Positions 1-52,881 of a stretch of DNA of 52,881 bases are shown here, one piece after another. The stretch is from Candidatus Peribacteria bacterium RIFOXYB1_FULL_54_35 (GTDB taxonomy: Bacteria > Patescibacteriota > Gracilibacteria > Peribacterales > Peribacteraceae), in NCBI GenBank assembly GCA_001787755.1, contig MFYJ01000004.1, forward strand, positions 906 to 53,786, written 5' to 3'. Numbering within the stretch: position 1 is the first letter of the stretch; each line of letters opens with the position of its first letter. Under the pieces are notes generated by a model that was not told the DNA's origin, did not search any database, and saw only the letters and a program-made list of their open reading frames with translations. Both the position numbers and the translations under genes were made by a program.

Positions 1-59
1 ACAGGATTGCTCCTATACGCTTCTGAAGCGTACGCGTCTACCAGTTCCGCCACATCGGC
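1..59 (-). tRNA. tRNA-Leu(CAG), 3' part outside window
   Basis: The reverse complement starting at 59 reads as the 5' half of a leucine tRNA: acceptor strand GCCGATG, a D arm with GGCGGAACTGGTAGACGC, then the anticodon stem TACGC/GCGTA enclosing loop TTCAGAA, giving anticodon CAG. The variable arm begins before the window edge, and the T arm and 3' end are missing only because the window starts here. Confidence 0.9.
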
Positions 60-141
60 AATTGACAATAAAGAACGTAGTACTCCCTCTTTTGAGCATG
101 AGGAGTATACGCACACCGCTTATCTGTGCAATCATACAACC

Positions 142-2145
142 ATGCAGTTTCGCAGAAGCGTTGCTTCTCAGACAGTGTGTGTGTGGAGCGTGTTCGCACT
201 TCTTGCCCTGAGCGTTCTCTGGAAGGGGGGGAAGAGCCTGGAATCCACCTGGCTCCTCATGGGCATAGCCGGAGTAGTCACATTGTTCTCGTCTTGGAAG
301 CAAGGAAGGCAGGAGAGATGGCAGGGGATACCTCTGGTTCTCTGGTGGGGTGTTCTGCTCTTCGTTCTCTGGACGGTGGCAAGCTATTTCCAGTCTTCCA
401 CAGGGAATTACGGGTTCGATGAAGTACTGCGGACGGGAGCACTCAGCCTCCTCTTCTTCTGGGTGCTGCGGATTTCCCAATCTCCGGACGGCAGAGCGTA
501 CCAATACTTCATGCTGCGGCTCATCCGCATAGTAGGGGCCATCACTCTTGCTGCCTGTGCGGTAGGACTTTTGGTCTACGTTCTCCAGCCGGTTGACCGC
601 TCCGTCGGGACGTTCTTCGACCATCGTTTCCATACCGATTACTGGCCGAACGCTTGGGCTCAGTACCTGCTGCTCGCGTGGCCGCTTGTGTACTACTGGG
701 CCTTCCGGACATGGGTGTTCCAGAGGTTCAATACCCTGACGGTGGTGGAAGTGCTCTGCCGGTCTTTTGTTGTTGCGATGGTCATTGGCTGTCTGTTCCT
801 CAGCTACTCCCGCGGGGGATTCATTGTCTTTGGGGGGCAGCTTCTGCTCTGGTTCCTTCTCTACTACTTCAGTACCCGCGCAGCGTTTCCACGGAAGAAG
901 ATTGCCATTCTTGTTCTGCTTATTGGTTCCATGGCTTTCGGTGTGTTCTCTCTGGCTAACAGCCTTCGCCATGATTTCTACGCGGTGCAGTCCGTGGCGG
1001 AGAAGGTGACACTCTCTTCCGCGGAGGGGGCTTCCTCCGTGACGGAGCGTGTGCAGTTCTGGGAGCAGGCTTTGGAACTTGCAAAGGAGCGTCCGCTCTT
1101 CGGTTGGGGCCCGTACAGTTTCCGCTTCGTACAGTCGCGCATGCAGACTTCGGTCCTTGCGACTTCCGACCATCCGCACAATGTGTTCCTCAAACTTGCT
1201 GCTGAGCGGGGGGTGGTGGCTATGGTGCTCTTTGTCCTGGTGCTCGGCTTCGTCTTTCTGCGTGGGATGAAGAGCGAACTTGAGCGCAAGAGGGAGAATA
1301 CGCATCACTCTCCCCTTGGGATTGTACTCATTGTCGCTCTCGCAGGGGTTCTTGCGCACAATCTCATAGACTACAACCTCCAGTTCGTGGGGATCGCACT
1401 TCCTTTCTGGTTGCTCCTCGGGCTGCTTGCCGGGCGTGTCTCCTACGAGGAGACCCGCAAGGTGTCTGCGAATCTTTCGAGGGTGGTGGAAGCCCTTCTT
1501 GTGGTGTTGTTGTTGCTCGCTGCCTTCCTTGAAGGCGGGTACCTCGTTCTCTCCTCCCTGGGACGCCATGCGGAGGCGGCGGGAGATACTGCAGCAGCGC
1601 TTACGTGGTATGAGCGTGCGAAAGGGGAATGGTTCAGCCGTGATCTCCACCTCAGCCGTGCAAAGCTTCTCTCTGAGCAGGGCCGCCATGAGGAAGCGAA
1701 AGCAGCGGTGGAAGAGTACTTCACACAGAACAGGGAGGATGCAAGGGCGTGGAAACGCTTGGGTGAAATAGAAGTTGCTCAGGGCAACGCCGGTGCCGCG
1801 AAGGAAGCGTATACACAGGCATACACGCTTGGCCGTTTCAATGATATTGGCATCACGGAAGGCCTTGTAGAGGTACTGTTGCTGCAGGGTGACCGCCAGC
1901 AGATCGATCAGCGGCATCCCGAGTTCGAGAGCCTCCTCCAGAGCTTTGGCAACGCGATTGTCCTCAATACGCACTTCATTGCACTCTCGCCGAACGTCGA
2001 AGCATTCATTCGCCTTGCGGATCGTTTTGCACAGCTCTATCCCGAGAATGCGCCCCTCTACGTCGTGCTCGCTGCGCGGGCAGACCATAATGCCAAGCTG
2101 GAGCGGGAGCGGATTGCCGCCCGCCTGCCTGGGTTCCTGTGGTAG
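142..2145 (+). CDS. O-antigen ligase/polymerase-like membrane protein with C-terminal TPRs
   Basis: The 667-residue product has about 12 hydrophobic helices in its first ~480 residues, then a soluble tail with TPR-like helices (for example EEAKAAVEEYF and AAKEAYTQAY). This is the layout of Wzy_C/WaaL-type O-antigen ligases or polymerases, which transfer or polymerise lipid-linked glycans at the outer face of the membrane. A Wzy_C-like signature, DHPHNVFLKLAAERG, follows GWGPYSF. The upstream frame stays open back into tRNA-Leu, so the ATG at 142 was chosen as the first start outside the tRNA; no clear Shine-Dalgarno precedes it. The gene converges with the minus-strand gene whose stop abuts at 2146. 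The family call is firm; ligase versus polymerase versus protein glycosylation cannot be told from sequence alone. Confidence 0.8.
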   Translation: MQFRRSVASQTVCVWSVFALLALSVLWKGGKSLESTWLLMGIAGVVTLFSSWKQGRQERWQGIPLVLWWGVLLFVLWTVASYFQSSTGNYGFDEVLRTGALSLLFFWVLRISQSPDGRAYQYFMLRLIRIVGAITLAACAVGLLVYVLQPVDRSVGTFFDHRFHTDYWPNAWAQYLLLAWPLVYYWAFRTWVFQRFNTLTVVEVLCRSFVVAMVIGCLFLSYSRGGFIVFGGQLLLWFLLYYFSTRAAFPRKKIAILVLLIGSMAFGVFSLANSLRHDFYAVQSVAEKVTLSSAEGASSVTERVQFWEQALELAKERPLFGWGPYSFRFVQSRMQTSVLATSDHPHNVFLKLAAERGVVAMVLFVLVLGFVFLRGMKSELERKRENTHHSPLGIVLIVALAGVLAHNLIDYNLQFVGIALPFWLLLGLLAGRVSYEETRKVSANLSRVVEALLVVLLLLAAFLEGGYLVLSSLGRHAEAAGDTAAALTWYERAKGEWFSRDLHLSRAKLLSEQGRHEEAKAAVEEYFTQNREDARAWKRLGEIEVAQGNAGAAKEAYTQAYTLGRFNDIGITEGLVEVLLLQGDRQQIDQRHPEFESLLQSFGNAIVLNTHFIALSPNVEAFIRLADRFAQLYPENAPLYVVLAARADHNAKLERERIAARLPGFLW

Positions 2146-2781
2146 CTATACGCCGAATGTGTGCAGCGTATTCGTAAAGGCCTCCTTTGGGATTCGCAGC
2201 GACGCATCCATAAGAGCCGATCGTATGCCCTCTGTGACCTCGGGGATTTGGCTGACCGTGAAGACGGCAATGTGGAGTGTTCCTTCGCATTGTGTAAGCA
2301 CGATACGGCGAACGGAGGTTTCTGCCGTGCGGATGAGATCTGTGATGTGTCCGAGGTTTAGAGGGGTATCGCCTGTTTCTATACTGGCTTCAATGCGGTG
2401 TGGCATATCTCCGTGGAGCGCATCTGCCATATTGAGCTCTTCCATGGTATCGCCGTACTCGCACTGCGCTATGTGGACGTCTGCATTCGAAAGAGCGGCA
2501 ACGACGCCCCGTAGGGAGCCTTCTTTGGCCGTTTCAACCTCGAATGAGAGCACCATCCTCCCGTTTGCGTCTGTATTCGGGAGCAGGGAGCCTGTCACAT
2601 TATTCCGATCGGCAATGCCGTCTGCCACTCTGTCGAGATCGGTATCCGGTCCTGCGGTGACGACAAAATGGCTCAGAAGAACAAAGGAAGAAGTTTGCAG
2701 ATTGTAGTAGACTACGTCCTGAGCGCAAAGAGGGCTCCTGGCATATTTCTGCGCTTTTCCGCATTTTCCCACTGTTCCCAT
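2146..2781 (-). CDS. hypothetical protein
   Basis: This 211-residue reading frame has protein-like composition (mixed acidic, basic and aliphatic residues), while the overlapping plus frame is Ser/Arg-rich and looks like a shadow. I do not recognise a family. After a weakly hydrophobic segment (SFVLLSHFVV) the rest is soluble, with no signal peptide or clear motif. The only ATG upstream of the conserved-looking body is at 2781; a GTG at 2772 is the alternative. The ATG shares two bases with the start of the divergent lipoprotein gene at 2780, which is unusual and makes the exact start uncertain. The stop abuts the preceding plus-strand gene. Confidence 0.5.
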   Translation of the reverse strand: MGTVGKCGKAQKYARSPLCAQDVVYYNLQTSSFVLLSHFVVTAGPDTDLDRVADGIADRNNVTGSLLPNTDANGRMVLSFEVETAKEGSLRGVVAALSNADVHIAQCEYGDTMEELNMADALHGDMPHRIEASIETGDTPLNLGHITDLIRTAETSVRRIVLTQCEGTLHIAVFTVSQIPEVTEGIRSALMDASLRIPKEAFTNTLHTFGV

Positions 2782-3310
2782 GAGAAAACTTCTCCCTGTG
2801 CTCCTGATGGTTTCCGGTATTCTTCTTTCGGCTTGTGGAAAGGAACCGGAGGAGTTTCCGGCCGGGACGACGAGGGAGGATTGGACTGAGCAGATTGACA
2901 TCGCCATGCCGGATGGGAAAGAGATTACGGACAGGGTCCACGGCAAAGAGCTCTGGTTTGCCATTGCTCCCATCTATGCCGTGAGCGAGGAGCCTGCAAA
3001 CGGCGTGACGCAGGCCCATTTCTTTGAAGACGGGACGTACCTGCACAATCTGAAGGTGAATGTGACGCGGAATGAGGAGAGTTTCTTCTACGAAGGGTGG
3101 GTGGCGAAATCCGGGGATCCCTCCGAATGGGTGAGCCTGGGACATTTGAGCAGCCACTTCGGGGATGCGCGGCACGGCGTGCAGTTCAGGGAGAAGCAGG
3201 CTCTGCGCGGGTATCTGCAGGTGAAAGTGACGAGGGAACGGGATGACGGTGACCCTTTGCCGGGGTTGCTCCTTGCCGAGGGGACACTGAAAGTGACGGA
3301 ACGACCGTGA
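2780..3310 (+). CDS. lipoprotein of unknown function
   Basis: The 176-residue product begins with a lipoprotein signal peptide: MRKLL, a hydrophobic core and the lipobox LSAC with Cys at about residue 20. Lgt, encoded at 30.9 kb, would modify such a cysteine. The mature part is soluble and hydrophilic with many Glu, Asp and Arg residues; residues ~60-170 look like a small beta-rich domain (KELWFAIAPIYAV, ASGE-poor). I do not recognise a named family. The start is fixed by the signal peptide. No convincing Shine-Dalgarno or promoter was seen, and the start overlaps the divergent gene on the other strand. Confidence 0.75.
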   Translation: MRKLLPVLLMVSGILLSACGKEPEEFPAGTTREDWTEQIDIAMPDGKEITDRVHGKELWFAIAPIYAVSEEPANGVTQAHFFEDGTYLHNLKVNVTRNEESFFYEGWVAKSGDPSEWVSLGHLSSHFGDARHGVQFREKQALRGYLQVKVTRERDDGDPLPGLLLAEGTLKVTERP

Positions 3311-3313
3311 AAA

Positions 3314-3377
3314 GTCACTGGTCGCTAGTCACAAGTCACTTGTCTCCTGTCTTTGTGTCTGATTAGCGACCAGTGAC
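3314..3377. repeat. 14-bp perfect inverted repeat with nested ACAAGT/ACTTGT stem
   Basis: GTCACTGGTCGCTA at 3314-3327 is exactly complementary to TAGCGACCAGTGAC at 3364-3377. Between them ACAAGT (3331-3336) and ACTTGT (3338-3343) form a second small palindrome. The motif is itself built of reiterated AGTCAC/GCGAC words. No run of T follows, so this is not a simple terminator. Confidence 0.8.
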
Positions 3378-3841
3378 GTCCGACCGGCGATGAGCGATTA
3401 GTACTGTACGCTCACCGCTGCCTGATTTTTGGTGCTAAAAAGTCTCTTGTCCTCAGGGTGTGCTTGGGAGCACGGGAGAGGCTTTGTGCACTCACTGGTT
3501 GCCTGATGTGTTTCTTTGTAGTGAGTGGGCTTCCGGTGTTTCATCCTTCCTCCTTCTCTAGCCGAGGGTGGGGAGGCTCAACACCATGCTCAGAGTGAAC
3601 GCGGTGATGAGGAGAGCGTGCATCAGCACGACATTGGATGAAACGCGGTGGCTAAGCTGTTTCACGAGTATTATCATACGGGTTTGCGTGGGAGGGGGGC
3701 AGTGTACGGATGGGCGTCTTATTGTCCAGTGCTACTTGGGTACATTTTGTAGTCAGAGGTACCGGGGGATAGAAAGTAATCTTTTTGGCTTCAATTAGGG
3801 CTGAAACCTAAATATTTCCCCAGGAAAGCTGGGGAGCATAG

Positions 3842-3864
3842 TTTGAACAAATTTTTTGTTCAAA
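3842..3864 (-). terminator. possible 3' hairpin of cimA
   Basis: TTTGAACAAA (3842-3851) and TTTGTTCAAA (3855-3864) form a perfect 10-bp A/T-rich stem with a 3-nt loop, about 65 nt beyond the cimA stop on the minus strand. A second stem, CCCCAG/CTGGGG, follows at 3834-3818. Neither ends in a clean U run, so the terminator role is only suggested by position. Confidence 0.35.
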
Positions 3865-3927
3865 AATGGTGAAATTATGGTGCTTTCGCAGATGGAGAAT
3901 GGCTTCAGTTAGCTCATCCTGCATTGA

Positions 3928-5550
3928 TTAGCCGTGATCTATCTGCCCATTCATTTCGTGCTTGAGGATGCAGTAATGGATGGCGTCGCACATGGCCTCC
4001 GTATTCGCTGCAAGTTCGTCTGTACCCACACCGGTGGTGTAGAACCTCTCCCCATAATAGGAGAATTCAACAACAACCTGCACTTCTGATGCTGTTCCTT
4101 CGCCGGAAGGGAGATTGGTTGCTCTGTAGTTCTCCAGCTTTAAATCCTGCATAACCGGAAATCTTTCACCAAGTGCTTTTGCAAAGGCAATGCTCATGGC
4201 ATCCACTGTTCCATCGTCGCTATGTCCGTTGAATTTCGTTGCTTCCGCGTCTCCGTTGACCTTGATCCAGAGGGTAGCGATCGCTCCACTGTCTGAAGCG
4301 TCCACGAATTTATGCCTTGTAACCACAAAGCGGGGTTCAAACATCTGTAGTTCACGCAGGCAGAGCAGCAGAAACGATGCTTCGGCATCACGGTACCGGA
4401 TACCCCTCGATTCCTCTCTTTTGAGGATTGCGAGCATTCTTGCCCTATTTTCAGGGCGGGAAAGGATCTCGGCTGCCTCTGGAGAAATTGCCTTCGTCCT
4501 TGCCAGGAATTCATCGATATTGCCTAGTCCGGATACCTTGGAGAGAATGCTCCTGCTGCGGTTTCCTACGGCTTCTGCTGGCATGAACTGATTCGCCAAC
4601 GGGTCGCGTTGATTCCCCCGGACATGCTGCCCCGCTTTGTGCGTAAAGGCGTCCGCTCCGACGAATGGAGCGTTATCAGGCACTCTGACCTGAAGAATTT
4701 CTGCCACTTCGTGGGCTGTGGGGGTAATGGCGGCCATGTTCGGCACTGTTCGGTAGCCGCGTCGCCACAAGTTCGGCAGTACCTTGCTATGGTCAACATT
4801 TGCCACCCGCTCGCCGTATCCAAGCCATGTTCCCTGGTAGTGCCTTGCGCCCGCTTCTATGCCTGCAAGCGTGTTTGCTGTCGCTAAATCTGCATCATCA
4901 TGCATGTGGAGGCCTACAACGATGCCATTTCCGATTGCCTGGATTGTCGCACGGGTAATTTCGTGTACTTCTTCCGGGAATGTGCCACCCTTCGTATCGC
5001 ACAGTACCACTCTCCGTACTCCGGCTTCTATAGCGGTTCTCAGCGCTTCCAGTGCATACTCGGGATCCTGCTTGTATCCGTCGAAGTAATGTTCAGCATC
5101 GAATGTGAGATCCTCTCTGCCCTGACTGCGTAGAAAGCCGAATGTATCGCGTATCATTGCGAGATTCTCCGCTGCGCTCACCCTCAGTACTGCCTCAGCC
5201 TGCTGCCGGGATGATTTCCCGACTATCACCAGAGCCGGTGCGCCCGATTCCAAGAGGGCCCTGAGACCGGGATCGTCTTCTGCTGCTGTGTCACCCCGTC
5301 GAGTGGCGCCGAAAGCGGCAAGTATGGTATGGGTCAGTTCTTGAGGATTCTCTCTGAAGTACGCAAATACCGCTCTGTCTGCGTCGCTGGACTCAGGGAA
5401 CCCCGCTTCTGTGTAGTCTATGCCAAATGCGTCGTTTACCCTGGCGAGCCTGATTCTCTGATATGCGGTCAGATTGAGGAGCGGTGATTGATCCTGGTCT
5501 CTCGGGGTGTCCAGGATTTCGATGGCCTTTGGGTCAGCGTCAAGTTTCAT
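3928..5550 (-). CDS. cimA: (R)-citramalate synthase
   Basis: The 540-residue product matches the citramalate synthase/HMGL-like family in length and order: a DRE-TIM catalytic barrel (residues ~8-290) followed by a LeuA-type allosteric dimer domain (~390-530). Citramalate synthase condenses pyruvate and acetyl-CoA, opening the threonine-independent route to isoleucine. Visible motifs are the metal-binding HMH at 215-217, GYGERVANVD at 244-253 and AAFGATRRG at 78-86, the last typical of CimA rather than LeuA. The usual TLRDGEQ appears here as TPRDQDQ (15-21); Arg17 and Asp18 are kept but the Gly-Glu is changed. No Shine-Dalgarno precedes the ATG. The upstream isoleucine attenuator independently supports CimA over 2-isopropylmalate synthase. 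No other branched-chain gene lies in the window. Confidence 0.85.
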   Translation of the reverse strand: MKLDADPKAIEILDTPRDQDQSPLLNLTAYQRIRLARVNDAFGIDYTEAGFPESSDADRAVFAYFRENPQELTHTILAAFGATRRGDTAAEDDPGLRALLESGAPALVIVGKSSRQQAEAVLRVSAAENLAMIRDTFGFLRSQGREDLTFDAEHYFDGYKQDPEYALEALRTAIEAGVRRVVLCDTKGGTFPEEVHEITRATIQAIGNGIVVGLHMHDDADLATANTLAGIEAGARHYQGTWLGYGERVANVDHSKVLPNLWRRGYRTVPNMAAITPTAHEVAEILQVRVPDNAPFVGADAFTHKAGQHVRGNQRDPLANQFMPAEAVGNRSRSILSKVSGLGNIDEFLARTKAISPEAAEILSRPENRARMLAILKREESRGIRYRDAEASFLLLCLRELQMFEPRFVVTRHKFVDASDSGAIATLWIKVNGDAEATKFNGHSDDGTVDAMSIAFAKALGERFPVMQDLKLENYRATNLPSGEGTASEVQVVVEFSYYGERFYTTGVGTDELAANTEAMCDAIHYCILKHEMNGQIDHG

Positions 5551-5573
5551 GAGGTGAAATGGTGATTACATAC

Positions 5574-5600
5574 AAAAAACCCCGGCTTACGTGCCCGGGG
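5574..5600 (-). terminator. attenuator terminator upstream of cimA
   Basis: On the minus strand CCCCGG (5600-5595) pairs with CCGGGG (5585-5580), and a C/G pair extends the stem past one bulged base. Six T residues follow directly (5579-5574). This is a complete intrinsic terminator located between the leader peptide and cimA. Confidence 0.85.
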
Positions 5601-5668
5601 TGAAGTGGCTTTTTTACGTAGCAGCTACCTCCTCACGCCGAGCGCGGGAATAATGATGATGCTGCTAC
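5593..5668 (-). promoter_or_regulatory. isoleucine attenuator: alternative RNA pairings
   Basis: Four pairing segments can be read in the leader RNA. GTAGCAGC (5668-5661) pairs with GCTGCTAC (5625-5618), bracketing the Ile codons. GCTCGGCGTGAGG (5643-5631) pairs with CTTCACCCCGGGC (5605-5593) over 12 of 13 positions, counting two G-U pairs. This second pairing captures the 5' arm of the terminator and so is an antiterminator. A ribosome stalled at the Ile codons leaves the antiterminator arm free; one that reaches the stop codon covers it and lets the terminator form. This is the classical ilv/trp attenuation logic, inferred from pairing alone. Confidence 0.8.
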
Positions 5669-5687
5669 TAATGCTTAAAACCTGCAT
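5625..5687 (-). CDS. isoleucine-rich attenuator leader peptide
   Basis: The 20-codon frame encodes MQVLSISSSIIIIPALGVRR and stops at TAG. Four Ile codons in a row (ATC ATC ATT ATT), with a fifth Ile at residue 6, sit just before the antiterminator arm, as in ilv-operon leader peptides. It has no Shine-Dalgarno; the -10 box ends 11 nt before its ATG, so the transcript would begin within a few bases of the start codon. Its role would be to sense charged tRNA-Ile and control read-through into cimA. Confidence 0.85.
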   Translation of the reverse strand: MQVLSISSSIIIIPALGVRR

Positions 5688-5698
5688 TTGTTGGGGAA

Positions 5699-5726
5699 AT
5701 CCTACCCCTCCGCAGGAGGGAGTCAA
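5699..5726 (-). promoter_or_regulatory. cimA leader promoter with palindrome in spacer
   Basis: TTGACT (5726-5721) and TAGGAT (5704-5699) are spaced 16 bp apart. The spacer itself is an inverted repeat, CCCTCC-TGC-GGAGGG (5720-5706), which could be an operator. Transcription would start about 4-5 nt before the leader peptide ATG. Confidence 0.65.
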
Positions 5727-5776
5727 GGGTTTTTCTCATTGGTGAGCCAAATTTCTTTCTATACACTTCTGAGGCT

Positions 5777-6484
5777 ATGAAATCCTACCGTTACTACGAC
5801 ATAGTCATGGCCGCCTTCGTTGCCACGCTGCTTGTGAGCAACATTTCCTCTGCGGCGAAAATTGTCGATTTTAGGATCTCTCTCTTCACCATTCCACTTG
5901 TGTTCGATGCGGGGACGCTGCTTTTCCCTTTGAGCTACATTTTCGGAGATGTTCTCACTGAGGTGTACGGCTACGCCAGGGCCCGCAGGGTCATCTGGGT
6001 GGGATTTGTCTGTGCGGCGGTCATGAGCATCTATGTTCATCTCGTTGGGCGCATGCCGGGGGAGGCTGCGTGGCAGCAGTACGCAGGAGATGAGGCGTTT
6101 GCTGCCATCCTTGGCGGCGTGGGCAGTGGGGGCATCATCATTGCCAGTCTTGCTGCATACTTCTGCGGGGAATTCAGCAATTCTTTTGTGCTGGCCAAGA
6201 TGAAAGTGACCATGCGGGGCCGCAGGCTCTGGGTGCGCACCATCGGATCCACTCTCGTGGGACAGGCAGTGGACACGGTTGCATTCGTTTTCATCGCGTC
6301 TGCGTTTGGCGTTTTCCCCTGGGCTATTGCAGTGAGCCTGATTGTTGCGAATTTTCTCTTCAAAGTCTCCATCGAGGTGCTCTTCACCCCTCTCACATAC
6401 AGGATGGTCGGTTTCCTCAAGCACGCCGAGCACGAGGATTACTTTGACAGGGGGACAAACTTCAATCCGTTTCATCTGAGATAG
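5777..6484 (+). CDS. queuosine precursor transporter (YhhQ/VUT family)
   Basis: The 235-residue product has six to seven hydrophobic helices and matches the YhhQ (DUF165, VUT) family of membrane carriers, which import queuosine precursors such as preQ0/preQ1 for tRNA modification. Family-typical stretches are LLVSNISSAAK near the N-terminus, FPLSYIFGDVLTEVYGY at about 56-72 and GQAVDT near 163. The ATG at 5777 is preceded by GAGG six bases upstream and by TATACA at 5760-5765. It is divergent from the cimA leader, with about 50 bp between the two promoter areas. Import of a precursor would fit a reduced genome that does not make queuosine, but the rest of the pathway is not visible here. Confidence 0.88.
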   Translation: MKSYRYYDIVMAAFVATLLVSNISSAAKIVDFRISLFTIPLVFDAGTLLFPLSYIFGDVLTEVYGYARARRVIWVGFVCAAVMSIYVHLVGRMPGEAAWQQYAGDEAFAAILGGVGSGGIIIASLAAYFCGEFSNSFVLAKMKVTMRGRRLWVRTIGSTLVGQAVDTVAFVFIASAFGVFPWAIAVSLIVANFLFKVSIEVLFTPLTYRMVGFLKHAEHEDYFDRGTNFNPFHLR

Positions 6485-6514
6485 TTTTCTTCGTTGTGAA
6501 GCAGTGAGTTTTGG

Positions 6515-6541
6515 TAGACTGACTCAGTCGGGGTGTAGCTC
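6515..6541 (+). pseudogene. truncated 5' copy of tRNA-Pro with its own -10 box
   Basis: CGGGGTGTAGCTC at 6529-6541 repeats the first 13 bases of tRNA-Pro located 145 bp downstream. TGGTAGACT precedes it, with TAGACT (6515-6520) ending 8 bp before the copy, the same distance as TATACT before the intact gene. After 6541 the sequence diverges, so this is a promoter plus tRNA-5' fragment left by a duplication or insertion. Confidence 0.6.
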
Positions 6542-6644
6542 CAGCCTCCGTCCTTCTGGGGCGGACTACGGACGACAAGCAGTTTCCAGCCTGCGCTGAA
6601 GCTTTGGCTGGCAAGCCAACTTCGCTGCTCCTTCTTGCTTGGAG

Positions 6645-6665
6645 ACTGAAAGTTTCAGTTATACT
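6645..6665 (+). promoter_or_regulatory. tRNA-Pro promoter with 15-bp palindrome
   Basis: TATACT (6660-6665) lies 8 bp before the mature tRNA. Directly upstream ACTGAAA-G-TTTCAGT (6645-6659) is a perfect palindrome occupying the spacer region; TTGGAG begins 15 bp before the -10 box. Confidence 0.55.
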
Positions 6666-6673
6666 TGGTTCTA

Positions 6674-6750
6674 CGGGGTGTAGCTCAGTTGGCTAGAGCG
6701 CGCGCTTCGGGTGCGCGAGGTCGTGGGTTCGAGTCCCACCACCCCGACCA
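6674..6750 (+). tRNA. tRNA-Pro(CGG)
   Basis: The 77-base gene folds as a standard cloverleaf. Acceptor CGGGGTG pairs with CACCCCG, the anticodon stem CGCGC/GCGCG encloses TTCGGGT (anticodon CGG), and the T arm is GTGGG-TTCGAGT-CCCAC. CCA is encoded (6748-6750). Its 3' end is repeated at 7096-7115. Confidence 0.96.
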
Positions 6751-6752
6751 TT
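6733..6752 (+). repeat. left direct repeat (tRNA-Pro 3' end)
   Basis: These 20 bases (GTCCCACCACCCCG, then A, then CCATT) at the 3' end of tRNA-Pro recur at 7096-7115 with one mismatch (A to G). They bracket the GIY-YIG cassette like the direct repeats of a tRNA-targeting integrative element. Confidence 0.8.
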
Positions 6753-6753
6753 C

Positions 6754-6774
6754 GGCTTCGCCTTGGGCGAAGCC
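6754..6774. repeat. 9-bp hairpin after tRNA-Pro
   Basis: GGCTTCGCC (6754-6762), loop TTG, GGCGAAGCC (6766-6774) form a perfect stem immediately after the encoded CCA. It could serve as a tRNA terminator or as the left end structure of the GIY-YIG cassette; no T run follows. Confidence 0.7.
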
Positions 6775-6808
6775 TCATGGCAAGCCATTTCTGTGATAGA
6801 AATGCATT

Positions 6809-7066
6809 ATGACTTTCTCGGTATACATTATTGAGCTACAAGACGGTTCTTATTACGTTGGGCATACGAATAATCTCGAAAGAAGGCTCGGTGAGCATCA
6901 GCAAGGTATTGCTTGTGTTCATACGAGGAAGATTGCATTCAAACGCCTGTTATGGCACGAAGAACACCCGGATCGGTTACATGCATCAAAGAGAGAGCGT
7001 GAGATAAAAGGCTGGCGACGGGAAAAGAAAGAAAGTTTGTGGAAAGTTGATTCGAGCTCGCCCTGA
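6809..7066 (+). CDS. GIY-YIG family nuclease, small single-domain
   Basis: The 85-residue product is a minimal GIY-YIG domain: VYI at residues 5-7, YYVG at 15-18, then NNLERRLGEH with the conserved Arg, and a C-terminal KREREIKGW segment typical of the UPF0213/YhbQ-like group. Such domains cut DNA through a single metal ion. The last residues (SSSP) and the stop are already part of the repeat TCGCCCTGAG that leads into the 7071-7086 palindrome. TAGAAA (6797-6802, with TG one base upstream) ends 6 nt before ATG, implying a leaderless transcript. The flanking tRNA-end repeats suggest a role in mobility, but a housekeeping DNA-repair role cannot be excluded. Confidence 0.85.
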   Translation: MTFSVYIIELQDGSYYVGHTNNLERRLGEHQQGIACVHTRKIAFKRLLWHEEHPDRLHASKREREIKGWRREKKESLWKVDSSSP

Positions 7067-7070
7067 GAAG

Positions 7071-7086
7071 CCGCGCGTACGCGCGG
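7071..7086. repeat. 16-bp perfect palindrome after GIY-YIG gene
   Basis: CCGCGCGTACGCGCGG is self-complementary. It sits inside CCCTGAG...CGAAGGG, a word pair that also appears in degenerate form near tRNA-Ser (52531-52555). It probably forms the right end structure of the cassette. Confidence 0.75.
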
Positions 7087-7095
7087 CGACGAAGG

Positions 7096-7115
7096 GTCCC
7101 ACCACCCCGGCCATT
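7096..7115 (+). repeat. right direct repeat (partial tRNA-Pro 3' end)
   Basis: This matches 6733-6752 at 19 of 20 bases, including the acceptor 3' strand CACCCCG and the CCA followed by TT. No tRNA body precedes it, so it is a tRNA fragment, not a gene. Confidence 0.8.
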
Positions 7116-7176
7116 GCTTCAAGAAAAAATTTGCAATGGTGCACAATATTAGGAATTCCTGTACCGTATCTCTTCC

Positions 7177-7737
7177 ATGAAAGAAATTGCAGATCAATTA
7201 CTGGTTGCTCTCTTGGGTGGATTGGTTGCATCTGCCGTCACCGCGTTTGTATCCATTCACATTCTACATAGTCAATTCAGAAGAGATGAGAAGATAACCC
7301 GTGAGGGTCGTGTTGCTGAGATTATGCAGAAGATAGAGGGGGCAGTGTGGACAATTTTCAATAGTTTCATTCACAGATGCTCACTGCGTGAAATGCAGGA
7401 GGATGAATTTTACAGGCTCCCCACCGGTGATATTCGAGGGGAGTGGATGATAAAAATATCCGAAGAAAAGATGAAAATTGATCAGCTTGTCTATCAAGCC
7501 GAAAGAGAACTGGCTCAACAGAGAGCATTAATACAGTTATTTATTGGTGATGAAGGTGTCAGTGCATTTGATGAAGTGAATAGTCAAATTCCAAAAATCA
7601 AAGAGGCATTGGGTAGCATCCAAACAAAGGATAGAAAGGTTTGCAGTGTTAGACCTGAAGAAGCGACAAATTGGTGCGAGTATTGTGAGGCACTCTCAAA
7701 GCTCCGTTGCGTGATGCAAGAATACGCGAGAGTTTAA
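7177..7737 (+). CDS. hypothetical membrane-anchored protein
   Basis: The 186-residue product has one N-terminal transmembrane helix (about residues 8-30, LLVALLGGLVASAVTAFVSI) and then a largely helical, charged soluble domain with four Cys residues in the last 60 (CSLRE, CSV, WCEYCEAL, RCV). I recognise no family. It is visibly more A/T-rich than its neighbours and lies just after the GIY-YIG cassette, so it may be a recent arrival. No Shine-Dalgarno is seen before the ATG; TATCTC lies 4 nt upstream but is too close to be a confident -10 box. Confidence 0.6.
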   Translation: MKEIADQLLVALLGGLVASAVTAFVSIHILHSQFRRDEKITREGRVAEIMQKIEGAVWTIFNSFIHRCSLREMQEDEFYRLPTGDIRGEWMIKISEEKMKIDQLVYQAERELAQQRALIQLFIGDEGVSAFDEVNSQIPKIKEALGSIQTKDRKVCSVRPEEATNWCEYCEALSKLRCVMQEYARV

Positions 7738-7747
7738 AGCCAACAGA

Positions 7748-8302
7748 TTACTGCCGCTGATACACACCCATCAGCTCCGCTTGTTTCAGTATGTGCCCTT
7801 CCATCGCTGAGGAAAGTTCCTGTTTCGTTGGCGGGTCATCGAACCGGGGGAGAGGGGCATCGAGCGCGAACAGCCTGAAGAAGTAGCGATGCGATCCTAC
7901 GGGCGGACAGGGTCCGCCGTAGCCGGTGCGTCCCCAGCTGCTAAAGCCCCCGGCACTTCCAGCTGGTTCGGTGCCTTCAGCAATTTCCGTCGTCGTGGGA
8001 TCGATGTTGAAGAGAATCCAGTGGTCCCATGCGCCCATGGGTACATCTGGGTCGTCGCAGATGAGGACGAGACTCTGCGTCCCCTCAGGGACGCCGGAGA
8101 TCTTCAGAGGAGGGCTCATGTCTTCTCCGTCACAGGTGTACCGGGAAGGAATGGATTCTCCGTACGTGAAAGCAGGACTGGTAAGTTCCATGGGAGGGGT
8201 GGGAACAGCAGGTTCGTTCGGTGAAACTTCTTCCTGCCGTGCGCATGCTGCGAGCAGGAGAGTGGAGGTACAAAGAAGGACTGCCGACCGTTTCATAGGC
8301 AT
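7748..8302 (-). CDS. YbhB/YbcL family (PEBP-like) lipoprotein
   Basis: The 184-residue product starts with a lipoprotein signal (MKRSAVLLC, lipobox LAAC at about residue 20) followed by a phosphatidylethanolamine-binding-protein fold. Family motifs are visible: YTCDGEDMSPPLKISGVPEGTQSL with its DxSPPL-type segment, CDDPDVPMGAWDHWILFNI, and GGPCPPVGSHRYFF. YbhB/YbcL proteins are small ligand-binding proteins of uncertain bacterial function; being lipid-anchored, this one would act outside the cytoplasmic membrane. Its start follows the cyclase-family gene stop with no gap, so the two are probably co-transcribed. M1 and M3 are alternative starts. Confidence 0.88.
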   Translation of the reverse strand: MPMKRSAVLLCTSTLLLAACARQEEVSPNEPAVPTPPMELTSPAFTYGESIPSRYTCDGEDMSPPLKISGVPEGTQSLVLICDDPDVPMGAWDHWILFNIDPTTTEIAEGTEPAGSAGGFSSWGRTGYGGPCPPVGSHRYFFRLFALDAPLPRFDDPPTKQELSSAMEGHILKQAELMGVYQRQ

Positions 8303-9133
8303 TTACGGAAGAATGGCGAAGACGCGCGCCGGGAATCCGGAGCCGCCTTTCGGTTTGGGCCACGATGCAATCACGATTGCGCCGGATTCAGGCACCTGGT
8401 CGAGATTGGCAAGCAGCTCTATCTGGTACCGGTTCTGGCGGAGGACGTAGTCTTCCAGCGCATAGTTGTCTTCTGTGGTGGAGAGACCGGGATCGGTATC
8501 GGTGGTTTCATGGCCGACTGCGGTAATGCCGCGTTCTCCCATGAGGTATGTGAGCACCTCCTGGCTCCAGCCAGGGTAGTGGTTCACTCCTTCTGCATCC
8601 TTGTTCTGCATAGCTTCCTCGTCCGGCCAGCGCTTGGACCAGTCGGTGCGCATGGCGACGAAGCTTCCGGACGGGACAAGACCGTGACGAGACTCCCAGT
8701 TGCGGACATCATCCATCGTGATGGTGTAATCAGGGTTTTCCTCCACAAGGCTGTGAACGTCGATTACCACGAGCGGAAGTACCATCTCTTTCAGAGTTAT
8801 TTCGTCCACTGAACGTCCACCCTCGACGAAGTGAACGGGTGGGTCCACATGCGTTCCCCACTGCCCGACGTGCTTGTACGTTTGCAGGAAGAAACCGTCT
8901 TTGTGTGTGAAGAGCGTCTCACGTTCCTCATCCGGCAGGAGAGGGTGGTGGGGGATGCCCGGTTCGAACGCATGAGTGAGGTCGACGAATGTCTTCCCCT
9001 GCAGGATGCTCAGTATGGCGAGCAGGTCTGGTTCCGGAGGTTCTGCGGGTTGCTCGGATACCGGTGTGCACGAAGTGAGCAGGAGACCGAAGACGGCGAA
9101 GCTAAGCAGCAGGATGATGGGTTTGCGTGTCAT
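8303..9133 (-). CDS. cyclase/KynB-family metal hydrolase, lipoprotein
   Basis: The 276-residue product carries a lipoprotein signal ending in LLTSC (Cys at ~22) and a putative cyclase domain (PF04199 type). The metal-binding signature QWGTHVDPPVHF (HxGTHxDxPxH family pattern with Gln in the first position) lies at about residue 92, and a second His cluster VGHETTDTDPG at about 197. Relatives hydrolyse N-formylkynurenine, isatin or other cyclic amides; the substrate here cannot be told. It is the first gene of a two-gene unit with the PEBP-like lipoprotein and diverges from the DNA glycosylase gene across a 123-bp region that contains a 12-bp palindrome. Confidence 0.85.
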   Translation of the reverse strand: MTRKPIILLLSFAVFGLLLTSCTPVSEQPAEPPEPDLLAILSILQGKTFVDLTHAFEPGIPHHPLLPDEERETLFTHKDGFFLQTYKHVGQWGTHVDPPVHFVEGGRSVDEITLKEMVLPLVVIDVHSLVEENPDYTITMDDVRNWESRHGLVPSGSFVAMRTDWSKRWPDEEAMQNKDAEGVNHYPGWSQEVLTYLMGERGITAVGHETTDTDPGLSTTEDNYALEDYVLRQNRYQIELLANLDQVPESGAIVIASWPKPKGGSGFPARVFAILP

Positions 9134-9162
9134 GGTGAGGAGGCGAAAAAAGTCCGGTTGCA

Positions 9163-9174
9163 GAGCGTACGCTC
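9163..9174. promoter_or_regulatory. 12-bp palindrome in divergent intergenic region
   Basis: GAGCGTACGCTC is perfectly self-complementary and lies between the divergent cyclase-family and DNA glycosylase genes. It could be an operator for either; no factor is known. Confidence 0.35.
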
Positions 9175-9244
9175 ATTGCCCAAGAAAGCAATTGCCTGTG
9201 GAAGAGTAGAAGGCATTTATTTCAGTCTTCTGCGCGATTGCCGG

Positions 9245-9250
9245 TATAAT
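9245..9250 (+). promoter_or_regulatory. -10 box of DNA glycosylase gene, leaderless spacing
   Basis: A consensus TATAAT ends 6 nt before the ATG at 9257, so transcription would start at or next to the A of the start codon. The -35 region is weak. Confidence 0.7.
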
Positions 9251-9256
9251 TTCCCT

Positions 9257-9784
9257 ATGCATACTGCCGGATCAGCTCGTGCAACAACGTTGCAGTCGGC
9301 ATTTTTTGCCCGGCAGGTGCTCCCTGTCGCGCAGGAACTTCTTGGGAAGTACCTTGTCTCGCCTTGTGGGGAAGGAATGATCACGGAAGTGGAGGCGTAC
9401 GACGGCCCGGAAGACAAAGCCTGCCACGGGCGTTTTGGTTTTACGGAGAGAACTGCTCCCATGTTCGGTCCTCCGGGACACTGGTATGTGTACCTCGTGT
9501 ATGGCATGTATTGGATGCTCAATATCGTGACCGATACGGAGGGATATCCGTCCGCTGTGCTCATCCGCGGTGTCGGGGAATGGCATGGTCCCGGTAAGAT
9601 CACCAAAGCGCTCGGCATAGATGGGTCTATGAGCGGGAAGAATGCAGATGAACAATCAGGTCTCTGGATGGAAGATCGTGGTGTACGTGTATTGTCCTCT
9701 CAAATTAGGCGCACGCCACGTGTTGGCATTGGGTACGCGGGAGAGTGGAAAGATGTGCCCTATCGGTTCGTTCTTGCTCAGTAG
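9257..9784 (+). CDS. DNA-3-methyladenine glycosylase (MPG/AAG family)
   Basis: The 175-residue product is a full-length methylpurine DNA glycosylase, which excises alkylated purines in base-excision repair. Family hallmarks in order are LLGKYLVSP, EVEAYDGPEDKACH with the catalytic Glu region (~residues 45-58), RTAPMFGPPGHWYVYLVYGMYWMLN (~67-91) and GPGKITKALGI. The longer upstream frame is ignored because the consensus -10 box lies 6 nt before this ATG and the protein aligns from here. The last 7 bases overlap the end of the convergent glycosyltransferase gene. Confidence 0.93.
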   Translation: MHTAGSARATTLQSAFFARQVLPVAQELLGKYLVSPCGEGMITEVEAYDGPEDKACHGRFGFTERTAPMFGPPGHWYVYLVYGMYWMLNIVTDTEGYPSAVLIRGVGEWHGPGKITKALGIDGSMSGKNADEQSGLWMEDRGVRVLSSQIRRTPRVGIGYAGEWKDVPYRFVLAQ

Positions 9785-11100
9785 ATGGGCACCGTATAGT
9801 TGAGGAAAACGAAGAGCAGCAGGAGAGCGAGTGATCCAGACATGATGAGTGGTCTGAAGCGGGAAAACATTTTTATGTGGAGTATGTAGTGGACGCAGTA
9901 GGCTACTGCGAAGGGCATCCAGAGGAGCGCAGGGGCGATGTATTTTGCTTTGATGACGCCCCAGTTCCATACGGGATATTTGAAAATGAATGCGAGCATC
10001 GCGAGGAAGAATATGCAGCTCAGGGCGAAAAGCACTTTGCCGAAGCTATGGAACGCATCTGTGTGACTGCGGGAGCGAATAATAAAAAGCAGGCTGCCTG
10101 CTGTGACGGGAACCAGGAAAAAGAAGTAGTAGAACGTACTGATGAGATCGGAGAGAGGGGACTGGAGACCGCCGATGTATTTCTCTCTAATCCAGGTCTG
10201 CAGCCATACCCTGTGGATGACGGAATCCTGTATCGGCGACGTTCTCTCCGAGAAGAACTTGCGGGGGATTCTCATGGTATGAGTGAAGAAACCAATGACA
10301 TCCTCATTCCGGATGGAGCGCTGCTTCGCCAGTTCTATGCGCTTGAGCCAGCTCATATTCATGGGGAACAGGTCGCCCTCCTGGGCAAAATTGCGGCTGA
10401 TGTACAGGGGAGAGATGAGCAGGGCAACAATGAGGAAAACGACCAGTTGTTCCTTCATTGTTTTCCAAAGCACCTCTGGATTACGCACAAGAACGATGCA
10501 GAAAGGGATGGCGAAACTGAGGAGGCCGGTGTATTTGTTCAGCAAACCTCCGGTAAACGAGAGGAGCAGCGCACAGAGAAGGATGAGTCTTCTGGCGGAG
10601 AGTTTCTCTCCGGCAGAGTTCCAGTAGAGTGCAGTACTGAAATACAGCGAGAGCATGGTGAAGAAATACGCAGCAGGCTCATAATCCGAGGCTGTGGAGA
10701 GAAATATGAAGATCGGGAGAGCGCTTGAGAGATAAAGAAAAACGATTCCTTCAAGTGAACTCAGCACCCCCATGCGCTTGAGAGAAGCCCGCAGCAGCAG
10801 GAATGCAAAGAGCATGGAAACCCAGGAAAAAATCTGGCTGCTCAGGGGGACGTTGCCGACGAGGAGGGAGAGAATTTTGACAGAGAAGAAAGAGAATGGC
10901 GGATGGAAGCAATTGAAGCATTCCCGCGTGCCCGGCAGCAATTTTCCGGGGGAGACGTGATCAACCACTTCGAAAAATTGGAACGCGTCGTGCCCCTGCT
11001 GTGATCCTAGTTCAGAGCCGAGGAGGTGGATCTGCAGAGCGAGAACGCAGAAGAGAAGGGAGAACTCACACAGCCTCAGGAGACGGTTGACATTGGGCAT
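9778..11100 (-). CDS. GT-C membrane glycosyltransferase paralogue 5 of 5
   Basis: The 440-residue product has roughly ten transmembrane helices and a large first extracytoplasmic loop. It resembles GT39/ArnT-like lipid-linked-sugar transferases. The loop carries GHDAFQFF and ECFNCFHPPFSFF, a CxxCxHPPF motif shared with paralogues 2 and 3. The C-terminal part holds KAKYIAPALLWMPF and ends NYTVPIY. The ATG at 11100 overlaps the TAA of the preceding gene (TAATG), implying translational coupling. It is last in the glycan operon. Such enzymes use polyprenyl-phosphate sugars outside the membrane; donor and acceptor are unknown. Confidence 0.8.
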   Translation of the reverse strand: MPNVNRLLRLCEFSLLFCVLALQIHLLGSELGSQQGHDAFQFFEVVDHVSPGKLLPGTRECFNCFHPPFSFFSVKILSLLVGNVPLSSQIFSWVSMLFAFLLLRASLKRMGVLSSLEGIVFLYLSSALPIFIFLSTASDYEPAAYFFTMLSLYFSTALYWNSAGEKLSARRLILLCALLLSFTGGLLNKYTGLLSFAIPFCIVLVRNPEVLWKTMKEQLVVFLIVALLISPLYISRNFAQEGDLFPMNMSWLKRIELAKQRSIRNEDVIGFFTHTMRIPRKFFSERTSPIQDSVIHRVWLQTWIREKYIGGLQSPLSDLISTFYYFFFLVPVTAGSLLFIIRSRSHTDAFHSFGKVLFALSCIFFLAMLAFIFKYPVWNWGVIKAKYIAPALLWMPFAVAYCVHYILHIKMFSRFRPLIMSGSLALLLLFVFLNYTVPIY

Positions 11101-12452
11101 TAGTACACGGGGAGGAGGTGATTTACAGTCATAAAGAGGAGGAGGAGTGCGAAGAGAGAACTCCGGAATATTTTGCCTTGGAGAACCTGTCCGAGTGAGC
11201 AGGCAGCAACACCGAAGCAGAAGGGTATCCAGAGCACAGCAGATGCAATGTATTTGGGTTTGAAGAGAGCCCAGTCGAAGAGCGGATACTCGTAGGCGAA
11301 CCTGAGGATAGCTATGAGAAGGAGGACAGTGTGCAGAAAGAGAATCCATCCGAAGTGATTCAGAGAACGGGGGAGGCTGTTCCTGCCTGCAAAAAATATG
11401 AGGAATCCGAACGCGAAGAGTGGGAGGGAAAACGTCGCATAGAATGTGCTTATGATCGAGGAGAGAGGTCCCTGTGTCATCCAGTAGCGGTCAGTTTTCC
11501 AAGTGTGAAACCATAGGTGATGCCAGAGGGAGTTCTGGATGGAGTACGTTCCTCCGAAGAGTTGGGCAGGAACGCGGAGCATATGGGCGGTGAAGAGGAG
11601 TGGATGTGCGTCCCGCTCCGCACGCGTCTTCTGCAGATCTTCCGGGCGTTGCCATTCCATCCCTACAGGCAGCCATTTTCCCGTTTCCTTGAAATAGCGG
11701 GTGTAGTAGTAAGGAGCTGCTGCTGCAGCAGCAATGCTTCCCGCAATGCAGCAGGTGAGAAGTGCCTTCCCCATACTCTTTCTGTCAGAGCGAATGAAGA
11801 GGATGAAGATGGGGAATAAGAAATTCAGAATGCAGGAGTATTTTGTGTAGAGGTCAGCTGTGAGAGCGGTGGTGAGCAGCAAGGTCTGGAGCAGAAAGAT
11901 AGAGGTTGGTTTCTGCTGCTGAGGATTCCAGAAGAGGGAGACGCTGGCGTACAAAGAGAGAATGGACAGGAAGAACTGGAAGGTGTCGTAGGTGCTTGCC
12001 CTCGTGAGATAGATGAAGACAGGGAGCGAGAGAGCACTGTAGAGAAAAGTGACGCCAGCAGCTGTGTGGAGAATGTGTATATCAGATAGCGTTTTTCGCA
12101 GGAGGAAGAATGCGCCAAGGATGCTCAGGGAAGAGAGGATCTGTGCACCTGTTGCAAGGTTTCCTGTGAAGGATGAGAGGGTAGCTGTGAGGAGGAAACT
12201 GAGGGGCGGATGGTAACTTGAGTACGTTGCTTGCAGCGGTACGAGTATTCCGAAGTGACGATAGGCGATAACTGTCCGCAGGAAATCGTGAGAGTCGTGG
12301 CCGATAATCTCGCCCCAGTACCGTGCGAGAACGACAACGTGGAGGATGAGAAATGTACCCAGAAGAATCCGTTCAAGACAGCATGGGAAATGCCCAGATC
12401 CTGCTGAGGTATTTTCTTGTTTTGCCGAGGTTGAAGGTCTTCTTGCTGGCAT
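11100..12452 (-). CDS. GT-C membrane glycosyltransferase paralogue 4 of 5
   Basis: The 450-residue product belongs to the same family, with about ten membrane helices after a 30-residue cytoplasmic N-terminus. It forms a subgroup with paralogue 1. Both have WGEIxGHD in the first loop, YHPPLSFLL without the two cysteines, FTGN, and the same C-terminus VNHLLPVY. The ATG at 12452 was chosen; a TTG at 12473 would add seven residues. A gap of about 140 bp separates it from the upstream paralogue, containing a 13-bp palindrome TGTCCAGTGGACA (12531-12543). Confidence 0.8.
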   Translation of the reverse strand: MPARRPSTSAKQENTSAGSGHFPCCLERILLGTFLILHVVVLARYWGEIIGHDSHDFLRTVIAYRHFGILVPLQATYSSYHPPLSFLLTATLSSFTGNLATGAQILSSLSILGAFFLLRKTLSDIHILHTAAGVTFLYSALSLPVFIYLTRASTYDTFQFFLSILSLYASVSLFWNPQQQKPTSIFLLQTLLLTTALTADLYTKYSCILNFLFPIFILFIRSDRKSMGKALLTCCIAGSIAAAAAAPYYYTRYFKETGKWLPVGMEWQRPEDLQKTRAERDAHPLLFTAHMLRVPAQLFGGTYSIQNSLWHHLWFHTWKTDRYWMTQGPLSSIISTFYATFSLPLFAFGFLIFFAGRNSLPRSLNHFGWILFLHTVLLLIAILRFAYEYPLFDWALFKPKYIASAVLWIPFCFGVAACSLGQVLQGKIFRSSLFALLLLFMTVNHLLPVY

Positions 12453-12592
12453 AGTGACGTTTTTTGATAGCAAGTATCCGAGAAGGAGTCATTCTATAGC
12501 TGTGCATATGTTCATGGGGAAACAGTGCTGTGTCCAGTGGACAACAACATAGTTGATGATACACACGCGGCGGCTGGAGTGATGTTTCCTGC

Positions 12593-13924
12593 TCAGTAGA
12601 CGGGAACTGTGTGGTTGAGAACGACGAAGAGCAGAAGAAAACCAAGCAATCCGGTGCTAATGAACGGCTTATAACGGAGGAATTTTTGTGAGAGCTGCGC
12701 AGAATGGACACAGTAGCCAGAAGCGAAAGGTATCCAGAGAAGGGCGGGAGCGATGTACGTTGCCTTGATGACTTCTTGCATTCCGAGAGGATAAACGTAG
12801 GCGAAGGCCAGCTGGGCAAGCGAAAAAAGGGTGGAGAGCAAGAGGAGGATATTGCCAAAATCATGGAGAGGTTCCTGCTGCTTGCGTCTTCGGAACGCAA
12901 ACAGGGTACTTCCCAGAAGCACAGGAAGGATGAACAGGAAGAAGTAGACATTGCTTATGTATCCGGAGAGCGCGGACTTTGGTCCGTGGAGTTCCCAGTG
13001 ATTATTTTCTCTCTTCCATGTCTGCAGCCATATTGTGTGGAAGAAGGAGTTGTCGAGAGGAGTGTTCAGTTCGAGGAAAGAACGATCAGTGATACGCATG
13101 ATGTATGCAATGTAGTCGAATCGATCTGCGTCACGAAGTGCACGCAGTCTTTCAAGATCTCTTTCAAAATGCATACCCATATATGTGGGGAAGAGTTCCC
13201 CTTCCTGAAGGTAGTTGCGCCGGATGTAGATTGGCGAGATAAGGATGGCTGTTAGGAGGCCGATAATGGCGATTTCGCTGCATGATCGTAAGAGAGCGGG
13301 ACGGCAACGTATGAGAACGACAATACAGGGGATGCCAATATTCAGTATTCCGGTGTACTTATTTTGCAGCCCGAGCACGAGGGTGAAGAGCAGAAAAACC
13401 AAGTGCATCAATCGTTTTTTGAAATGCCACTGCACAGGGGGATCCCAGAAGAGCAGGATACTGAGGTACAGAGTGAGTATGCTGAAGAGATACGCAGCAG
13501 AGTCGTACGTGCTTGCTGTGGAGAGGAAAATGAAGATCGGAAGAGCACTTGTGCAGTACAAAAAGAGTATTCCCGGGAGAGTGTGCAGGATGCCGATGTG
13601 CTTCAAGGCAGCCCGGAGGAGGAGGAAAGCAAGGAGCAGAGAGAGCCACGAGAGAATCTGACTACTTACGACAAGATCCCCCACGATCCAGTTGGTCATC
13701 ATCGTCGAAAGAAATGAGAAAGGGGGGTGGTAGCAACTGGCACAATCATTGATACCAGGAAATGGTTGACCCGGTTTGAACAGCTCAGCTGCGGAGATAA
13801 AGATTTTCGCATCGAATCCTTGGAGGGATCCCCATTCTCTGAAGAACAGGTATCCCTTGAGGAAGAGTGCCAATGCAAGAAGCGCGTATTCGATCCGCCT
13901 GTATTGCTGTGAGACATTGGTCAT
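12593..13924 (-). CDS. GT-C membrane glycosyltransferase paralogue 3 of 5
   Basis: The 443-residue product shows the same topology. First-loop signatures are QGFDAKIF and DCASCYHPPFSFL (CxxCxHPPF). The C-terminal part has KATYIAPALLWIPFASGYCVH and ends NHTVPVY. The start at 13924 is the ATG that aligns with the paralogues (short Arg/Tyr-rich tail, then the first helix); the longer upstream frame is Pro/His-rich and would overlap the next gene. It lies 26 nt after the stop of paralogue 2. Confidence 0.8.
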   Translation of the reverse strand: MTNVSQQYRRIEYALLALALFLKGYLFFREWGSLQGFDAKIFISAAELFKPGQPFPGINDCASCYHPPFSFLSTMMTNWIVGDLVVSSQILSWLSLLLAFLLLRAALKHIGILHTLPGILFLYCTSALPIFIFLSTASTYDSAAYLFSILTLYLSILLFWDPPVQWHFKKRLMHLVFLLFTLVLGLQNKYTGILNIGIPCIVVLIRCRPALLRSCSEIAIIGLLTAILISPIYIRRNYLQEGELFPTYMGMHFERDLERLRALRDADRFDYIAYIMRITDRSFLELNTPLDNSFFHTIWLQTWKRENNHWELHGPKSALSGYISNVYFFLFILPVLLGSTLFAFRRRKQQEPLHDFGNILLLLSTLFSLAQLAFAYVYPLGMQEVIKATYIAPALLWIPFASGYCVHSAQLSQKFLRYKPFISTGLLGFLLLFVVLNHTVPVY

Positions 13925-13950
13925 GATGAGTGATGTAGTGTGTCCTCGGG

Positions 13951-15279
13951 TTAGTAGATGGGGATGGTGTGGTTGAGGAGAAGGAAAGCAGTGAGGCATG
14001 CCATGCACACAAGTACGTATTGCTTGTGGTATGCCTTATGCTGCCAGCGAGTACTGAGCAGGTGTGCTGAGTACGCGACGGCGAAAGGGATCCACAGGAT
14101 TGCTGGTGCAATGTATTTTGCTTTCATGACAGCCCATGCCCATGCAGGGAACAGGAATGCTATGCGCAGCTGTGCGGTGCAGAAGAGGAGACCGACAATG
14201 AGCAGGATCATGCCGAAGTCGTGCAGAGCCGTCCGTTGTTTTTGGAAGTCTTTTAGAAAAAGGACTGTACCAAGGAGCACCGGGAGCAGAAACAGGTAGA
14301 TGTAGATATCGCTCAGTATGGGAGGAGAGAGGTTCCTGTTGTCCCTGAGTCGGAAAGGGCGCTTCCATGTGTGGTACCACATAATGTTCCAGAATGAGCT
14401 GTTGTCTGGTTCAATGCTTCCGGGTGAGAGGCGAGGTATACGCACGATGTCGAGAAAAAACACAAGAGGATTTCTGTCACGTATTTCCCGACGTCTGAAC
14501 ATATGTTCCATTTCTCTCTGCCCCCCCGTCCATTCCATATTGACGGGGAAGATCTTCCCTTCCGTTTGATAGTAGCGGTGGTAGTACAGCGGGCTTGCTA
14601 TGAGAGCGGCGAGCACACAAGAGAGGAGGAGCAGTGGGAGGGTGCGGAAAGCGGATCGTGACTGAGCACGCACGCAGAGCACAACGAATGGAATGCAGAA
14701 ATTGAGGATGCCAGGGAATTTGGTGTACATGCCAAGTGCAAGTACACCAGTGAGAGCTAGTGTGAGAATTACACCACGGCGATAAGGAACGGGGGTTCCC
14801 CAGAGTAATTCCACACTGATGAGCAGTGTGAGGACTGTCCACAGGAATGACACTGTTTCGAAGGAGACTTCCCACGAGAGGAACACGAAGAGCGGGAGAC
14901 CGGCTGTGAAGTAGAGGAAGAGCACACCGAAGAGAGTGTGGAGGAGGCCTGTGTGCTTCAGTATGAGCCGGAGTGAAAAAAAGATGCCGATCATGCTGAG
15001 AGCAGAGAGGAGTTCCGCAGCTGTGATGCCATTTCCTGTGAGCCGCGAGAGCAGTGTGGCTGCAAGGAATCCAAAGGGGGGGTGATAGCAGTTGTAACAG
15101 TCCCGTATGCCAGGGTACGTGGGGGACATGCGGATGTAGTCAAGGACCGTGAGAAAATGATCGATATCGAATCCCTGCGGGATGCCCCACTGGGAGAGGA
15201 GGAGATATGCTTTGAGCATCAGCACGAGCACGAGGAGCAGGTATTCAGTTCGTCTGTATTCCCGGAGGCAATTGGGCAT
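13951..15279 (-). CDS. GT-C membrane glycosyltransferase paralogue 2 of 5
   Basis: The 442-residue product has the same topology. It begins MPNCLREYRRTEYLL, close to the MPNVNRLLRLCEF start of paralogue 5, and carries QGFDIDHF, DCYNCYHPPFGFL (CxxCxHPPF), KAKYIAPAILWIPFAVAYSAH and the terminal NHTIPIY. Its ATG lies one base after the stop of paralogue 1, so the two are probably translated together. No substrate can be assigned. Confidence 0.8.
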   Translation of the reverse strand: MPNCLREYRRTEYLLLVLVLMLKAYLLLSQWGIPQGFDIDHFLTVLDYIRMSPTYPGIRDCYNCYHPPFGFLAATLLSRLTGNGITAAELLSALSMIGIFFSLRLILKHTGLLHTLFGVLFLYFTAGLPLFVFLSWEVSFETVSFLWTVLTLLISVELLWGTPVPYRRGVILTLALTGVLALGMYTKFPGILNFCIPFVVLCVRAQSRSAFRTLPLLLLSCVLAALIASPLYYHRYYQTEGKIFPVNMEWTGGQREMEHMFRRREIRDRNPLVFFLDIVRIPRLSPGSIEPDNSSFWNIMWYHTWKRPFRLRDNRNLSPPILSDIYIYLFLLPVLLGTVLFLKDFQKQRTALHDFGMILLIVGLLFCTAQLRIAFLFPAWAWAVMKAKYIAPAILWIPFAVAYSAHLLSTRWQHKAYHKQYVLVCMACLTAFLLLNHTIPIY

Positions 15280-15280
15280 G

Positions 15281-16606
15281 TCAGTAGACGGGAAGGAGAT
15301 GATTCACGCTCATGAAGGCTAGGAGTGCTGCGAGAATAGCGGTGGAATATCTATCCCGAGGGATATGTTGAGTTGTTGAATGTATGGCAACTACTACGCA
15401 GTACATGAGGAAAAGAGGGACAATCGGTACGTATTCTGCTTTGAAAATGCCCCAATCGAAGAGCGGGTACTGGTACGCGAAGGCAAGGAGAGCAATGCAG
15501 GAGAGTGTGCTCTGCAGCAGGAGGAGCCAGCCAAAGTCGGAAAAATCTGTGTATGTTCTGCCCCATTTCCAGAGGAAGAACATGATGCCGAGGAAGAAGA
15601 GAGGCAGAGCAGTGGTTGCATAGAAGGTGCTCAGCAGGTCGGATATTTTGGTTTGTGGTCCCCAGAGAGGATCGCCTTTCCAGGTATCGAACCACAGGCG
15701 GTGCCAAAGGGAATCTTGCACCGGTGCTTCTTTCCAAAAGGGTCTGGATGGTACGCGGAGCATGTGAAGGAGAAACGTGACCCGTTGAGTGTCTCGAAGA
15801 AACCGCATTTGTGCGAGGTCTTCAGGCCGTTGCCATTCCATTCCCACTGGCATCAAAGATCCTTCAGTTTGATAGTAGCGGATGTAGTAGAAGGGGACTA
15901 CTGCTAGCAGAGCGAGACTGCAGGCGATGATGCAAGAGAGAAAATATTCTCTGGATGATGATGTTTGCATGCGAATAAGAAGCACGAAGAACGGGAGAAA
16001 GAAGTTCAGGAGGCAGGAGTATTTCGTGAGAAGCCCGGCGGTCAGAACTGCGGAAAGTACAAAGATGCGTCCAAGCCAAACACTTCGTCTTTGGGGGCCA
16101 GCAGATTGTTGCCAGAAGAAGCGGATACTCAAGTACAGCGTGAGGATAGTGAGGAAGAACTGGAATGAGTCGTAGGTGATGGCGCGTGCGAGGTAGATGA
16201 AGGCAGGGAGTGACAGAGAGGTGTAGAGGAAAATGATTCCTGGTGTGGTGTACAGAGTGTCAACTCGTTTCAGGCTACTGCGCAGGAGGAGGAAGGCGCC
16301 GAGAAAGCTGAGAGATGAAAGAAGTTGTGTACCCGTGACAGGGTTTCCTGTGAAGACGGAAAAGGCTTTAGCGAGAAGGAAACTAAGTGGCGGGTGATAG
16401 TCAGTGAGATTCATCCGAAAATCAGGCAGCGATCCGAATATGTTCATGCGGTGGACTGTCCCTAAAAATGCTTCCGCATCATGACCTGTAATTTCTCCCC
16501 AATGCATAAAGAGCAGCGCAAAATGGAGTGCAAGGAATGCACAGAGAAGCATTTGTTCATTTGTGCGCGGAGACGTGGCAGTCACAGGTGCAATGTAGTG
16601 TAGCAT
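15281..16606 (-). CDS. GT-C membrane glycosyltransferase paralogue 1 of 5
   Basis: The 441-residue product pairs with paralogue 4: WGEITGHDAEAF, LTDYHPPLSFLL, FTGN and terminal VNHLLPVY. The start is uncertain. ATG 16606 gives a 49-base overlap with the FkbM gene, ATG 16552 gives no overlap but removes 18 residues that are probably cytoplasmic, and the frame is open to 16639. All contain the complete first helix. It is the first of the five tandem copies downstream of the methyltransferase. Confidence 0.78.
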   Translation of the reverse strand: MLHYIAPVTATSPRTNEQMLLCAFLALHFALLFMHWGEITGHDAEAFLGTVHRMNIFGSLPDFRMNLTDYHPPLSFLLAKAFSVFTGNPVTGTQLLSSLSFLGAFLLLRSSLKRVDTLYTTPGIIFLYTSLSLPAFIYLARAITYDSFQFFLTILTLYLSIRFFWQQSAGPQRRSVWLGRIFVLSAVLTAGLLTKYSCLLNFFLPFFVLLIRMQTSSSREYFLSCIIACSLALLAVVPFYYIRYYQTEGSLMPVGMEWQRPEDLAQMRFLRDTQRVTFLLHMLRVPSRPFWKEAPVQDSLWHRLWFDTWKGDPLWGPQTKISDLLSTFYATTALPLFFLGIMFFLWKWGRTYTDFSDFGWLLLLQSTLSCIALLAFAYQYPLFDWGIFKAEYVPIVPLFLMYCVVVAIHSTTQHIPRDRYSTAILAALLAFMSVNHLLPVY

Positions 16607-17402
16607 CTTCCGAGTGAGGAGAATGCTTCCGGATGGCAATGATGTTCACATATCCCTGCGTGCAGCCATGTATGAAAGCGAAATGATCTGCTATGGGCAT
16701 CGGCTTGCCACATGATGAAAGACTGTGAAGTTCATACCCGATGCTCTGCAGCAGAGTGCAGAGGTTTGCTGCGCTGCTTCCCCCTCTGAGCAGCCCTTCC
16801 AAGTTCAGTTCAAGGGCTATCCAGGCTGGTGGATATGTGGCGAGTAGCTCTGCTGCTCCTCGGAGCACAATCGTTTCTGCTCCCTCTACGTCAATTTTCA
16901 TGGCGTCAATATTGGAGATTTGCTGTGTACGGCAGAAGGAATCGACGGTGGTCATTTCTACGACGATCGGATCCTCGGCAAACGGCATGTGAAAAAGGCT
17001 GCTATTCGCACGATTGCAGGCATTTGGGTAGAAGCGGTGTTGTTGTATGGCGTCTCCGGCTGCCGATGGTACGCATTGGATGTTCTGCCGTCTGCGCGTG
17101 TGGTTTCTGAGAACTTCAAACGACCATGGGTCGGGTTCGAAGCTGAAAACACGGCCCCGCGGGCCGACGAGCGAAGAGAAAAGGCGGCTGTAGTAGCCTG
17201 TGTGCGCGCCGATATCCAGCATGGTCATTCCTTCGTGGATGTGTGAGCGGAAGAAGCGATACTCCGGCTGCTCGAAGAGATACTTTGCACAGCCGTAAAG
17301 CAGAGTGTATGTCTGCTGCATAAATCTGCAGTGGCGCAGCGGCGGGAGCAAAGCAGTACGTGTAACGAGATGGCCTATGGCGTAGGTCGCTTGTTTGAGC
17401 AT
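16557..17402 (-). CDS. FkbM family methyltransferase
   Basis: The 281-residue product has the FkbM SAM-dependent methyltransferase fold. Motif I is MLDIGAHTGYYSRLF (~60-74), then FSFEPDPWSFEVLRNH, and MKIDVEGAETIVLRG (~167-181), which is the most characteristic FkbM segment. Such enzymes O-methylate sugars, and here it would cap or decorate glycans made by the surrounding transferases. The ATG at 17402 overlaps the end of the GT2 gene by 28 bp. The His/Cys-rich tail (HCTCDCHV) is unusual and may be an addition that overlaps the next gene. Confidence 0.88.
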   Translation of the reverse strand: MLKQATYAIGHLVTRTALLPPLRHCRFMQQTYTLLYGCAKYLFEQPEYRFFRSHIHEGMTMLDIGAHTGYYSRLFSSLVGPRGRVFSFEPDPWSFEVLRNHTRRRQNIQCVPSAAGDAIQQHRFYPNACNRANSSLFHMPFAEDPIVVEMTTVDSFCRTQQISNIDAMKIDVEGAETIVLRGAAELLATYPPAWIALELNLEGLLRGGSSAANLCTLLQSIGYELHSLSSCGKPMPIADHFAFIHGCTQGYVNIIAIRKHSPHSEDATLHCTCDCHVSAHK

Positions 17403-18145
17403 GTGCTTGTTTTCAAGAGAGCAAGGAGGCAGAGGAAGTAGACCCGCAGCAGTTGCACACCACCTCTCCAGCGGGCGATATTCGTTGTGCCGTACTGCCG
17501 TGCTCTGTAGTGAATGGGTACTTCCTTCACGCGGCAGCGGCAGTAGGGTGCGATGAAGAAGAGTGCGAAGTCCCCAAACGGATCAGCTGTGAAGATGTGA
17601 GGATGCTCTTCGCGTGTGCGCTCATAGTCTCTGCGCAGAAACACTTTGGTGCCGCAGAGAGTATCTGTGATGCGTCTCCGGAAGAGCGGACGCCAGGCAA
17701 GGGCGAATAGTTTATTGGCGAAGAAATTCCAGAAGCGCATAGCTCCTCTCTCCATGGGGTGCACAAGACGTGATCCGAATGCGAACGTTGCGGACCCGTC
17801 GGCAAAGGGCGCAAAGAATTCCGGGAGTGAGGCAGGGGGGACGGTGAGATCAGCATCGAGAATGAAGATGATCTCCCCCGTGGCATGTGCAATTCCTTCC
17901 CATACTGCATCTGCTTTCCCGTGCCCCTTTTGTTGCAGAAGAGTGACATGCGGCCAATCCTCTGCATGCGATCTTACGCATCGTTGCAGTTCTTTCCAGG
18001 TATTGTCCACCGAGTTCCCTTCCACAAAAATGAGCTCCATCTGTTCACAGAAATGCGGCATTTCCTGGAAGATGCGCTCAATATGCCCCTCTTCGTTCCG
18101 TGCAGGGATAATGACACTTGCAGATTCTGTACATGTTTGCTGCAT
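17375..18145 (-). CDS. glycosyltransferase family 2 (dolichyl/polyprenyl-phosphate sugar synthase-like)
   Basis: The 256-residue product is a GT-A fold transferase. It opens with SVIIPARNEEGHI (10-22), followed by KGHGKADAVWEGIAHATG and the metal-binding DAD at 97-99, and ITDTLCGTKVFLRRDY (~155-170) as in polyprenyl-phosphate mannose/glucose synthases. These make the lipid-linked sugar donors that GT-C enzymes use, which fits the five GT-C genes downstream. A weakly hydrophobic C-terminus (LRVYFLCLLALL) may bind the membrane. The last 28 bp overlap the FkbM start. Confidence 0.9.
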   Translation of the reverse strand: MQQTCTESASVIIPARNEEGHIERIFQEMPHFCEQMELIFVEGNSVDNTWKELQRCVRSHAEDWPHVTLLQQKGHGKADAVWEGIAHATGEIIFILDADLTVPPASLPEFFAPFADGSATFAFGSRLVHPMERGAMRFWNFFANKLFALAWRPLFRRRITDTLCGTKVFLRRDYERTREEHPHIFTADPFGDFALFFIAPYCRCRVKEVPIHYRARQYGTTNIARWRGGVQLLRVYFLCLLALLKTSTCSNKRPTP

Positions 18146-18204
18146 GGCTGATAGTAAACACGTTTTCTACACTGTATGCCAAGTGCTTAACTGGGAGTGC
18201 TGTG

Positions 18205-18226
18205 GTTCATGAGGATCATCATGAAC
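18205..18226. repeat. 8-bp inverted repeat between fcl and GT2
   Basis: GTTCATGA (18205-18212) and TCATGAAC (18219-18226) form a perfect stem with a 6-nt loop in the 95-bp gap of the glycan operon. It may be a processing or regulatory hairpin; there is no T run. Confidence 0.45.
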
Positions 18227-18240
18227 ACGAATGACAGTCT

Positions 18241-19206
18241 TCAGGACTGCAGCAGCGTGGCTGTTTCGTTGCAGTGAGAGAGGATGTGTTCCCTGTACCA
18301 TTCATATGTTTTCTCCAGCCCTTCCCTGAGGGTGTATGTATGCTGCCAGCCCAGCGTGCGAATTTTGCGGACATCGAGGTAGCGGCGGCTCACTCCCTCG
18401 AGCTTGCTGTCATCGAATTCCAATCTGCCCCTGTACCCAACGACGGTACAGATGGTCTCCGCGAGGGTCCGAATACCCACTTCCTCCCCTGTGCCGATGT
18501 TGATGATCTCTGGGCTGTTGTAACAGCGCATGAGATGGAGGCACGCGCTGGCACAGTCATCGACGTAGAGGAAGTCTCTCGTTGCAAAGCCGCTGCCCCA
18601 AATATCGACGGATGGCGCATTTGAGATTTTTGCTTCATGAATTTTCCGCATAAGAGCCGGGATGACATGCGATGTCCGCAGGTCGAAATTATCGTTGGGC
18701 CCGTACATGTTTGTGGGCATCACACTGATGAAATTGCATCCATGCTGTTTCCTGAGAGCCTGGCACAGGAGGATGCCGGAAATTTTTGCAATAGCATATG
18801 CCTGGTTGGATGGTTCCAGTGTGTTGGAGAGCAATGCCTCTTCCGCGATGGGTTGCTGCGCTTGCCGGGGGTAGATACAGGCGCTCCCGAAGAAGAGGAG
18901 TTTCTGCACCCCTGCATCTCTGGCAGAGAGGAGGACAGTATTCTGCATGGCAATGTTCTCTGTAAGGAATTCCGTTGGCTGGAGTGTATTTGCCAGTATG
19001 CCTCCTACTTTTCCTGCCGCGAAGAAGACGTACTGTGGTTTGGTTTCGAGGAAGAACGCCTGTGTTTCCTGCACATCTGTGAGATCGAGCGTGGAGTGAT
19101 CGCGAGTAATGATCGAACGGTATCCTTCACTCTCGAGGAGTCGGAGAAGTGCGGAACCTACCATCCCGCTGTGGCCTGCAATGTAGATGCGCGCATCGCG
19201 TTCCAT
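18241..19206 (-). CDS. fcl: GDP-L-fucose synthase
   Basis: The 321-residue product is an extended short-chain dehydrogenase matching GDP-4-keto-6-deoxy-mannose epimerase/reductase, the last step to GDP-L-fucose. The NADP-binding glycine motif is GHSGMVGSAL (11-20). SACIYP follows at about 109-113 and the catalytic YxxxK is Tyr138/Lys142. PTNMYGPNDNFDL and the FLYVDDCA segment are typical. It is the first gene of the minus-strand glycan operon and implies a fucosylated or fucose-derived surface glycan. No GDP-mannose dehydratase lies in the window. TATACT lies 10 bp before its ATG on the minus strand as a possible -10 box. Confidence 0.92.
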   Translation of the reverse strand: MERDARIYIAGHSGMVGSALLRLLESEGYRSIITRDHSTLDLTDVQETQAFFLETKPQYVFFAAGKVGGILANTLQPTEFLTENIAMQNTVLLSARDAGVQKLLFFGSACIYPRQAQQPIAEEALLSNTLEPSNQAYAIAKISGILLCQALRKQHGCNFISVMPTNMYGPNDNFDLRTSHVIPALMRKIHEAKISNAPSVDIWGSGFATRDFLYVDDCASACLHLMRCYNSPEIINIGTGEEVGIRTLAETICTVVGYRGRLEFDDSKLEGVSRRYLDVRKIRTLGWQHTYTLREGLEKTYEWYREHILSHCNETATLLQS

Positions 19207-19260
19207 GGTGCGATAGAGTATACCGCAACCTCCAGAGAGAAGGGGGATCTGAGTTTCAAG

Positions 19261-19289
19261 TGGCAGTGTCTGGCAGTTGCACGTATAGT
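19261..19289 (+). promoter_or_regulatory. lemA promoter, near-leaderless
   Basis: TGGCAG (19261-19266), a 17-bp spacer and TATAGT (19284-19289) precede the ATG at 19299 by 9 nt, so the transcript would carry only two or three untranslated bases. Confidence 0.5.
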
Positions 19290-19298
19290 GTGGCCACT

Positions 19299-19868
19299 AT
19301 GGCATCATTCAGCAAAAAACATGTTCTCCTCATCATCGGCATTGTCGTCCTCTTCCTCGCAGGTTGGATCGCTGTCACGTACAATACGCTCGTAGGGCAG
19401 GAAACGGTTGTGGAAACAGCGTGGTCGGTTGTGGAAACGCAGTACCAGCGGCGCTTTGACCTCGTACCGAACCTGGTGTCTACGGTAAAAGGGGAGGCGG
19501 ATTTTGAACAGAGCACTCTCATAGAAGTCACCAATGCCCGTGCACGTGCAACAGGGGCGACGACTCAGGGCGAGAAACTCGAGGCGTTCCAGGGGTTCGA
19601 TAGCGCCCTTGCGCGTCTCCTCGTGACGGTGGAGGCATACCCGCAGTTGCGCGCGACGCAGGGTTTCCAGGACCTCATGGCGCAGCTGGAAGGAACGGAG
19701 AATCGCATTGCCGTTGCAAGGAAGGACTACAATCAAGCAGTGCAGCAGTACACTGTGAGTATCCGCCAATTCCCGACGGTGCTCATTGCAGGCATGCTCG
19801 GGTTTGAACCTCGCGGTTTCTTCGAGGCCGATGAAAGTGCCGAAGCTGCCCCGGCTGTCGACTTCTAA
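19299..19868 (+). CDS. lemA: LemA family protein
   Basis: The 189-residue product has one N-terminal transmembrane helix (about 8-29) followed by the helical LemA domain: YNTLVGQETVVETAWSVVETQYQRRFDLVPNLV, then repeated helices and the near C-terminal YNxxxxxY segment (DYNQAVQQYTVSIRQFP), ending in the GFEPRGFFE motif typical of LemA. The function is not settled; LemA proteins are membrane-anchored with most of the chain outside. The gene is followed five bases later by a TPM-domain gene, the usual partner. It diverges from fcl. Confidence 0.93.
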   Translation: MASFSKKHVLLIIGIVVLFLAGWIAVTYNTLVGQETVVETAWSVVETQYQRRFDLVPNLVSTVKGEADFEQSTLIEVTNARARATGATTQGEKLEAFQGFDSALARLLVTVEAYPQLRATQGFQDLMAQLEGTENRIAVARKDYNQAVQQYTVSIRQFPTVLIAGMLGFEPRGFFEADESAEAAPAVDF

Positions 19869-19873
19869 TCACC

Positions 19874-20788
19874 ATGCGCATTGCATCCCATCGTCCAATG
19901 TATGTTCTGCTCTTCCTGGCAGTAGCTCTTCTGCCTCTGCAGACGGTTGCATTTGAGATTCCACCGAATGACGGGTTCGTGACAGACGCAGCGGGTATTC
20001 TTTCCCCGGAGGAGGAACAGCGTCTGGAGTCGTTGCTCTCTGCGTACCAGGCAGAGACAACGAATGAAATTGCAGTGGTGATAGTGGAGACCACAGAGGG
20101 CGAGCCGCTCATGGAGACGGCAGTGGAAATCGGACGCCTGTGGGGAGTGGGAACGAAGGAGAACGACAACGGAATTATCCTGCTCATTTCGTACGCGGAC
20201 CGGGAAATGTTTTTGGCAACCGGTTATGGTCTGGAGGGAGCGGTGCCCGACATCGTGGCGAAGGGAGTCATTGAACGCGAGGTTACCCCACGCTTCCGGG
20301 ACGGGGAATTTGCGGCAGGGATAGAGGCGGGTGTTCTTGCTCTCCAGAAGCACATAGGAGGGGAGTACACGCCGGATAGGTATGCCGGATCTTCCTCAGA
20401 TTTTCCGCTGTCAGTTGCCTTCTTCTTCAGCATCTTCGTTCTTGCATTCCTCTCTGCAGTCGTCGAGGGGATACTCATCGCGCTCGCGCCCTCCCGTTCG
20501 TGGTGGGCAGGGGGAATCGTGGGGTTGCTCCTTGGCATCTTCCTCACGGGAGCCAGTGGATGGTGGTGGAGCATTCCCTTCCTCGTGATCGCAGGGTTTG
20601 TTTTTGATTTCGTCGTTTCGCGCCTCTATCACTTCGATGAGCGCTTTGCCCGCTTCGTGCATCGGCGAAAGAAGCACCGGAGGACGAGATGGGGCGGTCC
20701 GGGGGGCGGATCATTCGGCGGAGGACACTCCGGCGGCGGATTCAGCGGCGGCTCCTTTGGGGGCGGGGGCGCACGGGGGAGCTGGTAA
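19874..20788 (+). CDS. TPM-domain membrane protein (YgcG-like)
   Basis: The 304-residue product has a signal peptide (to about residue 25, LPLQTVAFE), a TPM_phosphatase domain (about 30-155, with FVTDAAGILSPEEEQRLE and NDNGIILLISYADREMFLATGYGLEG), two transmembrane helices (~180-225), a basic cytoplasmic segment (HRRKKHRRTRW) and a glycine-rich tail with GGGSFGGGHSGGG-type repeats. The LemA-TPM gene pair is common in bacteria; the biochemical role is unclear. Coupling to lemA is tight (5 bp). Confidence 0.92.
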   Translation: MRIASHRPMYVLLFLAVALLPLQTVAFEIPPNDGFVTDAAGILSPEEEQRLESLLSAYQAETTNEIAVVIVETTEGEPLMETAVEIGRLWGVGTKENDNGIILLISYADREMFLATGYGLEGAVPDIVAKGVIEREVTPRFRDGEFAAGIEAGVLALQKHIGGEYTPDRYAGSSSDFPLSVAFFFSIFVLAFLSAVVEGILIALAPSRSWWAGGIVGLLLGIFLTGASGWWWSIPFLVIAGFVFDFVVSRLYHFDERFARFVHRRKKHRRTRWGGPGGGSFGGGHSGGGFSGGSFGGGGARGSW

Positions 20789-20789
20789 G

Positions 20790-21020
20790 TTACTTGCTTT
20801 TGAAGAGAGGTCTTAAGGGATTTTTCTGGAAGAGAATGGCTTCGATGCCCCTCTTGAAGAGGAAGATGCCAATCCCGATGCCAATGGCAACGGGCCCGAG
20901 TGCTGCGATGTTATTCTCGATGCTTCCAATTGCAGTTTCCGCCATGTGACCGGTTTCAGCACTCAGCGAGAGTACGGGTGCTGCGGGAGGAGCGACAGGG
21001 AGTGACTCTGGTGTAGCCAT
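20790..21020 (-). CDS. small single-helix membrane protein
   Basis: The 76-residue product starts MATPESLPV, has a Pro/Ala-rich N-terminus, an amphipathic stretch (ETGHMAETAIGSIENNIAAL) and one Gly/Ile-rich transmembrane helix (PVAIGIGIGIFLF) followed by a basic tail KRGIE...FKSK. I recognise no family. Topologically it resembles small pore or filamentous-phage coat proteins, a similarity of pattern only. The start is set by ATG 21020, which lies 18 nt after a consensus -10 box; the frame is open further upstream but would then precede the promoter. It converges with the TPM gene. Confidence 0.6.
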   Translation of the reverse strand: MATPESLPVAPPAAPVLSLSAETGHMAETAIGSIENNIAALGPVAIGIGIGIFLFKRGIEAILFQKNPLRPLFKSK

Positions 21021-21038
21021 GGTTGTGTGTTTAATAAG

Positions 21039-21047
21039 ATTATACCA
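21039..21047 (-). promoter_or_regulatory. extended -10 promoter of small membrane protein
   Basis: On the minus strand TGG precedes TATAAT (21044-21039), an extended -10 element; the -35 region is poor. Transcription would begin about 11 nt before the ATG at 21020. Confidence 0.6.
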
Positions 21048-21070
21048 TAAACTTTCAATATTTGCGAGAA

Positions 21071-21099
21071 TGAACACTTCAAAGGAAAATCTGTAGAAT
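21071..21099 (+). promoter_or_regulatory. promoter of the 21106 gene, leaderless spacing
   Basis: TGAACA (21071-21076), a 17-bp spacer and TAGAAT (21094-21099) lie 6 nt before ATG 21106. The predicted start of transcription coincides with the start codon. Confidence 0.6.
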
Positions 21100-21105
21100 G
21101 CAGCT

Positions 21106-22026
21106 ATGATTGAATCTCTGCTGCTCTCGTACTACCTGTATCATGTGCAGCTCCCTGCGCAGATTCAGGCGGAGAGTGAGGGGCGGGGGAGAGGGCATCT
21201 CACGGTGGAGCTGAGGCAGAGTCCTCTCCGTTCCGTGCAGCCGGGGACTCAGCGTGTTCCTCTGCTCACCCTCCGTCTCACTGCTTCCTGTACGGAGGAT
21301 GTTTCGCTCGAGTCCGTACGTGCGCACCGGCGCGGCATGGGGAGCAGCAGTGACATTCTCGCTCTGTACGCGATGCAGGGCAGCCGCCGTCTCGTCGATG
21401 GCAGACAGCTTTCACGTTCCGGTTTCGCCGAACTCCATTTTCGGGATTTCATCATTCCCGCGTGCGGCACGGAAGAACTCCTTCTCTTTGCAGATTTTGC
21501 CCAGGATGCGGCGGTAGCAGGGGAGCACTGGCTGACAGTGGAGGGTGCGGGGGATATCGTCGCTGGCGGAGCAGGGGTGACGCTTCTGCGCAGCGGAGTT
21601 CCTGAGAGGCAAAGAACGGCAGGGGGGCGTGTGCGCGGCACGATTACAGTGGAGTATCTGCATCTTCTCCAGGAAGTGCGGTACGGGGAAGACAGGACTG
21701 TGTCGCGCATCCGTCTGACAGCAGACGGCCAGGAAGACCACCTCATTCATGCCATCACAGTCACGAATGAAGGCTCTGCCCGGGATGCAGATTTGCAGGG
21801 GATATTCCTGCGTGCCGGGCGGAACCGGCGCATCAGTGCCATTGCGGAACAACTGGATGGGGAGAGGGTGCGTCTGACGCTGGATCCGCCACTGTCCCTC
21901 AGGAAGAACCAGACGAAGCTCCTCGAGCTTCAGGCGGACGTACGGGCAGGGCGCAGGAGAACGCTGCAATTCATCATTGAAGAGCCCAGCGACATAGAGG
22001 CTGAAGCAGCAACACGCGCTGAGTGA
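21106..22026 (+). CDS. hypothetical protein with two Ig-like repeats
   Basis: The 306-residue product has no clear signal peptide or membrane helix. It appears to contain two diverged copies of a beta-rich repeat. The first (about 60-165) includes SVRAHRRG, ALYAMQGSRRLVDG and CGTEELLLFADF. The second (about 205-300) includes HAITVTNEGSARDADLQGIFL and KNQTKLLELQADVR. The second repeat resembles domains that read 'events/values with thresholds' only superficially; I do not recognise a family. It is followed by a lipoprotein gene after 102 bp. Confidence 0.6.
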   Translation: MIESLLLSYYLYHVQLPAQIQAESEGRGRGHLTVELRQSPLRSVQPGTQRVPLLTLRLTASCTEDVSLESVRAHRRGMGSSSDILALYAMQGSRRLVDGRQLSRSGFAELHFRDFIIPACGTEELLLFADFAQDAAVAGEHWLTVEGAGDIVAGGAGVTLLRSGVPERQRTAGGRVRGTITVEYLHLLQEVRYGEDRTVSRIRLTADGQEDHLIHAITVTNEGSARDADLQGIFLRAGRNRRISAIAEQLDGERVRLTLDPPLSLRKNQTKLLELQADVRAGRRRTLQFIIEEPSDIEAEAATRAE

Positions 22027-22128
22027 ATGAGAAGGAATTGTCCGTTCGCATGCTTGGGACTGCGGGAAGCCCCACTGGCACATCTTTGCGGGAAGTGGCA
22101 CACTATGATCATCCTTTCCTAGTACTGC

Positions 22129-23112
22129 ATGAGACGTTTTCTTGTAACTCTCACTGGTGCGTTCCTGCTGTTTGTGGGGTGCGCCGGCGAGCAGCAGCCG
22201 ACCATCCCTCCGGAAGAAGTTCTGAGCAACGCAGCGCAAGCGAGCCTGGCGCTGCAGTCTGCGCGTTATGAGCTGAGAGGGTCCTTCGTACTGACGGACA
22301 GTAACAACGTGGCCACATCCGGTACTCTCACGCTCGACGGTGTGCTGCAGGATTCGGGGAAGCAGATCGAGTTTGATGCTTCTCTTGCTGCGAAAACCGC
22401 GCATCCGGATGGAGATATGTCCTTTGCAGCAGACATAGGCGTGATTGTCGGAGGACCGGCGGATCTCTTCGTGAAGCTGGAACGATATACGGCAGAGGGG
22501 CCAAGTCCTTTTTTCAATCCTGCGCTGGTTGAGCAATTTTCAGGAAAGTGGTGGCGCATTCCTCCTGCGAGAGGGGAACAGCTTGCATCTCTGTCCGTGA
22601 CGCCCGATCCCCGCCTTCTGAACGCGCAGGCTCAGGTTGTGAAGGTGGTGCGGGATCTCGGGCTATCCTCGCTTCGCAATAGGCCTGTATACCGGTATGA
22701 AGTCGCACTGGACCATGAGAAACTCATCGCGTACCTCAAAGCATCAGCAGCGGAAAATGCCCAATCTTTTGATGAGCAGAATGTTCGTGCTTCCGTCGCG
22801 AATTTGGATGCCACAGGGGAACTCTGGATTGACAAAGAGACGTTCTATGTACAGCGTCTGCAATGGAAGATCGCGCAGGGCGTGAGCGACAGCGCCAAGA
22901 GCTTCTCTGTGGAATTTGTGGTGGATTTCTTCGATCATGACAGTGCTGCTTCCATTACCATCCCCACGGACGCGACAGAATTTACGCCACTCATGTTCTA
23001 TGATGCGCCCAGTGGACTGGAGATGCAGGAATCCCTTCTTCCTCCCGGAATGGAAGAGGATATGATACAGCAGCTTCTTGAGCAGGGCGCGAATGAATCC
23101 CTTGTAGAGTAG
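22129..23112 (+). CDS. lipoprotein, LppX/LolA-like beta protein
   Basis: The 327-residue product begins with a lipoprotein signal peptide (MRRFLVTLTGAFLLFVGC, Cys18). The mature part has the alternating strands of LolA/LppX-type lipid-binding half-barrels: SARYELRGSFVLT, GTLTLDGVLQDSGKQIEFDASL, KWWRIPPA, and TGELWIDKETFYVQRLQWKI near the end. The fold assignment is from pattern only and is moderate. TATGAT (22103-22108) lies 20 nt upstream as a possible -10 box. The PKD-protein gene starts 14 bp after its stop, so the two are probably co-transcribed. Confidence 0.72.
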   Translation: MRRFLVTLTGAFLLFVGCAGEQQPTIPPEEVLSNAAQASLALQSARYELRGSFVLTDSNNVATSGTLTLDGVLQDSGKQIEFDASLAAKTAHPDGDMSFAADIGVIVGGPADLFVKLERYTAEGPSPFFNPALVEQFSGKWWRIPPARGEQLASLSVTPDPRLLNAQAQVVKVVRDLGLSSLRNRPVYRYEVALDHEKLIAYLKASAAENAQSFDEQNVRASVANLDATGELWIDKETFYVQRLQWKIAQGVSDSAKSFSVEFVVDFFDHDSAASITIPTDATEFTPLMFYDAPSGLEMQESLLPPGMEEDMIQQLLEQGANESLVE

Positions 23113-23126
23113 CTTCCCTTTCCCTC

Positions 23127-25103
23127 ATGCCCCCTATTCAGTCCGTTGACGGCATTTCCTCCGAGGAAGAGCGGCAGGGTGCGCCGAGCAGTATGAAAGT
23201 GGTTGCGATGATGATTCTGCTCACCCCCTATATTATCTATGTTCTCTGGTGCGTATTCCTCATGTCGGTGCTTCCGAATCCCGAAGGAAAATATCAGGAA
23301 CTCATTTCCATTGGCACGCTCAGCGCGATGATCTTCGGGGCAATGCTCCTCCTCCTCGGTTTCGTGCTCGCGAAGCGCATTCTCAAGGCGCAGGATGTCT
23401 CGCAACAGGCGCGGCTTATTGGTGCTGCGAAGGTCATTGCTATTCTTGTTCCCGGTCTCGCACTGAGTGGCATTGTCGTTATCACCATTCCTCAGGAGCC
23501 GAAGCTCTCCATGGAAATTACCGAGCCTGCTGCTTCCAGTGAACTCATTGCACCCGTTGCTGTGACGTTCAGTCTGGAACAGGCGGAGAAAATTTTGCAG
23601 ATGCGTGGCCTGAAGGCTGCGAAGTATGCGTGGGATTTCGATGGCGATGGGGTGCTGAACGAAGAGACAGTGGGGCCCACTGCATCGGCGGTCTATGATA
23701 AGCAGGGCATTTACCAGGTTGTCGCTCGTATTTCTCTTTCTGATGGGTCGGAACGTCGCGTTGTACGGTCGTTGCCTATTCCCAAGGCGGTGTTTTCCAC
23801 TTCCCCCCTGAAACCCATTGTGGACGAACCTGTGCGTTTCAGCCTGGAACACCTGGATTCCAAGGAGAATCCCATTAAGGAAGTGAAGTGGGACTTTAAC
23901 AACGACGGCGAGATAGATGAGGTTTCCTCACAGGTTTCGACGATGTTCACGTTCCTGCGCGTGGGGAAGGAGACGGTCTCTGCCGAAATCACGTTCACGA
24001 ACCAGAGCCAGACTCGCATGGAGCGGGAGCTCACCATCCATCAGCCTGAACCGCTGCCGTTCCCGGTTCTCATCAATACGGAGCCCGAGTATCTCGTCAG
24101 TCCTGCTCCGTTCGGCGTGATTTTCACTGTGCAGACTGCGGAACCGCATTACGAAATCCTCTGGGATTTTGACGACGGAACGGATGCAGCCGGAGACCGG
24201 GTGGGACACACGTTCAAGCAAAAAGGCGTCTACCGTGTGGAAGCGGAAGTGCGTTCGATGAGCGGCAGCATCGCAAGGCTTTCGAAAACAGTGAATGTTG
24301 TGGAAGTGCTGCGTATCCCGGATTTGGATTTCGATGGGTTCCCGGAAGTGAAAGGGGACAAGATGTCCGCGGAAGTGCCGGTCACGGTCAATCTGACACC
24401 GCGTACGAGCCTGCCGCTGATTGATTTTTTCTGGGAGGCGCCCAAAGCGACAGTCGTGGAATCCACGGATACTACGCTCATTGCAACGTACCGCCGTCCA
24501 GGCAACTACATTATTACGCTCATCGGGAATGATCCATCCGGGAGCGTCATGCGCAGGCCGCTTTCCCTGGAGGTACTGCAGCCGAAGTCCGTTGTCACCA
24601 TGCGCATGAGTCCCGAGGGAGGAGTTGCACCGCTGCTCGTTCGGTTCGATGCATCTGAAACGGTGATTCCAGGCAAAGAGATTACGGGGTTCGAGTGGAC
24701 ATTCGGTGACGAGAAGAAGGCGCTTCCCCGGCAGGGAGGTGCTCAGGTGGAGTACCTGTTCGATACGCCGGGTACGTACAACATCACCCTCACGGCGTTC
24801 ACGACCAGTGGGGAGAAATTTAACCAGAACCGTACTATTGTCATCCGGGCACCCGTGCTGGATGCGTGCTTCACCACGAGCCGGACATCCGGCAAGGCGC
24901 CGCTCGGGGTGCGGTTTGATTTGTCTTGTTCCACTGGTGCCGCAACATCGAGGAAGTGGGATTTCGGAGATGGATCCCAGTCGGAAGAAGAGAATCCCAT
25001 TCATGTGTTTGAGAAACCGGGCACCTACACCATTGTGCTCCAGCTGCAGGATGCAGCGGGGAGCGTCAGTCGTGAAACTCTCCTCATTACCGCTGAGCCC
25101 TGA
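23127..25103 (+). CDS. membrane protein with tandem PKD domains
   Basis: The 658-residue product has three N-terminal membrane helices (about 27-52, 60-83, 98-120) and then a long extracytoplasmic region of five or six PKD (Ig-like) repeats. Each repeat shows the WDF(D/N)xDG or FGDG core and a later YxxxGxYxVxxxV strand: YAWDFDGDGVL, VKWDFNNDGEID, ILWDFDDGTDAA, FEWTFGDEKKA, RKWDFGDGSQS. PKD arrays form extended stalks or adhesion modules. Its TGA overlaps the start of the 30-residue gene downstream (TGATG), which suggests coupling. Confidence 0.88.
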   Translation: MPPIQSVDGISSEEERQGAPSSMKVVAMMILLTPYIIYVLWCVFLMSVLPNPEGKYQELISIGTLSAMIFGAMLLLLGFVLAKRILKAQDVSQQARLIGAAKVIAILVPGLALSGIVVITIPQEPKLSMEITEPAASSELIAPVAVTFSLEQAEKILQMRGLKAAKYAWDFDGDGVLNEETVGPTASAVYDKQGIYQVVARISLSDGSERRVVRSLPIPKAVFSTSPLKPIVDEPVRFSLEHLDSKENPIKEVKWDFNNDGEIDEVSSQVSTMFTFLRVGKETVSAEITFTNQSQTRMERELTIHQPEPLPFPVLINTEPEYLVSPAPFGVIFTVQTAEPHYEILWDFDDGTDAAGDRVGHTFKQKGVYRVEAEVRSMSGSIARLSKTVNVVEVLRIPDLDFDGFPEVKGDKMSAEVPVTVNLTPRTSLPLIDFFWEAPKATVVESTDTTLIATYRRPGNYIITLIGNDPSGSVMRRPLSLEVLQPKSVVTMRMSPEGGVAPLLVRFDASETVIPGKEITGFEWTFGDEKKALPRQGGAQVEYLFDTPGTYNITLTAFTTSGEKFNQNRTIVIRAPVLDACFTTSRTSGKAPLGVRFDLSCSTGAATSRKWDFGDGSQSEEENPIHVFEKPGTYTIVLQLQDAAGSVSRETLLITAEP

Positions 25104-25195
25104 TGAAACGGAAGAAGATGATTCGTCTTGTGGCTACTCTGGGCGTTATCGCCATTATCCTGGCGGCACTTCTGCCGGTGTTCAGCGCATTCTAG
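25103..25195 (+). CDS. 30-residue single-helix membrane peptide
   Basis: The frame MKRKKMIRLVATLGVI... ends in LLPVFSAF and has a basic start followed by one hydrophobic helix (about 8-28). Its ATG overlaps the TGA of the PKD gene (TGATG), giving translational coupling, and its last 4 bases overlap the convergent tsaD stop. The layout recalls small membrane proteins such as Prli42/DUF4044, but no family is claimed. An open frame of this length could arise by chance, though the basic-plus-helix design and coupling argue for a real gene. Confidence 0.5.
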   Translation: MKRKKMIRLVATLGVIAIILAALLPVFSAF

Positions 25196-26235
25196 ATCGG
25201 AGGTTCCTTACGTCTCTGGACGACGTCGGTGAGTGGGAGTGAGGCAGTGGTGAGGAACGGTGCATATGCGTCCTCCCCCAATTCGGAGGTGAGGAAGAAT
25301 GCTGCACTTGCTATCATGGCGGCGTTGTCTGTGCAGTACGCGAGGGACACGGGGAATCGGATCTTCCTGTTCCCGAATGCAGATTGCACCATGGTACGGA
25401 GTCTTGTGTTGGCAGAAACGCCTCCCACGACGTGGATTTCCTGTATATCAGGGTGTTTCGCGACAGCCCTTGTGAGCCGATCGAGCAGATGGTTGCAGAT
25501 AGCCAGCTCGTACGAAGCAGTGAGATCAGCGAGAACAGGTTTGCTGTCTCCATGGGGAAGATCACGTATCGTGTACTTCAGCGCTGTTTTCAGCCCGGAA
25601 AAGCTGAAGTCCAGTGTGTCTGTGTTGTGCAGGGGAAGAGGGAAGGGGAACGCCGCCGGATTTCCGTGCTTTCCTGTTCTCTCAATCGCGGGACCCCCGG
25701 GATAGGGGAGGCCGAGGAGAGCTGCTCCCTTATCGAATGCTTCCCCGGCTGCGTCGTCGCGGCTCCTCCCGAGGAGTATGCCTCTCGTATGGCTCATTCG
25801 GTACCACATGTCGCTGTGTCCGCCGGAAGCAGAGAGCGTGATGATGGGGAAGGCTGGTTCTTCTGCACACTCAAGCCAGGTGGAGGTGAGGTGTCCCAGC
25901 GTGTGATGCACGCCGATGAGTGGTTTGTGCCACAGGGAAGCGAGCGCGCGCGCGGCCGTTGTGCCGACGAGGAGTGATCCTGTGAGGCCGGGCCCTCTGG
26001 TTGTTGCGAGGGTGTGGATGGAGCGGAGGTCTGCTGCCGCATCGTCCAGTGCCTGGTGGATGACGGGGACAACGCACTCCACCTGCTTGCGCGCGGCTTC
26101 CTCTGGAATCACTCCTCCGGAGCGCTCGAAGGCGCTTCTGGATGACGCGATGACATTGCTGAAGACAGCGGTGCCATCCTCCACGATGGCAGCGGATGTT
26201 TCGTCGCAGGAAGTTTCGAGAGCAAGAATGCGCAT
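25192..26235 (-). CDS. tsaD: tRNA N6-adenosine threonylcarbamoyltransferase
   Basis: The 347-residue product is full-length TsaD (Kae1/YgjD), which transfers threonylcarbamoyl to A37 of ANN-decoding tRNAs. It opens MRILALETSCDETSAAIVEDG, carries the metal-binding HTLGH (about 113-117, the HMEGH site of most bacteria), SASGGHS and GEAFDKGAALLGLPYPGGPAIE, and ends with the VVGGVSANTRLR and CTDNAAMIA segments. The ATG at 26235 is preceded by TAGAAT with 8 nt between, so the mRNA is probably leaderless. Confidence 0.97.
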   Translation of the reverse strand: MRILALETSCDETSAAIVEDGTAVFSNVIASSRSAFERSGGVIPEEAARKQVECVVPVIHQALDDAAADLRSIHTLATTRGPGLTGSLLVGTTAARALASLWHKPLIGVHHTLGHLTSTWLECAEEPAFPIITLSASGGHSDMWYRMSHTRGILLGRSRDDAAGEAFDKGAALLGLPYPGGPAIERTGKHGNPAAFPFPLPLHNTDTLDFSFSGLKTALKYTIRDLPHGDSKPVLADLTASYELAICNHLLDRLTRAVAKHPDIQEIHVVGGVSANTRLRTMVQSAFGNRKIRFPVSLAYCTDNAAMIASAAFFLTSELGEDAYAPFLTTASLPLTDVVQRRKEPPI

Positions 26236-26243
26236 GGAAGGCG

Positions 26244-26249
26244 ATTCTA
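26244..26249 (-). promoter_or_regulatory. tsaD -10 box, leaderless spacing
   Basis: TAGAAT in the minus direction (26249-26244) ends 8 nt before the tsaD ATG and is preceded by CTG, as at the 21094 promoter. TTCATT lies 17 bp upstream as a weak -35. Confidence 0.6.
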
Positions 26250-26286
26250 CAGAAAAACTCTTAATAATGAAGCAGATGGGAGAATA

Positions 26287-26315
26287 TTGCTAAATTTAGT
26301 AAAATATTGTATAAT
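26287..26315 (+). promoter_or_regulatory. sortase promoter, leaderless spacing
   Basis: TTGCTA (26287-26292), a 17-bp A/T-rich spacer and consensus TATAAT (26310-26315) lie 7 nt before ATG 26323. Confidence 0.75.
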
Positions 26316-26322
26316 AATACTA

Positions 26323-27138
26323 ATGACACAAAGAAAGAGACGAGTTGTAGCCTCTATTTGCGCTTGCGGATCAGTAGTTGCATCTTTTGGCTTCTGGACT
26401 GCTGTTGTGAGCCGTTCGATGCTTGTTGAACAGGAGAGGAGTTTCCGGGAGGATCGGTCTCTGCCTGCTGTCTGGGATGGTGTGGTGCGAACGGTTGGAA
26501 GTGCTCTGGGGGGGGTAGCAGATACTCTTGCAGAGGTGGCAACGGAGCAGATGCACCTGGCCGCTTCTGCCGTTCAGGAGAATGCTGTACCCAGTGAAGT
26601 CTTAGGAGGTTCAGTTCCTTCAGGGGATACAGCAGCGAGCGATGCTGGCACATCAGAATTCTCGCAGTGGAACATCTCCTTCGCATACTCTCTTTCCATT
26701 CCCCATCTCGCTATCCGTACTCCTATCCTGAAGCCATCCATGCAGTACTGGATGTCACGGGAATGGAATCTCCTCGAGAAACAGATGCAGGTGGCGCTCA
26801 ATTCCGGCGCTGTGGCCTATCCTCATTCTGTTGCACCCGGTGAGAGAGGGAGCATCATCATCGCAGGACACAGCAGCCCGCCCAATCTGCGCGCTGCGCA
26901 GAGTGCGTATGGGAACGTATTTGCGCGTATACCGGAGCTCCGCGCAGGCGAGAGTATTTTTCTTTTTGCTGCCGGGGAAAAACTGGAATACAGAGTGCGT
27001 GATTCTGAAGTTGTTTCGTCTGCTGCAACAGAAATCCTGCATCAACAGGATCATGAGAACATTCTGAAGATTATCACCTGCTATCCGGTGGGGACTACGA
27101 AAGACCGAATTGTGGTGACAGCAGTGCTCGTGGAATAG
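26323..27138 (+). CDS. sortase family transpeptidase
   Basis: The 271-residue product has an N-terminal membrane helix (about 9-30), a Ser/Ala-rich linker (about 60-115) and a sortase domain. Catalytic residues are visible: His183 in IIIAGHSSPP, Cys253 in KIITCYPVGTTKDR and Arg262 in the same segment. Sortases cleave LPXTG-like signals and attach surface proteins to cell wall or to each other. I see no LPXTG motif in the exported proteins of this window, so its substrates are elsewhere or use another signal. ATG 26323 was chosen over the upstream in-frame start because the promoter lies between them. Confidence 0.9.
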   Translation: MTQRKRRVVASICACGSVVASFGFWTAVVSRSMLVEQERSFREDRSLPAVWDGVVRTVGSALGGVADTLAEVATEQMHLAASAVQENAVPSEVLGGSVPSGDTAASDAGTSEFSQWNISFAYSLSIPHLAIRTPILKPSMQYWMSREWNLLEKQMQVALNSGAVAYPHSVAPGERGSIIIAGHSSPPNLRAAQSAYGNVFARIPELRAGESIFLFAAGEKLEYRVRDSEVVSSAATEILHQQDHENILKIITCYPVGTTKDRIVVTAVLVE

Positions 27139-27219
27139 GACATTCACCAGGAGAGGACAGGATGCAGGCGCACACAACATTGTGAGGAGGAGTTCGTGGC
27201 TCTGGTGGAGAGCTGGTAG

Positions 27220-27225
27220 TACTAT
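27220..27225 (+). promoter_or_regulatory. -10 box of first GT4 gene, leaderless spacing
   Basis: TACTAT ends 7 nt before ATG 27233; no good -35 element is seen. Confidence 0.45.
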
Positions 27226-27232
27226 CGTGTCG

Positions 27233-28261
27233 ATGTCGCATGTCCTCTTCATTACTCGGAAACTCCGCGGGAAGGGGGGGATGCAGCAGTACACCCAGGA
27301 TCTCTTGGTAGCTTTCCAGGAAATTACTGGCGGCAACACAGTGCTTCTTGGTCCTCGGCGGCTTCTGCAGTATCCCTCTTTTCCTCTTTTGGCTCTCTGG
27401 CGGGGGGTACGTGCTGCGCGTCGCGGATACAGAGTTCATCTTGGGGATATGGCGCTTAGTCCTCTTGCAGTGGCGATTAAATTCTTCGTCCCCGGGGCGA
27501 AAATTACCGCAACAGCATTCGGGCTGGATGTTCTTCGCACACTTCCCTTCTACCAGTGGATGCTCCGATGGTCACTCCTCTCGCTCGATCGTGTCATTTG
27601 CATCAGCCATGCGACGGCAGATGCAGTGCATGCCAGGGGAGTTCTGCGGGAGAAAATCGTTATCATTCCCTGTGGCATTTGGATGGGTACTGAGGAGTGC
27701 GTGCGGAAGGGGAGGAGAGGGGAGCCTCGGCTCCTCACGGTCGGGCGTCTGGTTCCCCGGAAGGGTGTGGCATGGTTCCTTTCCGAGGTGCTCCCGCTCC
27801 TCCTTCAGGAGTATCCTCGCCTCCACTACACGGTCGTGGGGACAGGCCCGCAGGAAAAGTTGATCAAAAAAATTGTTCGGGAAAAGGGTCTGGAGGATGC
27901 GGTAACTCTTGCGGGGGCTGTGAGTGATAAGTGCCGCAATCAGCTTTTTGTAGAGTCGGATTGTTTCGTGGTACCCAATGTGCCCCGTGAAGCGGATATG
28001 GAGGGGTTTGGCATTGTCTGCATCGAAGCGAGCAGCAGGGGAGTGCCCGTCGTGGCTGCAAGGCTGGAGGGTCTTACAGAAGCTGTACAGGAGGGGGGGA
28101 CAGGGCTCTTCTTCCGGACTGGCGATGCGAAGGAGTGTGTGCGGTGCATCCGTTCCATGCTCACACAACCGCCTGATCCTCTGAGTGTTGCGCGAAGCAC
28201 ACGGGAACACTACAGCTGGCCGCAGCTTCTTCCTCGCCTCCGTGATGCGCTCTTCTCGTAA
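27233..28261 (+). CDS. glycosyltransferase family 4
   Basis: The 342-residue product is a GT-B retaining glycosyltransferase: RKLRGKGGMQQYTQDLL at the N-terminus (acceptor side), VICISHATADAV in the linker region, RLLTVGRLVPRKGV (~163-176) opening the C-terminal domain, and the donor-binding EADMEGFGIVCIEASSRGVPVVA (~250-272, the EX7E motif of GT4). It would move a nucleotide-activated sugar onto a glycan in the cytoplasm. Upstream in-frame codons to 27182 are ignored because the -10 box and the protein start fit ATG 27233. It overlaps the next GT4 gene by 17 bp. Confidence 0.92.
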   Translation: MSHVLFITRKLRGKGGMQQYTQDLLVAFQEITGGNTVLLGPRRLLQYPSFPLLALWRGVRAARRGYRVHLGDMALSPLAVAIKFFVPGAKITATAFGLDVLRTLPFYQWMLRWSLLSLDRVICISHATADAVHARGVLREKIVIIPCGIWMGTEECVRKGRRGEPRLLTVGRLVPRKGVAWFLSEVLPLLLQEYPRLHYTVVGTGPQEKLIKKIVREKGLEDAVTLAGAVSDKCRNQLFVESDCFVVPNVPREADMEGFGIVCIEASSRGVPVVAARLEGLTEAVQEGGTGLFFRTGDAKECVRCIRSMLTQPPDPLSVARSTREHYSWPQLLPRLRDALFS

Positions 28262-29327
28262 AATCGGCATCGTGAGTTGGGATTTTGATCCTCCCAAAGG
28301 GGGACTCGGGCGGACACTCATACATATGGCAGAAGTTCTCCGGAAACAGGGGTACGATGTGCGAACTCTCACGCCCTCCGGTGGCACAGATGTGATTGGT
28401 GGTTGGACGAAGCGTGGGGGGTTCCATCTCGCGTTCTCTGCTGTACTTTTCTTTTGTCTGCATCGCTGGATACGGCACACGAAAAGGGAAATTGTCTGTT
28501 TCCCCTGTGGTCCCGGTGGGGTATGGCTGCTGAAGAAACCGAAGGCCTGTACGACTGTTGCCATCGTCTACCACACATATACGCAGCAGATTCGTCTCGT
28601 TCCTGGTCAGTGGTGGAAACGCGCGTTCCTGCCTTTGGAACGGATTTCCCTCCGCAAGGCGGACGCTATTTTCTGCTACGCAACAGATACAAGAGACGTT
28701 CTCGTGCACGCGTATGGTTGTAAGCCCGACTGCGTGCATCTCCTTCCACAGCTTCTTGATCTGCATCCCTGGCTCGTGGCGCAGGGGGAGAAGGAACCAG
28801 GACTCTGTGTGTGCGTTGCACGCATGGAACAGCGGAAGGGCATCCGGTTTCTTGCGGTGCTCTGGCCTCATGTAAAGAAGCTCTGCCCGTCCGCGAAGCT
28901 CATTGTTGTCGGAGAGGGGATACAGGAGGGACGTATAGACCGTCTGGTTGCTCAGGAGCATCTTTCGGTGCAGAGGATTCCTTCACTCCCGTTGCGGGAT
29001 CTCATTGCTTTGGTGCGGCGTGCCGAACTCGTACTCTGCCCTTCGTACCTTGAGGGATTCGGTCTCACCGCACTGGAAGCTATGGCGGCCGGGACGCCGC
29101 TTCTTGCGAGTGGGACGGATGGACTCAGGTCTCTCATACGGCATGGGGAGACAGGATTCCTCCTTCCCGTTGCTGATCTCCCGGCGTGGTTGCACGCGGT
29201 ACAGGAGCTGCTTTCGCATCCGGAGGAAGGAACACGCGTTGCCGCCGCCGCTCGTACAGAGGTACAGCGGCGTTTTGCGGCAGAGGCTTCCATTCGGGCG
29301 TTACAGGAGCTCCTGGAAGCTCTATAA
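28245..29327 (+). CDS. glycosyltransferase family 4
   Basis: The 360-residue product is a second GT-B transferase: IGIVSWDFDPPKGGLGRTLIHMAEVL at the N-terminus, ADAIFCYATDTRDVLV mid-chain, CVCVARMEQRKGIRFL opening the donor domain, and PSYLEGFGLTALEAMAAGTPLLAS (EX7E motif). The ATG at 28245 lies inside the end of the previous gene (17 bp), which couples the two. Its stop codon is contained in the -10 box TATAAT of the next gene. Confidence 0.92.
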   Translation: MRSSRKIGIVSWDFDPPKGGLGRTLIHMAEVLRKQGYDVRTLTPSGGTDVIGGWTKRGGFHLAFSAVLFFCLHRWIRHTKREIVCFPCGPGGVWLLKKPKACTTVAIVYHTYTQQIRLVPGQWWKRAFLPLERISLRKADAIFCYATDTRDVLVHAYGCKPDCVHLLPQLLDLHPWLVAQGEKEPGLCVCVARMEQRKGIRFLAVLWPHVKKLCPSAKLIVVGEGIQEGRIDRLVAQEHLSVQRIPSLPLRDLIALVRRAELVLCPSYLEGFGLTALEAMAAGTPLLASGTDGLRSLIRHGETGFLLPVADLPAWLHAVQELLSHPEEGTRVAAAARTEVQRRFAAEASIRALQELLEAL

Positions 29328-29328
29328 T
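29323..29328 (+). promoter_or_regulatory. -10 box overlapping the GT4 stop codon
   Basis: Consensus TATAAT contains the TAA stop of the upstream gene and ends 9 nt before ATG 29338; GGGAA just before the ATG could also act as a weak ribosome site. Confidence 0.55.
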
Positions 29329-29337
29329 CATCGGGAA

Positions 29338-30777
29338 ATGTCTTCTCACAGTACAACGGCGAAGGTGACGCCCCTGACGGCTCTGGCTGCTTTCTTCCTG
29401 CTTCTCGTTGCGGTGAAGTTTCTGCTGCCCCTCTTCCTGTATGATCTTCCGCTCGGCTATGACCCGGGCATTTACCGGTACCTGTTTGTGCGGCATGCAG
29501 AGGGGTTCCCGCCGTTTGTGCTGGGAGAGATGGATACATGGGCTCATGCACATGCTCTGGGGCTTTTCATCTTCTCCACACTTCTCATTCGCGCTGGCCT
29601 CCCCGTCGATTGGCTGGTGGGTTGGCTTTGGAATGTGATGGCGATTGTGCTTGTCTGCGTTCTCGCGTGGGTGACTGCAAAGAGGGAAGGGAAAGCGGTT
29701 GGTGTTTGTGTGCTTCTTGCCGGCGTACTCTCCGTTCCGTATTTCGACGGATTCGCTGCCATGTACTGGAAGGCGTACCTCGCTCTTCTCTTCATGGTGC
29801 TGACGTTCCATCTCATGGACAGGAAATCCTGGTGGGCGGTGATACCGGCCATCTTCTGCCTTGCAACGCATAACCAGACAGGACTCCTCTTCGCGCTTGT
29901 CATGGGGACATGGTGGTTTCTGCTTGGATTGCGGTACCGGAAGCATCCCCAGTGGTGGAAGGCGACACTCGCTGGTGCCGTCGTTTTTGCTGTTGCTGTC
30001 CTCGTCTACCTGCCGGTCTGGCAGCAGGCGGTATGGGACCATGTGAAAGAGCTTTTCACTCTCTGGGGGGAGCATGCTCCTGCCGGTTCTTTCCCTCCGG
30101 GGCTCTTCTACCTGAAGATGAATTTTCTGCTTCTTCTGGCTGGTGCATGCGGTTTCCTCTGCACTCTGTACCGCGACCGTTCTGTGGCACCGTGGTCTTT
30201 GGCAGTGCTCTGGTCTGCTGCCTTCGTTCTCCTGAAACTCTTCTTCTACAGGCGTTTCTTCCTTCACTTCGATTTCTTCCTCCTCCCCTTCGCTGCGTAC
30301 GGTGTTGTTCTTCTGTGGAAGCGTTCTTCCCACGTCTTCTGGCATGTGCTTCTCGTTCTGCTCATCCTCGGGCAGTCCTACCTCTCCTACAATGTATTCC
30401 TGCTGCGCACACCGGATATCGACGAGGGGATGTTCGCAATTGTGGAGAGTGTTGAGAGTGCAGATCTCCCTGCTGACGCGTTCGTGGTGACGCTCGAAAA
30501 CAAGTCCACGACGTGGCTGCGCGGCTGGTTGCCGAACCATCGTGTTGCGGGTCCGGGACTCTTCAGCTACACGTGGCCGTTCCAAGACTGGGAACTGTTT
30601 CTCTACGGCACTCATGAGCAGCGCAGGGAGTTGCTGCAACGGCTTGAAGGTCCCGTGTACTTGTTGCTCACACCGCTGTTCTTCGAATACTACGGGGAAT
30701 TCGCTCAGAAGTTTGTTGAAGATCCTTGCTTCCAGAGGCTGGAAAATACCTCTCTGCTCAAGGTAACGTGTACCTGA
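29338..30777 (+). CDS. GT-C-like polytopic membrane protein
   Basis: The 479-residue product has about eleven transmembrane helices and, after the first, an extracytoplasmic loop containing YDLPLGYDPGIYRYLF with an acidic motif of GT-C type. The C-terminal 110 residues are a soluble extracytoplasmic domain (VESVESADLPADAFVVTLENKSTTWLRGW...). This is the general plan of polyprenyl-phosphate-dependent glycosyltransferases or polymerases. No specific family is claimed. It ends the three-gene glycosyltransferase set. Confidence 0.7.
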   Translation: MSSHSTTAKVTPLTALAAFFLLLVAVKFLLPLFLYDLPLGYDPGIYRYLFVRHAEGFPPFVLGEMDTWAHAHALGLFIFSTLLIRAGLPVDWLVGWLWNVMAIVLVCVLAWVTAKREGKAVGVCVLLAGVLSVPYFDGFAAMYWKAYLALLFMVLTFHLMDRKSWWAVIPAIFCLATHNQTGLLFALVMGTWWFLLGLRYRKHPQWWKATLAGAVVFAVAVLVYLPVWQQAVWDHVKELFTLWGEHAPAGSFPPGLFYLKMNFLLLLAGACGFLCTLYRDRSVAPWSLAVLWSAAFVLLKLFFYRRFFLHFDFFLLPFAAYGVVLLWKRSSHVFWHVLLVLLILGQSYLSYNVFLLRTPDIDEGMFAIVESVESADLPADAFVVTLENKSTTWLRGWLPNHRVAGPGLFSYTWPFQDWELFLYGTHEQRRELLQRLEGPVYLLLTPLFFEYYGEFAQKFVEDPCFQRLENTSLLKVTCT

Positions 30778-30827
30778 TACGGCTTCGCATTCTAAGAGTT
30801 AGTGGATGTGAAGTTTATTCTGTACTC

Positions 30828-30861
30828 AATATCGGCGAAGCGATCATGCTACGCCGATATT
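30828..30861. repeat. 10-bp inverted repeat upstream of lgt
   Basis: AATATCGGCG (30828-30837) and CGCCGATATT (30852-30861) are perfectly complementary, with an inner AGC/GCT pair. It may terminate the upstream transcript (no U run) or act as an operator near the lgt promoter. Confidence 0.6.
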
Positions 30862-30882
30862 CATAAAAGTAAGCCAACAATC

Positions 30883-30891
30883 TGCTAAGAT
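30883..30891 (+). promoter_or_regulatory. lgt extended -10 promoter, leaderless spacing
   Basis: TG-C-TAAGAT (30883-30891) is an extended -10 element that ends 6 nt before ATG 30898. Confidence 0.6.
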
Positions 30892-30897
30892 AACTTC

Positions 30898-31692
30898 ATG
30901 ATCGCGAAGTCGTATGACATGTTCTCCCTCTTCCCGAGTCGTCGCGTGGCGCTTGAGGTCTTCGGATTCCCCATCCATTGGTACGGCATCATGTACCTGC
31001 TTGCGTTCCTGCTCGCATACTTCCTCCTGCCCAGGCTCCAGAGACAGAGGGGTGTTTCGCTCCTGCGGGATGATTGGGCAACTGTTCTCTCCTGGGGGGT
31101 TATTGGTGTCCTCGTGGGGGGCAGGCTTGGATACGTGCTCTTCTACGCTCCGGAGCTCCTGCTCCGCGATCCACTGGAGGTCCTGAAAGTCTGGCATGGC
31201 GGCATGTCTTCCCATGGGGGATTCCTCGGTGTGCTGCTTGCTGTGGGCCTGTACCTCCGGCACCGCCGCTTGCCGCTGTTGCCGATTGCTGATCTTGCTG
31301 TTGTTCCGGTAGCGCTCGGGCTTGCACTGGGGCGCCTGGGGAACTTCATTAACCTCGAGCTCTACGGCACTGTTTCAGATCTCCCCTGGGCGATTGCCGT
31401 CCCCGGCGTCGAGGGCTTAAGACATCCGGCGCAGTTCTACGCCATGGGGAAAGATCTGCTCATTGCAGCAGTGTGCTACTGGCATCTCGTGCGCGTCCGG
31501 CCCGTGATTCCCGGACACACAACAGCACTCTTTCTCATGCTCTACGGAACGCTGAGATTCCTCGTGGAGTACGTGCGGGTGCAGGAGTATCCGCTCATTG
31601 ATTTTGGTGTTCTCTCCCTCTCCCGCGGTCAGTTACTCACTCTTCCTATTGTGCTCGTGGGCGTGGTGCTGTGGAGAGTGGCGCGGCGGTAA
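30898..31692 (+). CDS. lgt: prolipoprotein diacylglyceryl transferase
   Basis: The 264-residue product has seven hydrophobic helices and the Lgt signatures: FPIHWYGIMYLLAF near the N-terminus, WGVIGVLVGGRLGYVLFY, HGGMSSHGGFLG (~100-111) and the Lgt signature GLALGRLGNFINLELYG (~141-157). Lgt adds diacylglycerol to the lipobox cysteine, and at least five lipoproteins are encoded in this window. Its last 47 bp overlap the convergent RNase HII gene. Confidence 0.96.
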   Translation: MIAKSYDMFSLFPSRRVALEVFGFPIHWYGIMYLLAFLLAYFLLPRLQRQRGVSLLRDDWATVLSWGVIGVLVGGRLGYVLFYAPELLLRDPLEVLKVWHGGMSSHGGFLGVLLAVGLYLRHRRLPLLPIADLAVVPVALGLALGRLGNFINLELYGTVSDLPWAIAVPGVEGLRHPAQFYAMGKDLLIAAVCYWHLVRVRPVIPGHTTALFLMLYGTLRFLVEYVRVQEYPLIDFGVLSLSRGQLLTLPIVLVGVVLWRVARR

Positions 31693-32251
31693 TATTCTTC
31701 AGGAATGTTCGGCGGTGGAGCGGGGAGAGGCCACGTTCCTGGATAGCTGCGAAGTGCCCGGCTGTTCCGTATCCTTTATGCTCTTCAAACCCGTAGGGAT
31801 GTGTTTTTGCGTACCCGAGCATCAGCCGGTCGCGGGTGACTTTGGCGAGAATGGAAGCCGCGGAAATGCAGGGTTCTGTTTCGTCTCCACGGATGACTGC
31901 GCTGTGGGGGTAGTTAAACCAGAACCGGTCTCTCCCATCCACGAGGAGGTAGGTGGGCATCACTGATTTTTCGATGAGCGCAAGTGCCTCCTGCATGGCC
32001 TTTTCGGTTGCCGCGAGAATGCCGTACTGATCGATGTACGCAGCTTCGACGATGCCGATTCCCCAGGTGCAGTGTGCCACGATCCACTCGTACGCTTCTT
32101 CACGCTGCTTTTCTGTCAGCTGCTTGCTATCTTGGATGCGCTCATTGTTTCTGAGGCTTTTGATGAGGAGACAGGCTCCCGCCACCACTGGTCCCGCAAG
32201 TGCACCGCGGCCTGCTTCGTCGATCCCGACGATGACGGCCTTGGGAATCAA
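31646..32251 (-). CDS. rnhB: ribonuclease HII
   Basis: The 201-residue product is RNase HII, which removes ribonucleotides and RNA primers from DNA. It shows VIVGIDEAGRGALAGPVVAGA (catalytic Asp-Glu of the DEAGRG motif), DSKQLT, YLLVDGRDRF with the third acidic residue, and SILAKVTRDRLM followed by YGFEEHKGYGT. The start is taken as TTG 32251, whose last two bases lie in the TGA of the Mur ligase (TTGA). No ATG fits, so the start codon is a moderate-confidence choice. Overlap with the lgt end is 47 bp. Confidence 0.92.
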   Translation of the reverse strand: MIPKAVIVGIDEAGRGALAGPVVAGACLLIKSLRNNERIQDSKQLTEKQREEAYEWIVAHCTWGIGIVEAAYIDQYGILAATEKAMQEALALIEKSVMPTYLLVDGRDRFWFNYPHSAVIRGDETEPCISAASILAKVTRDRLMLGYAKTHPYGFEEHKGYGTAGHFAAIQERGLSPLHRRTFLKNITAAPLSTAPRPRAQ

Positions 32252-33534
32252 GGGCTGGTGCTCTGAAGAGTGCGCAGTATTTCGCGTGCAATTTCCGCTT
32301 CGTTCCAGGGGACGGGGCCTTTGAGCGTGGAAAAGCTGGTGTACGGGCCCATTCCGCAGAGCACCACTGCATCCCCCTCTTTCGCTTCTCTGAGGATCCA
32401 CGCAATTGCTTCCCGACGACTGAAGATCTTCTTCGCTTCGCATTTGTTCTGTTGCACTCCTGCCCACACTTCCTCCAGAACTTTGTGGGGATCCTCGCCG
32501 TATGTTTCATCTTCCGTTACCACCACTACGTCGGCGAGTTCACTCGCTATCCGGCCCACCTCCGGTCTTTTTTCCTTCATGCGGTTACCGCAGCTTCCGC
32601 AGAGCACGAGGACACGTCCGTGTTCTCCCACGACGGACCGCAGCGTGGAGAGTGTTTTGATGTATGCCTGCAGCGAGACGGTGAAGTCCACAAAGACGCT
32701 GAAATTCTGTCCCTCTTCTATCGGTTCCAGGCGTCCCGGGGGGCTCCGGAAATCCTGCAGAGCTTCCACACTGCGGCTCACTGGTACGCCGAGCGAGGAG
32801 CAGCAGGCAATAGCGCAGAGAGCGTTATCGAGATTGAATGAACCTGGAACAGAGAGGGTGAGTGTGAGAGGTTCCTCGCTCCCGGCATGCAGGAGTGCTG
32901 AGGAGCCGGTGGCGTGCAGTGAGATGTCAGACAGCCAGAAGTCCGCGTCGCAGTTGCCGTACGTGAGCATCTCCCGCGTGGGGATTTTCTGGTACATCTT
33001 GTAACTCTCATCTGCAGCATTGAGGATCATGGTCCCTCTGCCGCGGAGCATCAGGAAGATTTTTCCTTTGTCCTTCCGGTACTGTTCCATGGAACCGTGG
33101 TAGTCGAGGTGTTCCAGGGCAGTATTCGTGATGGCGGATACCGAAGGGAATGTGTAGCTGACGCGCCCCTGCACCAGCCCGTGGGAAGACATTTCCACCA
33201 CTGCGTGCGTGCTGCCCCTGGAGACGAGCTTACGGAGGAACCGCTGCAGAACGAAGGGGCTCATGGATGTCTGGTGCGTCATGTTCTCCTTGCGCTCGTT
33301 GCCGATTTGAAAATAGGTGGTGGAGGCCGAGCCCGCTGTGTGACCGGTCTTCAGGAGAATGTGCGCGACCATGCCGACCGTGGTTGTTTTACCATCGGTG
33401 CCTGTGATTCCAACGACGGTGAGCTTGCGCGCAGGGAATCTGTAGAGAACAGCGGCAAGAAAGGCTTTGAGGTGGTGCCACCACAACCGAAGGGGATGCC
33501 GCTGCGGGATGAGAGCTTTCAGTCGGCCTATCAT
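32248..33534 (-). CDS. Mur ligase family protein (MurE-like)
   Basis: The 428-residue product has the ATP-dependent Mur ligase central and C-terminal domains: GITGTDGKTTT (42-52), STHAVVEMSSHGLVQGR, TNTALEHLDYHGSMEQYRKDKGKIF and a C-terminal GEHGRVLVLCGSCGNR. It lacks the usual ~90-residue N-terminal UDP-binding domain. The VDYAHTPDAL segment of MurE reads VDFTVSLQAYIK, and the DNPR position that reads meso-DAP appears as DETYGEDP. The amino acid and UDP-MurNAc substrate therefore cannot be assumed. Its ATG overlaps the riboflavin-kinase TGA (ATGA), and rnhB follows through TTGA, so three proteins are translated from one message. Confidence 0.8.
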   Translation of the reverse strand: MIGRLKALIPQRHPLRLWWHHLKAFLAAVLYRFPARKLTVVGITGTDGKTTTVGMVAHILLKTGHTAGSASTTYFQIGNERKENMTHQTSMSPFVLQRFLRKLVSRGSTHAVVEMSSHGLVQGRVSYTFPSVSAITNTALEHLDYHGSMEQYRKDKGKIFLMLRGRGTMILNAADESYKMYQKIPTREMLTYGNCDADFWLSDISLHATGSSALLHAGSEEPLTLTLSVPGSFNLDNALCAIACCSSLGVPVSRSVEALQDFRSPPGRLEPIEEGQNFSVFVDFTVSLQAYIKTLSTLRSVVGEHGRVLVLCGSCGNRMKEKRPEVGRIASELADVVVVTEDETYGEDPHKVLEEVWAGVQQNKCEAKKIFSRREAIAWILREAKEGDAVVLCGMGPYTSFSTLKGPVPWNEAEIAREILRTLQSTSP

Positions 33535-33920
33535 GCAGCGCCAAGGATACCACGGCACTGCCTGATATCATCCAGTATCTGTGCTTTGAGTGCCTCGACT
33601 GAAGGGAAATTAAGGATCTTGCGGAGAAACTGCACGACGGTGACGGTCACGGTTGTGGGAAGGAAGGAGAGTTCGGTGTCTATGAGGTGTATTTCACAGG
33701 CGCGGGAGTCCTGGAACACCGGCCGGGGTCCGTAGTGCATGGCGCCCATGTAGCGGGTCGGGTTATCCTCAATCTCCACAAAGCAGGCGTAAATTCCCTC
33801 CTGCAACTTCTCGGGAACAGCCGCAAGGTCAATGTTGATAGTGGGAATGCCGTATTCCCTGCCTCTTCCAGCGCCGCTGATGGCCGATGCGCTGAATGTG
33901 AGTGGAACGGGAATCCCCAT
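33531..33920 (-). CDS. stand-alone riboflavin kinase domain
   Basis: The 129-residue product contains only the riboflavin kinase (RFK) half of RibF: GAGRGREYGIPTINIDL (the GRxLGFPTANI-type nucleotide/flavin motif), GIYACFVEI, YMGAMHYGPRPVF and EIHLIDTELSF. Typical bacterial RibF is bifunctional with an N-terminal FAD synthetase, which is absent here. RFK makes FMN from riboflavin. The ATG at 33920 gives a natural start; the frame is open upstream but overlaps the SLH gene. It couples to the Mur ligase by ATGA. Confidence 0.82.
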   Translation of the reverse strand: MGIPVPLTFSASAISGAGRGREYGIPTINIDLAAVPEKLQEGIYACFVEIEDNPTRYMGAMHYGPRPVFQDSRACEIHLIDTELSFLPTTVTVTVVQFLRKILNFPSVEALKAQILDDIRQCRGILGAA

Positions 33921-33936
33921 AGGACGGAGGTTAATG

Positions 33937-34971
33937 CTACTGCGCTTTTTCCATTGCTTCCCGGGCGCTGTCTGCCATGTTCTGCGCAATGGTCTGCACC
34001 TGGTCTCCGAGAGTGGCGAGGCTTATTTCTGCGCCTTTGGCCTGTTCAGCAAGCGACCAGGCATCTTTTGCAAGTTTCTCCGCCTGAGCGAAGTCGCTGT
34101 TCACGCCGCTGCGGTATGCACGGACAAGGGCGCGGAACGCTTCGGAGATCTTGAGGGCACCAATGACGATCGGTTCGTTTGGTTTGCTGGTGTGTGCGCC
34201 ACGAGCAGCGAGGAGAGCCCGTGCAGATGCGTACTCTGCCTGTGCGATGTTGTTGTTCTCCAGCATGGAGAGAATGATGATGATCTCATTCTCCGCTTCC
34301 GAAAGAAGTGCCTGTGTACGGCGTCCACGCTCGTACATGAGGTACCGGTGGAGGAGGAGTGCAGTCTCTCCGCGTGTCAATTCGTTTGCCGGGTGCAGGA
34401 GCCCGTCCTGACCGACCATTGTCATGGAAGAGGCGAGAGCAAAGCGAAGATAGGGGTAGAACCACTCATCCACATTGGAGACATCCGAAGAGAGAGGAAG
34501 GCGTATTTCGCTATACGCGCTCACAGGATCGACTTTCTGAGCAAGTAGAAGCATTTTTATGAATTCCACTTTCATGATAGGGCGTTCGCCAAGGAATGAG
34601 GTTTTCTTTGGCGGTCCGTCGACAATGCCGTTCGCTTTGGCGATTTCTACATACGGGAGGTACCAGGCATCCTGCGGGATGTCGCTGAAATTTGTACCCT
34701 GTATTTGATCGAGTTGTTCTTGTGTCACGAGTCCTCCGATAATGATTTTCAGTGCTTCCGCGCGGTTCACTTTCTGGTCCGGCCGGAAGGTTCCGTCGCT
34801 GTACCCTGCGATGATGTTCTGGCTTTTCAGGTACTCGGCTGCGGCAAACGCAGGATGATCGGGAGGGACATCGCTGAATGATTGCTGTTGTGCAAGAGCA
34901 AAACTCGGGCATGCAATGGCAGCAGAGATGCAAGCAGCAGCAACAGAGTGATGGAAGCGTATCATTGTCAT
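33937..34971 (-). CDS. S-layer-homology (SLH) domain protein
   Basis: The 344-residue product has a signal peptide (cleavage near ALAQQ, about 27) and three SLH domains: FSDVPPDHPAFAAAEYLKSQNIIAGYSDGTFRPDQKVNRAEALKI-type repeat (about 30-80), a second at 95-145 (FSDIPQDAWYLPYVEIAKANGIVDG) and a third at 160-215. A helical C-terminal domain (about 220-340) has Ala/Glu-rich segments. SLH domains bind secondary cell-wall polymers and anchor S-layer or envelope proteins. GATACT lies 6 nt before the ATG, another leaderless-type start. It heads the riboflavin-kinase/Mur ligase/rnhB series after a 16-bp gap. Confidence 0.92.
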   Translation of the reverse strand: MTMIRFHHSVAAACISAAIACPSFALAQQQSFSDVPPDHPAFAAAEYLKSQNIIAGYSDGTFRPDQKVNRAEALKIIIGGLVTQEQLDQIQGTNFSDIPQDAWYLPYVEIAKANGIVDGPPKKTSFLGERPIMKVEFIKMLLLAQKVDPVSAYSEIRLPLSSDVSNVDEWFYPYLRFALASSMTMVGQDGLLHPANELTRGETALLLHRYLMYERGRRTQALLSEAENEIIIILSMLENNNIAQAEYASARALLAARGAHTSKPNEPIVIGALKISEAFRALVRAYRSGVNSDFAQAEKLAKDAWSLAEQAKGAEISLATLGDQVQTIAQNMADSAREAMEKAQ

Positions 34972-35319
34972 GGGGAGAGAGTATCAGGCTGAGAGTATCA
35001 GAGTGCGCTCGCAGCGACAAGCAGGGCATACGTAGACGCTGCAGTCTCTGCGGAGAGAGCAGAAACACGCAGACAGACTATGTTTCTTATAAGAACTTTT
35101 CCATAGAGGAAGATTCGTGAAATCTCAGAGAGAAGCAGGCAGGGGGAAGGAGAGCGGGATGTCGTATTTCAGTACGGGTTGGTCATTTCAAGGATGACTT
35201 TCGAAAAGGAATATTCTGTCAGCTGAACGCTCAGATACATACAAACATGCCTCTTCTTGCGCTTTTGGAGTCTTTCCTCTTGAGAAAGGGAAGAGATCAG
35301 ATACAGAAGGACAGAGAAA
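34972..35319. other. non-coding region before the surface-protein island
   Basis: No gene is supported here. A doubled word GAGAGTATCAG (near 34976-35001) precedes the SLH start, and TTCTTATAAGAA at 35085-35096 is a 12-bp palindrome. A frame opening at 35247 runs into the HTH gene, but a strong promoter lies inside it, so its first part is not translated. Confidence 0.55.
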
Positions 35320-35348
35320 TTGACCAAAATGCTAAAATATATTATAAT
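35320..35348 (+). promoter_or_regulatory. strong promoter of the HTH/surface-protein operon
   Basis: TTGACC (35320-35325), a 17-bp A/T-rich spacer and consensus TATAAT (35343-35348) form the best sigma-70-type promoter in the window. Transcription would start near 35355. Confidence 0.85.
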
Positions 35349-35363
35349 ATCTATACAGAGGTC

Positions 35364-35933
35364 TTGAAACACACACGCAACACCACACTGCGGGATGTGC
35401 AAAGAATGCAGCAACGTGCAGAGTATTTAGAGTTGTCGCATGGAGCAGTGCTCCGGTTACAGTGGATTGCATTTTATTTGACGCATGGGAAGAACATTAG
35501 CGTTACCGCAAGGCATTTTGGCATCGCCCGTTCGACATTTGTCCGCTGGGAGAGCAGGTTTGATCCGCAGCATCCCTCCGCGATGGAAGAGCGCCCAAGA
35601 AGTCCGCGGAAGGTCCGCTGTCCGGAGACTCCTGCGGAGGCAATTGGATATATACAGCAGTACCGCAGGGAACAGCCCATGATTTCCAGGGAGCGAATCT
35701 GCGAGAAGCTGCGGAATGAGCATCACATTGCCCTCTCCAGTTCTACGGTTGGTCGCGAAATCCAGCGCCACGGGTTCTTTTTTGCGCAGACGCCATCGCA
35801 TGTCCAGAAGAGACGTGCTGCTCTGCAGAGGGGGCTACCTCGGAGTGTGGATGAACGCAAAGATCAAGAGGATGCGTCTCTTCCAGAGAGCGCAGATGGG
35901 GCGTTTTCATTTTCTCCGCAATTCAGCGTCTAG
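35364..35933 (+). CDS. helix-turn-helix protein (IS481-type transposase DNA-binding domain)
   Basis: The 189-residue product contains only the double HTH portion of IS481/IS3-like transposases: RLQWIAFYLTHGKNISVTARHFGIARSTFVRWESRFDP (first HTH, about 30-67) and a second HTH-like part with RERICEKLRNEHHIALSSSTVGREIQRHG (about 108-136). The DDE catalytic domain is missing, so it is probably a domesticated DNA-binding protein. Start TTG 35364 is preferred because AGAGG precedes it and its length matches the HTH of the fusion gene at 51.8 kb; ATG 35409 is an alternative. Its stop is one base before the next gene, so it is co-translated with a surface protein. Confidence 0.7.
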   Translation: MKHTRNTTLRDVQRMQQRAEYLELSHGAVLRLQWIAFYLTHGKNISVTARHFGIARSTFVRWESRFDPQHPSAMEERPRSPRKVRCPETPAEAIGYIQQYRREQPMISRERICEKLRNEHHIALSSSTVGREIQRHGFFFAQTPSHVQKRRAALQRGLPRSVDERKDQEDASLPESADGAFSFSPQFSV

Positions 35934-35934
35934 C

Positions 35935-36762
35935 ATGACACACAAACACATTTCCATCGGCTCACGCATTCTGATGGTCTGTACCATCCTGACTGTGTGC
36001 TCCGTACCGCGACAGGCAATTGCAGCGGAGAGCACATCATTCAAACTGTATGAAAATCATCCCAATACTGCGGCAGGAAATCCGGCTGCATCCACCAATT
36101 TCTCTTTTGATACCAATCGAATGACCTGGCGGCTGCTGCCGCTTGCAAGTTCCAGCTTCCGGCTGGTATCGGGCTTCACGCCATCTGGCGGGGGTGGGTC
36201 TTCCAGCGGAGGCGGCGGATCTTCCAGCGGCGGTGGTGGTGGTGGAGGCGGCGACGATAGTGGAGGGGGACACCGTGGGAGAGAGCCCGTACCTCCGCAG
36301 GAAGAACCGCCAGCAGAAACTCCGGTGGTTCCCGAGGAACTGCCTGAGTTATATCCATCGCTTCTGCCAGTGCGGCCTGCGGCACCGGTAAAACCAGCAC
36401 CGCAGGAAGCGCCTGGCGCTCCGCTTGCGCAGTTCTCTCGTGTGGGAAGGGAAGCGGGTGTTCTCAGAGTTCCTCTGATCGATGTACCTCAGCAGGCAGC
36501 ACCAGTACGGAGCGCTTGTCCGGTCATGGAGCTACAACAGATGTCTGTTTTGGTATTGCTCCTCCTGCTCGCGCTCTACTGCGTGGGATCTGCGTTCTTC
36601 CTTGTGCGGAAGGTACTGGCGATTCATACGTATCAACAAACAGATCGTTCCTCATCCTCTGCTGCTTCCCATGGTGGAAAGAGAAAGTCGGCATTTGCCA
36701 CGCGTGATCTTCACTTGCAATGCGAAAGAGTAAAACCTTCCAGGAACACCAAACGATCATGA
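35935..36762 (+). CDS. exported protein with Gly/Ser and Pro-rich stalk and C-terminal membrane anchor
   Basis: The 275-residue product has a signal peptide (to about 33, VPRQAIAAE), a small beta domain (SFKLYENHPNTAAGNP... to about 85), a glycine/serine linker (GGGGSSSGGG type), a proline-rich stretch (PPQEEPPAETPVVPEELPEL), one C-terminal transmembrane helix (about 203-225) and a basic tail. It looks like a wall-spanning display protein. Similar short beta domains with Gly-rich stalks occur on many bacterial surface proteins; no family name is certain. It lies between the HTH gene (1-bp gap) and the next gene (ATGA overlap). Confidence 0.7.
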   Translation: MTHKHISIGSRILMVCTILTVCSVPRQAIAAESTSFKLYENHPNTAAGNPAASTNFSFDTNRMTWRLLPLASSSFRLVSGFTPSGGGGSSSGGGGSSSGGGGGGGGDDSGGGHRGREPVPPQEEPPAETPVVPEELPELYPSLLPVRPAAPVKPAPQEAPGAPLAQFSRVGREAGVLRVPLIDVPQQAAPVRSACPVMELQQMSVLVLLLLLALYCVGSAFFLVRKVLAIHTYQQTDRSSSSAASHGGKRKSAFATRDLHLQCERVKPSRNTKRS

Positions 36763-38342
36763 CATTCCTTCGCGTCCGCATCGGCTTTGCACTCGCAGCG
36801 CTCTCCATGGGGGTCTTACTCCCCGCGGTTCTGCCGGTGCATGCTGCATCTGTGGGACCGCAGAGAATCGTCTACGATGCGCATCTGTTGAACAGCAGCG
36901 GTGACGCAATCACCACTGCCCACTCGGTGCGCTTCAGCTGGTGGACGAGCGCGGATTCCGTCGCCGGCGACACGACTGCAACAGGCACGCTCAACACAAG
37001 CGCATCCGCCTACGCGAACTGGCAGGAAGTGCATACGGTGACGCCGGACAGCAACGGGTACTTCTCCGTGGAACTCGGAAGCGTGACGGCGTTGCCGGAT
37101 TTGAGTACTTTCACGTCGCAGCAGCTCCAGAGTCTCTACTTGCAGGTGGAAGTAAAGGCCTCTGGTGTGGCGGATACTTCGTACGAGCTGCTTGACCGGG
37201 ATGCATCGGACAGTGCAGTGGATCGTTCTCCCATCGATACGGTGCCTTTTGCGTTGAATGCGGACAGAGTGGACTCGCATGATACGGGAACGGCCAGCGG
37301 TTCGATTCCCGTCCTGCAATCCGGTGGGCTCCTTTCGCTTGGGATGATCCCATCCGGGACTGACAGAAACGAGTTCACCATCGATGCCGATGACTCCGCT
37401 TCCGGATCTCTCACGCTGCGGTTCGGCACAACGCTCTCAAAAGAGCTCACCTACGACCAAAGCAACGGTTGGTTCAACTTCAACGATGACGTGAGGATAG
37501 AGGGGAGCCTGACTGTCACAGGGCTCATCAACGGGATCGATATTGCAACGCTGGGTGATTCGGTGGATACCCACCTGAAGGTTGCAAGCGGCGCAGGCCT
37601 GACGGTGAGCATTGCCGGCGGCAGCTACCGTATCAACAGTGCCATTACCGACTATGCAGGCAGCGGGAGTGTTGCTCTCTCTGATGAAACGACGAACTAC
37701 CTTTTCTTCACGGAAACCGGGCTCACCGTGAATACAATAGGATTCCCCACCGATAAGAGCTACATTCCGCTCGCTGCTGTGACAGCCGCAGCCGGGAGTA
37801 TTACAGGAGTGACGGACAGGCGGGTGCTCCAGAGCGATGACAGGGAACGCACCGTGGAGAGCGTCTTCCACCCGCAGTATGCCAATGCCGCGTTGCAGGG
37901 AGATGCAACCAATAACGTCGGCCAGCTCTCTGTGGACCACGACGAGATCTCCAAGAACAACTATTACCGCTGGACCAGCACCGTTTCTACCCTGCAGGAT
38001 TACGATGTCATTGTGCGTGTGACATTGCCACCGGATTTCAAGCAGTGGACAGCAGATCCGCTCAGCGTGACGTATCGGTCGACGTCGGCAGACAGCGCTG
38101 AGAACAAGCTGGATGTGTCGGTGTTCGATACCAACGGGACGCCCGTCGTACTCTCCGGTGCCACCACTGATCTCGCCGGTACCAGCTGGGCAACGACCAA
38201 TGTTGATTTCCTTGGATCTCCTGTATGGACTGCAGGGAATGAATATCTCATCAAATTCAAGATGTATGCCAGGGGGAATGCACAAATGCACTTGGGTGCA
38301 TTGAAGTTGCAGTACAGAGAATTCCTGTCGGGAGCAGAGTAA
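36759..38342 (+). CDS. exported beta-rich surface protein, tail-fibre-like
   Basis: The 527-residue product starts with a signal peptide (ALSMGVLLPAVLPVHAAS). The N-terminal domain (about 30-190) resembles a carbohydrate-binding/fibre domain and ends DTVPFALNADRV. A repeat unit FTIDADDSASGSLTLRFG...FNFNDDVRIEGSLTVTG (about 208-260) is shared with the other two surface proteins. The C-terminal domain (about 370-525, FHPQYANAALQG...LQYREFL) is homologous to the C-terminus of the next gene. Phage tail fibres and adhesins use such beta-solenoid repeats. Its ATG lies in the TGA of the preceding gene (ATGA). Confidence 0.72.
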   Translation: MTFLRVRIGFALAALSMGVLLPAVLPVHAASVGPQRIVYDAHLLNSSGDAITTAHSVRFSWWTSADSVAGDTTATGTLNTSASAYANWQEVHTVTPDSNGYFSVELGSVTALPDLSTFTSQQLQSLYLQVEVKASGVADTSYELLDRDASDSAVDRSPIDTVPFALNADRVDSHDTGTASGSIPVLQSGGLLSLGMIPSGTDRNEFTIDADDSASGSLTLRFGTTLSKELTYDQSNGWFNFNDDVRIEGSLTVTGLINGIDIATLGDSVDTHLKVASGAGLTVSIAGGSYRINSAITDYAGSGSVALSDETTNYLFFTETGLTVNTIGFPTDKSYIPLAAVTAAAGSITGVTDRRVLQSDDRERTVESVFHPQYANAALQGDATNNVGQLSVDHDEISKNNYYRWTSTVSTLQDYDVIVRVTLPPDFKQWTADPLSVTYRSTSADSAENKLDVSVFDTNGTPVVLSGATTDLAGTSWATTNVDFLGSPVWTAGNEYLIKFKMYARGNAQMHLGALKLQYREFLSGAE

Positions 38343-38406
38343 GAGGTTCAGCATTCTTTGTGATTGGCTGCTTTGATATATTTATGAAATGTCAAGTTAC
38401 TGATTC

Positions 38407-38435
38407 TTGTCATAAGTAAGAAATATCATTATAAT
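38407..38435 (+). promoter_or_regulatory. promoter of the 38507 surface-protein gene
   Basis: TTGTCA (38407-38412), a 17-bp spacer and TATAAT (38430-38435) precede the gene. Unlike most others, this transcript has a ~65-nt leader, with a hairpin CATTCTG/CAGAATG (about 38447-38467). Confidence 0.8.
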
Positions 38436-38506
38436 GTGAAGAAACATTCTGAAAATCACAGAATGCTTCATGAGGAAAATACAGATACATCTCACTCTTG
38501 AATCAT

Positions 38507-40129
38507 ATGTCTCCTTCTCTGCGGTTCCGGCTTCTTCTCTCGGCAGGCGTTGCCACGGCAATGATATTTGGAATACTCCCTCCTGTTGCAGAGGCGAGCA
38601 GCTGGAGCCCGACGCTGCTCGTGAATACGGAATCGTTCAATATCATTGACGATGGCGATGGTTCTTCAAATATCGAGCTCCGCTTCGGGGACAGCGCCAA
38701 TGAAATACTCCGCTGGGACATCACGAATGCGCGGTTCCAGTTCACCGATGATGTTCATGTGGAGGGAAACATCACCGGCAGCGGCACGCTCACTGTGGAT
38801 GGCGCGATGAAGACGAAGAGTGATTTCACGCTGAACTCGGATAACGGCGCAGCGGATGCAGTGCTCACCTTCGGATCGGACTCAGTAAGCGAAACGCTGA
38901 AGTTCCTGAATAACGAAGACCGGTTTGAATTCAGCGATGACCTCAGGGTTACCGGCGGGATGTACGCATCGGGATCGCTCATTGTGGACGGTGCTGCCAC
39001 CTTTAAATCAACTCTGAAGATCAATGGTGTTACGTACACGTTCCCGTACAGCGACGGGACCTCTTCCGGAAAGGTACTGAAAACGGACGGCGCTGGCAAG
39101 CTTGTGTGGTCCACGGATCAAAATACTGCCACCACCTACCAGGCAGGAGAGGGTATCCAATTGAGTGGTACTGTGTTTTCCCTCACCGATACGGTAACGG
39201 GGACGCTTTTGCAAGCTGCTACCACGCTGGCTTCCTCCGGCAATTTGGTTGTGGAGACTACGACGACGCTCAATGGTGCAGCAACCGTGAACAGTACGCT
39301 CGATACGACCGGCAATATCACCACGGATGCAAACCTCACTATCAATGAGGACAACGGCGCAGCGGATGCTGTGCTGACCTTTGGAAGCGATGGCACCGCT
39401 GAAACATTGAGTTTTTTGAATACGGCGGACAGATTTGAATTCAGCGATGATGTCTATGCAACCGGGGTCGTGCGTGCACATGGCGGTCTTTCCGGTGCTT
39501 CCCTCACGGTTGATGGTGCTTCTGTGAGCATCAATGGTGCTGCCTATTCCTTCCCGAATTCCTACGGCTCGGCGAATCAGGTGCTCACCTCGAACGGTGC
39601 GGGGTCGCTGACATGGTCCAACCTCCAGAACGGATCCGGCAATACCGTCTTCCTCAGTCCCGAGTACCCGAATGCCGTGTACTTTGCGAGCGGATCCTCG
39701 TTTATCGGCCAGCTGTCTGCTTCCGGTGGCAACCTTTCCAGTCTGGAAAATAACTACAAGTGGACTTCTACAAAGGCTTCCATCCAGGATTACTGGGTTT
39801 CCTCCCGGATCAAGGTCCCGCACAATTTCTCCAGCTGGGCGCCGACACCCATCCAGTTCCGCTACAAGACAGGGACGGCCACGGCTTCGCAGAACCATAC
39901 CACTGTGCGCTTCTTTGACACCGCGGGGACGGAAATCGCTTTGACGAACGGCGGAGGACTCACGAGTACCTCGTGGACCACGGCGAATATCACAGGCCCG
40001 CAGGCTTCGGGCACGTACACGCCGGACGGGTATATCACGGTCATGGTGAAGCTTGCAGCGAACAGTACTGCTTCTGCGCAGACGAATGCGGGGTACATGA
40101 ACCTCAACTGGCGGACAACGACGCCTTGA
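38507..40129 (+). CDS. exported beta-rich surface protein with tail-fibre-like repeats
   Basis: The 540-residue product has a signal peptide followed at the mature N-terminus by ASSWSPTLLVNTESFNIIDD, the same module found after the membrane helix of the fusion protein at 49.6-51.8 kb. It carries two copies of a repeat containing DNGAADAVLTFGSD...ETLxFLN...RFEFSDD (about 105-150 and 281-325) and a C-terminal domain (VFLSPEYPNAVYF...NLNWRTT) related to the end of the 36759 protein. ATG 38507 was chosen; TTG 38498 would add three residues. It converges with the giant NHL gene across 57 bp. Confidence 0.75.
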   Translation: MSPSLRFRLLLSAGVATAMIFGILPPVAEASSWSPTLLVNTESFNIIDDGDGSSNIELRFGDSANEILRWDITNARFQFTDDVHVEGNITGSGTLTVDGAMKTKSDFTLNSDNGAADAVLTFGSDSVSETLKFLNNEDRFEFSDDLRVTGGMYASGSLIVDGAATFKSTLKINGVTYTFPYSDGTSSGKVLKTDGAGKLVWSTDQNTATTYQAGEGIQLSGTVFSLTDTVTGTLLQAATTLASSGNLVVETTTTLNGAATVNSTLDTTGNITTDANLTINEDNGAADAVLTFGSDGTAETLSFLNTADRFEFSDDVYATGVVRAHGGLSGASLTVDGASVSINGAAYSFPNSYGSANQVLTSNGAGSLTWSNLQNGSGNTVFLSPEYPNAVYFASGSSFIGQLSASGGNLSSLENNYKWTSTKASIQDYWVSSRIKVPHNFSSWAPTPIQFRYKTGTATASQNHTTVRFFDTAGTEIALTNGGGLTSTSWTTANITGPQASGTYTPDGYITVMVKLAANSTASAQTNAGYMNLNWRTTTP

Positions 40130-40186
40130 GGATGAGAGAAGATGAGGGTGAGGATCAATCCTCTTCCGGCACGGCCCGGAGGCGGG

Positions 40187-43100
40187 CTAGAAACCGTAGA
40201 AGTAGAATGAATTAACCGGAGTGCTCTCAGCAGGTTGCTCTGACGATGGTGATCCGTAGATCACCACCCTGTTGTTCGTTGAATCGGCAACGTAGAGCTG
40301 CTCCGACGCTGCATCGTAGTGGATCTGCCGGGGGGCGGAGAGGCCGTCCTGCGTGACACCGGCAGTGGCAACAATGAAGGAAGGCTGCCCCAGCACTCCT
40401 ACGGCGTTCTCGCCGTCTGAGATGTTCGCAGTGTCGTAGATGAGGATGCGGTTATTTGTGAGATCAGCTGCGTACAGCTTGTTGTTGCTGGCATCGAAGG
40501 CAAGGCCTGTTGGTGCGCTGAGACCGTTCTGCGTGGTAGAAACAGCGTTCCAGTAGTAGTTTGTCTGCCCGAGAACGTAATCTGGCAGATGGTCACTGAG
40601 GGTATTGTTTGTAGTCAGGTTATAGACAAGGATGCGATTATTCGTGGTATCTGAAACGAAGAGGCGGTGGTTTGTAGCATCCACGGCGACTCCGTTCGGC
40701 GCATTGAGCCCCAGCTTGTAGGAAGCGTTGTTCGCTGTCCCCTTGAAGTAAATTGGCCCGGGGGGATTCAGTTCGTTATCGAATTGCCCGAGGACATTCA
40801 CCGCGTCTTCTCCGTTTGCCGTGGAGGCAACATTGAAAACCGAGACGCGGCTGGAGGTAGTCTGTGGCACGTACAAGAGAGAATTTGCTTCATCGATGAA
40901 TACACCGGTAGGTCCATTCAGTCTCGACTGGGAGGTAACGGCGGTGGCAGTGGTGAAGTTCGGCTGCCCGAGGACATTCACCGCGTTCTCGCCGTCTGAA
41001 ATGGACGCCACGTCGTACGTGGTCACGCGGTTGCCGGTGTATTGGGAGGCATAGAGGATATTATTTGTGTCATCGAAAGCGATGCCGTAAGGAGCGTTCA
41101 TGCCCGCCTGCGTGGTTGCTGCCGTGTTGCTTGTGAAGATGCTCTGTCCCAGCACGTTCACTGCGTTTTCACCGTTGCTGACCGAAGAGACATCGTACGT
41201 CGTCACGCGGTTCCCGGTAGATTGGGCGACGTAGAGAATTTGGTTTGTGCTGTCGTACGCGAGGCCGCGCGGAGCGTTCATGCCTGCCTGCGTGGTTGCT
41301 GCCGTGCCGCCTGTGAAGTTACTCTGTCCCAGAACGTAATCAGCATCCACTCCATTTGCGATCCCCAGAGTATTCACAAGATCAAAGGTCTTCACGCGGT
41401 TTGCTGTGGATTCAAGGGAGTAAAGACGGTTGTGGGCAGGGTCGATCAGAACGCCGGTTGGAGCTGAAAAGCCGTCGCGGGTCACAGCGGCAGTCGCCGT
41501 GGTGAAGTTCTGCTGACCAAAGACACCAACCGCGTTCTCGCCGTCGCTGATGGCCGCTACATCGTAAGTGGTAATACGGTTTGCCGTGGTCTGCGCAACG
41601 TAGAGGCGTTTGTTGGTGCTGTCGTAGGTTATGCCCCTTGGGGCGTTCATGCCGGTTTGTGTGGTGGCGGCAGTTGTCGCCGTGAAGTCTGCCTGGCCGA
41701 GGACATTCACTGCATTTTCCCCGTCGCTGATCTCTGTAACATCGTACGTTGTCACGCGGTTGCCGGTACCCTGCGAAACAAAGAGCACCGTGCTCCCGCT
41801 CAGGGCGAGACCGTAGGGCACGTTCATGCCGGCCTGCGTCGTGGCTGCTGCAGTGGCTGTGAAGGTGGACTGCCCCAGCACGTTCACGGCATTCTCCCCG
41901 TCGCTGATCGCCGTGACATCGTACGTCGTTACACGGTTGCCTGTGGATTGTGAAACGTAAAGGCGGCTGTTCGCACTGTCGTACACCACATCCTGCGGGA
42001 CGTTCATGCCTGCCTGGGTAGTTGCGGCGGTTGCCGTAGTGAAGGCCGCCTGGCCCAGCACGTTCGCCGCATTCTCGCCGTCGCTGATTGCGGTGACGTC
42101 AAAGACCTTCACGCGGTTGCCTGTGCCCTCCGCGACGAAGAGGCGGTTGTTCACGTCGTCGTACGCAATCCCGTTCGGGACATTCAGGCCTGTTTGCGTG
42201 TTTGCTGCCGTGTTGCTGGAGAAGTTGGTCTGTCCCAGCACGTTGTCGGGAAGGCGTTCCACAAGCAGATCGTTGCTGTCGAGGTTGTAGACGAGGATGC
42301 GGTTGTTGCCCGTATCGGACACGAAGAGCCTGTGGTCTGTTGGATCCAGTGCGAGACCGATGATGGGGGCGCTCAGGCCAAGCTTGCTCGGACCGTTGTG
42401 GGCAACCGTCTTGGTGTACACCGGCACGGGGACGGAGAGGTCGCCGTTGTACTGCCCAAGCAGATCCACGGCGTTCTCGTTATCCGCGACTTCGGTGATG
42501 TCAAACACCGAGACCCGGTGGGATCCTGATTGCATGGCGTAGAGCTTCCTGTTCGCAGAATCGACGAACACGCCGGTGGGGTTGTTCAGGCCTGCCTGTG
42601 TGTTTGCCGGCGCCGCACCTGTGAAGTTGGCCTGGCCGAGGACATTCACTGCATTCTCCCCGTTGCTGATCGCCGCGACGTTGTAAGTCTTCACGCGGTC
42701 GCCCGTGGCCTCCGCAACAAAGAGCGTGGTGCTCGTGCTGTCATAGGCAAGCCCGCGCGGGGCGTTCATGCCCGCCTGTGAGTTGGCAGCCGCGGTGTCC
42801 GTGAAGTTGCTCTGCCCAAGAACGTAATCCGCATTTTCGTTGTCAGAGATAGATGTGACATCGTAGACCTTCACGCGGTTGCCGGTACCCTCCGAGACGA
42901 AGAGCCGCTGGGTGGCGCTGTCAAACGCAAGTCCGTAGGGGACGTTCATGCCTGTCTGGGTGGTGGCGGCAGTGGACGTAGTGAAGAGTGCCTGGCCAAG
43001 GACGTTCACCGCATTTTCGCCATTGGTGATTGTTGTGAGATCGTAGGTGGTCACGCGGTTGAGAGTGGGGTCCGCGACGAAGAGGCGCCGGTTTGCGCTG

Positions 43101-46021
43101 TCGTAGAGGACATCGGAAGGCGCGCTCATGCCTCCCTGTGTCGTGGCTGCTGTTGTTCCCGCAAACGTGGTCTGCCCAAGAACGTGCACAGCATTTTCGC
43201 CGTCGGTGATTGCCGCAACGTCATAGATTTTTACGCGGCTGCCCGCACCCTCCGCGACGAAGAGCAGGCTGCTGCCGCTCATGGCGAGGCCGTTGGGCGT
43301 CTCCAGGCCTATCTGAGTGGCTCCAGCGGCATTGGAGTGGAAGTTCGTCTGTCCGAGCACGCTGTCCGGAATACGGTCGATGAGGGAATCATCGGGGTTG
43401 AGGTTGTACACCAGAATACGGTTGTTGCTTGTGTCCGAGAGGAAGAGCCGGTCACCGCCTGCGTCGAGGGCCATGCCTATGATGGGAGCACTCAGGCCCA
43501 GTTTGTTCGGGCCGTTGTTGGCTGTGGTCTTCGTGTAGATGGGCTGCGGATCGCTTAAGCTGCTGTCCGTCTGGCCGAGGACATCGTTGGAGTTCATTCC
43601 GTTGCGGATGCCCGGGGCGAGGCTGTAGACCTTCACGCGGTTGCCTGTGTTCTCTGCCACAAACAGGCGGGTGTTTGTGCTGTCGTAGACCACGTCCACA
43701 GGCACATTCATCCCTACCTGCGTCGTCGCGGCCGAGTAGGCAGCAAAGGTGGCCTGTCCGAGGACGTTCACGGCGTCCTCTCCGTTGGTAATTGAAGAAA
43801 CGTCGTAAGTAGTTACGCGGTGACTGCCGCCGTTCACAATGAACAGACGGTTGTTCGCATCATCGTATGCAAGGCCGTATGGTAGGTTCAGCTTAGCCTG
43901 CGTGCGCGCTGTCGAATTGGTGTAGAAGTTGGTTTGTCCCAGCACGTTATCAGGCACGCGGTCGAGGAGCGTGTTATCTGTATCAAGGTCATACACGAGC
44001 ACGCGGTAGTTGCTGCTGTCCGAGAGGAAGAGCCGGTGATCGGTGGGGTCCAGGGCAATGCCCGTATTCGGTGCGTTGAATCCCAGCTTGTGGGCTGCGT
44101 TATTGGCTGTTCCCTTCGTGAAGATTGGCGACGGTGCGCTGACTGTGCCGTCATCCTGTCCGATGACATCCACGGCAGTTTCTCCGTCTACGATCGAAGC
44201 GACGTTATAGACAACTACCCTGTTATTCGTGGAATCTGCGACGAACAGCTGCCCGCCCGATGCGCTGTCGTAGACGATCTGCCGGGGAACCGAGAGGCCG
44301 ATCTGTGTGACTCCTGCTGTTGCCGTAATGTAGTTCACCTGTCCCAGTACGCTCACTGCGTCTTCGCCGTTCGTAATGGACGTGACGTCGTAGACCTTGA
44401 TGCGATTGCCGGTACCCTCCGAGACAAAGAGCCTTTGGTTGGTGCCGTCAAACGCAAGGCCGTTCGGAACGTTCAGGCCGGTCTGCGTGTTCGCTGCTGT
44501 GTTGGAGTAGAAGTTTGTTTGTCCCAGCACGTTGTCTGGGAGCATGTCCACCGGAAGATTCCCCGTTGTTAAGTTATAGACGAGGACGCGGTTATTCGTG
44601 GTGTCTGCAACGAAGAGCCGGTGGTTCACAGGATCCACAGTCACTCCGTTCGGGGCGCTCAAACCAAGCTTCGTTGGCCCGCCATTGGCTGTGGCTTTGG
44701 TGAACACCGACCCCGGAGCGGAGAGATTGTCATCGTACTGTCCGAGCACATCTGTGGCGTTCTCGCCATCGGAGATGGAGGTTACGTCGTACAGTGTGAC
44801 ACGGTGGCTTCCTGTTTGCCCTACGTACAGGCGGTTGTGAGCCGCATCGATCAGAACACCGCTCGGGGCGTTCATCCCTGCCTGTGTGTTGGCTGCGGCC
44901 GTGGCTGTGAACGTAGTTTGCCCGAGCACGTTCACGGCATTCTCTCCGTTGCTGATCGAGGCCACATCGTAGGTGGTCACGCGGTTGTTCGTCGCCTGCG
45001 CGACATACAGCAGGGAATCCACGCTGTCGTAGGTAATGCCCCTTGGGGCGTTCATGCCTGCCTGCGTGTTGGCTGCGGCAGTTCCCGTGAACGTCGATTG
45101 CCCGAGGACGTACGCTGCATTCTCATTGTCACTGATCGCCGTCACGTCGTAGACCTTCACGCGGTTGCCGGTGCTTTCCGAGACGAAGAGCCGCTGGTTC
45201 GCGCTGTCGTAGGCAAGCCCGTAGGGGACGTTCATGCCAGTCTGGGTGGTGGCGGCTGTTGTTGTGGTGAAGGCAGCCTGCCCGAGGACATAGGTAGCCG
45301 CCTCCCCATCTGTGATGGAAGAGACGTCGTACACCGTCACGCGGTTTCCTGTGCTCTGCACGACGAAGAGCCGCTGGTTCACACTGTCGTACGCGGCATC
45401 GGTCGGGAAGTTCATGCCTTCCTGAGTCGTTGCCGGTGCAATGGCGGTGAAGGTTGCCTGCCCGAGCACGTTCACCGCGTTCTCGCCGTCGGTGATAGAA
45501 GCAACATCGTAGACCGTCACACGGGAAACGGTGGTGCTATAGGCCTGTGTGACGAAGAGGCGGTCGTTTGTATCATCGAATGCAAGCCCGTTCGGGTAGT
45601 ACATGCTCGCCTGCGTTGCGGACGCGTTATTGGACCAGAAGTTGCTCTTGCCGAGAACGTTATCCGGGATACGGTCAAGGAGGGCGTCATCTGCATCCAG
45701 GTTGTACACCAGCACGCGGTTGTTCACGGTATCCGAAATGAAAAGCCGGTGATCAGTGGGATCCAGGGCCAGGCCGAACGTAGGGGTGTTGAACCCCAGT
45801 TTATGGGCTGCATCGTTCGCTGTCCCTTTGCTGTAAATGGGGGAAGGAGTGCTGAGGTCGGCATCTGTCTGGCCGAGAATACTGGTCGCAGTCTGTGAAT
45901 TCTCTATTGCATGGGCACTGGGAATGAAAATTCCATGGAAGAACAGCCCCACGCAGAGGGAGATGCAAAGCGCGTTGCGGGCCTTTGGAAAAGAAGAAAG
46001 TTGAATACATGAATTGTACAA
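40187..46021 (-). CDS. giant exported NHL-repeat (beta-propeller) protein
   Basis: The 1,944-residue product has a signal peptide (LCVGLFFHGIFIPSAHA) followed by about 30 NHL-type blades of roughly 50-70 residues: G(L/I)AxDxxNxRLFVxxxTxNRVxVYDV, usually followed by NAVNVLGQ. Six blades are preceded by a spacer (GQxDxxLSxPxPIYxKxTAN...KLGxxAP) that divides the chain into super-units of 6, 3, 3, 6, 9 and 3 blades. NHL blades fold as six-bladed propellers, so five propellers would be expected. A short tail ends VNSFYFYGF with no anchor. The only suitable start is TTG 46021; the nearby ATG at 46010 is in another frame. Confidence 0.85.
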   Translation of the reverse strand: MYNSCIQLSSFPKARNALCISLCVGLFFHGIFIPSAHAIENSQTATSILGQTDADLSTPSPIYSKGTANDAAHKLGFNTPTFGLALDPTDHRLFISDTVNNRVLVYNLDADDALLDRIPDNVLGKSNFWSNNASATQASMYYPNGLAFDDTNDRLFVTQAYSTTVSRVTVYDVASITDGENAVNVLGQATFTAIAPATTQEGMNFPTDAAYDSVNQRLFVVQSTGNRVTVYDVSSITDGEAATYVLGQAAFTTTTAATTQTGMNVPYGLAYDSANQRLFVSESTGNRVKVYDVTAISDNENAAYVLGQSTFTGTAAANTQAGMNAPRGITYDSVDSLLYVAQATNNRVTTYDVASISNGENAVNVLGQTTFTATAAANTQAGMNAPSGVLIDAAHNRLYVGQTGSHRVTLYDVTSISDGENATDVLGQYDDNLSAPGSVFTKATANGGPTKLGLSAPNGVTVDPVNHRLFVADTTNNRVLVYNLTTGNLPVDMLPDNVLGQTNFYSNTAANTQTGLNVPNGLAFDGTNQRLFVSEGTGNRIKVYDVTSITNGEDAVSVLGQVNYITATAGVTQIGLSVPRQIVYDSASGGQLFVADSTNNRVVVYNVASIVDGETAVDVIGQDDGTVSAPSPIFTKGTANNAAHKLGFNAPNTGIALDPTDHRLFLSDSSNYRVLVYDLDTDNTLLDRVPDNVLGQTNFYTNSTARTQAKLNLPYGLAYDDANNRLFIVNGGSHRVTTYDVSSITNGEDAVNVLGQATFAAYSAATTQVGMNVPVDVVYDSTNTRLFVAENTGNRVKVYSLAPGIRNGMNSNDVLGQTDSSLSDPQPIYTKTTANNGPNKLGLSAPIIGMALDAGGDRLFLSDTSNNRILVYNLNPDDSLIDRIPDSVLGQTNFHSNAAGATQIGLETPNGLAMSGSSLLFVAEGAGSRVKIYDVAAITDGENAVHVLGQTTFAGTTAATTQGGMSAPSDVLYDSANRRLFVADPTLNRVTTYDLTTITNGENAVNVLGQALFTTSTAATTQTGMNVPYGLAFDSATQRLFVSEGTGNRVKVYDVTSISDNENADYVLGQSNFTDTAAANSQAGMNAPRGLAYDSTSTTLFVAEATGDRVKTYNVAAISNGENAVNVLGQANFTGAAPANTQAGLNNPTGVFVDSANRKLYAMQSGSHRVSVFDITEVADNENAVDLLGQYNGDLSVPVPVYTKTVAHNGPSKLGLSAPIIGLALDPTDHRLFVSDTGNNRILVYNLDSNDLLVERLPDNVLGQTNFSSNTAANTQTGLNVPNGIAYDDVNNRLFVAEGTGNRVKVFDVTAISDGENAANVLGQAAFTTATAATTQAGMNVPQDVVYDSANSRLYVSQSTGNRVTTYDVTAISDGENAVNVLGQSTFTATAAATTQAGMNVPYGLALSGSTVLFVSQGTGNRVTTYDVTEISDGENAVNVLGQADFTATTAATTQTGMNAPRGITYDSTNKRLYVAQTTANRITTYDVAAISDGENAVGVFGQQNFTTATAAVTRDGFSAPTGVLIDPAHNRLYSLESTANRVKTFDLVNTLGIANGVDADYVLGQSNFTGGTAATTQAGMNAPRGLAYDSTNQILYVAQSTGNRVTTYDVSSVSNGENAVNVLGQSIFTSNTAATTQAGMNAPYGIAFDDTNNILYASQYTGNRVTTYDVASISDGENAVNVLGQPNFTTATAVTSQSRLNGPTGVFIDEANSLLYVPQTTSSRVSVFNVASTANGEDAVNVLGQFDNELNPPGPIYFKGTANNASYKLGLNAPNGVAVDATNHRLFVSDTTNNRILVYNLTTNNTLSDHLPDYVLGQTNYYWNAVSTTQNGLSAPTGLAFDASNNKLYAADLTNNRILIYDTANISDGENAVGVLGQPSFIVATAGVTQDGLSAPRQIHYDAASEQLYVADSTNNRVVIYGSPSSEQPAESTPVNSFYFYGF

Positions 46022-46092
46022 ACAATAGGGTGGGCAGCGAAGTGCATTAGATCTTCATCTGAGAAAACGACAAGGCAAATTGCACCGCCGCT

Positions 46093-47028
46093 TCAGTTCT
46101 CTTCGTATGTCCTTGATTCAGCCTGAGATATGAACTCGTAGGCCATGCGGGAGAAATCTTTCATGTAGCGCTTTGCGTGCTCTTGCGAGCCATGCACGAA
46201 GATGCAGAGGGAGTATGGGCGCCGGGGGATGAAGACAATGCCGCAGTCCCCGTAGGTGAAGAAATTCTCCTTCTGGTAGATGCCTACCTTGTGCGCAACA
46301 GGCACATCTGCAGGAAGACCAGCGGGCAGCATGTCGGAGAATGACGTTTCTGTGAGAATTCCCAGGATTTCATTGGCATCTTTCTTGGGCAGGGCAGCGG
46401 AGAGATAGAGGCTGCGCAGGATAGAGGTGTAGCTCTTGGCGGAGATCACCACGCCGTGTTCGCCCGATTCCTTGGGGATATCGAGATTGTCGAATATTTC
46501 GTTCACGAACCCCGGCCGCACGGATGCCATCTTTCTTCCGAGCATCTGCAGAGCTGTGTTATCTGAATCCTGGAGCATGAGATGCACAAGTTCGCGCACG
46601 GTCAGTTCCGCTCCCACTCCACGCTGCCAGAGCGCACCGAAGGTGGGATCCATATCCTCTTCTTCGAGGCGGACGACGTCATTCAGCGACAGCAGCCCTT
46701 CGTTCTTGAGCTGGTAGAGCTTGATGGTGACTGGTACTTTCAGCAGGCTCGCCTCGATGAACGATGCCCGGTCATTGATGCCGATCGAAGAGCCGGACGG
46801 GAGGTACTCGAAGTGCAGTCCGAACGGTTCAGGAATCGTTTCCGCGTACGCAGCCATTTCCTTGCGGAGAGGCATGAGGTCAATGATGGTGTCGTTCGGG
46901 TCGGGCAGGAAAATCCTCTTAGACAGGTACGGTAACTCATCAGCTTTGGACATGGTTATTTCTGAGGAGTTACAGGCAGTGAGTGCGCAGGCAAGGAAGG
47001 CCAAGCATCCGAAGAATCTGAGGTGCAT
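46093..47028 (-). CDS. class A beta-lactamase-fold lipoprotein (serine hydrolase)
   Basis: The 311-residue product has a lipoprotein signal (lipobox LTAC, Cys about 19) and a penicillin-recognising serine hydrolase domain. The catalytic SxxK is SLLK (in EASLLKVPV), SDN lies in QDSDNTALQ and HKVG takes the place of KTG. I do not find the Glu166-containing ExxLN omega-loop motif that true class A beta-lactamases use for deacylation, so resistance should not be assumed. A role in peptidoglycan or as an anchored peptidase-like protein is more likely. It lies between the TPR protein and the NHL giant, in the same direction. Confidence 0.85.
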   Translation of the reverse strand: MHLRFFGCLAFLACALTACNSSEITMSKADELPYLSKRIFLPDPNDTIIDLMPLRKEMAAYAETIPEPFGLHFEYLPSGSSIGINDRASFIEASLLKVPVTIKLYQLKNEGLLSLNDVVRLEEEDMDPTFGALWQRGVGAELTVRELVHLMLQDSDNTALQMLGRKMASVRPGFVNEIFDNLDIPKESGEHGVVISAKSYTSILRSLYLSAALPKKDANEILGILTETSFSDMLPAGLPADVPVAHKVGIYQKENFFTYGDCGIVFIPRRPYSLCIFVHGSQEHAKRYMKDFSRMAYEFISQAESRTYEEN

Positions 47029-47100
47029 ACTTGAGCGTGAGCTGTAAAGTATGCGTAATAGTATCTTCCTCCGGCGGTACCTGGGAAGAGAAAACGCATG

Positions 47101-49548
47101 CTATTTCCTCCTGATCAGCATGAGGAGGTCGTTGCTCTCCTGCACGCGTCCGAGCTTTTTGGAGACAGAGGCTTCCTCCTCGGCCTCCTGCAGTGATCCG
47201 CGAAGGTAGTAGGCCAAAGCGAGGTTAAAGTGCGCATCCGCGTACTCTGCACTCTCGTGAATGGCGCGCTTGCAGGCTTCTATCGCGTCTTCTGTCCGCT
47301 GCCGGGTGAGATGCAGCGCACAGAGGTTATTCCATGCTTCGGCGTACCCGGGGTTCAGCTTGATGGCCGTGCGGAAGGATTCTTCAGCCTCTGCGAACTT
47401 GCCTTGCCCGGCTTGTGCTATGCCCTGCTCATTGAATTCCAGGGCATCCTGTGCCGGATTTGCCAGATTTGGGGGGGATGCAGGAGGCGGTGGACTCTCC
47501 ACTTTTTCCTGCCTGTCGTTCTGTTCAGGTGCAGTGCTTGTCTCGCGTTCCTTCGGTTGCAGCGGAGGAGACTCCTTTGCTCGCCGGCGGTAGTACCACG
47601 CCCTCCACGTATGCCCTGCGTCCTCGAATATCTTGGCTATGAAACCGTAGTTGATGTCCGGGTAATTGTTCCCGGCGTACTTCAGGAGCTTCACGTACGC
47701 TTCCGATGCCCAATCCGGCTGTCCCTCGCTGACGTACGCGGCGCCCAGGATTGCGTATGGTTCTGGAGAGAACGGGCGTACCCGCAGTGCCGCTTCTGCG
47801 AGATCTTGGGCATCGGCATTGCGGTGCTGTCCTATCGCCAATCTGGCGAGCGCAAGCGTCGCTTTCACGCCTTCCTCGTTTCCCTCACGCATGCGCTCCA
47901 GTTCCGCAATGAACGCTGGCAAGTCTGTTTCTGCAACAGTGCTGAAGTTCGTATCAAATTGAATAGCTGTTGCCCTGAGGTGCTTGTAGCGGAGCCGATC
48001 AATGGTAGGCTGATTATCGGTGGTTTTCTTCAGGTACACGGCTACCCAGTCGTCAAGGTACACCAGAGACCAGAGAGGATCGCGCTCAAGCACAGCACAG
48101 TACGGCAGGCGGTCTTTCTCTCGTATGGCATCGTAATCCACGAGCGCATAGCTGATGTCATAACGCTCCGAAAGCTCTTTCCAGACTGCAGGGTTTATGC
48201 CTGCAGCGTACGTTCGCGTCATGAGTTCCATGCCGTAGTCTACATTCCTCCCGTCGATGAAGACCTTGCGGTCCGGATACCCGCGGTAGATCAGGTAACC
48301 GCCGATGCCGTAGGTGTTGAACATGTTTCCCGTGATGTTCTCGCGCTCTATGAAGTCGTACGCTCCGCGGGCGAGATCGAACTGTCCGAACCCGTAGAGG
48401 TTGTCCTGCCGTTCAAAATCCATGGAGCGCGCGTACGCGGCACGTCCGAGCAGGAGAACCGCCAGAAGAACTGCGGAGATGACAGTTCTTCTTCTCTTTT
48501 CCATCCATTCCCGCAGAGGATCCATCCGCTCACTTCTGCTTGCGTGGTAGAAACACAGTGCCAGTGCAACGAAGATGAAGAGTATCTCATGCCGGAATGC
48601 CTGTCTTGAGAGGTACGCTGCTGTCAGCAGGAGGAGCAGGCTGAACAGGCGGTGCTGTCTGGCATACCAGAGGGAAGCGAGTGCGAGGAGCCAGAATGGC
48701 CACAGTTCTCTGAAATAGAGCGGCCATTCCCTCGGTCGCCACTCGGCTATGTAGAGAATGGTCTGGTCGTTCATGAGGCTCTGCAGGTACCGGAGGGTGC
48801 CAAACCCGTTGGGAGGGGACACGAGGACGGCAGCCATGAGCGCAAGAACTCCGCAGAGGAGGAATACTGTCTGCTTGTTCTCCTCAGATCTCCATCGCAG
48901 CCAGTACCAGCATTCCTGGAGGAGGAGGAAGGAGACGGTTGCGCATCCGAGGAGTGCGGCAGCCCCGTGCATGTTCACCCAGAGCAGTTCTGCGAGGACG
49001 AATACAATCGAGATGCGCAGCTTCGTGCGCAGGGATTGCGCATCCAGGAATGTGAAGGAGAGCAGGAGGAAGAGAGCGAAAAACACGAACGTGAAGAGCT
49101 GCGGGCGTTCAAGGAAACTCCCTTTTGTAATCACCACTGCCCACACGGCAAGGAGGATATTCGGGAACACTCTTCTGCGATTCAAGAGCAGGAGGAGTCC
49201 CATGCAGATGGATGCGATCATGCCGCGCAGCAGGATGATGCCTGTGGCTCCGAAGGTAGTGAAAAGCAGCGAGAGGATGATCTGTGCCAGCCATTCGTGC
49301 GTTGCGAGATACGGCTCACCTGCGCGCGTATGAGCAAAGGGATCGACCTGAATACTCTGGTGCGTGTGCAGCATGATGTCTCCCGCCGTGACGTGCCACC
49401 AGAAGTCCCTGTCCATGATTTTGAACGTGCAGATCCAGAAGATGGCTGCAAAGCAGGCTACGATGCACAATCTCTTTCCCCATCGCAGGGCGTATGGAGA
49501 AGGAGTCCAGTGGACTATGGCAAAGGAAGGAACCATACCTTCCTGCAT
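47101..49548 (-). CDS. polytopic membrane protein with C-terminal TPR repeats
   Basis: The 815-residue product has about ten membrane helices in its first ~400 residues, a GT-C-like first loop (MDRDFWWHVTAGDIML, with the DxD-like DRD and His), a soluble extracytoplasmic region, and TPR repeats in the last 250 residues (GIAQAGQGKFAEAEESFRTAIKLNPGYAEAW-type units). It resembles polyprenyl-sugar-dependent transferases with TPRs that bind acceptor proteins. GGAG lies 11 nt before ATG 49548, one of few clear ribosome sites here. It follows the HTH-fusion gene by 45 bp and is probably in its operon. Confidence 0.8.
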   Translation of the reverse strand: MQEGMVPSFAIVHWTPSPYALRWGKRLCIVACFAAIFWICTFKIMDRDFWWHVTAGDIMLHTHQSIQVDPFAHTRAGEPYLATHEWLAQIILSLLFTTFGATGIILLRGMIASICMGLLLLLNRRRVFPNILLAVWAVVITKGSFLERPQLFTFVFFALFLLLSFTFLDAQSLRTKLRISIVFVLAELLWVNMHGAAALLGCATVSFLLLQECWYWLRWRSEENKQTVFLLCGVLALMAAVLVSPPNGFGTLRYLQSLMNDQTILYIAEWRPREWPLYFRELWPFWLLALASLWYARQHRLFSLLLLLTAAYLSRQAFRHEILFIFVALALCFYHASRSERMDPLREWMEKRRRTVISAVLLAVLLLGRAAYARSMDFERQDNLYGFGQFDLARGAYDFIERENITGNMFNTYGIGGYLIYRGYPDRKVFIDGRNVDYGMELMTRTYAAGINPAVWKELSERYDISYALVDYDAIREKDRLPYCAVLERDPLWSLVYLDDWVAVYLKKTTDNQPTIDRLRYKHLRATAIQFDTNFSTVAETDLPAFIAELERMREGNEEGVKATLALARLAIGQHRNADAQDLAEAALRVRPFSPEPYAILGAAYVSEGQPDWASEAYVKLLKYAGNNYPDINYGFIAKIFEDAGHTWRAWYYRRRAKESPPLQPKERETSTAPEQNDRQEKVESPPPPASPPNLANPAQDALEFNEQGIAQAGQGKFAEAEESFRTAIKLNPGYAEAWNNLCALHLTRQRTEDAIEACKRAIHESAEYADAHFNLALAYYLRGSLQEAEEEASVSKKLGRVQESNDLLMLIRRK

Positions 49549-49593
49549 TGTACCTGTTTCTCCTTTGTCCGGCAGTGGCGCAACCTTGGCCGC

Positions 49594-51828
49594 TCAGTAT
49601 TTTCTGATTCCTCTGAGGTTGAGCGTGAGGCCGCTCCCGGCGAACGTGCTGCCCACGGTGGTGACATCGAGAGTCATGACAGCGTCGGTGGGCAGATTGG
49701 TATCGGAGAAAACTGCATTGGATCCGCCGGTGGTGGCGCCCGCTGCAATTACCGGTTTGGCACTGAATATGGAGACTCCGTCTTTCTTCACATCTACGAC
49801 AACCCCGGTGCCTGTTGGTGCTCCGTTGATGTCCATCATCACACTGGAGAGTGTCACGCCGAACGGCATGCGCACTTTTGCCCCCTTCGATGTTCCTACT
49901 GCGAGAGTACCATCCAGGTACCAGACCATCCCTCCGACGGGAGTGAACCACTGCGGTGCCTGTGACCCCTGAGAGACGAGCACTGTTCCGGATGCTCCTG
50001 CAGCCGTATTCCGCAGGGAACTTCCTGAAGAGTAGACGAGTGCGCCGGAGGTGGAGAGATTACTGACCCGCAATGCGGAGCCGGAGATAGTTCCTATGAC
50101 ATCCAAATCCGCTTCAGGTTCGGAAGTATTGATCCCGATGCGGTTATTGGTGCCATGGACGAAGAACAAGTTTGTCTGGTCGTCGGATGCTATGCGGAAA
50201 TTCACTGCGAGATTGTTCACGTTGAAGATCGCCGTGCCTCCGGTACTAAAGGAGATCTGGCCGCCGCCGGCTTTCAGCGATGCGCCGGAGAGCGTGCCCT
50301 GCACCGACACGTCATCGCTGAACACGAATTCGTTGGTGGAATCGTTGAACCGTAGCGTTTCCGCCGCCGCGTCGTTCCCGAAAGTGAGCACGGCATCCGC
50401 TGCGGCGTTATCGGAATTGATCGTCAGGTTGCTGTTCGTAAGAATGGCTCCCGATACGTTGAGCACGCCGTTATTGGCGATTGTCAGGCTCCCTGTCATG
50501 GTATCGCCCGAGACATTCACGTACCGCGCGTCGGCCGCGTCCTGCGTGAGTCCTCCCGCTCCTCCGTCATCCGTCCCGCAGACGAGTTCCCCGGCTGCAT
50601 TGGTATCGATGGTATTGCAGTTCCGGAGGCTTGAGACTGTGAGTGCCGCGCCCGAAAGCGTGGCACCGACGTGGAATGAGTCATCCGTGCGGAGAATATT
50701 GGCTGCTTTGCGAAAGAGGTTGGTGTCGAATATCCCTTTGTAGCCGAAGAGCAAATGCGGTGCATTGTGCACCTGGGTATCGTCGCTGGCCATGTCGATC
50801 GCTATGCCGGGAGCATTCGTCGCTTCTGAATCAAGGAGCATGCCCGTGCCGTTGCTGTCCTGGTTGAGCAGGAGCGCGCCCGAATCATTCGCCTGGCTTG
50901 TCTGCACCGTGAGAGCTCCTGTCATGGTATCGCCGGAGACATTCACGTACCGCGCGTCGGCTGCGTCCTGTGTCACTCCTCCCGTCCCTCCCTCATCTGA
51001 ACCACAGACGAGTTCCCCGGCTGCATTGGTATCGATGGTATTGCAGTTCCGGAGGCTCGAGGCAGTCAGTGCCGCACCAGAGAGCGTGCCTCGGATTTCG
51101 GCATTGCCGCTCACCGTGAGGGTTCCCGACGACGTGAGTGTGTTCTGCGCATGCACTACTGCGCCTGAGGCCGTCCCGAAAACCCCGAGGTTTCCTCCTA
51201 TATAGACGTCATCATTGAAATTGAACCGGTCGAGCGTCCGTTCGAATGTCAGTTTCTTGCTCAGGGAATCGCCGAATTGGATGTAGACGTCGGCATCCAC
51301 GTCGCTGTCATCAATGATCTGGAATGATTCCGTGTTCACGAGCAGGGTGGGGGACCACGAGCTCGCCCCCGCCGACCGGGGCAGCAGCAAAGAGAGAATG
51401 AACGCAAGGTTAAGGAAGATGCTCAAAAGCACCGTGAGCCTTCCGCAGCGTTTCCAGAGGGGCTGCATCCATGTGCAGAAGCGACAGAACGGGCAGGTGT
51501 GTACCTGCGCAGGAGCAATCTCTTTCGCATGGTGCTGCGGCTTCTCCTGTGCCTTGCTGGGTGCAGGTGTTGCGCGCCGGCACACAACCTCCGTATGGGG
51601 CGGCAGGTCTTTGAGTGTAGAGAGATCATTGGGATCAAACCTCCTCAGCCAACGGTAGAACGTACTGCGTGCAATGCGGAAGTGCCGGCATGTTTCGCTT
51701 ACGGATTTGTGCTCTGCGAAGTGCATGAACCACTGCAGACGTCCCACAACCTCTTGTGAGCAATGCTGTTCAAGAGCCTGCTTTAGCAGCCTGAGGATAT
51801 CTTCTCTGTTGACAGTGAGTCCGTGCAT
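49594..51828 (-). CDS. HTH-transmembrane-adhesin fusion protein
   Basis: The 744-residue product has three parts. Residues ~1-75 are the same HTH as the stand-alone gene at 35.4 kb (VGRLQWFMHFAEHKSVSETCRHFRIARSTFYRWLRRFDP). A linker with CPFCRFC (about 112-118) leads to one membrane helix (about 131-150). The rest, from ASSWSPTLLVNTESF, is an exported beta-rich chain with the repeat modules of the 38507 protein, two near-identical segments (LRNCNTIDTNAAGELVCG...NVSGDTMTG) and a C-terminal domain like those of tail fibres (VDVKKDGVSIFS). A DNA-binding domain inside and an adhesin outside is very unusual. ATG 51828 follows a TATACT -10 box and a 12-bp palindrome. Confidence 0.78.
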   Translation of the reverse strand: MHGLTVNREDILRLLKQALEQHCSQEVVGRLQWFMHFAEHKSVSETCRHFRIARSTFYRWLRRFDPNDLSTLKDLPPHTEVVCRRATPAPSKAQEKPQHHAKEIAPAQVHTCPFCRFCTWMQPLWKRCGRLTVLLSIFLNLAFILSLLLPRSAGASSWSPTLLVNTESFQIIDDSDVDADVYIQFGDSLSKKLTFERTLDRFNFNDDVYIGGNLGVFGTASGAVVHAQNTLTSSGTLTVSGNAEIRGTLSGAALTASSLRNCNTIDTNAAGELVCGSDEGGTGGVTQDAADARYVNVSGDTMTGALTVQTSQANDSGALLLNQDSNGTGMLLDSEATNAPGIAIDMASDDTQVHNAPHLLFGYKGIFDTNLFRKAANILRTDDSFHVGATLSGAALTVSSLRNCNTIDTNAAGELVCGTDDGGAGGLTQDAADARYVNVSGDTMTGSLTIANNGVLNVSGAILTNSNLTINSDNAAADAVLTFGNDAAAETLRFNDSTNEFVFSDDVSVQGTLSGASLKAGGGQISFSTGGTAIFNVNNLAVNFRIASDDQTNLFFVHGTNNRIGINTSEPEADLDVIGTISGSALRVSNLSTSGALVYSSGSSLRNTAAGASGTVLVSQGSQAPQWFTPVGGMVWYLDGTLAVGTSKGAKVRMPFGVTLSSVMMDINGAPTGTGVVVDVKKDGVSIFSAKPVIAAGATTGGSNAVFSDTNLPTDAVMTLDVTTVGSTFAGSGLTLNLRGIRKY
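50492..50662. repeat. 171-bp direct repeat, copy 1
   Basis: This matches 50918-51088 over its length with scattered substitutions and no indel (offset 426 bp). It encodes the segment from TMTG back through LRNCNTID to SGAALT, a duplicated module of the surface protein. Confidence 0.75.
50918..51088. repeat. 171-bp direct repeat, copy 2
   Basis: This is the second copy of the repeat at 50492-50662 (offset 426 bp). Confidence 0.75.
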
Positions 51829-51853
51829 GAGTTTGTATGGGTGTTTCTCCCGG

Positions 51854-51865
51854 TGTAGCGCTACA
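51854..51865. promoter_or_regulatory. palindromic site 1, TGTAGCGCTACA
   Basis: A perfect 12-bp palindrome lies between the -10 box (TATACT at 51894-51889, minus strand) and the ATG of the fusion gene, in the transcribed leader. Two similar sites follow at 51956 and 52036. The position suits a repressor acting on this gene. Confidence 0.55.
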
Positions 51866-51955
51866 GAGAGAAATCGAAATAGTATAACACGTTTGGTGCT
51901 CTTTTCCTAGAGCCGCAGGAGAGTAGGAGTTGTGCTGTGATGGTTCTTTGCACGT

Positions 51956-51967
51956 TGTAGCGCTCCA
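51956..51967. promoter_or_regulatory. palindromic site 2, TGTAGCGCTCCA
   Basis: This matches site 1 at 11 of 12 positions and lies upstream of the fusion gene's promoter. Confidence 0.5.
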
Positions 51968-52035
51968 AACATAGATGACGTTCTCGATGCGTATCGTAAG
52001 CGAAAAACTCCGCACTGATGCGGATACTAGTGAGG

Positions 52036-52047
52036 TGGAGCGCTACA
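52036..52047. promoter_or_regulatory. palindromic site 3, TGGAGCGCTACA
   Basis: This is the exact reverse complement of site 2 and differs from site 1 at one base. It lies 20 bp past the stop of the hypothetical gene ending at 52067. Confidence 0.5.
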
Positions 52048-52066
52048 GATTACCTCAGGATTCGTT

Positions 52067-52435
52067 CTACGCTGCACTTGCTCTTCCTTCCTCATTCCCG
52101 GCACGCAGGATGTTCTTCACCGATTCGGGATCGAACAATCTTCCCTGTTTCGAGAGGGATGCGATGGCTTCCACCCTGCTCCGCGCTTCCCCGAGCGATA
52201 GCATATCCTGGGAACCATCGGGGTTCACCGGTCCGGGAAGGAGAGGGATGTTCATAAGCAAGGTCAGTGGGAGACGGACCACATTCCATGTGATGCCTGA
52301 AATGGTACGAAATGCTTTTCTTGGCGCTTCCGTAGCCAATTCCTTCCCTGCACGCACCGTTTCCCTCGGGACATGCAGCAGCGCATCGCCGATGGGTTTC
52401 GTGAGTTGATCGATGCCGGAATCCCATTCTTCCAT
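52067..52435 (-). CDS. hypothetical protein
   Basis: The 122-residue product is soluble apart from a short hydrophobic stretch (NVVRLPLTLLMNIPLLPGP, about 51-69), with an amphipathic helical N-terminus and an Arg/Glu-rich C-terminus (ARSRVEAIASLSKQGRLFDPESVKNILRAGNEE). I recognise no family. Support for a gene comes from its composition and from an extended -10 promoter (TGG-TATAAT) ending 6 nt before ATG 52435, the same geometry as lgt and the DNA glycosylase. It precedes the HTH-fusion gene on the same strand. Confidence 0.6.
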   Translation of the reverse strand: MEEWDSGIDQLTKPIGDALLHVPRETVRAGKELATEAPRKAFRTISGITWNVVRLPLTLLMNIPLLPGPVNPDGSQDMLSLGEARSRVEAIASLSKQGRLFDPESVKNILRAGNEEGRASAA

Positions 52436-52441
52436 ATGTAT

Positions 52442-52450
52442 ATTATACCA
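52442..52450 (-). promoter_or_regulatory. extended -10 promoter of hypothetical gene, leaderless spacing
   Basis: On the minus strand TGG precedes TATAAT (52447-52442), which ends 6 nt before ATG 52435. Confidence 0.65.
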
Positions 52451-52496
52451 ATAATATGTGTATATTAGCTATTCCTCGCACAATCATCAGTCTTCT

Positions 52497-52531
52497 GTGA
52501 AGCACGCGGAGGCAGAGCCTCCGCGCTTCAC
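52497..52531. repeat. 15-bp bulged hairpin
   Basis: GTGAAGC-(AC)-GCGGAGGC pairs with GCCTCCGC-GCTTCAC around loop AGA. No T run follows. Its core GCGG-NN-GCAGAGC-NN-CCGC recurs at 52569-52587. Confidence 0.75.
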
Positions 52532-52567
52532 CCTGAGCCCACCTCTGAAGGAATTACTTTCTGATGA

Positions 52568-52588
52568 CGCGGCCGCAGAGCAGCCGCG
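52568..52588. repeat. second hairpin with GCAGAGC loop
   Basis: CGCGGC (52568-52573) pairs with GCCGCG (52583-52588). The core shares the GCGG-NN-GCAGAGC-NN-CCGC pattern with the hairpin 60 bp upstream. Confidence 0.6.
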
Positions 52589-52615
52589 CTTTGTCGAACG
52601 GGTAACAATGTGTGT

Positions 52616-52633
52616 GGAAGGGTGGCCGAGTGG
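52616..52633 (+). pseudogene. truncated 5' copy of tRNA-Ser
   Basis: GGAAGGGTGGCCGAGTGG repeats the first 18 bases of the intact tRNA-Ser 99 bp downstream, then diverges. It cannot fold as a tRNA. Confidence 0.75.
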
Positions 52634-52714
52634 CGTGCCACGAACCGGAGTCCCGCGAATGCGGGACGACTGGTTCAGGATGGAAGAATGGTAAGTTGTG
52701 GTAGCCTATGAGAT

Positions 52715-52805
52715 GGAAGGGTGGCCGAGTGGTCGATGGCGACGGTCTTGAAAACCGTTATCCGCTCCATGCGGATCGTGGGTTCGAATCCCACCCCTTC
52801 CGCCA
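52715..52805 (+). tRNA. tRNA-Ser(TGA)
   Basis: The 91-base gene has acceptor GGAAGGG/CCCTTCC, anticodon stem ACGGT/ACCGT around CTTGAAA (anticodon TGA), a long variable arm (TCCGC/GCGGA) as expected for serine, T arm GTGGG-TTCGAAT-CCCAC and an encoded CCA. TGG-TAGCCT lies 7 bp upstream as a weak extended -10. Confidence 0.96.
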
Positions 52806-52841
52806 CGATTCAACAGAGCTCACCGTGACAGTTCCTTTCTA

Positions 52842-52871
52842 TTGAGGATAGTGGGATGAGAAGTTTATACT
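52842..52871 (+). promoter_or_regulatory. promoter for a gene beyond the window
   Basis: TTGAGG (52842-52847), an 18-bp spacer and TATACT (52866-52871) point out of the window. Confidence 0.55.
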
Positions 52872-52881
52872 GAGCTAACCC

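Follow-up and report, generated by a model that had tools for sequence, protein, structure and literature searches.

Ribosome-mediated transcription attenuators of the ilv/leu/thr/trp type are described from Proteobacteria and Actinobacteria (for example, C. glutamicum ilvBNC, PMC11857589; survey in PMC1262725). They combine a leader peptide rich in the sensed amino acid, competing protector, antiterminator and terminator stems, and a downstream gene in amino acid biosynthesis. These features are shared by the locus described here, which lies on a stretch of 52,881 nucleotides ("the window", contig MFYJ01000004.1) from Candidatus Peribacteria bacterium RIFOXYB1_FULL_54_35. The differences are that it belongs to a different phylum, that it controls one lone first-step enzyme in a genome without the pathway, that the gene behind a conserved leader is exchanged between close relatives, and that the leader start codon lies at the inferred transcript start. 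Leaderless short ORFs with a run of cysteine codons are reported to act as attenuators in mycobacteria, a different phylum (Canestrari et al. 2020, cited in PMC13236596). The E. coli pheST attenuator is an amino acid attenuator on aminoacyl-tRNA synthetase genes, as seen here for threonyl- and isoleucyl-tRNA synthetase in one genome of the phylum (G134), although in the latter case the leaders are inferred to be leaderless and the synthetases are other ones. Finally, the regulated protein is closest to citramalate synthase CimA (TIGR00977), with a full-length match and kept catalytic motifs, but it scores below the curated cut-off and its genome has no downstream pathway enzymes. The mechanism of attenuation is known, and what is new is the phylum, the probably leaderless isoleucine leader, and the swapped lone enzymes in apparent auxotrophs.

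An isoleucine attenuator upstream of a citramalate synthase-like gene

An initial annotation, made from the sequence alone, had proposed a complete isoleucine attenuator upstream of cimA, and every element it named was found in place on the minus strand. The leader ORF (5687-5625) runs from ATG at 5687-5685 to TAG at 5627-5625 and encodes the 20-residue peptide MQVLSISSSIIIIPALGVRR, with four consecutive Ile codons (ATC ATC ATT ATT) at 5660-5649 and a fifth at 5672-5670. Segment 1, GTAGCAGC (5668-5661), pairs with GCTGCTAC (5625-5618) to form the protector stem. Segment 2, GCTCGGCGTGAGG (5643-5631), is the 5' strand of the antiterminator and pairs with segment 3, CTTCACCCCGGGC (5605-5593), at 12 of 13 positions if G-U pairs are allowed. 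As segment 3 overlaps the 5' arm of the intrinsic terminator (5600-5580; CCCCGG at 5600-5595, nine nucleotides, CCGGGG at 5585-5580, followed by T6 at 5579-5574), the two structures exclude each other. A perfect Shine-Dalgarno-like AGGAGG sits at the leader stop codon (GTGAGGAGGTAG, 5625-5636) and is conserved in form in relatives, whereas cimA itself has no such site; it may hold the terminating ribosome on segment 2. Folding of 5570-5690 gave -41.6 kcal/mol (z -3.2), better than any of 200 shuffles. Individually, the terminator reached -13.2 kcal/mol, the antiterminator -23.7 (z -2.3) and the leader stem -27.5 (z -2.8). No Rfam family, T-box or other riboswitch, reached its threshold at this site, the only matches in the window being two tRNAs.

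The regulated gene, 3928-5550(-), starts 23 nt after the T run and encodes 540 aa. Its best family is TIGR00977, with 344.8 bits against a curated cut-off of 450, while an orthologue in a genome of the same family (G061) reached 494.7 bits. The catalytic and metal-binding motifs (RD, FDAEHxFD, HxH, GER, HKxGxH) are kept. The divergent neighbor at 5777-6484(+) is a queuosine precursor transporter (TIGR00697, 100 bits), the start of which lies 90 bp from the leader ATG. The convergent flank, kept across the family, comprises an O-antigen-ligase-like protein with TPRs (7-2145, +) and a small protein (2780-3310, +) that looks like a lipoprotein in relatives.

Conservation of the element within the family

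A protein search of 144 related genomes identified CimA relatives over most of the query in 11 further genomes of the same family, about 38-42% identical over the full-length matches. In one of them (G053, contig C16), cimA is split into two overlapping frames (290 and 327 aa), which is either an assembly error or a decaying copy. Each of the 12 genes, including the one in the window, has its own short Ile-rich leader directly upstream, a GC-rich hairpin with a T run, and the gene start about 20-40 nt further on. Other families of the class have CimA without this leader. A covariance model built from the 12 leaders found the element in 33 of 74 family genomes at E < 1e-4, with Ile codons in the leader ORF each time, which is far more than chance. 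Loss of the Ile codons or of the pairing in relatives had been named beforehand as evidence against an attenuator, and the relatives keep both. Weak model hits in G025, G071, G027:C121, G587 and G595 were not used, those in G071, G027:C121, G587 and G595 also lacking a convincing leader.

RNAalifold on a MAFFT alignment gave only a four-pair structure because the terminators misalign, and therefore a model fitted to the antiterminator and per-sequence folding were used instead. On 36 aligned matches, 12 of 14 antiterminator pairs show changes on both sides, more than in any of 500 shuffles, and 81% of cells are paired against 34-60% when the partner is slid. This alignment was, however, fitted to the antiterminator model, and the 12 founding sequences match it by construction. 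Folding each of the 33 leaders on its own does not share this bias and gave the same picture: the terminator, followed by a T run, had a mean of -11.4 kcal/mol, the antiterminator had a mean z of -2.6 (below -2 in 26 leaders, above -2 in seven), 86% of the terminator's 5' arm was taken up by the antiterminator, and a protector stem across the Ile codons was predicted in 30 of 33.

In addition, a feature absent from the initial annotation was identified. In all 33 leaders a sigma-70-like promoter ends 6-12 nt before the leader start codon (in two cases GTG), nearly always in the arrangement TTGAC(A/T/G)-16-TAnnnT, and a purine-rich string was flagged in only two. In the window, the -35 element TTGACT (5726-5721) and the -10 element TAGGAT (5704-5699) are separated by 16 nt and form the only site of that strict form. 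The transcript start is thus inferred near 5690-5693, with a 5' UTR of about 3-6 nt, and the leader peptide is probably translated from a leaderless transcript. This rests on promoter consensus only, but its uniformity is strong.

Absence of the remaining isoleucine pathway

The initial annotation had further concluded that the cell makes isoleucine, and this is not supported. Family searches showed that the genome carrying the window (97.9% complete) lacks IlvC, IlvD, LeuC/aconitase, LeuB and a PF01063 branched-chain aminotransferase. The first four models each found their gene in all 14 control genomes, and PF01063 did so in 13. Among the 74 family genomes, IlvC over the cut-off and IlvD occur only in the same single genome (G051), which is without the switch, aconitase/LeuC in three, and LeuB in two. 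Of the 12 genomes with cimA under the switch only one (G015) has LeuC, LeuD and LeuB, and none has IlvC or IlvD. A weak 29-bit IlvC match in the genome of the window, and similar ones in most family genomes, covers only about 96 residues of a ~430 aa frame, probably an NAD-binding domain of another enzyme, and was not counted. A class-I fumarase-type hydratase, which could have offered another route for citramalate, was looked for and is also absent. So, the organism carries a switch for isoleucine but by all signs cannot make it, and cimA is a lone first enzyme.

Exchange of the gene under the switch

The gene under the switch is exchanged between relatives at one syntenic site. Among the 33 genomes, the leader precedes CimA (12), threonine ammonia-lyase (IlvA; 10, of which four were checked by HMM and the others by sequence similarity, with a small ORF in between in G067, G008, G065 and G055), 2-isopropylmalate-synthase-like (LeuA-like) enzymes (3), or unknown small proteins (8). 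Those of the small proteins that were scanned gave no usable Pfam match, although two are related to each other (G034 and G066). Six genera contain more than one kind. In pairwise DNA comparisons, the leader and the downstream flank match while the gene between does not; for example, G061 against G067 matches from -66 to +105 of the leader at 85%, shows no match through the gene, and resumes near +1880. In G055 (contig C18) two attenuators occur in tandem, and the C-terminal codons of a 154 aa ORF (GTIIPASSTA) appear to serve as the leader of the second, before ilvA. The threonine ammonia-lyases under the switch (loci L168, L173, L185 and others) barely match or do not match the regulatory domain PF00585, so isoleucine feedback may be altered. 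The CimA proteins of the family form one branch in a tree of 99, although the tree search was short and several branches are long. Coding pairs have dN/dS of 0.10-0.28 where not saturated, which indicates purifying selection and thus working genes.

Related leaders elsewhere in the phylum

In a same-class genome of another family (G099), MTARQIIISIITPSLRGSR precedes a 618 aa synthase with the same N-terminal motif as LeuA-type enzymes. A second model, run on 380 genomes of the phylum, found leaders with codons matching the gene: MHIRLNTTTTTTARRVV and MLKIILTTSTTTSP before threonyl-tRNA synthetase (two genomes), MNTTRNASAIIIPRP before isoleucyl-tRNA synthetase, MKLSWLSSATYYYPPLGGG, with Tyr codons, before phenylalanine 4-monooxygenase, and MNFIRNSIIISVIIIAA before threonine synthase. 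The synthetase and monooxygenase leaders lie in G134 (C2:8971-9070, C1:192439-192535 and C2:96925-97038) and in G664 (locus L220). The E-values are modest (2e-4 to 4e-3 per genome), but the match of codon and gene is independent evidence, and suggests that attenuation is a common amino acid sensor in this phylum. Related leaders rich in Val and Leu codons (e.g., MQSVRVVVSLVLVAVPRIGA) precede a small unknown ORF and a UvrD/PcrA-like helicase (L199, G013:C8; L200, G015:C2; L204, G014:C3; L206, G008:C91). Moreover, Ile-run leaders with terminators occur in another family of the phylum (f49; L217, L221, L222, L224, L226, L227) before unknown genes, some of about 100 aa.

Mechanism and possible roles

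The observation in the initial annotation was thus borne out in full. Its interpretation holds only in part: a complete ribosome-mediated Ile attenuator controlling a lone citramalate-synthase-type gene in what is very probably a CPR genome is supported (the genome is 1.56 Mb, and a same-class genome, G137, shows 16 in-frame TGA in this gene family, as expected of Gracilibacteria-type recoding), whereas isoleucine synthesis by the cell is not, and neither is the claim that the leader predicts the role of one fixed enzyme, because the same leader controls other enzymes and unknown genes in sister genomes.

We consider with high confidence, which applies to the mechanism only, that the element is a ribosome-mediated transcription attenuator sensing charged tRNA-Ile. 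In this model, RNA polymerase starts a few bases before the leader ATG and the ribosome loads on the (near-)leaderless 5' end. With enough isoleucine, the ribosome would run to the stop codon and cover segment 2, and the terminator, formed by segments 3 and 4, would end transcription before cimA. When charged tRNA-Ile is short, the ribosome would stall on the four Ile codons and cover segment 1 only, so that segment 2 pairs with segment 3, the terminator cannot form and cimA is transcribed. If the leader is not translated, the 1:2 stem would favor termination. The parts, their conservation, mutual exclusivity and covariation, the promoter position, the absence of the rest of the pathway and the swapped genes come directly from sequence and comparison, while the transcript start, the stalling behavior, the rise of read-through on isoleucine starvation and the activity of the enzyme, including that on pyruvate and acetyl-CoA, are inferred without expression data. 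An ordinary terminator next to a coincidental Ile run, for which only the general frequency of terminators between genes would speak, is refuted by the conservation of the codons and of the alternative pairing.

The purpose of the switch is less certain. Our leading but unproven reading, held tentatively, is that during isoleucine shortage the auxotroph makes and releases a first intermediate such as citramalate or 2-oxobutanoate, which an attached partner cell with the rest of the pathway turns into isoleucine, some of which comes back. The first enzyme is kept and placed under an Ile-shortage switch while the pathway is absent, and non-homologous enzymes (IlvA, CimA) that feed the same point replace each other at one site. 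In one genus (g14), G015 has CimA plus LeuC, LeuD and LeuB, a route that ends at 2-oxobutanoate, while its sister genomes have IlvA, which makes 2-oxobutanoate directly. The purifying selection also agrees with this reading, engineered E. coli accumulates citramalate above 80 g/l (PMC5882075), and Peribacteria, including Ca. Peribacter riflensis, are inferred to be symbionts that depend on outside amino acids (PMC4736985). Caution is nevertheless needed, since no exporter and no host were identified, eight genomes have unknown small genes under the switch, and three have LeuA-like enzymes, which feed leucine rather than isoleucine.

It is possible, though rather unlikely, that the product is used inside the cell by an unrecognized route with divergent or non-orthologous downstream enzymes, so that isoleucine or another needed compound is made after all. 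Many CPR proteins are unannotated and the CimA family member here is divergent; however, IlvC, IlvD, LeuC and LeuB are each easily recognized and were all found in the controls, and several independent replacements would be needed. Somewhat less likely, the enzyme might have a shifted substrate or role (for example, another 2-oxo acid plus acetyl-CoA), with isoleucine as only a starvation signal. The score below the cut-off and the unrelated small proteins that can take the same place would fit, but the closest family is clearly CimA, the motifs are intact, the G061 orthologue is above the cut-off, and 25 of 33 genes under the switch are first-step branched-chain amino acid enzymes. A functionless relic of a lost isoleucine operon, as the patchy distribution and the split cimA of G053 could suggest, is disfavored by the dN/dS values, by the retention of switch and enzyme together over great divergence, and by the repeated replacement by functionally related enzymes.

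A broader reading, doubtful on present evidence but not excluded, is that CPR symbionts use the leaderless isoleucine attenuator as a fixed control site into which different first-step branched-chain amino acid enzymes are slotted, making on starvation precursors that drive the partner cell to produce isoleucine. In this view, leaderless leader ORFs read by stalled ribosomes would be the general amino acid sensor of this phylum and would also control aminoacyl-tRNA synthetases.

How CPR bacteria, most of them uncultured, sense nutrients is barely known, and in the literature searched we found no paper that joins CPR with attenuation and leader peptides. A switch readable from sequence tells directly which amino acid the cell monitors. 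That auxotrophs keep, and repeatedly exchange, a lone first enzyme under predicted isoleucine control makes metabolic exchange with a partner testable, and the phylum-wide set of putative leaderless attenuators gives functional predictions for unknown genes.
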